DNA from: Promethearchaeota archaeon
Lineage (GTDB): Archaea; Asgardarchaeota; Lokiarchaeia; Sigynarchaeales; SOKP01
Direction of reading: 5' to 3'
DNA: 28,915 nt
NCBI GenBank assembly: GCA_019058515.1
Contig: JAHPYY010000086.1
Location: 1 to 28,915 of the forward strand
In this document: positions 1 to 28,915 of the stretch, piece by piece
How positions within the stretch are numbered: position 1 is the first letter of the stretch
Layout: every line of letters begins with the position of its first letter
Notes under the pieces: generated by a model
Seen by the model: the letters and a program-made list of their open reading frames with translations, nothing else
Databases searched by the model: none
What the model was told of the DNA's origin: nothing
Made by a program: the position numbers and the translations under genes

Positions 1-1314
1 ATCCAAGACTCTAATCAAATCGCTTGAGTTTTCGGTGATGACACGATATTTTTCTTCAGATTCCTTTAACTTTTTTTCAAGAGAATATTTATCAGTGATA
101 TCTGAAATTGTGCTTTCGATCCCGATAATGTTGTTTTCATCGTCTCTTACTAAATGAGAATTGGATTCTAAAATTAGTACTTTTCCATCTACACTCCTTC
201 CTCTACTTATGTAAGTTTTCAATACTTCGCTTTTAACAAGTTCGTTATAAAACTCCATAACATCATTTGAATTTTCCCAAAAATCTAAAGCCGAGTATCC
301 AATCAGATTTTGATCAGCGGGATATCCTAATATCTTGCTTAATGCGGGATTGTGGTCTAATATAACTCCATCTAAATCAGTTTTTATAAATCCTATGTCT
401 AGGTTTTTAATCATAGATTTGTATTTTCTTTCAGAGGCTTTTCCTATTCTCTCTATCTCTAATTGCTTTGTAATATCCTCGTAAGTACTTAATAAACCGA
501 CAAGTCTACCTTTCATATTTAACAATGGGATCCGATTCACTTCATAATTTACCAATTCCCCACTTGGGAGAGTCCATGCTTCAATTTTTCTATATTGAGG
601 GATCTTTTCTTTCAAAACTTTTCTTTCATTAAGATTAATCATATCAAAATTGATAACCGCCCACTCAAAATCGTTGTCCGTCTTACCAATAATACCTTCT
701 GGGTTTAATAATCCTAGCATCCTCGAAAATTTTTGATTGCTCCCCATATAATTGAGTTTAATATCCTTCCAAAACAAATATTGGGGGAGATAATCAATAA
801 CATTCTCAAAGATTTTTCTCTTCTTCTCGATTACATTTATATATTCATTCGGTTGAAGAAATTGCCAGTACCTAATCTCGGGTACTAGTTCTACCAACTT
901 TTTTAGTCGCTCTTCAGCATCGAATAGTTTTAATTCTAACTCCGAGCTTGTTTCTCCGAAGGATACAAGAAAAACGAGAGATTCTCCGCCTAAATTGTAA
1001 GAAAAATGATCGGTTTTCACTCGAAATTGTTTGAAAATCTGATTATTATCTTTAATACGGAATTGCTTGCTTGTTTTTTCGTATTTATTTGAAATGTAAT
1101 TTTTAAATGCTTCGATGTCTCTGGGATGTATTAGTTTTAAAAACGAAGCATTAATCAGTTCCTCCTTGTGATAATTTAAATTTTCGTATAATTTGTTTCC
1201 AACAATATCCAAAATAATAAAGTTGGGACTTAAATCAGTAAAAAAAACTATCGCATCAAACAAGTCTAAAACTAGTTTAGAGAGTTCAAACTTGGTTTCA
1301 GAATTTATTGTCAT
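1..1314 (-). CDS. Multi-PAS sensor protein (probable histidine kinase), C-terminus beyond window
   Basis: I translated this frame by hand from the ATG at 1314 to the left edge: 438 codons with no stop, so the gene is cut by the window. Three PAS-type domains are visible at about residues 15-120, 168-285 and 296-410, and a fourth begins near 418. The second has the typical PAS opening LPQYLFWKD and later IIGKTDNDF. PAS2 and PAS3 end with the usual PAC exits YEDIT and ISDIT. There is no membrane segment or signal peptide in the visible part, so it is probably a cytosolic sensor of a small ligand or redox state. Tandem PAS proteins of this layout usually end in a HisKA/HATPase kinase, which would lie off the left edge; that is inference. 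It lies downstream of the 7-TM gene on the same strand but is separated from it by a T-rich stretch and its own TATA-like element. The start lacks a clear Shine-Dalgarno. Confidence 0.85.
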   Translation of the reverse strand, partial: MTINSETKFELSKLVLDLFDAIVFFTDLSPNFIILDIVGNKLYENLNYHKEELINASFLKLIHPRDIEAFKNYISNKYEKTSKQFRIKDNNQIFKQFRVKTDHFSYNLGGESLVFLVSFGETSSELELKLFDAEERLKKLVELVPEIRYWQFLQPNEYINVIEKKRKIFENVIDYLPQYLFWKDIKLNYMGSNQKFSRMLGLLNPEGIIGKTDNDFEWAVINFDMINLNERKVLKEKIPQYRKIEAWTLPSGELVNYEVNRIPLLNMKGRLVGLLSTYEDITKQLEIERIGKASERKYKSMIKNLDIGFIKTDLDGVILDHNPALSKILGYPADQNLIGYSALDFWENSNDVMEFYNELVKSEVLKTYISRGRSVDGKVLILESNSHLVRDDENNIIGIESTISDITDKYSLEKKLKESEEKYRVITENSSDLIRVLD

Positions 1315-1381
1315 TTTTTTTTACATTAAGACACAATACATAAGATGGAATCACTCAATTGAATAAAAGTATCCATAGGTA

Positions 1382-1392
1382 CTATTATATCT
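1382..1392 (-). promoter_or_regulatory. Candidate TATA element for the PAS sensor gene
   Basis: On the minus strand this reads AGATATAATAG, about 70 bases before the PAS start at 1314. An archaeal TATA box about 25 bases upstream of transcription would give a leader of roughly 40 bases. It is short and lies in AT-rich DNA, so support is modest. Confidence 0.3.
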
Positions 1393-1415
1393 TTGTACGA
1401 GTTGTCTACTTTAAT

Positions 1416-1442
1416 TAAAATAAAATAAAAATAAAATAAAAA
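1416..1442 (-). terminator. T-rich terminator after the 7-TM gene
   Basis: The plus strand is a run of AAAAT units, so the minus-strand transcript leaving the 7-TM gene (stop at 1462) meets an almost pure U tract within 20 bases. Archaeal RNA polymerase terminates at such U-rich tracts without needing a hairpin. It separates the 7-TM unit from the PAS gene downstream. Confidence 0.5.
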
Positions 1443-1461
1443 CGAAGTTTTATTGTGTATC

Positions 1462-2193
1462 TTACTCCTTAATCAGTGAATTAGCAATGCGATCGGGTAA
1501 AAAGAAACCCATATAATATTCAAATGCGCTTGAAATTAATAACAATCGCGTAATTACTATAACCAAAGAAATCTTGGGTACGATCGCCTCTACCACCGCT
1601 CCAATAGTGAAGGATAAGAATGCCAAAAGTAAGAATCTCCCTTTTAACTTGACTTTATTATCAGTAGATTGTAAAGATTTTCTTGAAAACATCATCCCCG
1701 TTACAAAAAGTGTGACTATCGCAAAAACTTGGAATACTAATGCATAGTAATTATTTTGAGAGGAAAATATTTCTGTCATTCTTCCAATAATATCTGGATC
1801 GATAACGAGAAATAATACTAGAAAAGCCTCGTAAATTATGCAAATTAGCGCGAAAATCAGAAATAATCTCTTTTTTGAAGCGGTAGAAGTCATTTTTGTA
1901 TAGGAGTATATCCAGCATATCAACGCAACGGGGATAAAAACATTGTTCAGCAACAGAAATAAAAAGGGTCGAAACGCGTAGTTGAATATTAAATAGGATA
2001 GAATTGAGAAAGCCGGACCCCACCAAGCAGAGCTTAGAAAAATTTGAAATAAACCGACAGTAATGAATACGCTTTGTTTATTCTGATTGTATTTAGCTAA
2101 AATTCTGATGCCAATTATGACCGAAATAACCACAAATATTAAACTAAATGTACCATGAAGTATTTCGAAGGTGCTCAAATCTTCTATTCCCAT
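1462..2193 (-). CDS. Seven-transmembrane protein, unknown function
   Basis: The 243-residue protein is almost entirely hydrophobic, with about seven transmembrane helices separated by short polar loops and no soluble domain. It ends shortly after the last helix. Multipass proteins of this shape resemble the 7-TM sensor halves of signalling proteins (MASE/7TMR type), but here no output domain is attached. It starts two bases after the secreted-protein gene ends, so the two are almost certainly cotranscribed and could work together at the membrane, for example as receptor and extracellular partner. The multi-PAS sensor downstream on the same strand could be a signalling output, although a T-rich terminator lies between them. 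I do not recognise a family with a known function. Nothing like a catalytic motif is visible. Confidence 0.8.
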   Translation of the reverse strand: MGIEDLSTFEILHGTFSLIFVVISVIIGIRILAKYNQNKQSVFITVGLFQIFLSSAWWGPAFSILSYLIFNYAFRPFLFLLLNNVFIPVALICWIYSYTKMTSTASKKRLFLIFALICIIYEAFLVLFLVIDPDIIGRMTEIFSSQNNYYALVFQVFAIVTLFVTGMMFSRKSLQSTDNKVKLKGRFLLLAFLSFTIGAVVEAIVPKISLVIVITRLLLISSAFEYYMGFFLPDRIANSLIKE

Positions 2194-2195
2194 AT

Positions 2196-2888
2196 TTACA
2201 CCCTCCTTCTTTGTTTGATTAAAATAAATACTGACCCAATACTAACTATAATAACCATCCAAAAGGGGTTATAACCTGAGATAGATGTAGGTTCAGTGAG
2301 TGCTAATCTCAATAATGAAGACCGCGTTTCAGACGAGAATCTATAATCAAACAGAGTTAGTATGCCATCTTCAGTGTATCTAAACTCTTTGGCTTCGGTG
2401 TTGGTTCTATAGGAATATCCCGTATCGCTCGCGTTGCCCGTAAACCCGTTTCCTAATTCAATTCCGATTTCGGTTTGTTCCTGAATGTATTCTTGCCAGT
2501 AAGCTCTTATCTCCTCCAGTCCTTCAATGTTGTAAATAATGTAAACTCCCCAAAACTTAAATCTCAAGAAGTTAAACGCACCGGTGGTATCGTGATGATC
2601 TGCGAATACATCTTCTACATTGTTAATGTCAACAATAAAATCTGTAGTTATACTGTATGTTAGGGCGTTTTTAAATCCAAACTCGTCTGTTCCAATACTT
2701 TCAATGTTAAAGAGGATGTTGCCTTTAATCTGAGTTTCCTCGTTAAGTTTATAGTCCATTTCGTAATTAAGAACATCTCCTTTCTCTACAGGCCATAGAA
2801 TATCATCTGCAGAGATTACAGGTATGATTAAAGTAAAGATTGTGACTGTCAAAATGATGCTGTTAAATACCATTGTTTTCGATATCAT
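2196..2888 (-). CDS. Secreted, C-terminally membrane-anchored protein, unknown function
   Basis: The 230-residue protein begins with a hydrophobic signal sequence (about residues 5-27, likely cleaved near VISA-D). It continues with a polar beta-rich extracellular region of about 175 residues, and ends in one transmembrane helix (about 204-224) followed by the basic tail KQRRRV. This is type I topology, with the bulk outside the cell. A sequon (NAS) sits in the ectodomain. Its start lies only 183 bases from the proposed dehydrogenase start on the other strand, so the two share a divergent control region. The 7-TM gene follows after two bases, marking a two-gene operon. No enzyme motif is visible. 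A ligand-binding or surface role is plausible but unproven. Confidence 0.8.
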   Translation of the reverse strand: MISKTMVFNSIILTVTIFTLIIPVISADDILWPVEKGDVLNYEMDYKLNEETQIKGNILFNIESIGTDEFGFKNALTYSITTDFIVDINNVEDVFADHHDTTGAFNFLRFKFWGVYIIYNIEGLEEIRAYWQEYIQEQTEIGIELGNGFTGNASDTGYSYRTNTEAKEFRYTEDGILTLFDYRFSSETRSSLLRLALTEPTSISGYNPFWMVIIVSIGSVFILIKQRRRV

Positions 2889-2983
2889 TTTATACCAACT
2901 AGTTTTTAATTAAAATATCTTGGCAGCGGGACTTCTACAAATCCCTCTGTTTTTTTTTTAAAATTTAATATATGATCTTTTCG

Positions 2984-2998
2984 ATAGATCTATATAAT
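2984..2998 (+). promoter_or_regulatory. Candidate TATA element for the dehydrogenase gene, with 10-bp palindrome
   Basis: The perfect palindrome ATAGATCTAT (2984-2993) runs into TATATAATAG. A TATA box here would start transcription near 3020, leaving a leader of about 50 bases before the ribosome site at 3058. The palindrome could be an operator overlapping the TATA box, but it may also be chance in AT-rich DNA. Confidence 0.35.
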
Positions 2999-3057
2999 AG
3001 AATCTATTTTCAAATTAATAATTGTAGATCAAATTAGTTTTCTCAAACTTTAGTACT

Positions 3058-3064
3058 AAGGTGA
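3058..3064 (+). promoter_or_regulatory. Shine-Dalgarno AAGGTGA supporting a non-AUG start of the dehydrogenase
   Basis: AAGGTGA pairs well with the archaeal 16S 3' end. Seven bases downstream is an in-frame ATT at 3072; an in-frame ATA lies at 3069. No ATG, GTG or TTG is available in this frame between the stop at 3057 and the ATG at 3231. The site therefore argues for a rare start codon. Confidence 0.5.
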
Positions 3065-3071
3065 AGATATA

Positions 3072-4256
3072 ATTTTAAACCTTGAAGAAAGTAAACTAGA
3101 TAAGTATGGCCCAGAGAAAATACTCTTTTTTCGAAATCCCGATACCAATTTAAAAGGATATCTCGTTATTGATAACTCAGCGTTTGGAATCCCTGCAGGA
3201 GGTATAAGATACGCTGAAGATGTAACAGCAATGGAAGTGGTTAGGCTTGCGAGAGCAATGAGCTTAAAGTTTTGCACCTATGGAATCTCCTGCGGTGGAG
3301 CTAAAGCGGCGATCTGCGGTAATCCACTCAGCGAGAACCGAAATACAATTTTGTCCTCTTTTGCAGAACTGTTGTCGCCTTTAATAAAAACAAACTCGTA
3401 TTATCCTGGCCCAGATATGGGAACCGACGATTACGATCTTAAATATATTTTTCATTCTGTAGGAAAGCCTGAACTAACACCACGAAGGATCGGTTTATTT
3501 CGAGAGGGAATTCCAATAGAGGAACTTTTTACGGGGTATGGAGTCTCTTTTTGCATGACGAGTCTCTTGAAGTTGTTAGGATGTGAGGAAAATTACAAAC
3601 CGCGAGTAATCCTAGAGGGATTTGGTAAGGTTGGAACGGCAATTGCGATGAGTTTTAAGGACTTTGGATTTACAATAACTGGGATTTCTACCTTACACGG
3701 CGCTATTTTGGATGAGAATGGATTAGATCTCGATAAGTTGTTAAAATTGCGAAAAATTCACGGAGACTTCTTAATAGAACATTATGAGAGTAAAGACCTT
3801 ATAAGAACATCTAAGGAAAAATTGTTTGACATGTCTAGTCAACTCAAAGAAGTAGATATTTTAATTCCTGGAGCTAGACCAGATGTAATCAATAAAGTAA
3901 ATATCGATAAAATTGAATGCAAAGCAATTGTTTCTGCAGCTAACATTCCCTACGCCGAAGGGACGATAGATACTCTCGAAGAAAGAAACATAGTGGCAGT
4001 TCCTGATTTTGTCTCGAACGCAGGCGAAATTTTAGCCCTTTCCGTTATAAATAATCCTACCAATGCAGATCAGATTTTTGACCATATTAATACGAAGATT
4101 ACTGAAAGAACTTCTGATTTGTATAAAACTGCATGTAATAGTAATATTTCGATGTATAATCAAGCCACTTCGCAAGCACTAGCGATTTTAGATAAATGGT
4201 TAGTTAAAAGAGCAAAAAAATTAAATAGAAAAAGTGAAAAGCAGACTAAATCTTAG
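3072..4256 (+). CDS. Glu/Leu/Phe/Val dehydrogenase family enzyme
   Basis: This is an NAD(P)-dependent amino-acid dehydrogenase, catalysing reversible oxidative deamination to the 2-oxo acid and ammonia. The family's N-terminal core is visible only if translation starts well before the ATG at 3231: codons from 3060 encode KGYLVIDNSAFG and PAGGIRYAEDV, which lead without a break into LARAMSLK and GGAKAAI, holding the two active-site lysines. YPGPDMGTDDYD supplies the catalytic aspartate region. GFGKVGTAIA is the Rossmann nucleotide loop, and VPDFVSNAGEIL is the conserved C-terminal signature. From the ATT at 3072 the protein is 394 residues; from ATG 3231 it would be 341 and lack part of the substrate domain. 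Substrate choice (Glu against Leu or Val) cannot be settled, although the GGAKAAI form resembles the leucine/valine branch. The stop overlaps the converging Cys-rich gene by three bases. Confidence 0.88.
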   Translation: MLNLEESKLDKYGPEKILFFRNPDTNLKGYLVIDNSAFGIPAGGIRYAEDVTAMEVVRLARAMSLKFCTYGISCGGAKAAICGNPLSENRNTILSSFAELLSPLIKTNSYYPGPDMGTDDYDLKYIFHSVGKPELTPRRIGLFREGIPIEELFTGYGVSFCMTSLLKLLGCEENYKPRVILEGFGKVGTAIAMSFKDFGFTITGISTLHGAILDENGLDLDKLLKLRKIHGDFLIEHYESKDLIRTSKEKLFDMSSQLKEVDILIPGARPDVINKVNIDKIECKAIVSAANIPYAEGTIDTLEERNIVAVPDFVSNAGEILALSVINNPTNADQIFDHINTKITERTSDLYKTACNSNISMYNQATSQALAILDKWLVKRAKKLNRKSEKQTKS

Positions 4257-4426
4257 AGTTTAGGGTTGGTGCCCTTTAATTTTTGCTTTTTATAGGAAAA
4301 TTCTGAACAAACATTACACATTGGAAAACTGCATAAATTCAAGTTTTTTGGTAGTATACAGGAACTTTCAAAAGGGCATCTATTAACGAAAGAATAGATT
4401 GGCTCCGCATCTGGTTTTAAAGTCAT
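4253..4426 (-). CDS. 57-residue Cys-rich microprotein (putative metal binder)
   Basis: Hand translation gives an ATG at 4426 and TAA at 4253-4255, 57 residues. The start is preceded by AAGGAT with a five-base spacer. The core contains five cysteines in a 24-residue span: CPFESSC, then LCSFPMCNVC, i.e. C-x5-C, C-x4-C-x2-C. Clustered cysteines in this spacing suggest a small zinc finger or an iron-sulfur site. The tail is basic (YKKQKLK). The stop overlaps the end of the dehydrogenase gene, which converges on it, and the gene fills what would otherwise be a 330-base empty gap. I recognise no named family. Reality as a gene rests on the start signal, the Cys pattern and the fit into the gap. Confidence 0.6.
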   Translation of the reverse strand: MTLKPDAEPIYSFVNRCPFESSCILPKNLNLCSFPMCNVCSEFSYKKQKLKGTNPKL

Positions 4427-4613
4427 AGTGAATCCTTATTGTATCGGTGTTTATTTTGCATTTTTTGAATTTTTAGAACTAAAAACTCAAGAACTCTATA
4501 GATTTTGTAATTTTTCATTAGATTAAAACTTTTTCAGAAAATAGAGATTGAATTTAAATCCACAGAAATAATTTAAAACATGCAAATAAATTAATTCATC
4601 TGAAAAAATTATT

Positions 4614-5528
4614 TTGCCCGTCTTTAAGCAATTATTAAATAACTTGGATAAGTTGGACAGAAACGAAGCTTTAGAACAACTTCATTCATATTATTCGCTT
4701 GCAAAAACTTCAAAAGAAAGGATAAAGATCCTTGAGATTTTAAACGAATTTGGGGATCACACTCATTATAGCGAAATTGAATCGTATTTCGTGTCAGATG
4801 AAGATCCTGAAGTAAAAATTGAAGCTGCGAAGCTTTTAGCATTTAATTATAGCGATAAAAAAGCGATTCAACCTATGATATGGGTTTTAAACAACGAGTC
4901 TAAAATGGAAGTGAAGTTAACAGCAATTAGACTGCTCACCGCGTATATCTCCAAGAAAAATTTTTACAATGACATAGTGTTCGCGATAAATAACCAATTG
5001 TTAAGCGAAGATAAGTACATGATCATAGAGGCTGCGGAATCGATTTCAATTATTGGAGATAGTCACTTTGAAAGTAATTTAATAAAATCTCTTGATCACA
5101 AAGACAAATTAGTTAGAGGTAAAATAATTCAAGCTTTAGGTGATATCGAGAGTACTAAATCAATCCCCTTCATACTAAGAAATCTCTCTCTTTCAAGTTT
5201 AGATTTGTGGAACCACGCTTTTGTTGCTCTTCAAGCGTTAACCACTGCAGAGACATTAGAAAAGCTATTGTTAAAAGGCATCGAGAGATTGGATACTTGT
5301 GGATCGCTAAGAAGAGAAGAAATAATCGATTTAACGCGAGGTTTTGTCAAAGCATTAGGAGAATTACGATCTATTGACTCTATACCAACTTTGTTGAAAT
5401 TACTTGCAAAAAACGACTATTTATTGAGGAGAGAAATTATTAGCGCTTTAAATTTAATCGATTTCAGTTGGAAAGATAAGTTTAAACAAGTAATAAATAA
5501 ATATCGTATAGATCTTAATCAGTATTGA
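4614..5528 (+). CDS. HEAT-repeat protein
   Basis: The 304-residue protein is a string of paired helices with the HEAT/PBS-lyase pattern, for example EDPEVKIEAAKLLAF, HKDKLVRGKIIQALGDI and KNDYLLRREIISALNLI. About seven repeats cover nearly the whole length. Such superhelical solenoids are protein-binding scaffolds; no catalytic residues are expected. The start given is TTG at 4614. The frame stays open to 4590, so an upstream ATT cannot be excluded. There is no ATG before residue 80. The 3' end overlaps the converging transporter gene by 14 bases. Two further HEAT-type proteins occur in this window (8068-8550 and 22597-23736), but sequence similarity among the three is only at the level of the general repeat. 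Confidence 0.85.
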   Translation: MPVFKQLLNNLDKLDRNEALEQLHSYYSLAKTSKERIKILEILNEFGDHTHYSEIESYFVSDEDPEVKIEAAKLLAFNYSDKKAIQPMIWVLNNESKMEVKLTAIRLLTAYISKKNFYNDIVFAINNQLLSEDKYMIIEAAESISIIGDSHFESNLIKSLDHKDKLVRGKIIQALGDIESTKSIPFILRNLSLSSLDLWNHAFVALQALTTAETLEKLLLKGIERLDTCGSLRREEIIDLTRGFVKALGELRSIDSIPTLLKLLAKNDYLLRREIISALNLIDFSWKDKFKQVINKYRIDLNQY

Positions 5529-6675
5529 CTTTTTCTTGGCGTTTACACTTTGTTAAAACTTTCTTAAGGACATAATAAAGAACGAGACCTACAATGAATC
5601 CGATAGAAATATTAATGAAAAAACAGATTAACGCTGATACGATGATTACAGGTATGAACTTGAATTCAGTTTCCTTAAACGCAACAAATCCTAACAACAC
5701 TGCCGTGTAAATTAACATAGCTCCTAAAATCGATATAGGAAAGGCCGTAAACAATTTTAACAATGCTTCAGAAAAAAAAAGCCCTAAAATAAGCTCCATT
5801 ATCCCTTCTAATATCATAGAGCCCCCCGTCCGAGCTCCAAAAGCGTATTGAGCGGCTAATCCTCCAGAACCGTGGCATAATGGTATCCCTCCAAGAAAGG
5901 GAATTGTAACATTCATAACTCCCATATTTATTGCGAGGGTGTTAGCATCAACAGAGTTAGGTTCGTCGGGAAATAAATCTCTCAAGAGTGTAACCGTGGC
6001 AATCATAACATTTGTAAGTGTTAAAATCAGCTGCGCTATTCCTGCAACTACCATCCCAATTAATAAATCAAAGATGGAGGGTAATCTAAAATCAATCATA
6101 GGCAGAGATAGCGTAAAGTCCGTTATACTCATTGCTCCGGTAAAAAAGACGAAGAAAATACCAAATCCAGTGGTGATCACAGCAGAAGGTACATTCTTGA
6201 CTTTAATAAGCAATACAATAATAGACAATGCAATTATTCCTAGTAGAAGATTATCTATTAAAAATAAAAGAGCAGTCCAACCAAGGATTAATCCTAAACC
6301 AAGCTGAATTCCGCGCACAGAAATGAGAGGGATCTTTTCCACAATTTTATTTAATTTTTTACTTAAACCTAATATGATCCAAATTATTCCCGTTCCAAAC
6401 CCCGTCGATATTACGAGACTTGGAGTCCACTGTTGAGATAACGCTACTGAACCAATCGTTTTCTGAGGCTGAAGCGGTAAGGGAAGGTTATGCCGAATTC
6501 CTATTATAATATTTGACATACCTAAGCAAAGAAAGATGCTCGCGGGACTTAATCCCACAATGGTAACATACCCAATAATAAAGGGAACTAATGTGCCCCA
6601 ATCACCTAAACTTCCGCCTAACTCTCCTAAAGTGAATTTTGGTCCTCTTCGTACCCGGTTTCCTTCCTTACTCAT
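5515..6675 (-). CDS. MOT1-type molybdate/sulfate transporter (SulP-related)
   Basis: The 386-residue integral membrane protein has about ten to twelve hydrophobic helices. Near the N-terminus it carries LGGSLGDWGTLVPF, and shortly after LPLPLQPQKTIGSVALS, the two signature stretches of the MOT1 family of oxyanion transporters (a SulP relative without a STAS domain). The second half repeats the pattern with IPLCHGSGGLAAQYAFGARTGG. MOT1 proteins import molybdate, and some carry sulfate. Molybdate or tungstate would serve pterin enzymes, which Asgard archaea use in formate and aldehyde metabolism; that link is inference. The start codon overlaps the end of the upstream CDP-alcohol phosphatidyltransferase by eight bases, so the two are translated from one message. 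The 3' end overlaps the HEAT gene on the other strand. Confidence 0.85.
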   Translation of the reverse strand: MSKEGNRVRRGPKFTLGELGGSLGDWGTLVPFIIGYVTIVGLSPASIFLCLGMSNIIIGIRHNLPLPLQPQKTIGSVALSQQWTPSLVISTGFGTGIIWIILGLSKKLNKIVEKIPLISVRGIQLGLGLILGWTALLFLIDNLLLGIIALSIIVLLIKVKNVPSAVITTGFGIFFVFFTGAMSITDFTLSLPMIDFRLPSIFDLLIGMVVAGIAQLILTLTNVMIATVTLLRDLFPDEPNSVDANTLAINMGVMNVTIPFLGGIPLCHGSGGLAAQYAFGARTGGSMILEGIMELILGLFFSEALLKLFTAFPISILGAMLIYTAVLLGFVAFKETEFKFIPVIIVSALICFFINISIGFIVGLVLYYVLKKVLTKCKRQEKVNTD

Positions 6676-7312
6676 TCGATTCTCTAATTCCTTTTTTAAA
6701 CATGATATAAGCTATCCTAAATCGCTGTATTGCGGTTATAAAGACTAAAATAGCGAAGATCCAAAGCAATATTACTCTAAGCGGTTCGATGATAGTCATT
6801 ACGAATAAGAAAAGAAATGTTTCGCTTCTCTCCATAATCCCTCGGGAGTAATACAAAAGTTTTCCATTCTGTGTTAAATTAAATTCCTTAGCAGCACTAG
6901 CTAAGGTTAGAAAAATCGTTATACAAAGAATTATTGAGGCCATTGAAAAAATACCTGGCCATAATAGTAAGTCAGGATTAGCTAAAACTAACAATAATAT
7001 AATTACCACTTCTACAGTTCGATCACAAAACATATCAAGAATCCCCCCGTATATAGTTGGGCCTTCTAATCTAGCAAGCGCTCCATCAAATGTATCCATA
7101 ATAAAAGAAATAACCATTAACACCGCTGAAAGGATTAATAATGGAATACTTGCTATTACACTGCTAACATATATGAATAATCCCGAGCAAAGTCCAAATA
7201 CTAATCCTACTAAAGTTAATTGATTAGCAGTTACCCGTCTATAGAATGTTTTCATTACAAACTTCTCTATTAATTCGTTAATTTTCCTGCCACTTAACCA
7301 GTTATCTATCAT
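6668..7312 (-). CDS. CDP-alcohol phosphatidyltransferase family protein
   Basis: This membrane enzyme joins a CDP-activated lipid (CDP-archaeol in archaea) to an alcohol such as serine, glycerol phosphate or inositol phosphate, or uses a related CDP-alcohol. The 214-residue protein has five to six helices. The diagnostic metal-binding motif is complete: D73-x2-D76-G77-x2-A80-R81, then G89-x3-D93-x3-D97. It therefore should be catalytically competent. The headgroup substrate cannot be read from the motif. A typical N-terminal amphipathic stretch precedes it (RRVTANQLTLVGL). It is the first gene of a two-gene unit with the MOT1 transporter; the functional link is unclear. Its start faces the Cys-rich 199-residue gene across a 154-base divergent region. 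Confidence 0.9.
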   Translation of the reverse strand: MIDNWLSGRKINELIEKFVMKTFYRRVTANQLTLVGLVFGLCSGLFIYVSSVIASIPLLILSAVLMVISFIMDTFDGALARLEGPTIYGGILDMFCDRTVEVVIILLLVLANPDLLLWPGIFSMASIILCITIFLTLASAAKEFNLTQNGKLLYYSRGIMERSETFLFLFVMTIIEPLRVILLWIFAILVFITAIQRFRIAYIMFKKGIRESNE

Positions 7313-7466
7313 AGCGTCTAAAATTGTTCAGAGTTTTCTTTCTTTCATAATAATGAAGCTATTACTCTAATAAATCTTTTCGACGTTTTTTTAAATTTTA
7401 AACAGTTAAATTTAAAACTTGAAAACTGATTTATTTACTAGGTACAAGGTAAATTCGAGATAGTCG

Positions 7467-8066
7467 ATGAGTTTTATAGAACCTTCATTCGAAGTGGACC
7501 ACAAAGGAAGGGTAATTTGTCAATATCATTCGAATTACGCTTATTTTGTAAAGCCAGGTAAAAAAGAAGAGGAAGAACGACAGGTTGATCGAGAATTAAC
7601 CTGTTTGAATTGCACTCATTACGAAAACGACGAATGTTTCTTTCCTAAGTCGGAGATAGACAAAATTGAGAGACATAGAATTCTTTTTAACGAATTTCCA
7701 TGCAAGTTTTGCGGAAATAGAATCGACCTTTTGATAACAATAATGCAAAAATTATATATAAAAGACAAATATAACATTGAACTCCCACTGGTGTGTTGTT
7801 CCTGTTATGCGGGGTTAAAAAAAGAAGATTTTGTAGAGAGATCGAAGTGGAAAGCAAACAGAATTCTATATCTAACCTTACTATCGATACCATTTTTAAT
7901 CCAAGCGATTTTATCCATGGTTTTTTATCAGTTTTCAGGGTTTTTATTTCTTTTAATAGCATTGAATTCAGTATGCCTTATCGTTAATTTAAAGAGAAGA
8001 AGGCGTGTATTGGAAGGAATTAAGTATTATCAAAAGTTTAATTTGAAGGATGACAAACTTGCTTGA
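7467..8066 (+). CDS. Cys-rich two-TM membrane protein, unknown function
   Basis: The 199-residue protein has an N-terminal cytosolic half with cysteines in pairs: C46-x2-C49 with C57, C79-x2-C82, and C110, C111, C113. This suits two zinc-ribbon-like metal sites. Two transmembrane helices follow (about 132-152 and 155-175), then a basic tail with KRRRR. The layout resembles a membrane-tethered zinc module that might recruit a partner protein or nucleic acid to the membrane; this is inference. The ATG at 7467 is preceded by GAGAT at a short spacing. The stop lies one base from the converging small HEAT gene. I do not recognise a named family. Confidence 0.78.
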   Translation: MSFIEPSFEVDHKGRVICQYHSNYAYFVKPGKKEEEERQVDRELTCLNCTHYENDECFFPKSEIDKIERHRILFNEFPCKFCGNRIDLLITIMQKLYIKDKYNIELPLVCCSCYAGLKKEDFVERSKWKANRILYLTLLSIPFLIQAILSMVFYQFSGFLFLLIALNSVCLIVNLKRRRRVLEGIKYYQKFNLKDDKLA

Positions 8067-8067
8067 T

Positions 8068-8550
8068 TTACATTTTTATATTGAAAATATCCTGAAAACT
8101 CCGCTTTTCTTGTTCCTTTTGTAGTAACTTCCTCCACCTAGGTTCAATAATATCGAACGCTCGTTCTGCAAGTTCTCTTAATTCATCGTCTTCGCTATCA
8201 ATGAATTTTCCAATATGGACCAACGCTCTTTTATCTTTAAGATTAATTAAGCTTTCAATGAACAGTTTAACTCGCGATTTACTCGTCTTTTTCTTCTTTA
8301 ACTCGTCGCTAAATGCCTCTAAAATTTTAAGGGTCGCTTTTGGGTCTCCAATCCTTCCCATAGCTTCAATAATTTTGTCTATAACTATTTCTGATTTTTC
8401 TTCCTTCAATGCTCTACATAACATGTTGGTGGCGCGCCCATCTCTCAAGAATCCCAATTGGTTCGCAGCTTCTATTCGTTCTTGCGAATTATCGCTAAAT
8501 AAACCTCTAATTAAATTATTGAAGAGTTTATTATGACGTTGATGATCCAT
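8068..8550 (-). CDS. Small HEAT-repeat protein
   Basis: The 160-residue protein contains about three to four HEAT-type helical pairs, seen in SQERIEAANQLGFLRD, KIIEAMGRIGDPKATLKIL and INLKDKRALVHIGKFI. The repeats resemble the PBS-lyase HEAT pattern. It has no catalytic motif and probably acts as a binding adaptor. The ATG at 8550 is well placed behind AGGGAT, and a good TATA element lies about 50 bases upstream. It converges with the Cys-rich membrane protein, leaving one base between the two stops. Charged helices at the C-terminus (LLQKEQEKRSFQD) may mediate contacts. Confidence 0.82.
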   Translation of the reverse strand: MDHQRHNKLFNNLIRGLFSDNSQERIEAANQLGFLRDGRATNMLCRALKEEKSEIVIDKIIEAMGRIGDPKATLKILEAFSDELKKKKTSKSRVKLFIESLINLKDKRALVHIGKFIDSEDDELRELAERAFDIIEPRWRKLLQKEQEKRSFQDIFNIKM

Positions 8551-8597
8551 AATCCCTGATTAAGTTTAATCATTACATTATTATAAGTTGTTGTTTA

Positions 8598-8609
8598 TAT
8601 TATATAAAA
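8598..8609 (-). promoter_or_regulatory. TATA element for the small HEAT gene
   Basis: The minus strand reads GTTTTATATAATATAAAC here, a strong archaeal TATA match. It lies about 50 bases before the ATG at 8550, which predicts a leader of about 25 bases. Confidence 0.5.
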
Positions 8610-8707
8610 CAAGTTTGCTTGAGTTATTCTGATTATTTTGATATATATACTGTTTCCGAAAGAAGAAAAAATAAGTTATGAAGATTTTTTCCATAAAATT
8701 ATTTATT

Positions 8708-10030
8708 TTAGCTTTTCATTATTTTTTCCATATGATCAATTCGCTTTTGGAGTAAACCTTCAGTCCCTACATCCTTTCGATGAAATAATTTACCTTCAAC
8801 AAATCCCACCCCTTTCTCCGCTATTTTTTCTGCCTCTTCGAGTGTATCTGCGATACCTAATATTCCCATTGCTCGAGAGGTCGTAGTGTACACCTCCCGT
8901 TCTTTCCTGTAAACCGATGCGTAATAATACTTGGCACCAATTTCCCTTAATTTATCGTGGTTTATTGTTATGAGTTCGTCCTTTTTAGGAGATACTGGAT
9001 ATCCCTCAGGCGCAAGATATTTACAAACAGTCGCTTTATGTTTAAATCTGATGTGATTTGGTAAACTTTCGTTTATGATGCCATAACAAATATCAATGAA
9101 ATTGTCTTCAAGCAAAGGTAAGACATTCATAGCTTCAGGATCTCCTAATCTAACATTATACTCAATTAATTTTAATCCATTCTTTGTTTTCATGAACTGA
9201 CCGTAGAGAAAACCTTTAAACTCTACGCCAGTTTCCTTTTTCAGCGCTTTTATGGTTTTTTTCATATCACTAAGGGCGTTATTCACATCTTCCTGCGTAA
9301 TAAAAGGTAGCAAGTGGTTTTCCATTGAGTAAGAACCCATTCCGCCAGTATTAGGACCTTGATCGTCCTCGTACGCACGCTTATGGTCTTGAACAATTGG
9401 GGTTCCTATAACTCTTCTACCATCGATTAAAGTTTGTATTGTAAATTCTTCTCCTTCTGCTTTTTCTTCTAACAAAAATGCACTTTTTTTATCAACTAAT
9501 TCTTTGCAATAATTTATCATTTCTTCTTTGGTGTTAAGATGGTCTCCAAATACTTTAACTCCCTTTCCTCCAGTTAATCCATCAGGTTTCACAACAATAT
9601 TCGTTACTCCGATTTTATCTATGTAATCTTTGACTCCATCCATTGAAGTAAATTTCTTACTCACTAAATTAGAAGATATTTTGTATTTATCGAGAAGTTC
9701 TCTAGCAAAAATTTTAGAACCTTCCAATTGAGCAGCTTCGATGCTAGGACCAATACAAGGAATTCCCTTTTTCTCTAACGCGTCTACAATCCCTACCACA
9801 AGAGGAGCCTCTGGCCCAATTACGACGAAGTCTACGCGCTTTTCCTGGCAGACTTTTATAATGTCCTGAAAATCAGTTTCAGAATTAATGATTACTCTCC
9901 CTTTACTTAAATTATCTAATCCCGCGTTCCTAAAGCTCATATATGAAAACATGTTTGCTCCAAACTTCACCAATGTTTCTCCAATTACATGTTCTCTGGC
10001 TCCGTGCCCAACAATCAAAACATTTACCAT
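8708..10030 (-). CDS. purD: Phosphoribosylamine--glycine ligase
   Basis: PurD joins glycine to 5-phosphoribosylamine with ATP, the second step of purine synthesis. The 440-residue protein opens with VNVLIVGHGAREHVIGE and carries VVIGPEAPLVVGIVDAL, the ATP-grasp loop VKPDGLTGGKGVKV, the substrate segment DQGPNTGGMGSYS and the metal-binding EYNVRLGDPEAMNVLPLL, all family signatures. The NAGLDNLSKG form near residue 35 resembles archaeal rather than bacterial enzymes. Length is normal. The ATG at 10030 follows GTGGAG with suitable spacing. It stands alone: no other pur gene is in the window, and both flanking intergenic gaps are over 150 bases. No sign of damage. Confidence 0.97.
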   Translation of the reverse strand: MVNVLIVGHGAREHVIGETLVKFGANMFSYMSFRNAGLDNLSKGRVIINSETDFQDIIKVCQEKRVDFVVIGPEAPLVVGIVDALEKKGIPCIGPSIEAAQLEGSKIFARELLDKYKISSNLVSKKFTSMDGVKDYIDKIGVTNIVVKPDGLTGGKGVKVFGDHLNTKEEMINYCKELVDKKSAFLLEEKAEGEEFTIQTLIDGRRVIGTPIVQDHKRAYEDDQGPNTGGMGSYSMENHLLPFITQEDVNNALSDMKKTIKALKKETGVEFKGFLYGQFMKTKNGLKLIEYNVRLGDPEAMNVLPLLEDNFIDICYGIINESLPNHIRFKHKATVCKYLAPEGYPVSPKKDELITINHDKLREIGAKYYYASVYRKEREVYTTTSRAMGILGIADTLEEAEKIAEKGVGFVEGKLFHRKDVGTEGLLQKRIDHMEKIMKS

Positions 10031-10138
10031 AACTTCTCCACTCGCTTTAAATTTTAAAAAGTTATAAGATGATAATAATAAGATAATATCTATTCAAAAA
10101 ATTTAGGATATATTTATTATCCAATTATTAATATTATC

Positions 10139-10146
10139 AAAAAAAT
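10139..10146 (-). terminator. T-run terminator after the methyltransferase operon
   Basis: Eight consecutive A on the plus strand give a U8 tract in the minus-strand transcript, about 48 bases after the stop of the UroD-family gene. It sits in the gap before purD and would separate the two units. Confidence 0.4.
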
Positions 10147-10193
10147 AAGATGCAGTAATTTGAAAAGACAAATCATCTATTTAGAAAATAAGG

Positions 10194-11357
10194 CTATTTG
10201 CGATACACTCCATATGTTTTGCATGTGTCTATCATAGCTTTAACATTTTCGAGTTTTGCATTATCAGGTATTTCAGATCCGACAAATAATCCCCCTCCAT
10301 CAGCACACCCATCAATAATTTTTTTAGTTACTTCTTCAATTTGATTTGGAGTACCTAATCTAAACATAGAAGGTTTAATATTGCCCTGAATGCATAGGTG
10401 ATCGCCTAATATTTCTTTTGCTTTAAAAATATCGGTTCTTTCGTCTATATGTAGGTATAATTTTCCTTTAGGAAGTTCTTTGAAATAATGAAGTCGGTCA
10501 GTCCAATCCGTGTCCATATGCATTTGGACGATAAAACCGTCGTTAACATAACGAGTGACTGTTTTCTTGAAATAAGGCCAAAACATTTCCTCAAACATTT
10601 TAATTGACATGAAATCAGCACTAGCTCTAGCTCCTCCAACTAGAATTGTCTTTCCTTGACTCTGAGATATTCCATATTCGCCCATTAAGATGAAATCATC
10701 TGTGTATTTATCGCAAATTTCAATTATTTTGTCTTTATGTCTATATAGATCTTTCATAAAATTAGTGGCTCCTCGAAATGTTGATAAGATATCGAACACT
10801 GTACTTCCTGCTCCGTCGTTAAATGTAGGAACTTTAAAATGATTCCACCATTTTTGAGTGTATTCAACTACTTTAGGGGCAATCTTTGCTAGTTTCATCA
10901 TGTCGCTCATTTTGGCATTGTTGAAATTCGCAAGCCAAAAAAATCCTTCATCAAGAATTTTATCGTAGTCTTCGGCTTTTAGAAAAGGATCAGCTAAACT
11001 CCGCTCCTTTAGCTGGGGAGAAGCATTAACAGGTAGTTTTCTTCCAGGTAATTGCCAATCCAAATAGTATACGGAAAACATATCCGGAAATGGATTAATA
11101 TACTGCATATACATTCCACCACCCGCCATAGCGATATCAAAACCACCTAGTTTGTGGTATATCCATTCCATAGCGTATTGAGCTTTCTCCGGATCCTGCA
11201 ACATGTCCGCAGCAGTCACATTATCCAAGTACTCTGCTTGAAGAAAATCTATTAATGGCCACACTGGTACTCTATCGGGTTCTTTCAAATTTAAAGCAGT
11301 GATTATTCTCTCGACCGAATTCATGGGTTCTTCTTTAATAGGCTCGAATTCTTCCAA
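10194..11357 (-). CDS. UroD-family corrinoid methyltransferase
   Basis: This belongs to the uroporphyrinogen-decarboxylase/MtaA-CmuA superfamily, whose members move methyl groups between a corrinoid protein and another acceptor or donor. The fold signatures are present: VERIITALNLKEPDRVPVWP at the N-terminus, GNIKPSMFRLGTP and SEIPDNAKLENVKAM near the C-terminus. It lies directly behind a corrinoid protein gene, its expected partner. I chose TTG at 11357 as start because GAGGGG sits six bases upstream and the codon begins just after the previous stop; an in-frame ATG at 11381 would overlap the corrinoid gene by 22 bases and give 395 rather than 387 residues. The family zinc motif H-x-C...C is altered: numbering from the TTG, H280-x-D282, and Ser361 at the usual final Cys. 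Substrate is unknown; methylated amines, methoxy compounds or a methyl relay to a pterin are all possible. Confidence 0.88.
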   Translation of the reverse strand: MEEFEPIKEEPMNSVERIITALNLKEPDRVPVWPLIDFLQAEYLDNVTAADMLQDPEKAQYAMEWIYHKLGGFDIAMAGGGMYMQYINPFPDMFSVYYLDWQLPGRKLPVNASPQLKERSLADPFLKAEDYDKILDEGFFWLANFNNAKMSDMMKLAKIAPKVVEYTQKWWNHFKVPTFNDGAGSTVFDILSTFRGATNFMKDLYRHKDKIIEICDKYTDDFILMGEYGISQSQGKTILVGGARASADFMSIKMFEEMFWPYFKKTVTRYVNDGFIVQMHMDTDWTDRLHYFKELPKGKLYLHIDERTDIFKAKEILGDHLCIQGNIKPSMFRLGTPNQIEEVTKKIIDGCADGGGLFVGSEIPDNAKLENVKAMIDTCKTYGVYRK

Positions 11358-11359
11358 AT

Positions 11360-12001
11360 TTATCCCCTCTCTGACATCCAATTATTAACAATATTAACAC
11401 CCTCAAACGCATTATCAGTAAAAGCGTCAGCTCCCGCTTCTTTCATCCATAGTTCGTCTACAGGTAACCCGCCGATAATTATTTTGATACCCTGTCGCAA
11501 TCCCGCTTTTTTAAGAGCTTTCGTGGTTTTTTTCATAGAATCTAACGCTACAGTAAGTAATCCCGAATACGCTACAATCTTCGCATTTGTTTCTTTAACC
11601 TTATTTACGAACAATTCTGGAGCGATATCAACGCCTAAGTCGTATACCCTGTAGCCAGCAGATTCGAGCAGTGTAATAAAGATGTTCTTACCGATATCGT
11701 GAACATCACCTTTTACTGTACCTGCCACAACAACTCCTTTGTTTCCTTTTTTAGAATCTACGGTAAGATGAGGTTTTAAAATTGCGGCAGATTGTTGGAA
11801 TATTTCTCCTGCCATAACCAATTCAGTTAAAAAGTATTCTTTTTTAGTAAATTTATCTCCGATAACTTCCACTCCTTTCCTAAGAACATCGATAATTTTC
11901 TTTGGATCTACTCCTTGATCGAGATGTTTCTTTACTAATTCATATGACTTGTCCTCGTCTAATTCTATGACAGCCTCGAGTAACTGGTCTAATTCACTCA
12001 T
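11360..12001 (-). CDS. Corrinoid (B12-binding) methyltransferase protein
   Basis: This is the methyl-carrying corrinoid subunit of a three-part methyltransferase system. The 213-residue protein has the usual two parts: a helical cap domain (about 1-80) with LDQGVDPKKIIDVLRKGV and FLTELVMAGEIF, and a Rossmann-like B12 domain (about 88-213). The cobalt-ligating motif G98-D99-x-H101-x2-G104 is intact, as are the SGLLT segment and the GGLP loop that contact the nucleotide tail. Its length and layout match MtaC/MtbC/MttC relatives, so the substrate cannot be told from it. The ATG overlaps the stop of the upstream 51-codon gene as ATGA, and the methyltransferase follows two bases after its stop, so the three are translationally coupled. 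Confidence 0.95.
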   Translation of the reverse strand: MSELDQLLEAVIELDEDKSYELVKKHLDQGVDPKKIIDVLRKGVEVIGDKFTKKEYFLTELVMAGEIFQQSAAILKPHLTVDSKKGNKGVVVAGTVKGDVHDIGKNIFITLLESAGYRVYDLGVDIAPELFVNKVKETNAKIVAYSGLLTVALDSMKKTTKALKKAGLRQGIKIIIGGLPVDELWMKEAGADAFTDNAFEGVNIVNNWMSERG

Positions 12002-12153
12002 TTCTTCTTACCTCCCAACCTTTTCTTCGTAAAGCCCATGATTAATCTTCGCATAGAAAACGATTTTCCTTTATTACCCCATAAAATATGACCAATAGCT
12101 TTATCAATATCTTCTTTTTTAGCATATTTTGGTTTTTCTAAAAATTCTTCCAT
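11998..12153 (-). CDS. 51-residue basic microprotein leading the corrinoid operon
   Basis: Hand translation gives ATG at 12153 and TGA at 11998-12000. Its stop overlaps the ATG of the corrinoid gene as ATGA, the classic sign of translational coupling. A strong ribosome site, AAAGGGGAT, lies five bases before the start. The protein is short and basic: an acidic/polar N-terminus (MEEFLEKPKYAKKEDIDKAI), a central HILWGNKGK, and a KR-rich tail ending GGKKK. There is no signal or membrane segment and no cysteine. It is the first gene after a good TATA element. Its position suggests a role in the methyltransferase system, for example an accessory or assembly factor, or a coupling leader. I recognise no family. 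Confidence 0.72.
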   Translation of the reverse strand: MEEFLEKPKYAKKEDIDKAIGHILWGNKGKSFSMRRLIMGFTKKRLGGKKK

Positions 12154-12220
12154 AATAATCCCCTTTATTAGAAACTTTATGTTTCTGAAATGAATAGGTG
12201 ATTAATATCTTGACATAAGA

Positions 12221-12236
12221 TTATATAAATCTTTCA
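12221..12236 (-). promoter_or_regulatory. TATA/BRE promoter of the corrinoid methyltransferase operon
   Basis: The minus strand reads GAAAGATTTATATAATC: a purine-rich BRE-like flank followed by ATTTATATAA. It lies about 68 bases before the microprotein ATG at 12153, predicting transcription from about 12200 and a leader near 45 bases. The same ATTTATATA core precedes at least two other genes in the window. Confidence 0.55.
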
Positions 12237-12304
12237 ATCGAGGAATAGGTTAAGTTTCCTAAATGAATTAACTTTGAATCATTCTTTTTGAAAATTATGA
12301 AATT

Positions 12305-12315
12305 AAAAAAAAAAA
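12305..12315 (-). terminator. T11 terminator directly after the ABC permease
   Basis: Eleven uninterrupted A on the plus strand abut the permease stop codon at 12316, giving a U11 tract immediately after the coding sequence on the minus strand. This is a strong archaeal U-tract terminator. Confidence 0.6.
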
Positions 12316-13080
12316 TTAAAGATCTCGCGTTCTGAACCTAAAATAAGCTAATATTACACTTGGAACGAGATACGCAAGAAGCATGAGTATCACATATCTA
12401 ATGTCAATGACAGTAACACCGTCTACAGTTGAAGGATCAAAGATCTGAACTACAGCTATTTCTGCATATAATGGGAAATAATATGGCAATCCTAAAAACG
12501 CCATAAATATGCCAAAAGCTGCAGCCGTTCCTATTACGAAGAAGAACGACATTAACATTGCTTGAGTTCCAGATCTGAACAAAGAACTAAAGAGTAGGTA
12601 TATTGAGATGTATGTGCCTCCAACTAAGCAATAATATCCAAACCAATAGATTAATTCAATTGGTACCTGCTGAAATAACGCTAAACAAAAGATAATGTTT
12701 TCTATAAAAGGAAACCCTAACCAGATTAATACACTCGTGAATGCGGTTAAGGTTTTTCCGACGAAAAAGTTATTTCTTCCGGTTTTAGTGAAATTAGTTA
12801 GACCTGTTTTTTTATCAAATTCGTCAGCAAGGATACCTCCCGCAAAGAACAGAGTTAGTAACACTAAAATTGAACCTATTTGTCCAATTGTTATTTGCAC
12901 AAACATAGTGGCAGTGGGAATAGATGAGAAAAGAAGTACCAATGCGGTTATGTTATACATAGCTAGACTAAAAATCGAAAGCAACAAGTATCGTTTCTTT
13001 AGAAGGAACATTTCAAATTTGTAAATCTCAAAAATTTGAGTCAAACTTATAACTCTCTTTACCTCTAATTCTAACACCAT
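12316..13080 (-). CDS. ABC-2 type transporter permease
   Basis: This is the membrane half of an ABC exporter. It has about six transmembrane helices with the spacing of ABC-2 permeases: a cytosolic N-terminus (KRVISLTQIFEIYKFEMFLLKKRY) leading into helix 1, and a cytosolic loop with FDKKTGLTNFTKTGRNNFFVGK between helices 2 and 3. Such permeases act as dimers with the ATPase encoded just upstream. I chose the ATG at 13080, four bases after the ATPase stop and behind AAGGTGG; an in-frame ATG at 13116 would add 12 residues but overlap the ATPase gene by 32 bases and lacks a ribosome site. The exported substrate is not evident; drugs, lipids or peptides are all handled by this class. Confidence 0.87.
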   Translation of the reverse strand: MVLELEVKRVISLTQIFEIYKFEMFLLKKRYLLLSIFSLAMYNITALVLLFSSIPTATMFVQITIGQIGSILVLLTLFFAGGILADEFDKKTGLTNFTKTGRNNFFVGKTLTAFTSVLIWLGFPFIENIIFCLALFQQVPIELIYWFGYYCLVGGTYISIYLLFSSLFRSGTQAMLMSFFFVIGTAAAFGIFMAFLGLPYYFPLYAEIAVVQIFDPSTVDGVTVIDIRYVILMLLAYLVPSVILAYFRFRTRDL

Positions 13081-13084
13081 TCCT

Positions 13085-14116
13085 TTATCGCCCCACCTTG
13101 TTTGTAGTTTGTTCATACTTAAAATTATTGTTTTTAACTAGCTCTATGTAAAGATCCTCCAAGCGAGAAGTTCTAACCTTGCTAAAACCAATTATCGGAA
13201 GATCCATTTCTGAGCTTACTATCTTGTGAATCTTTTCCCGAGAAGTGAGTTTTCCGTCGTAGTAAATATGAAACCCCGGAATAGATTCATCGTATATTAC
13301 AGGTGATCCATTGTCATTGCCGCTAAAAACTTTCACCTTTTCAGACATAATACTCAAGATTTTATCAATATTACTCGAGTTAACAGGTTCTGACAACTCA
13401 ACCGTAATTTCTTGCTTTGTCATTTTTTGCTCTAAATTTATTAACTTATCGACAGCAATGATTTCTCCCCTGTTGATAATTGCAATTCTATCGCATATCT
13501 CCGATATTTCGTAAAGCATGTGAGAAGAGAGAAAAATCGTTTTTCCAAGCATTTTTAATTTCTTTATAATGTTTCTGACTTGAATGCGTCCTGCAGGGTC
13601 CAAACCTGTTTGAGGTTCGTCTAGTACCAAAATGTCTGGATCGTGTACGATGGCTTGTGCTAACCCTAGACGTTGTACCATACCTTTTGAAAATTCTTTG
13701 ATTTTCTTATTTTTCCATCTCGTTAAATCGACTATTTCGAGTGAATTGTCTATTAATACGTTTATTTTTTTTTTAGAAAGCCCAAGTAATTTACAATAAT
13801 AACTAAGTATTTTTTTTGGAACAACTTGTCCGTAAAAGGAAGGGATATCAATCAAGAAACCAAACCTTCTGTATAGTTCAGACGGAACTTCCTTCATATT
13901 TACTAAGGTATCATTTCCGGAATAGATCTCTATTTGACCAGATGTAGGTTTGATTAAACCTCCTAACATTTTCATAGTGGTCGTTTTTCCGGCTCCGTTA
14001 GGACCTACAAATCCTAGTATTTCCCCTTTATGAATTTCAAGGTTAATACTATTCACAGCGACAAGATCACGATATGATTTAGTTAGATTGGTAAATCTTA
14101 CGATTGGAAATATCAT
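13085..14116 (-). CDS. ABC transporter ATP-binding protein
   Basis: The 343-residue ATPase powers the adjacent permease. All nucleotide-binding motifs are present: Walker A GPNGAGKT (38-45), signature FSKGM (142-146) with the usual MVQRLGLAQAIVHDP, Walker B ILVLDEP (162-168) followed by QTGLDP, and the H-loop SSHML. The segment beyond about residue 230 is an extra domain of about 110 residues that is common in exporters of the ABC-2 (CcmA/NatA-like) group and contains a charged, beta-rich region. It is the first gene of a two-gene operon. The ATG at 14116 lacks a strong ribosome site. Substrate unknown. Confidence 0.95.
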   Translation of the reverse strand: MIFPIVRFTNLTKSYRDLVAVNSINLEIHKGEILGFVGPNGAGKTTTMKMLGGLIKPTSGQIEIYSGNDTLVNMKEVPSELYRRFGFLIDIPSFYGQVVPKKILSYYCKLLGLSKKKINVLIDNSLEIVDLTRWKNKKIKEFSKGMVQRLGLAQAIVHDPDILVLDEPQTGLDPAGRIQVRNIIKKLKMLGKTIFLSSHMLYEISEICDRIAIINRGEIIAVDKLINLEQKMTKQEITVELSEPVNSSNIDKILSIMSEKVKVFSGNDNGSPVIYDESIPGFHIYYDGKLTSREKIHKIVSSEMDLPIIGFSKVRTSRLEDLYIELVKNNNFKYEQTTNKVGR

Positions 14117-14290
14117 TTTTTATCCAATTGTTAATCCAAATTTATTAGTATTATTATAGTCTGGATGAGTTAAACTTTTAATTAATTCGGAGTCCAGTTT
14201 TTAGATTATCTTACTAAAAAGTCAATCGAAATATAAATAACTTAGAATAAGTAGGTTAATTTCCCATTTAAGTGCATTTCCTCGACTTTA

Positions 14291-14314
14291 AAGAAAAATG
14301 GAAAAAAGAAAAAA
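14291..14314 (-). terminator. T-rich terminator after the zinc-ribbon gene
   Basis: Directly after the stop codon at 14315 the minus strand runs through TTTTTTC and TTTTTCC blocks, mostly T with few interruptions. No hairpin is needed for archaeal termination. Confidence 0.5.
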
Positions 14315-14935
14315 TTAAAGGGTAGTTCCACATTCGCCGCAAAACAGTGCAGTTGCTGGCTGTTTGGCACCACAATTAGAGCAAAACTTGTAGGTCTCTA
14401 CTTTTTCTTGAGCTTTTTGCTCCTCAATTTCAGCTCCACAGACGGAGCAAAATTTTGAATCCGGTTCTAAAGGTGAATTACAATAAGAACATTTAGTGAT
14501 TTTTTTCTCAACGACTGGAGCCTTAGATACTACAGGTTGAGGGGCTTCTATAGGTTGAGTTGGTGGGACAGAAACAGGTTGTGGGGTTTTCACGAAGGAT
14601 TCGACGCTTCCTACTCGCAGTTCGATGGGTAAATTCATCAATTCCCCTCGTTTATATATTAGTTGGGCGTTTAAAGTGTAGATACCATCTTGTTTTGGAT
14701 AAACTTGGAATAATCTACTTTTCTGCTTACCTCGACTAATTCCTCCGTAGTTTTCCAATTTCGTCCAAATTTTTACTTGCGGAGGTCCGGTTAAGTATAC
14801 CTTTACTTGAGGCAAATAATCGGGACTAACATTGTGTACAATCAAGTAAAATTCTTCCTTTTTCTTGGATTTTCCTGCTAAGAACGGGATGTTATTTTTA
14901 AGATAAAACCTGACAATGCTGCTAGGATCGCTCAC
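14315..14935 (-). CDS. Double zinc-ribbon protein with beta-rich N-terminal domain
   Basis: The 206-residue protein starts with GTG, eight bases behind GGAGAT. Residues 1-110 form a beta-rich domain that looks Ig-like (VKVYLTGPPQVKIW, GIYTLNAQLIYKRG). A proline-rich linker follows (about 115-145, PVSVPPTQPIEAPQPV), and then two zinc ribbons: C149-x2-C152...C163-x2-C166 and C185-x2-C188...C199-x2-C202. The ribbons are of the common FCxxCG type used for protein contacts. There is no signal peptide or membrane segment, so the protein is cytosolic. It is monocistronic, with its own TATA box and a T-rich end. Adaptor role likely; partner unknown. Confidence 0.85.
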   Translation of the reverse strand: MSDPSSIVRFYLKNNIPFLAGKSKKKEEFYLIVHNVSPDYLPQVKVYLTGPPQVKIWTKLENYGGISRGKQKSRLFQVYPKQDGIYTLNAQLIYKRGELMNLPIELRVGSVESFVKTPQPVSVPPTQPIEAPQPVVSKAPVVEKKITKCSYCNSPLEPDSKFCSVCGAEIEEQKAQEKVETYKFCSNCGAKQPATALFCGECGTTL

Positions 14936-14980
14936 GATATTTATCTCCTCTTTTTTGAGTATTTGATACTGTTTTGTAAC

Positions 14981-14997
14981 AAATATATAAATCCTTT
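14981..14997 (-). promoter_or_regulatory. TATA/BRE promoter of the zinc-ribbon gene
   Basis: The minus strand reads AAAGGATTTATATATTTG, a TATA core with purine flank. It lies about 50 bases before the GTG start at 14935, predicting a leader near 20 bases. Confidence 0.5.
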
Positions 14998-15183
14998 TAT
15001 AAATAAAATTCTGAGTCCAATATTTACATAATAAGTTTACTCAGTTTAGCTCTCTCCTCTCTCCGCATCGTAACATAACTTTATGGTAAATAAATCGAAT
15101 AATCAGTTTCGAGAATGTCTTTCAGACCATCCCAAATTTTCAGCGATTTTTTTGCCCTAATTGCGACGTAATTCCTACAAACC

Positions 15184-15198
15184 ATTTAAATTTTAAAT
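15184..15198 (+). promoter_or_regulatory. Candidate TATA element of the iron-sulfur gene
   Basis: TTTAAATTTTAAATA lies about 50 bases before the ATG at 15243. A second AT-rich candidate, TATTATATTTATAATC, is nearer (about 15211). Either could serve; the first has better spacing. Confidence 0.35.
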
Positions 15199-15242
15199 AA
15201 TTTTACGATGTATTATATTTATAATCAAATACGAAACTAACA

Positions 15243-16394
15243 ATGTCAGAAGAAAAATATAGAAAAGCTGCCAGGATCATAATCAAGGCTGGTGCGTTCC
15301 CTTTTCCAATTAATGATATACTTATTGAAATCCTTCAAAGTGTTATAGACGAAATAGACTTGGATTTTATAATGTCGTTTCGACGAAAAGTCTCGCAAAC
15401 TATAGAAGAACTCAGAAAAAGCAGTAAAATGTCAGACGAGCAAATATTAGCAAGCGTAAATCGATTAGCAAAAGTTGGTTTAATCTTCAACCAGCCTAAT
15501 TCGAAAGGAATAATGGTATACCGCTTGATGCCTTTACTTATGGTGGGAATTTTCGAATATTTGTTTATGAAAAAGATTGATTACACGGAAGAAGAACTAC
15601 GATTAGCTAAACGATTTTCCGAATTGTTTAAGGGATTAACTAATTTCATCCAGGATCAGTACGATATAATTGTACCAGCTATTTTTCAAAATTTGCCTCC
15701 CTTTGACCGCACGATTCCAAACTTAGGAAGTAGATCCAATGGAGAAGCCATTGAAATAACCGTAAACAAAGAGATTGATGTACCTCCGGAGAAAATATTG
15801 CCAATGCAGAGAGTAGAGGAGTTAGTCAACAAGTTCGACGATATAGCCGTAGGTCATTGCTTTTGCAGGCATCACCAAGATTTATTAGGTAATCCGTGCA
15901 ATCAAACAAGTCTACGAGAAAATTGCTTTACTTTCGGGAAATCAGCTAAATACACTAGCGAACAAGGATTCGCTAGACTTATTTCTAAAGAAGAAGCAAT
16001 TAAGATTCTCAAAGCGTCCGAACGAGACGGATTAGTTCATAAAGCGTTTCACCCTCACTCAGATATCTATAAAGACGAGACGAGCGTGTGTAACTGTTGT
16101 AAATGTTGCTGTGGGATGTTTGATTGGTGGCGCAGCGGTATGTCAGCGATCATCAATTCGACCAATTATCTGTCTCAAATAGATTCCGAGTTATGCGCGG
16201 GATGCGGAACTTGCGTAGAGAATTGCCCCGTGGACGCAATTGAATTACTCGACGGGGGTGTGGCAGACCGAAAAGAAGAACTGTGTATAGGATGTGGAGT
16301 GTGCGCACGAGCTTGTCCCGAAGGAGCGATATCTTTGCTCGAAGGAATGAGAACGGTCTACATACCGCCCCCTAAATTAAAAAAAAATACGTGA
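15243..16394 (+). CDS. Multi-cluster ferredoxin-like protein with winged-helix-like N-terminus
   Basis: The 383-residue protein has three parts. Residues about 25-100 look like a winged helix ([19 protein letters not shown], then GIMVYRLMP). A middle part carries two Cys groups: C206-x-C208 with C219 and C228, and a dense run C283, C285, C286, C288, C289, C290. The C-terminus is a classical two-cluster ferredoxin, C318-x2-C321-x2-C324-x3-C328-P and C348-x2-C351-x2-C354-x3-C358-P, each expected to bind a 4Fe-4S cluster. No membrane segment. Related proteins occur in anaerobes as predicted electron-transfer proteins of unknown partner. The winged-helix part could bind DNA or just a protein; that is open. 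It stands alone, converging on the coiled-coil gene with seven bases between stops. Confidence 0.88.
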
Positions 16395-16395
16395 T

Positions 16396-16421
16396 ATTAG
16401 CTTATTTTGCTAATTTAATTT
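16396..16421. terminator. Hairpin plus T-rich tract between convergent genes
   Basis: ATTAGC (16396-16401), a seven-base loop and GCTAAT (16409-16414) form a perfect six-pair stem, followed by TTAATTTT. It begins one base after the iron-sulfur gene's stop and covers the end of the converging coiled-coil gene. A terminator for the rightward transcript is likely. Confidence 0.45.
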
Positions 16422-17010
16422 TAAAAAGATCTATTATATTACATATTTCGCTTATTTTGATTTCAAATTCCTTAGGATGCATTTTCTTCAACGCGTCAAA
16501 GTCTTTCACGATATCCTTTAGTTCCGAAATCCAAATGTTCATGAGTACTTCGGTTTCTTTAGTTTTCACGCTTTTCTTGATCTCATCCTGGATCATTTTG
16601 TTAATTTTCTGCTGTAACTTTTTTTCGTTAAGAGTAAAAGAAATTTTCATTACATCAATTTGGTTTTTCAAAGATTCAATATCTGCGAGGAGCTGATTTT
16701 TATCTTTTAGTTGCGTCTCGTTAAACTTTTTCATCATGTCTGTAATTATTTCTTCTTGGGTTTTAATAGTCTCGTTTATGGAATTAATGTTTAGTTTCAA
16801 TTGTTTTTGGATCTCTGATAATTTACCGTTGACTGATGAGAACTCCTCCTTGATTTGTATATTCTTATTAATGTGTTTCCCATCAATACTGTCTATTCTT
16901 TTGGCAAAACTTGCTAACTGTTTCTCGCTTTTTTGTTCCATCTTTTCAATTCTTTCTACAACTTTGAGCAAATCCTTACCAAGAACCTGCTCCTTTTTGT
17001 CGATCTTCAT
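16402..17010 (-). CDS. Coiled-coil protein downstream of the Ras-like GTPase
   Basis: The 202-residue protein is almost wholly heptad-like and charged (KVVERIEKMEQKSEKQ, EIQKQLKLNINSINETIKTQEEI, LLADIESLKNQIDVMK), with no cysteine-rich or membrane part. The last 40 residues look like a short globular helical end (ILMNIWISELKDIVKDFDALKKM). It follows the GTPase gene by 29 bases on the same strand, so it is very probably cotranscribed and could be its effector, tether or regulator. Coiled-coil tethers are common effectors of Rab and Arf GTPases in eukaryotes, but that comparison is analogy, not homology. No named family recognised. Confidence 0.82.
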   Translation of the reverse strand: MKIDKKEQVLGKDLLKVVERIEKMEQKSEKQLASFAKRIDSIDGKHINKNIQIKEEFSSVNGKLSEIQKQLKLNINSINETIKTQEEIITDMMKKFNETQLKDKNQLLADIESLKNQIDVMKISFTLNEKKLQQKINKMIQDEIKKSVKTKETEVLMNIWISELKDIVKDFDALKKMHPKEFEIKISEICNIIDLFKIKLAK

Positions 17011-17039
17011 TATTTTAACTACACAAACCTGTTAACATA

Positions 17040-18035
17040 TTAAGATCTTTTTTCTTCCTTCGATCCGAACATAAATTTGTGGAACTCATCGTCTTCTTTT
17101 TCTATGTTAAAATATCTCTCAAGTTTTTGTCGGAAATCATCCTGATAATACTTCATTTGCTCTAAAACCTTATCAACTGACACTACGAGTTTCTCAATTG
17201 GAGTTTTTTTGAGATTTTCGACTAATTCTTCCAAGGATTTTAAGTTAAGATTAAACGACTCTTGAATTTTCATTTTAATATTTTCAATATTCTCTAATTT
17301 ATCCAAAATTACTGAAGGTTTAGGACCAGGAACTTCTATGGGTTCAACTACCTTTCTAACTATATCTGGGGTATTTAGTTTTTGAATAGAAAGAGTTTCA
17401 ATATCTTCTAAATTTATCAATGCGCTTTTTAACTGTTCTTCGGACTTCCCAATCGATTGTAAAAACTTTGAGGCTAATCCGCTTAGTTGAATATCTTCAG
17501 AATCATTTTCAGTTCTTTCTAAATAGCTATAAACTAAAAGATCAAACGCCTTGTCTACGAAATTTCTTGTTTTGGCTGAAATTAAGAGAATTGGCAATTC
17601 GGGTAATTTAAGCTTCTGAAGAATTGTTTTTAATTCACCTTTATTTTCAATTAAATCTAATTTATTACCCACAATAAACGTTAGACACTCGTTTGAATTC
17701 TCTTGAAGCTTTCTTAAGTACACATCTTGGAGGTTTTTAATTGTTTCTTTCGGATTCGATAAATCAAACATTAAAAACGCTGCATCGTTATTAGAGAAAA
17801 AGACCGGGTTTAGTGGGTTAAAGCTTCTTTGCCCTCCGATGTCCCACGCGTTAATTCTTACAAAAAATTCAGTACCATTAATCGGGAAATCTTGTTTTAT
17901 TATATTGGAGCCTATAGTTGGCATGTATCGCTCTGGAATCTCTTTGTCAATCATAGAATATACTAAGGATGTTTTTCCTACGCCCCCGTCCCCAAGAATA
18001 ACTAATTTCAGGTTGATTTGATTTACTACGGACAT
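17040..18035 (-). CDS. Ras/Rab-like small GTPase with long C-terminal extension
   Basis: The 331-residue protein has a complete Ras-superfamily G domain (about 8-175): P-loop GDGGVGKTS (15-23), switch I threonine T40 in YMPTIG, switch II WDIGGQ (64-69), NKLD (124-127) and SAK (153-155). The P-loop is Rab-like, whereas the Gly-Gly-Gln switch II is as in Arf, Rag and many archaeal GTPases. The extension (about 176-331) is mostly helical, with heptad-like segments such as LENIENIKMKIQESFNLNLKSL. There is no C-terminal cysteine for prenylation and no N-terminal myristoylation glycine, so membrane attachment would need a partner. It leads an operon with the coiled-coil gene. Such GTPases are abundant in Asgard archaea; the function of this one is unknown. 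Confidence 0.95.
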   Translation of the reverse strand: MSVVNQINLKLVILGDGGVGKTSLVYSMIDKEIPERYMPTIGSNIIKQDFPINGTEFFVRINAWDIGGQRSFNPLNPVFFSNNDAAFLMFDLSNPKETIKNLQDVYLRKLQENSNECLTFIVGNKLDLIENKGELKTILQKLKLPELPILLISAKTRNFVDKAFDLLVYSYLERTENDSEDIQLSGLASKFLQSIGKSEEQLKSALINLEDIETLSIQKLNTPDIVRKVVEPIEVPGPKPSVILDKLENIENIKMKIQESFNLNLKSLEELVENLKKTPIEKLVVSVDKVLEQMKYYQDDFRQKLERYFNIEKEDDEFHKFMFGSKEEKRS

Positions 18036-18090
18036 AGATTATAATTTTTACTATTATTTGTACTAATTCTTATTAGAATATAATACGCTG

Positions 18091-18102
18091 AATATATAAA
18101 TT
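18091..18102 (-). promoter_or_regulatory. TATA element of the GTPase operon
   Basis: The minus strand reads CAAATTTATATATTC. It lies about 55 bases before the ATG at 18035, predicting transcription near 18066 and a leader of about 30 bases. The core is the same as at the corrinoid operon and zinc-ribbon gene. Confidence 0.5.
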
Positions 18103-18143
18103 TGATTTAATTTAACACGTGATACTCTAAGGTTAAATCGTTT

Positions 18144-18162
18144 AAAAGAAAAAAAAGAAAAC
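18144..18162 (-). terminator. T-rich terminator after the carboxypeptidase
   Basis: About 13 to 30 bases after the carboxypeptidase stop the minus strand reads TTTTCTTTTTTTTCTTTT, a strong U-tract. Confidence 0.5.
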
Positions 18163-18174
18163 TAAATACCAGTT

Positions 18175-19674
18175 TTATTTTAAGCCATAAATGGGGTAAA
18201 ATTTATCTTTGATATAGTTTAGAAAATAATCCGGATTCAAGTCTTCTCCAGTTATTCGTTGAATTAGTTCATTTGCTTGATATACATTTCCATGTTGATG
18301 GATATTTTCTCGCAAATACGAAAGTAATCTTGAAAAGTCTCCCTTTTTGTAGTCTTGAGGTAAATCGGGTAGTTCTTTTAACGCAGCATTGTATATTTGA
18401 GAAGCGTATAAATTTCCTAAGAAATAAGTAGGAAAGTAACCAATTGCTCCCATTGACCAGTGAATGTCCTGTAAGACCCCTACTGCATCATCTTGCGGGA
18501 CTATTCCCAATAACTCCTCAAATCTTTTATTCCAAATCTCAGGTAAATCTGCTATAGATATTTTGTCGTGAATTAAATCTCGCTCAATTTCGAATCGAAG
18601 GATAATGTGTAATCCGTAGGTAACTTCATCGGCATTTACTCTTATAAAGGACGGTTGTACTACATTTATAGCCCTGTGAAATTCCTTTAATGGATAATTA
18701 CTTAATATCTCAGGGAAATATTCCTGAAATGTTGAGTACCAATATTCCCAAAATTCTTTGCTTCTCCCAACTAAATTTTCCCACATTCTCGATTGAGATT
18801 CGTGAATTCCCATACTAACTCCATTCGCTAAAATAGTGTCGTGATATTCTTCCTTAAATCCCATCTCGTACAATGCATGGCCACACTCGTGAATTGTACC
18901 AAAAATACACTCGTTTAGAAAATCTTTCTTAGTTCTTGTGGTAATTCTCGTATCGGTTGAAGATAATGAGGTCGTAAAAGGATGCGTTGATAGGTCTTGC
19001 CTTCCCATCGTTAAATCAAAATTGAGTTTTTTTATAATTTCGAAGCTTAATTTAAATTGCTTATCAGGGTCGTATTCTTTTCTTAGTATTGATTGGTCTG
19101 GTTTGTCAGAAGAGGAATTGAGTTCTTTGATGGTATCTCTTAAAGTATTTCTCGCTTTATTAAAAATATTGTTTACCCAATCGAAAGTTACTCCAGGTTC
19201 GTACAAATCAATTAATGTAGAATAGAGATCGGGAAATGTTTGTAGCTTTCTTGCTTTTTCTTTCTGTAGCTCTACAGTTTTCTCTAACATCGGAGCGAAA
19301 ATGGTGAACTCTTTTTTTTCTCGTGCTTCCCTCCACTTTTGAGCTGCTAATATACTCGTTTCAGCAATTTCGACAACTAATTCTTCTGGTAATTTCGTGG
19401 CTAAATCGTATTCTCTTTGCATTTCTCTTATGGCTGCGTTATCCACTTCTGTAAGGTTAGAATGATTTTTTACTTCATTTAGTAGCTTCCCGACTTTTTC
19501 TGAAGTTAATCTTCGGTGTACTATTTTTTCTATCAAAGAAACCTGTTTTGATCTCCCCTCCAAGGTTTTGTAATTCTGCATATTTACTTCCTGATCCCAT
19601 TCTAATAGCGCGTTTATGTATCTAAGTCGCATTAATTCAGAGAAAATCTCATGAAGTTCTTTTAAAGCGTTCAT
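18175..19674 (-). CDS. M32 family metallocarboxypeptidase (carboxypeptidase Taq type)
   Basis: This zinc or cobalt enzyme removes C-terminal residues from peptides in the cytosol. The 499-residue length is typical of the family. All signature motifs are visible: HPF (231-233), DTRITTR (241-247), the metal site HECGH (262-266), HESQSR (291-296) where the glutamate completes the metal site, VNADE further on, and GVLQDIHWSMG near the C-terminus. There is no signal peptide, as expected. It is monocistronic, with 126 bases to the longin-GTPase gene upstream and a T-rich end. A peptide-catabolic role fits with the amino-acid dehydrogenase elsewhere in the window, but they are far apart. Confidence 0.96.
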   Translation of the reverse strand: MNALKELHEIFSELMRLRYINALLEWDQEVNMQNYKTLEGRSKQVSLIEKIVHRRLTSEKVGKLLNEVKNHSNLTEVDNAAIREMQREYDLATKLPEELVVEIAETSILAAQKWREAREKKEFTIFAPMLEKTVELQKEKARKLQTFPDLYSTLIDLYEPGVTFDWVNNIFNKARNTLRDTIKELNSSSDKPDQSILRKEYDPDKQFKLSFEIIKKLNFDLTMGRQDLSTHPFTTSLSSTDTRITTRTKKDFLNECIFGTIHECGHALYEMGFKEEYHDTILANGVSMGIHESQSRMWENLVGRSKEFWEYWYSTFQEYFPEILSNYPLKEFHRAINVVQPSFIRVNADEVTYGLHIILRFEIERDLIHDKISIADLPEIWNKRFEELLGIVPQDDAVGVLQDIHWSMGAIGYFPTYFLGNLYASQIYNAALKELPDLPQDYKKGDFSRLLSYLRENIHQHGNVYQANELIQRITGEDLNPDYFLNYIKDKFYPIYGLK

Positions 19675-19800
19675 AATATTTTAATTTAGTAATCCTAAAG
19701 ATTTAATATTAATGAGTCCTAACGAGAAAAAGTTCCACCATTATTCTAGAGTAAGAAACTTTGAAATAACTTACGAACTTCTATAAAGTTTGATACGACT

Positions 19801-21354
19801 TTAAAATTTAGCTTCTTGTTTTATAAAAAAATCAGCAGCTAACTCTAAGTCATCGTAATTAAGCTCACGTTGAAGCGAATTTTTTAGCTCGTTAATATAC
19901 AACTCACACAACTCTTCACTTAGCTTACTTCCTCTTTCTTCTATTACTTGCATCAGTAATTTTACAATTCCATGGATTTTCTTCATTTCCTCAAAATTAG
20001 CTTCGTTTACTTCGAACTTTGCCTTTTTATCGGCATCAGAACCTGTTTTAAATACATTAGATGGTTCCTGGCCTTGTTTCTTCTTTATATTAGCAGGAAT
20101 CGACTGAATTTTTTTGATTTCAGATTTTTCTTTATAATAGTGGTTTAAAAGGTTTTTGTTAATTTTAAAATCTGATGGTCGAAGCTTACCGGAAAAAGCA
20201 TTTTTTTCCTTTAAAATTGGCAATTTTTCGGTTTTTACACCGTTTTTAGGTAAGGTCTTTACAGAAACTTGAGTTGTAAACGTTCTTTTTGTTGGTGGTT
20301 TAAATTTACGCTTTCGGTCGAATTTTTTTTTTCGTTCGACTTGTTTTTCCACTTTTTGTTGGAGTAACTTAACTTTTTCTTCAAATTTCTGAATATACGA
20401 ATAATCCTGATATTCGTTGCATATAAAGATGAGATCTTTGTATCTGTGCATTGCTTCTACGAGTTTTTTCTCTGATTCAAGATGTTCAGCTTCGTTTAGT
20501 AATCCTTCGAAGTTTTCTGGTAACCTTCTTTTTAATCCGAGAGAATTTCGTAGGATTTGATAAGCATTTGATCTCGCCTTTGGACTAGTTAGAGATAATT
20601 TAGCAAATTCGGCGTTATTCAATTCGTTTGAAATTTTTTTGATATCATCTTCACTCACTAAATCAATCTTATTTGCTATCAAAACAAACCTCGAAAATCG
20701 CCCTTCTTTTTTCTCGAAATTAAGAAAATGATTTATTACTTTTAAGTTATAATTCGAAGCGTCGAAAATAAATATGATTAAATCCGCTCCGCCTAAAAAT
20801 TTACTCCATAAAAGAGAAAAATTATCCTTGAGCTGAAAGTCCCAAAGATCAAAACTAAGATTTTCGATTGAAAGTTCGGATATTCGAGCAAAATTAATTA
20901 ATGACCTCTCTTCCCCCGTCTTTAACATATTGTAAAGCGTGGTTTTACCCGAATTGACCGGACCAGCTATCGCAATTTTGGAGTGGAGTTCTTTTTGTAA
21001 ATCTTTTAAAAATTCTAAAAACTCGTCCTTATTACCACTTTCTTCTTTAACCGCTTTAGGATCGGAAAAACGCTCTTTAAACTTTACAAAAAGCGTTTTC
21101 AAGGTTTTATCCATGTAATCTATTGAATCAGTAATATCTGTTATTATCAAGAAATATAAAACTCCGCTTCCACGGTGAAAAATCTGGTAATTAGAGCCAA
21201 TTGGTTTGTGAAAGGTCTTACCAGGAATAGGATTTTCGACATAATCTTCTATGATTTTATACACATTGCTTAAATCTTCCTTAGCTAACCCTAGCGCATA
21301 AGTGTGAGAGAATACTCGCTCTCCTTTATGAAAAATATGTATTTGACGAAGCAT
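19801..21354 (-). CDS. Longin-like domain fused to a small GTPase with C-terminal helical and basic regions
   Basis: The 517-residue protein is a fusion. Residues 1-97 fit a longin-type fold: strand RQIHIFHKGERVFSHTYA, helix LSNVYKIIEDYV, strands GVLYFLIITDIT, then a helix DYMDKTLKTLFVKFKERF. Residues 125-275 are a GTPase: P-loop GPVNSGKTT (131-139), NKID (228-231), and SPK in place of SAK (257-259). Switch II reads FDLWDFQL (168-175), so the DxxG glycine is missing. Residues 282-345 are two or three helices resembling a TPR or MIT hairpin (AEHLESEKKLVEAMHRY). A long Lys/Arg-rich linker (about 340-440) and a final helical segment follow. No membrane anchor. In eukaryotes the SRP receptor pairs a longin-fold subunit with an Arf-like GTPase, so the fusion is a suggestive parallel; homology is not shown here. 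Confidence 0.85.
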   Translation of the reverse strand: MLRQIHIFHKGERVFSHTYALGLAKEDLSNVYKIIEDYVENPIPGKTFHKPIGSNYQIFHRGSGVLYFLIITDITDSIDYMDKTLKTLFVKFKERFSDPKAVKEESGNKDEFLEFLKDLQKELHSKIAIAGPVNSGKTTLYNMLKTGEERSLINFARISELSIENLSFDLWDFQLKDNFSLLWSKFLGGADLIIFIFDASNYNLKVINHFLNFEKKEGRFSRFVLIANKIDLVSEDDIKKISNELNNAEFAKLSLTSPKARSNAYQILRNSLGLKRRLPENFEGLLNEAEHLESEKKLVEAMHRYKDLIFICNEYQDYSYIQKFEEKVKLLQQKVEKQVERKKKFDRKRKFKPPTKRTFTTQVSVKTLPKNGVKTEKLPILKEKNAFSGKLRPSDFKINKNLLNHYYKEKSEIKKIQSIPANIKKKQGQEPSNVFKTGSDADKKAKFEVNEANFEEMKKIHGIVKLLMQVIEERGSKLSEELCELYINELKNSLQRELNYDDLELAADFFIKQEAKF

Positions 21355-21381
21355 CTTAAAAAGAAATGGTATTATTTATTA

Positions 21382-21406
21382 AGAGGTAAGTTTTCAAAAC
21401 TCCTCT
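21382..21406. promoter_or_regulatory. Imperfect 25-bp dyad upstream of the longin-GTPase gene
   Basis: AGAGG at the left and CCTCT at the right flank a core AGTTTTcAAAACT centred on 21395. It lies 28-52 bases upstream of the ATG at 21354, in the divergent gap shared with the rightward gene at 21565. The loop is too small for a hairpin, so a protein-binding operator is the better reading. Confidence 0.35.
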
Positions 21407-21564
21407 AATATTATAATAATATGCTTTTGTTTTTTAAATTTGATTTAAGTAATCCCGAGTGAATAGGAATTCCGTAGGTTGAGGTAAATTTAAAAATAAT
21501 TAATTTTTAGAGTTTGTGAAAATATAACTTAAATATAAATCTAACTTAATTACTACTGCTAAAT

Positions 21565-22581
21565 TTGCCGTTAACTCCAAACCATATTTCACGATTTCTT
21601 AAAAATGTAAACAATGAAAAAGATGCGTCAGAGTTATTAAATTTATTAATCAAACGAGTTAACGATCTATGTTTTAACGAATGCCAAGTGGATAGAGTTT
21701 CTTGTACATTAACTCCAATGTGTTCAAGAAGATTTCTTCTTAAACTTAGAGTAAAAAACGGATTGAAAGCTGATGATTTACCAAAGTTTTGTTACAGCGT
21801 TTTGAAAGGCGTAGTTGAGCGGGATTTCAGAGGGAAAACAGTAGTTTACAAACCAAGCGATTCATTTCTTTATTTGGTCGATTTTCTTGATATATTTTTT
21901 CACGGTGACTATAGAAAGTTAAATAAGTTTATTTCGTTTAAAAACTGGGAGGACGCTATAAAGATCTTTGACGATCGAATATATAAAAGAAAAGAAAATT
22001 TTTTGTATAAGATAAGCGATAATTTCAATTACATTGTATTTCTATTTGGTGAAAGGTTGCATGTAATTCATATAAACAAAGGCTATGTCATTTGTAATGC
22101 GAATAGGGAAAACATAGATGACTTGGAACTTCTAAAGACAATTATTGAAGTATATAAAAACATTTATTTCCCAGAAGTTAAAATGGTAAAGAAACAGAAT
22201 TCTATCGAAATGACAATTCAGATAACACACGATATCATATCTAAGATTAAATTAGACAAGCAAATTGAAGGGGAATCTATCGAACTGTTCTCGGATGTAG
22301 AAATGATCCCCCATCGATTAGGTCCTACGCTTAATCCGAACCTAGACTACTTTTGGAAGAGTTTTTCAGGTGACATCGAAGCTTTAATACAATACTGTAG
22401 AGAAATTGGGTTACGATTTGATAAAAATAATAATTTGAAAATAAAATTATTAATAAGTACCACGATTAATAATAGTTTGGATAAAGCCATTCAAACTCCC
22501 TTAAGATATCGAGATTTAAGACCAATTTTGAACTTTATTAATCGCATCTACAACGAGTTTTATGTAATATGGGTAAAATAA
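21565..22581 (+). CDS. Unknown protein with N-terminal Cys motif, divergent from the longin-GTPase
   Basis: The 338-residue protein starts at TTG 21565; the frame opens at 21550 and has no ATG before residue 52. Four cysteines near the N-terminus have the spacing C36-x3-C40-x6-C47-x5-C53, suggesting a metal or Fe-S site. The remainder alternates strands and helices, without signal peptide or membrane helix. The segment 158-205 (ERLHVIHINKGYVICNANRE, then a helix LELLKTIIEVYKNIY) resembles residues 58-100 of the 197-residue protein at 24856-25449 and has the strand-strand-helix look of longin or roadblock domains. It is followed after 15 bases by the HEAT/coiled-coil gene in one operon. I recognise no named family. 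Confidence 0.78.
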   Translation: MPLTPNHISRFLKNVNNEKDASELLNLLIKRVNDLCFNECQVDRVSCTLTPMCSRRFLLKLRVKNGLKADDLPKFCYSVLKGVVERDFRGKTVVYKPSDSFLYLVDFLDIFFHGDYRKLNKFISFKNWEDAIKIFDDRIYKRKENFLYKISDNFNYIVFLFGERLHVIHINKGYVICNANRENIDDLELLKTIIEVYKNIYFPEVKMVKKQNSIEMTIQITHDIISKIKLDKQIEGESIELFSDVEMIPHRLGPTLNPNLDYFWKSFSGDIEALIQYCREIGLRFDKNNNLKIKLLISTTINNSLDKAIQTPLRYRDLRPILNFINRIYNEFYVIWVK

Positions 22582-22582
22582 A

Positions 22583-22587
22583 GGTGA
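22583..22587 (+). promoter_or_regulatory. Shine-Dalgarno GGTGA that fixes a TTG start
   Basis: GGTGA ends nine bases before the TTG at 22597, inside a 15-base gap after the previous stop. No ATG lies nearby in frame except at codon 11. It is good evidence that this genome starts translation at TTG. Confidence 0.6.
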
Positions 22588-22596
22588 AGGAAAAAA

Positions 22597-23736
22597 TTGA
22601 CCGATATAAGTAGATATTCTGACCAAATGGATTTCATTAAAAATCTAGTTAATGATGGGAAAATTGACTTAGCGGTACAAAAAATTGCTGTCATTTTAAA
22701 CCAATCTCACGAAGATGAGTACTTAGCATTGCTTGAAAATATCATTGAGACTCTCTTAACCTTGCACGGAGGTCGTACCGTTATCCGCTTTCTTATTGAA
22801 AATATAGTCATTGATGTACCCTCCTTATTGGCAAACCTTTCTAAACGTGACTCTCTGTTGAGATATTCTTTTCTTTTACAGTTGAAATCAATTTGTGAAA
22901 ATGAAAGCGACCTATTTCTTCCTTTTAGTGAAGAATTATTAGAATCCGACGATCCCAATGTTAAAGAAGCGTTTTTGCAGTTACTAATCTTCATGGCAGC
23001 GGGAGAGAAGAAAATCGACGAGAAGGAATTAGTAAATCGAGTTATCTCTAAACTTGGAGATGATAAAGATTTTGTCGTAGCAAAAGCTACGCAGGCTTTA
23101 AAGGCTATGGGTAATCAGTCTCCAGATAACATTACTAAAATACTAACTAAATACTTAGAAGAACATCCCGATAGTAACGAAATCAATGAAAACCTTGATA
23201 AATTAATAAAATCAATCGTTTCGATTGACAAAATTAAGGAGATAGTTGAAGAAGAAAAAGTTTCGGACGAGGAACTAGAAAAGCCTAGAGAAGAAATTGG
23301 AGATAAAGATGTCGTAAAGAGTCAAGTGCTAATAGCTGATAAAGGTGATAGTATAGATAAATCTGATGACATTATAGAAAAAGAAATCGATTCTGCTGAA
23401 AATAAAGGAGTAGAAGAAGAAATAGTTAAAACAGAAGCAGAGATTTCTGATAAAGAAAAAGAACTTAAGAAGAAAGACTTAGAACTTAAAAAGAAGAAAT
23501 TGGAATTGGTTGAAAAAGAAAAGTTACTTGAAGAAAAAGAAATCTTAGAAAAGGAAAAAGCTTTAAAAGAAAAGGAAGAACTTCTGAAAAGAGAACAAGA
23601 ATTAGCAAAAGCAGAATTAGAATTAAAAAAGAAACACTTAGAAGAGAAAGAACAAAAAATTCGTGAAGAAGAGACGAAAAGAATTCAAGATCAGCTAGAG
23701 AAAATAGAAGATAAAGAATCAGAAGACATTGAATAA
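22597..23736 (+). CDS. HEAT-like helical protein with long charged coiled coil
   Basis: The 379-residue protein has two halves. Residues 1-210 are helical with HEAT-like periodicity, clearest in DPNVKEAFLQLLIFMAAGE and DKDFVVAKATQALKAMG. Residues about 265-379 are extremely rich in Lys and Glu (for example KKDLELKKKKLELVEKEK) and form a single long helix or coiled coil with no globular end. This is scaffold-like architecture. It starts at TTG behind GGTGA, 15 bases after the Cys-motif gene, so the two form an operon divergent from the longin-GTPase. The stop lies ten bases from the converging 333-residue gene. No catalytic motif. Partner unknown. Confidence 0.82.
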   Translation: MTDISRYSDQMDFIKNLVNDGKIDLAVQKIAVILNQSHEDEYLALLENIIETLLTLHGGRTVIRFLIENIVIDVPSLLANLSKRDSLLRYSFLLQLKSICENESDLFLPFSEELLESDDPNVKEAFLQLLIFMAAGEKKIDEKELVNRVISKLGDDKDFVVAKATQALKAMGNQSPDNITKILTKYLEEHPDSNEINENLDKLIKSIVSIDKIKEIVEEEKVSDEELEKPREEIGDKDVVKSQVLIADKGDSIDKSDDIIEKEIDSAENKGVEEEIVKTEAEISDKEKELKKKDLELKKKKLELVEKEKLLEEKEILEKEKALKEKEELLKREQELAKAELELKKKHLEEKEQKIREEETKRIQDQLEKIEDKESEDIE

Positions 23737-23746
23737 ATAAAATTAA

Positions 23747-24748
23747 TTAAAGTCTCTTGTTCTCTGTTATTGGGGTGGAATGTAGTCTTCTAACTAATTT
23801 TCTTACATCTTCTAACTTCATGGAGTCGGGAGGGAGACTAACTTGAATTTCCTTCGCAAGAAAATAGGCAGCTTCTATGTAATTTAAATCTTCTAAAAAT
23901 TCCACGATTTGAATTTTATAGTCCACACCCTCAACTCCTTGACCGTATTCGAGTAGCTTTTCCTTTAGGAGTACATCAATTTTTTGTGTTCTTTCAATGT
24001 ACTTTACTCTTTTAACTAGCTCCTTGAACGAATTAAAGATGTTATAAAGCTCTGAGCGTGCGTACTCGTCTATGTTTTTTAATACATAAAAAATAAATAA
24101 TTCTGCCTGCTCGTATCGATTCATTTTAAGTGCGATCTCAACTAACTCTAAAAGAGCTTGTTCGTAAAGGAACTTGCTTTCGATATTTGGAACGATTTTC
24201 TCGAAAATCCAATCTATTAAATTGGGTAAATTAAATTTCTCAATAATGTCAATCAGGAACTTTATTACGCTAAAGTATAATTTTGCGTTTTCCGTTTTTG
24301 TAGAAGTTAAAAAAGAAATTAAACCGTATTTTACACGTCCCATAGCGTCTTCGAAATTAATGGGTTTTTCAGCAAATTTGTAATAAGCGGATTCTAGTAT
24401 CGGTTTTAACTTTTCTTGACTTTCAAAATTATACACGAAATATTCATTCCAGATTGGACCGCTATCCTTAACGGCTTTAGCTTTTTTCACAACACTTCGC
24501 TTCACGGATGATGGTTTTGAGGTCGATGTTTTTTTCATTTGTTCTTCTAGTTCTTCCTCAGAAAGGAATTCGAGGATAATCTTGTCTTTTTCACGAGGAA
24601 CAACTAATTTAAAAAATACATCTTCATTTTCCTCAAATAAGCTTTCTCTCAAGATCTTTGGAAAGGTAATACCTGTTTTAGTTTTCTTAACAATCTCCTC
24701 GAAGAATGGATCTTGGTCAGAGGCATTTTCTATAGGTTCTTTAGCCAT
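23747..24748 (-). CDS. Helical-repeat protein with AbrB-like N-terminal hairpin
   Basis: The 333-residue protein starts with a segment (about 22-62) of the pattern TGITFPKILRESLFEENEDV followed by FFKLVVPREKDKIILEFL, which resembles a SpoVT/AbrB swapped-hairpin domain (usually a dimeric DNA-binding or protein-binding fold). A basic linker follows (KRSVVKKAKAVK). The last 230 residues are all helical, with TPR/armadillo-like pairs such as YEQALLELVEIALKMNRYEQAELFIFYVL and IVEFLEDLNYIEAAYFLAKEIQ. No membrane segment. The stop is ten bases from the HEAT/coiled-coil gene. It lies downstream of the 197-residue gene on the same strand with a 107-base gap, so cotranscription is possible. Confidence 0.78.
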   Translation of the reverse strand: MAKEPIENASDQDPFFEEIVKKTKTGITFPKILRESLFEENEDVFFKLVVPREKDKIILEFLSEEELEEQMKKTSTSKPSSVKRSVVKKAKAVKDSGPIWNEYFVYNFESQEKLKPILESAYYKFAEKPINFEDAMGRVKYGLISFLTSTKTENAKLYFSVIKFLIDIIEKFNLPNLIDWIFEKIVPNIESKFLYEQALLELVEIALKMNRYEQAELFIFYVLKNIDEYARSELYNIFNSFKELVKRVKYIERTQKIDVLLKEKLLEYGQGVEGVDYKIQIVEFLEDLNYIEAAYFLAKEIQVSLPPDSMKLEDVRKLVRRLHSTPITENKRL

Positions 24749-24855
24749 CTTACTAATAATATAGTTTTAACAGTATTTATGCTTTAATTTTTATCTTATC
24801 CAACTCGTTTTAAATCGTAAAGTTAAAATAAAATTAGTTTAAATTAGTACAACAC

Positions 24856-25449
24856 TTACCCTGTGATGTCCACTAACTCTTGACCCCTTACGGCGTATTT
24901 TGCGTCGATGTAAAGCAATAGCGCGTGTCCATTGTGGATATACACAATTGGTACCGGAAAAGACTCGGCTGTTTCAATGGTCCTTCTCTTTATTAAAACG
25001 GGTATAAGCTTTTCACACACTCGGCAATATACATCTACTTTAATCGTAAGATTGAGCTCTTTAATGTTTAAAAGGATATTATCTATTCTAGGTTTGAATG
25101 CTTTGAACATATTAGGCGTAACATTACCATAAGAGAATATAACATTAATATCATAAATTTCATTAAATTCCTCGTTAATTTTATTTAAAATCGCTTCAAG
25201 CAATTGAAATTGAACGTTGTTATTCGAACCGATGGAGTAAATTATGTTACCCTTACGAATATGGACAATTCGCATGTTTCCCTTATCAATATGAAAGAAG
25301 ATATTGTCTGTAGCATAAGCTTTGACAATGTTAAGATCTAACACAAAACTTTTAAACGAGCGTGGAGGCTTCCACTCCAACAAGGTTAAATCTTGGCTAC
25401 TTATGTTGATAAACTGAATGTTGGTATCAACGTTATCGTACAAGGACAT
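24856..25449 (-). CDS. Unknown 197-residue protein with possible C2H2 metal site
   Basis: Residues about 46-105 have a strand-strand-helix pattern (NMRIVHIRKGNIIYSIG, then LLEAILNKINEEFNEIY) similar to a part of the 338-residue protein at 21565-22581 and reminiscent of longin or roadblock folds. The C-terminal part has C142-x2-C145 and, 27 residues later, H172-x2-H175 in IHNGHALLLYIDAKYAVRG, which together could hold a zinc ion. There is no signal peptide or membrane helix. The ATG at 25449 has no strong ribosome site. It lies on the same strand as, and upstream of, the 333-residue gene. The family is unknown to me, although the C-terminal motif looks well conserved in style and should be searchable. 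Confidence 0.75.
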   Translation of the reverse strand: MSLYDNVDTNIQFINISSQDLTLLEWKPPRSFKSFVLDLNIVKAYATDNIFFHIDKGNMRIVHIRKGNIIYSIGSNNNVQFQLLEAILNKINEEFNEIYDINVIFSYGNVTPNMFKAFKPRIDNILLNIKELNLTIKVDVYCRVCEKLIPVLIKRRTIETAESFPVPIVYIHNGHALLLYIDAKYAVRGQELVDITG

Positions 25450-25684
25450 TTTAAATAGCGAAATGAGGTTTATTTTTTGTAATTCATAACTGTGTTGATG
25501 CTAACTTCCCTTAACCTAAGTATATTAATACTGATAATTAAATAAATGATATTACCATTTTAATGAAATTCTCACTATTTATATTTTTCATTTTAAATAA
25601 GGAATAGAATTTGATTATGAAAATTCAATAGTAAATTCTGAAAAATAAAGAATAATTTAGCATCGCGTTTAATGAAGTTTTCGG
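25450..25684. other. 235-base intergenic region, no gene seen
   Basis: AT-rich DNA between the 3' end of the giant surface protein gene and the start of the 197-residue gene, both leftward. Frames are shorter than 20 codons on both strands. TATTAATATACTTAGG on the minus strand (near 25521) might hold a TATA element for the 197-residue gene, but the match is weak. No T-run terminator stands out after the surface protein. Confidence 0.4.
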
Positions 25685-28600
25685 CTACGAAGTATTTTGA
25701 TTAGAGTCTTTCTTGGTAGGAGAATCGCCGTTTTCTCCAGGTGTGGAAATGTCGGTGGGACTTTCTCTTTGCTCTGGTAATTCAATTTCTTTGAGCTTTT
25801 CTTTAGCTTTCAATTTTTCTCTATCTTCTATGCTCTTTCCCACTTTGCCAAGCTCTCCCTTGAAATAAGATTCTAACGCCGCTTCTCTTGTGGTTATTTC
25901 AACTGGAGGAGCCTTTTTCTTCTTCAAGGAATTCTTAAATTTGTGAATTTTTCTTACAGAGACAGGATACTGCAGTACTCTCTGATACGCAATGAGATAC
26001 CCTCCAATTGTTATAGCGGCTCCAATACCGACAAAAGTTAAAACTTGGAAAAATAACACATTTTCGGGAGGTCTAATTGCGTTAAGCGTAAGTCTAATAC
26101 GCTCAAAATCGTAATCATCGTCAGCGTAAACCGAGATGGTTATTTGATAAGTTCCCTCAGGAACATTTGTCAACACCGCCTCAAAAACACCATCACCATC
26201 AGGATCAGTAAGTTCACCTTGACCAAAATCGGCGCTATAAGTAACTGTCACATTTTCTATGTCTCCTCCGTAATCTAGGTCGTGCAAACTTACGCTTATA
26301 GTTACCGTATCTCCCGGTAATGTGTTGATCGTCTCGTTTCCCGATTCTACTTCGATAGTTGTCCTTATACGGTTCACCTGAATCCGCAATCGAGCGGAAT
26401 ACGACTCATAATTGACTTTTTGGGCGGTTACTGTAAGAAACCTTACGCCGATATCTAAATCGGTACTATTGACTAAGACAGAATATTGTCTTAGAGTAGA
26501 ATTTTCTGTTAATGTTAGCGATAGATTCTCTCCAATGAGACTAACGGTGGCTCCAGATATAAAATTACTTGTAATTTCATCTAAATAACTTATGGTGACG
26601 TTAATTAGGCTTCTAATCGGGACCTCTATGGACTTATCGAGAGTCTTGTTGAGTTCATTGATCTCTAAGTAGAAATCAGTGGTTCTTTCGATTACATCGA
26701 TTGATACTACCAAGGAATGAGTTTCGTAATTACTTTTCGAAACTTCAATAGTTAAAAAGCTTATGCCAGTACCGAGCGTGGCAGAGTTTATCGTAATTTG
26801 ATACGCATTCTCGTAAGGGTCAATTAACGAAGACACCGAAGTTCCGTTGATGGACACAATCGCATCAGAGATAAATTCATTTAGATCTGTATCGTTGTAA
26901 ACAATCGATATAGTAATCAACTCGTTATAGGAAGTTTTGAAGGATTGCTCAACGGTTTTATCGATCCCGTTAACGAAGGTTTTAAACGTGGTGTCTCTAA
27001 TTACCACTTGAACTTTTAACACGATAGTTTGAGAGGTGTAGTTAGCTCTTATTGCGTCGATGGTTAAAAAACTTATCCCTGTACCCAGCGTCGCAGAGCT
27101 AATAGTAATTTGGTAAGTATTCCCAAATTTCTCAATTAAAGAAGATATTGCGGTTCCATTGACAGATACCACAGCGTCTGAGATAAATTCATTACGGTCT
27201 GTATCGTTATATACTACTGTTATGGTTATTAATTCGCCATAGGAAGTTTTGTAAGATTGTTCCACGGTTTTATCGATCCCGTTAACGAAGGTTTTAAATG
27301 TGGTGTCTCTAATTTCCACTTGGATTTTTATGATTATTGTTTGGGCTTCATAGTTAGTTTGTTCGGCATTGATTGTTAAATAAATAACTCCAACTCCAAG
27401 TCTGGATGAGTTTAAAATAAGCTCGTATTGATTACCTGTCTCAGTTAAATTATCATTAAATCCGATACCTTCAATAGTAACATTAGCACCTGCTATATGA
27501 GCACCAAAAATATCTTCATATAAAATAGTTATATTAATGTTATCGTTCCAGGCAACTGCTTCAGATATTCCAAGTTCTTTCTCTAGCGTTCTGTTATCTC
27601 TATCAAGGAAGATGTCTAAATAGGTTTCCTTAGAAACTACTTCTACTTTAATTGTCAGCGTTTGCGGTTCGTAATTTGCTTTCTGGGCTAAAATAGTTAA
27701 ATAATTAACCCCCCAGTTTAAATCTGTGGAATTAAGAATAATCGAATAGTTTCCAGTGTTTCCAATGGGATTAAGTTTGCAAGTGAATCCTGTTCCAGTT
27801 AAATTAACATCAGTATCAATCAAGATTGGTGGTCCAAAATCGTCTTCTCCGTAGTACACCGTAAAATTATACGAGTCCCCTATGTCTAAAGGTGTCAACT
27901 CTATTATAACATCTGTAACATCTTTAGGCTGAAAGGTTTGATTTACATAAAAAGATATATTTGTCTGCACCTGAACGATATTAATAACAATTGAAATTGA
28001 CTGTGGCTGATAGTCTGATCTTTGGGCGTAAATCGTTAAGAAATTCGAACCTTGGTTAAATCTAGAAGTATTTATGGCAACTGAATAGTTGTTAGATCCA
28101 TAGGGAAGTAAAAATTCAGATACATCCGAACCATTTATATCAACTGTAGCTCCAGAGATTGAAGAAAAATCTGATTGTCGGAAATATGTTAGATTAATAT
28201 TTAATGTTTGGTTTACAGTTATAGTATATGTTTTATCTAAAGTATAGTTCTCTCCATTAAAATACAAACTATAATTAGTCTGAATTTCATTAACAATTAC
28301 TGTAATAACACTTGACAGAGAGGAATAGTTTGCCTTTTGAGCTGAAATGGTTAAAAAGTGTACTCCAACTGGTAAATAAGTGGCTGTATAAAGGGAATAG
28401 TTATATTGATTAAGAGATTCATGTTTTTCTAATTTACCAATAATAGTTTCTCCCTTTCTTAATTGCAATTCCGCATCAAATAGAAAATCTCCAGATTTGT
28501 TATCTAAATAAAATGCGGTAACATTCAATACTTCTCCATAAGAAACCGTTACAGTATCGGATGGATTACCTTTTAATTCAATATCCATATCTGTGGTTCT

Positions 28601-28915
28601 ATTTTCAACGGTTATTAATATTTGGAGTGGATTGAAGGTGTAATTTGCTTTAGTAGCTGAAATTAGTAATGAACTTACTCCAACTCCTAACTTGGTGGTA
28701 TTTATCGTGGTAACATATTGATTTCCAAAAAGAGTTAAGATTTGGTTGATACCCGAGCCGGTGATGGTCACGTAGACACCCGTGAGGATGGCATCGGTTC
28801 TGCTATCCCTGTAGGTTACATTGATGGGTACTAATTCGTTCCACGGTCCGGTATAGGACTTAGAGCTTAGCTTGTCAGTATCGTTAATGTAGAGCATGGA
28901 CAGGTAAGTGGTTCG
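25685..28915 (-). CDS. Giant Ig-like-repeat surface protein with C-terminal membrane anchor, N-terminus beyond window
   Basis: The frame is open through the right edge: six codons (RTTYLS) precede the first ATG at 28897 and complete the start of a repeat unit, so the true start is outside. The visible 1,076 residues contain eight tandem beta-rich repeats of about 100 residues. Each has an opening RxTxFxxxxNxxxxT, a middle (I)xITVxYxD...ISGAxVxxxG, and an ending like LGVGxxFLTIxAQKANYExQ. A ninth divergent domain (PGDTVTISVSLHD) with an acidic Dx(D)GDG loop follows, then one transmembrane helix (VLTFVGIGAAITIGGYLIAY) and a charged cytosolic tail of about 95 residues. N-x-S/T sequons are very numerous, so the ectodomain is likely heavily glycosylated. 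An adhesin or S-layer-linked role is likely. Tail function unknown. Confidence 0.9.
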   Translation of the reverse strand, partial: RTTYLSMLYINDTDKLSSKSYTGPWNELVPINVTYRDSRTDAILTGVYVTITGSGINQILTLFGNQYVTTINTTKLGVGVSSLLISATKANYTFNPLQILITVENRTTDMDIELKGNPSDTVTVSYGEVLNVTAFYLDNKSGDFLFDAELQLRKGETIIGKLEKHESLNQYNYSLYTATYLPVGVHFLTISAQKANYSSLSSVITVIVNEIQTNYSLYFNGENYTLDKTYTITVNQTLNINLTYFRQSDFSSISGATVDINGSDVSEFLLPYGSNNYSVAINTSRFNQGSNFLTIYAQRSDYQPQSISIVINIVQVQTNISFYVNQTFQPKDVTDVIIELTPLDIGDSYNFTVYYGEDDFGPPILIDTDVNLTGTGFTCKLNPIGNTGNYSIILNSTDLNWGVNYLTILAQKANYEPQTLTIKVEVVSKETYLDIFLDRDNRTLEKELGISEAVAWNDNINITILYEDIFGAHIAGANVTIEGIGFNDNLTETGNQYELILNSSRLGVGVIYLTINAEQTNYEAQTIIIKIQVEIRDTTFKTFVNGIDKTVEQSYKTSYGELITITVVYNDTDRNEFISDAVVSVNGTAISSLIEKFGNTYQITISSATLGTGISFLTIDAIRANYTSQTIVLKVQVVIRDTTFKTFVNGIDKTVEQSFKTSYNELITISIVYNDTDLNEFISDAIVSINGTSVSSLIDPYENAYQITINSATLGTGISFLTIEVSKSNYETHSLVVSIDVIERTTDFYLEINELNKTLDKSIEVPIRSLINVTISYLDEITSNFISGATVSLIGENLSLTLTENSTLRQYSVLVNSTDLDIGVRFLTVTAQKVNYESYSARLRIQVNRIRTTIEVESGNETINTLPGDTVTISVSLHDLDYGGDIENVTVTYSADFGQGELTDPDGDGVFEAVLTNVPEGTYQITISVYADDDYDFERIRLTLNAIRPPENVLFFQVLTFVGIGAAITIGGYLIAYQRVLQYPVSVRKIHKFKNSLKKKKAPPVEITTREAALESYFKGELGKVGKSIEDREKLKAKEKLKEIELPEQRESPTDISTPGENGDSPTKKDSNQNTS
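26687..27310 (-). repeat. Near-identical tandem pair of 312-bp units within the Ig-repeat gene
   Basis: Units 26999-27310 and 26687-26998 both begin with codons for RDTTFKTFVNGIDKTVEQS. The DNA at the start of each is almost the same (CGGTTTTATCGATCCCGTTA at 26953 and again at 27265, exactly 312 bases apart). The other six repeats differ strongly. This is a recent in-frame duplication by unequal recombination or slippage. Confidence 0.85.

Follow-up and report, generated by a model that had tools for sequence, protein, structure and literature searches.

The window analysed here, i.e. the whole stretch of 28,915 nucleotides (contig JAHPYY010000086.1 of a Promethearchaeota archaeon), carries on its minus strand a single open reading frame that fills positions 19801-21354 exactly, stop codon included, and encodes a protein of 517 amino acids, P0001. 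Translation of the plus-strand frames of the same interval yields stop-riddled sequences, and P0001 is a genuine coding gene. A 517-residue chain with a P-loop and an NKID motif had been described in an earlier note on this DNA, and the description was borne out by the reading frame and by the motifs as re-read from the nucleotides. From its N-terminus, the protein comprises a probable longin domain starting with MLRQIHIF (residues 1-100; 21055-21354, minus strand), recognized through a chain of profile comparisons; an Arf/Ras-like G domain (residues 124-280; 20515-20985, minus); a conserved helical, weakly TPR-like stretch delimited by alignments (residues 281-335; 20350-20514, minus); a conserved tail motif, KFKPPTKRTFTTQVSVKTLP in the P0001 version, also seen in alignments (residues 350-369; 20248-20307, minus); and a conserved, helical-looking C-terminal domain (residues 455-517; 19804-19992, minus), likewise apparent from alignments, for which a PDB search found no match.

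In Pfam, residues 115-255 of P0001 match the families Arf (PF00025, E 1.7e-12) and Roc (PF08477, E 2.5e-6), and each of the two is matched by all 44 scanned members of the degenerate family defined below (E <= 0.1). The SRbeta family SRPRB is matched by 33 of these 44 at the same threshold; P0001 itself scores 20.5 bits, below the cut-off of 25, which is exceeded by two of ten members scanned singly (P0014, 25.7 bits; P0066, 28.3 bits), with Arf scoring higher in both. TPR_11 is matched in the stretch behind the G domain by two of the 44 (best E 0.026). A faint SRP-alpha_N match (0.0032) was seen in the relative P0002 at residues 307-418, outside the N-terminal domain.

In Ras-type GTPases, the switch I threonine and the DxxG glycine hold the gamma-phosphate, and a glutamine drives hydrolysis. 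The P-loop of P0001 (GPVNSGKT; 20941-20964) and its base-recognition motif NKID (20662-20673) are intact; the switch I region (20875-20901) has lost its Pro-Thr motif, and switch II, WDFQLKDNFSLLWSKF (20797-20844), bears leucine for the DxxG glycine and lysine for the glutamine (all on the minus strand). P0001 was compared with 5.8 billion proteins, scoring being confined to the 7996 candidates with the most words in common; 267 proteins, P0001 counted in, reached E <= 1e-3. Of these, 120 were listed: P0001 itself and 119 relatives, for the most part of full length, at 40-52% identity. They have the same domain layout in common, which speaks against a chance arrangement, and wherever organism names are given for the relatives they are Asgard. 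The G-domain DxxG glycine is retained in none of the 120, its column holding Leu in 116 and Ile in four (115 and four among the relatives alone), and the Asp of the motif is retained in 116. The column of the catalytic glutamine contains Lys (87 proteins), Arg (14), Asn (9), Gln (6) and others. In switch I, where the alignment is less certain than elsewhere, the proline column holds Ala in 119 of the 120 and Val in one, and the threonine column holds Thr in nine; this loss was absent from the earlier account. The P-loop lysine is kept in 117 of the listed proteins, the adjoining residue being Thr in 117 and Ser in three, and NKxD retains Asn in 115, Lys in all 120 and Asp in 116. With G-domain homologues lacking one or more motifs being classed by sequence as pseudoGTPases, the family falls into that category, and we refer to it as degenerate.

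Switch II had been read in the earlier note as two residues shorter than in related GTPases. The replacement of Gly by Leu and of Gln by Lys is real, but the shortening is not: because the alignment to the Arf HMM passes through the region ungapped, as does that to the canonical sister class introduced below, the change arose by substitution, with nothing missing. When each species was represented by a single genome, a scan returned 57 loci, of which L001-L054 are degenerate and L055-L057 have a canonical switch II and NKQD; the degenerate switch II is present in 54 of 54 degenerate loci. That the change is an artefact of sequencing or assembly is hardly conceivable, since all 119 listed relatives and all 54 degenerate loci have it in common and nothing was found in favour of an error. 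The suggestion that homologues with a normal DxxG would betray such an error gives a split outcome: the motif is normal in 120 of 120 listed proteins of the sister class, but altered in every one of the 120 listed orthologues, and evolution, not error, is therefore responsible.

The altered region is also the best preserved one of the G domain. Among 52 degenerate representatives under 80% identity drawn from the listed proteins, no other 16-residue window of this domain is as conserved as residues 171-186 (switch II), which average 0.49 bits (rank 1 of 142), with the P-loop ranking 32 of 150, NKxD 22 of 154 and switch I 67 of 149; Phe155 and Ala156 are conserved within the otherwise unremarkable switch I. 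Switch II is thus rebuilt rather than decayed, and a function different from the sensing of the gamma-phosphate keeps it strongly constrained. The same conservation, along with Lys or Arg at the glutamine position in 101 of the 120 listed proteins, might also suit an active GTPase with another catalytic arrangement, for instance with Lys acting for Gln or with a residue supplied by a partner. We hold this to be very improbable, however, given that the glycine is lost too, that no position within the switch II window varies more than that of the glutamine (1.75 bits) and that some kin, described below, are without nucleotide-binding motifs.

The earlier note further proposed that a longin domain is fused to the Arf-like G domain. 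The fusion is supported, the G-domain half by the Arf match cited above; the longin half is probable through profile comparisons, although P0001 has no Pfam longin match. The longin fold has the topology beta-beta-alpha-beta-beta-beta-alpha-alpha. The first 110 residues of P0001 are without any Pfam match, no longin match was found in ten further members scanned singly at E <= 0.5, and, of the 55 families matched by the 44 degenerate members, the 25 shown include no longin family. Pairwise hhalign comparisons, whose E-values are not database-wide, connect the domain to longins in steps: the degenerate N-terminal domain matches that of the canonical sister class at 98.7%; the canonical domain matches a third class of proteins of about 300 amino acids at 93.0% (96.1% with degenerate and canonical sequences joined); and four standalone Asgard longins, three of which exceed the Pfam cut-off, are matched by the canonical domain at 87.0% and by the 300-aa class at 97.1%. 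Compared directly, the degenerate domain reaches 55.3% with the 300-aa class and a weak 22.3% with the standalone longins; the G-domain and neighbour-family profiles that served as controls scored 0.1-4.1%. Longin-type Pfam matches occur in six of ten scanned proteins of the 300-aa class (E <= 0.1), the best being P0241 (Fuz_longin_1, 26.6 bits, cut-off 26.1), with further ones in L068 (Fuz_longin_1, 1.4e-5; Longin, 1.6e-5) and L074 (Sybindin, 3.5e-4) and none in L061 and L070. The clathrin small-chain family Clat_adaptor_s is matched by one of 31 canonical members (E 0.0014; 25 of 53 families shown). The missing Pfam matches and the weak direct comparison would be expected if the domain were another alpha/beta fold, roadblock or PAS-like. 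We consider such a fold improbable in view of the profile chain, which reaches Pfam longin families while controls stay low, and of the clathrin small-chain match in a canonical sister. The N-terminal domain is likely, although not proved, to be a longin.

The canonical sister class was collected with residues 1-330 of L056 as the query (8000 candidates scored, 563 relatives, 120 listed). All 120 listed proteins have switch I Pro-Thr, WD[F/N]AGQ and NKQD, and they include those of Promethearchaeum syntrophicum, Lokiarchaeum ossiferum and Harpocratesius; L056 itself has Ala-Thr in switch I. The canonical loci L055-L057 share the N-terminus of the degenerate form (MLRQ; MLRD in L055), and the class has the same helical stretch behind the G domain. 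In the 300-aa class, WDFAGQ or WDLAGQ is found in 119 of 120 listed proteins, the P-loop in 120, NKQD in 119 and the switch I PT pattern in 114. A tree was inferred from 57 rows and 241 columns after the P-loop, switch I, switch II, NKxD and G5 columns had been taken out, with eight 300-aa class rows (the proteins of that class read first, five of them canonical) as the outgroup. Even so, the 24 degenerate rows form one clade (support 100/100), and together with 25 canonical MLRQ rows they form another (100/99); the degenerate clade may be nested among the canonical MLRQ proteins or stand beside them (p-AU 0.19). On this tree the degenerate clade has a single origin. Because the sister class with the same N-terminal domain is canonical in all 120 listed proteins, the loss of the switch is derived, the ancestor being, in our reading, a longin fused to a normal Arf-like GTPase, as the surviving canonical sisters still are. 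Two proteins of the 300-aa class, L075 (866-1774, minus) and L077 (21-941, minus), have lost switch I and II independently, and a single origin for them and the degenerate clade was rejected (p-AU 0.0006). L072 of the same class is also odd, with a very long branch.

We scanned 227 Asgard genomes, scoring the six best first-look candidates per genome and defining the degenerate form by a score of at least 250 bits. It was found in 62 genomes, one copy each (that of G130 is split over two contigs); 17 further genomes gave other matches at E <= 1e-20 with the full gene absent, two of them being the tail-only cases below, and the draft state of the assemblies blurs loss and gaps. The canonical class (E <= 1e-80) occurs in 71 of the 227 genomes, and 56 of the 62 degenerate-bearing genomes carry both. 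A profile of the tail matches 63 genomes, once in each, namely 60 of the 62 with the degenerate form (G008 and G094 being the exceptions) and G112, G113 and G129; at that threshold the tail thus marks the degenerate clade. Named degenerate loci are labelled Lokiarchaeota or Lokiarchaeia in 54 of 54 cases, and it is to these labels that we refer as Loki-type; a few listed relatives are named Hodarchaeota or Hermodarchaeota. P0001 had been viewed as a possible forerunner of the eukaryotic longin-GTPase complexes. This reading had to be abandoned: the degenerate clade is derived on a tree whose outgroup is mostly canonical, it occupies 62 of the 227 genomes, and longin-GTPase fusions of Lokiarchaeum and MK-D1 are already on record in the consulted parts of two papers (PMC4917890, PMC10933270).

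Within the degenerate clade, the G domain can be followed from an altered switch to its complete removal. DxxG is gone in L081, with NKQD and the P-loop kept; NKxD is gone in L053, L054 and L080; and the P-loop Gly, Lys and Thr are gone in addition to NKxD in L078 and L079. In the closely related G113 and G112, the gene beside that for a conserved 338-aa neighbour (see below) encodes only 171 and 174 amino acids, respectively, counted from the first Met, and begins just before the tail motif, which it retains; tblastn with residues 1-335 found no longin or G-domain remnant between the genes. As these two genomes fall within full-length kin on a tree of the 338-aa neighbour (a quick tree of 74 rows with SH-aLRT support only; forks 90 and 100), the longin and G domains have been lost there. 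G129 was dropped as a tail-only candidate, its gene reaching the contig edge, and G111 and G151 were kept outside the tally, their contigs being short. Families that grade from an intact switch down to the removal of the domain are rare, and this one makes it possible to test what purpose the longin-GTPase pair has once the switch has disappeared. Closely downstream of the tail-only gene lies a small GTPase frame with the sequence WDCCGKK (L110, 7460-8176, plus; L114, 1022-1735, plus), which keeps DxxG and has Lys for Gln, its first possible start being about 75 bases downstream; it is placed as if a separate GTPase had replaced the lost domain.

This series bears on the proposal, made in the earlier note, of a slow or constitutively nucleotide-bound GTPase. 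Impaired hydrolysis is indeed what the switch II change would lead one to expect, and constitutive binding is possible for the clade of the window, in which P-loop and NKxD are kept. A slow or permanently GTP-loaded protein that is always 'on' toward its longin domain or effectors would agree with the near-universal retention of these two motifs among the 120 listed proteins, and with that of the DxxG Asp in 116. It nevertheless seems rather unlikely to us: with both gamma-phosphate contacts gone, and judging by the Ras-type mechanism, GTP and GDP forms should look alike, and the existence of relatives without NKxD and P-loop, or without the whole G domain, favours a structural role over a merely slow GTPase.

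The surroundings of the gene are conserved as well. Divergent from P0001 lies the gene of a Cys-rich 338-aa protein (21565-22581, plus), linked in 53 of 54 degenerate loci, and then that of a protein with HEAT repeats and a coiled coil (22597-23736, plus), linked in 50 of 54; these two counts were made with no coverage filter. In L025, the sole degenerate locus without the 338-aa link, the sequence upstream of the gene is just 343 bases long. Among all 57 loci, and with 50% coverage required, the 338-aa protein is a neighbour in 52, the HEAT protein in 47, a 333-aa protein (23747-24748, minus) in 46, a peptidase, which we take to be of the M32 type, in 44, a 197-aa longin-like protein (24856-25449, minus) in 38, a canonical Ras/Roc-like GTPase with WDIGGQ (17040-18035, minus) in 21 and a coiled-coil protein in 20. 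The cluster order is rearranged in L053 and L054 with the genes still adjacent. Three genomes depart from the linkage: about 90 kb separate the degenerate gene of G095 from the 338-aa and HEAT pair, and G096 and G098 carry their 338-aa homologue on a different contig, although a homologue of the 333-aa neighbour still adjoins the degenerate gene there. The 338-aa family occurs in 145 of the 227 Asgard genomes (E <= 1e-8), and its pairing with the HEAT protein is also found without a nearby degenerate gene (L100, L101, L103, L108, L109). Cys36, Cys40 and Cys53 of the 338-aa protein are invariant and Cys47 near-invariant in 20 rows; searches of Pfam, NCBIfam and PDB gave no noteworthy match, and the idea that it is a longin was rejected (profile comparison 0.1%). 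The 197-aa neighbour matches the standalone Asgard longins at 82.0%, and its homologue in G095 (32% identity, E 7e-36) has a Pfam Longin match of 0.0073, below the cut-off; a conserved C-terminal half with CxxC was also observed. Beyond these genes, a very long, repetitive Ig-like protein (25685-28915, minus; Big_1, 0.0036) runs off the window. The linkage of the longin-like, HEAT and Cys-rich proteins suggests that they form a complex with P0001.

The reading that we favour, with moderate confidence, is that the degenerate family represents a single-copy longin-pseudoGTPase scaffold of Loki-type Asgard archaea that does not switch. The parts that read GTP are lost and the altered region is almost unchanged among its members, so the protein probably serves as a static structural part and no longer as an on/off switch. 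With the switch I Thr and the switch II Gly replaced, and the Gln nearly always too, the nucleotide state would no longer move the switches, and the proteins of the window's clade probably retain GDP or GTP as a cofactor with a structural role. The near-invariant surface of the rebuilt switch II probably makes a contact that is never released, the likeliest counterpart being the fused longin domain or a partner from the cluster, e.g. the Cys-rich or the HEAT protein, and the tail, clade-specific and the most durable part of the protein, probably anchors P0001 to the complex. Against such a scaffold, the window's clade has retained P-loop and NKxD, as a slow GTPase would, and the cluster linkage is not universal, as the three genomes with dispersed genes demonstrate. 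It is conceivable, and we offer this tentatively, that the protein acts as a fixed hub in a multi-longin complex of Loki-type archaea that comprises the longin-pseudoGTPase, the second longin-like protein, the HEAT solenoid and the pan-Asgard Cys-rich protein, in which a longin-Arf switch was frozen as a structural joint and in some lineages later pruned to its tail. If so, archaea would provide an example of a GTPase switch that has become a lasting interface for assembly.

A longin paired with an Arf-like G domain, as in the degenerate family, is familiar from the SRP receptor, in which SRX (longin) is paired with SRbeta (Arf-like); the eukaryotic pair, however, consists of two chains with a canonical GTPase, whereas the family described here has one chain, predicted to be without a working switch. 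Closer to it, in the consulted parts of the respective papers, are the five Lokiarchaeum longins that are joined to Arf-like GTPases (PMC4917890) and the 26 of 74 GTPases combined with roadblock or longin domains in MK-D1 (PMC10933270). These fusions have the same domain pair in the same organism group, the one-chain domain order is shared, and the canonical MLRQ class with which the degenerate clade groups (100/99) is very likely among them; those accounts, as far as the parts consulted go, mention neither loss of switch I and II nor stepwise decay nor such a gene cluster. Longin-GTPase fusions in Loki are thus already published, and for the switch-less family we found no report: literature searches by titles and the starts of abstracts returned none, which is no proof of novelty. 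Pseudo-GTPases of the Ras superfamily, divided into classes I to III (PMC12722892, in part), likewise combine a G-domain fold and lost motifs with a presumed structural role, but their classes rest on binding assays, the degenerate family being placed by its sequence; unlike them, it is archaeal, is fused to a probable longin and spans the range from an intact binding site to full loss. In septins, according to the consulted part of another paper (PMC10731463), GTPase function was repeatedly lost and the G-domain interface kept or adjusted, as may be the case here, and septins thus show that a path to a fixed interface exists; building hetero-oligomers and filaments is the feature that sets septins apart.

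Asgard small GTPases serve as evidence for early membrane trafficking, and members of the degenerate family are publicly annotated as 'ADP-ribosylation factor-like' or 'Rab family GTPase'. The family probably cannot switch, so counts of working Asgard GTPases need care.

Additional domains were noticed in longin-GTPase proteins. P0157 and P0177 also have a PCI domain in precomputed Pfam annotation, and a PCI match (1.5e-5) was obtained for one of the 31 scanned canonical members. A CdvA-like coiled-coil family is matched by 14 of the 31 (E <= 0.5, best 2.8e-5), in P0210 at the C-terminus, which may hint at a link between the canonical class and archaeal division/ESCRT proteins.
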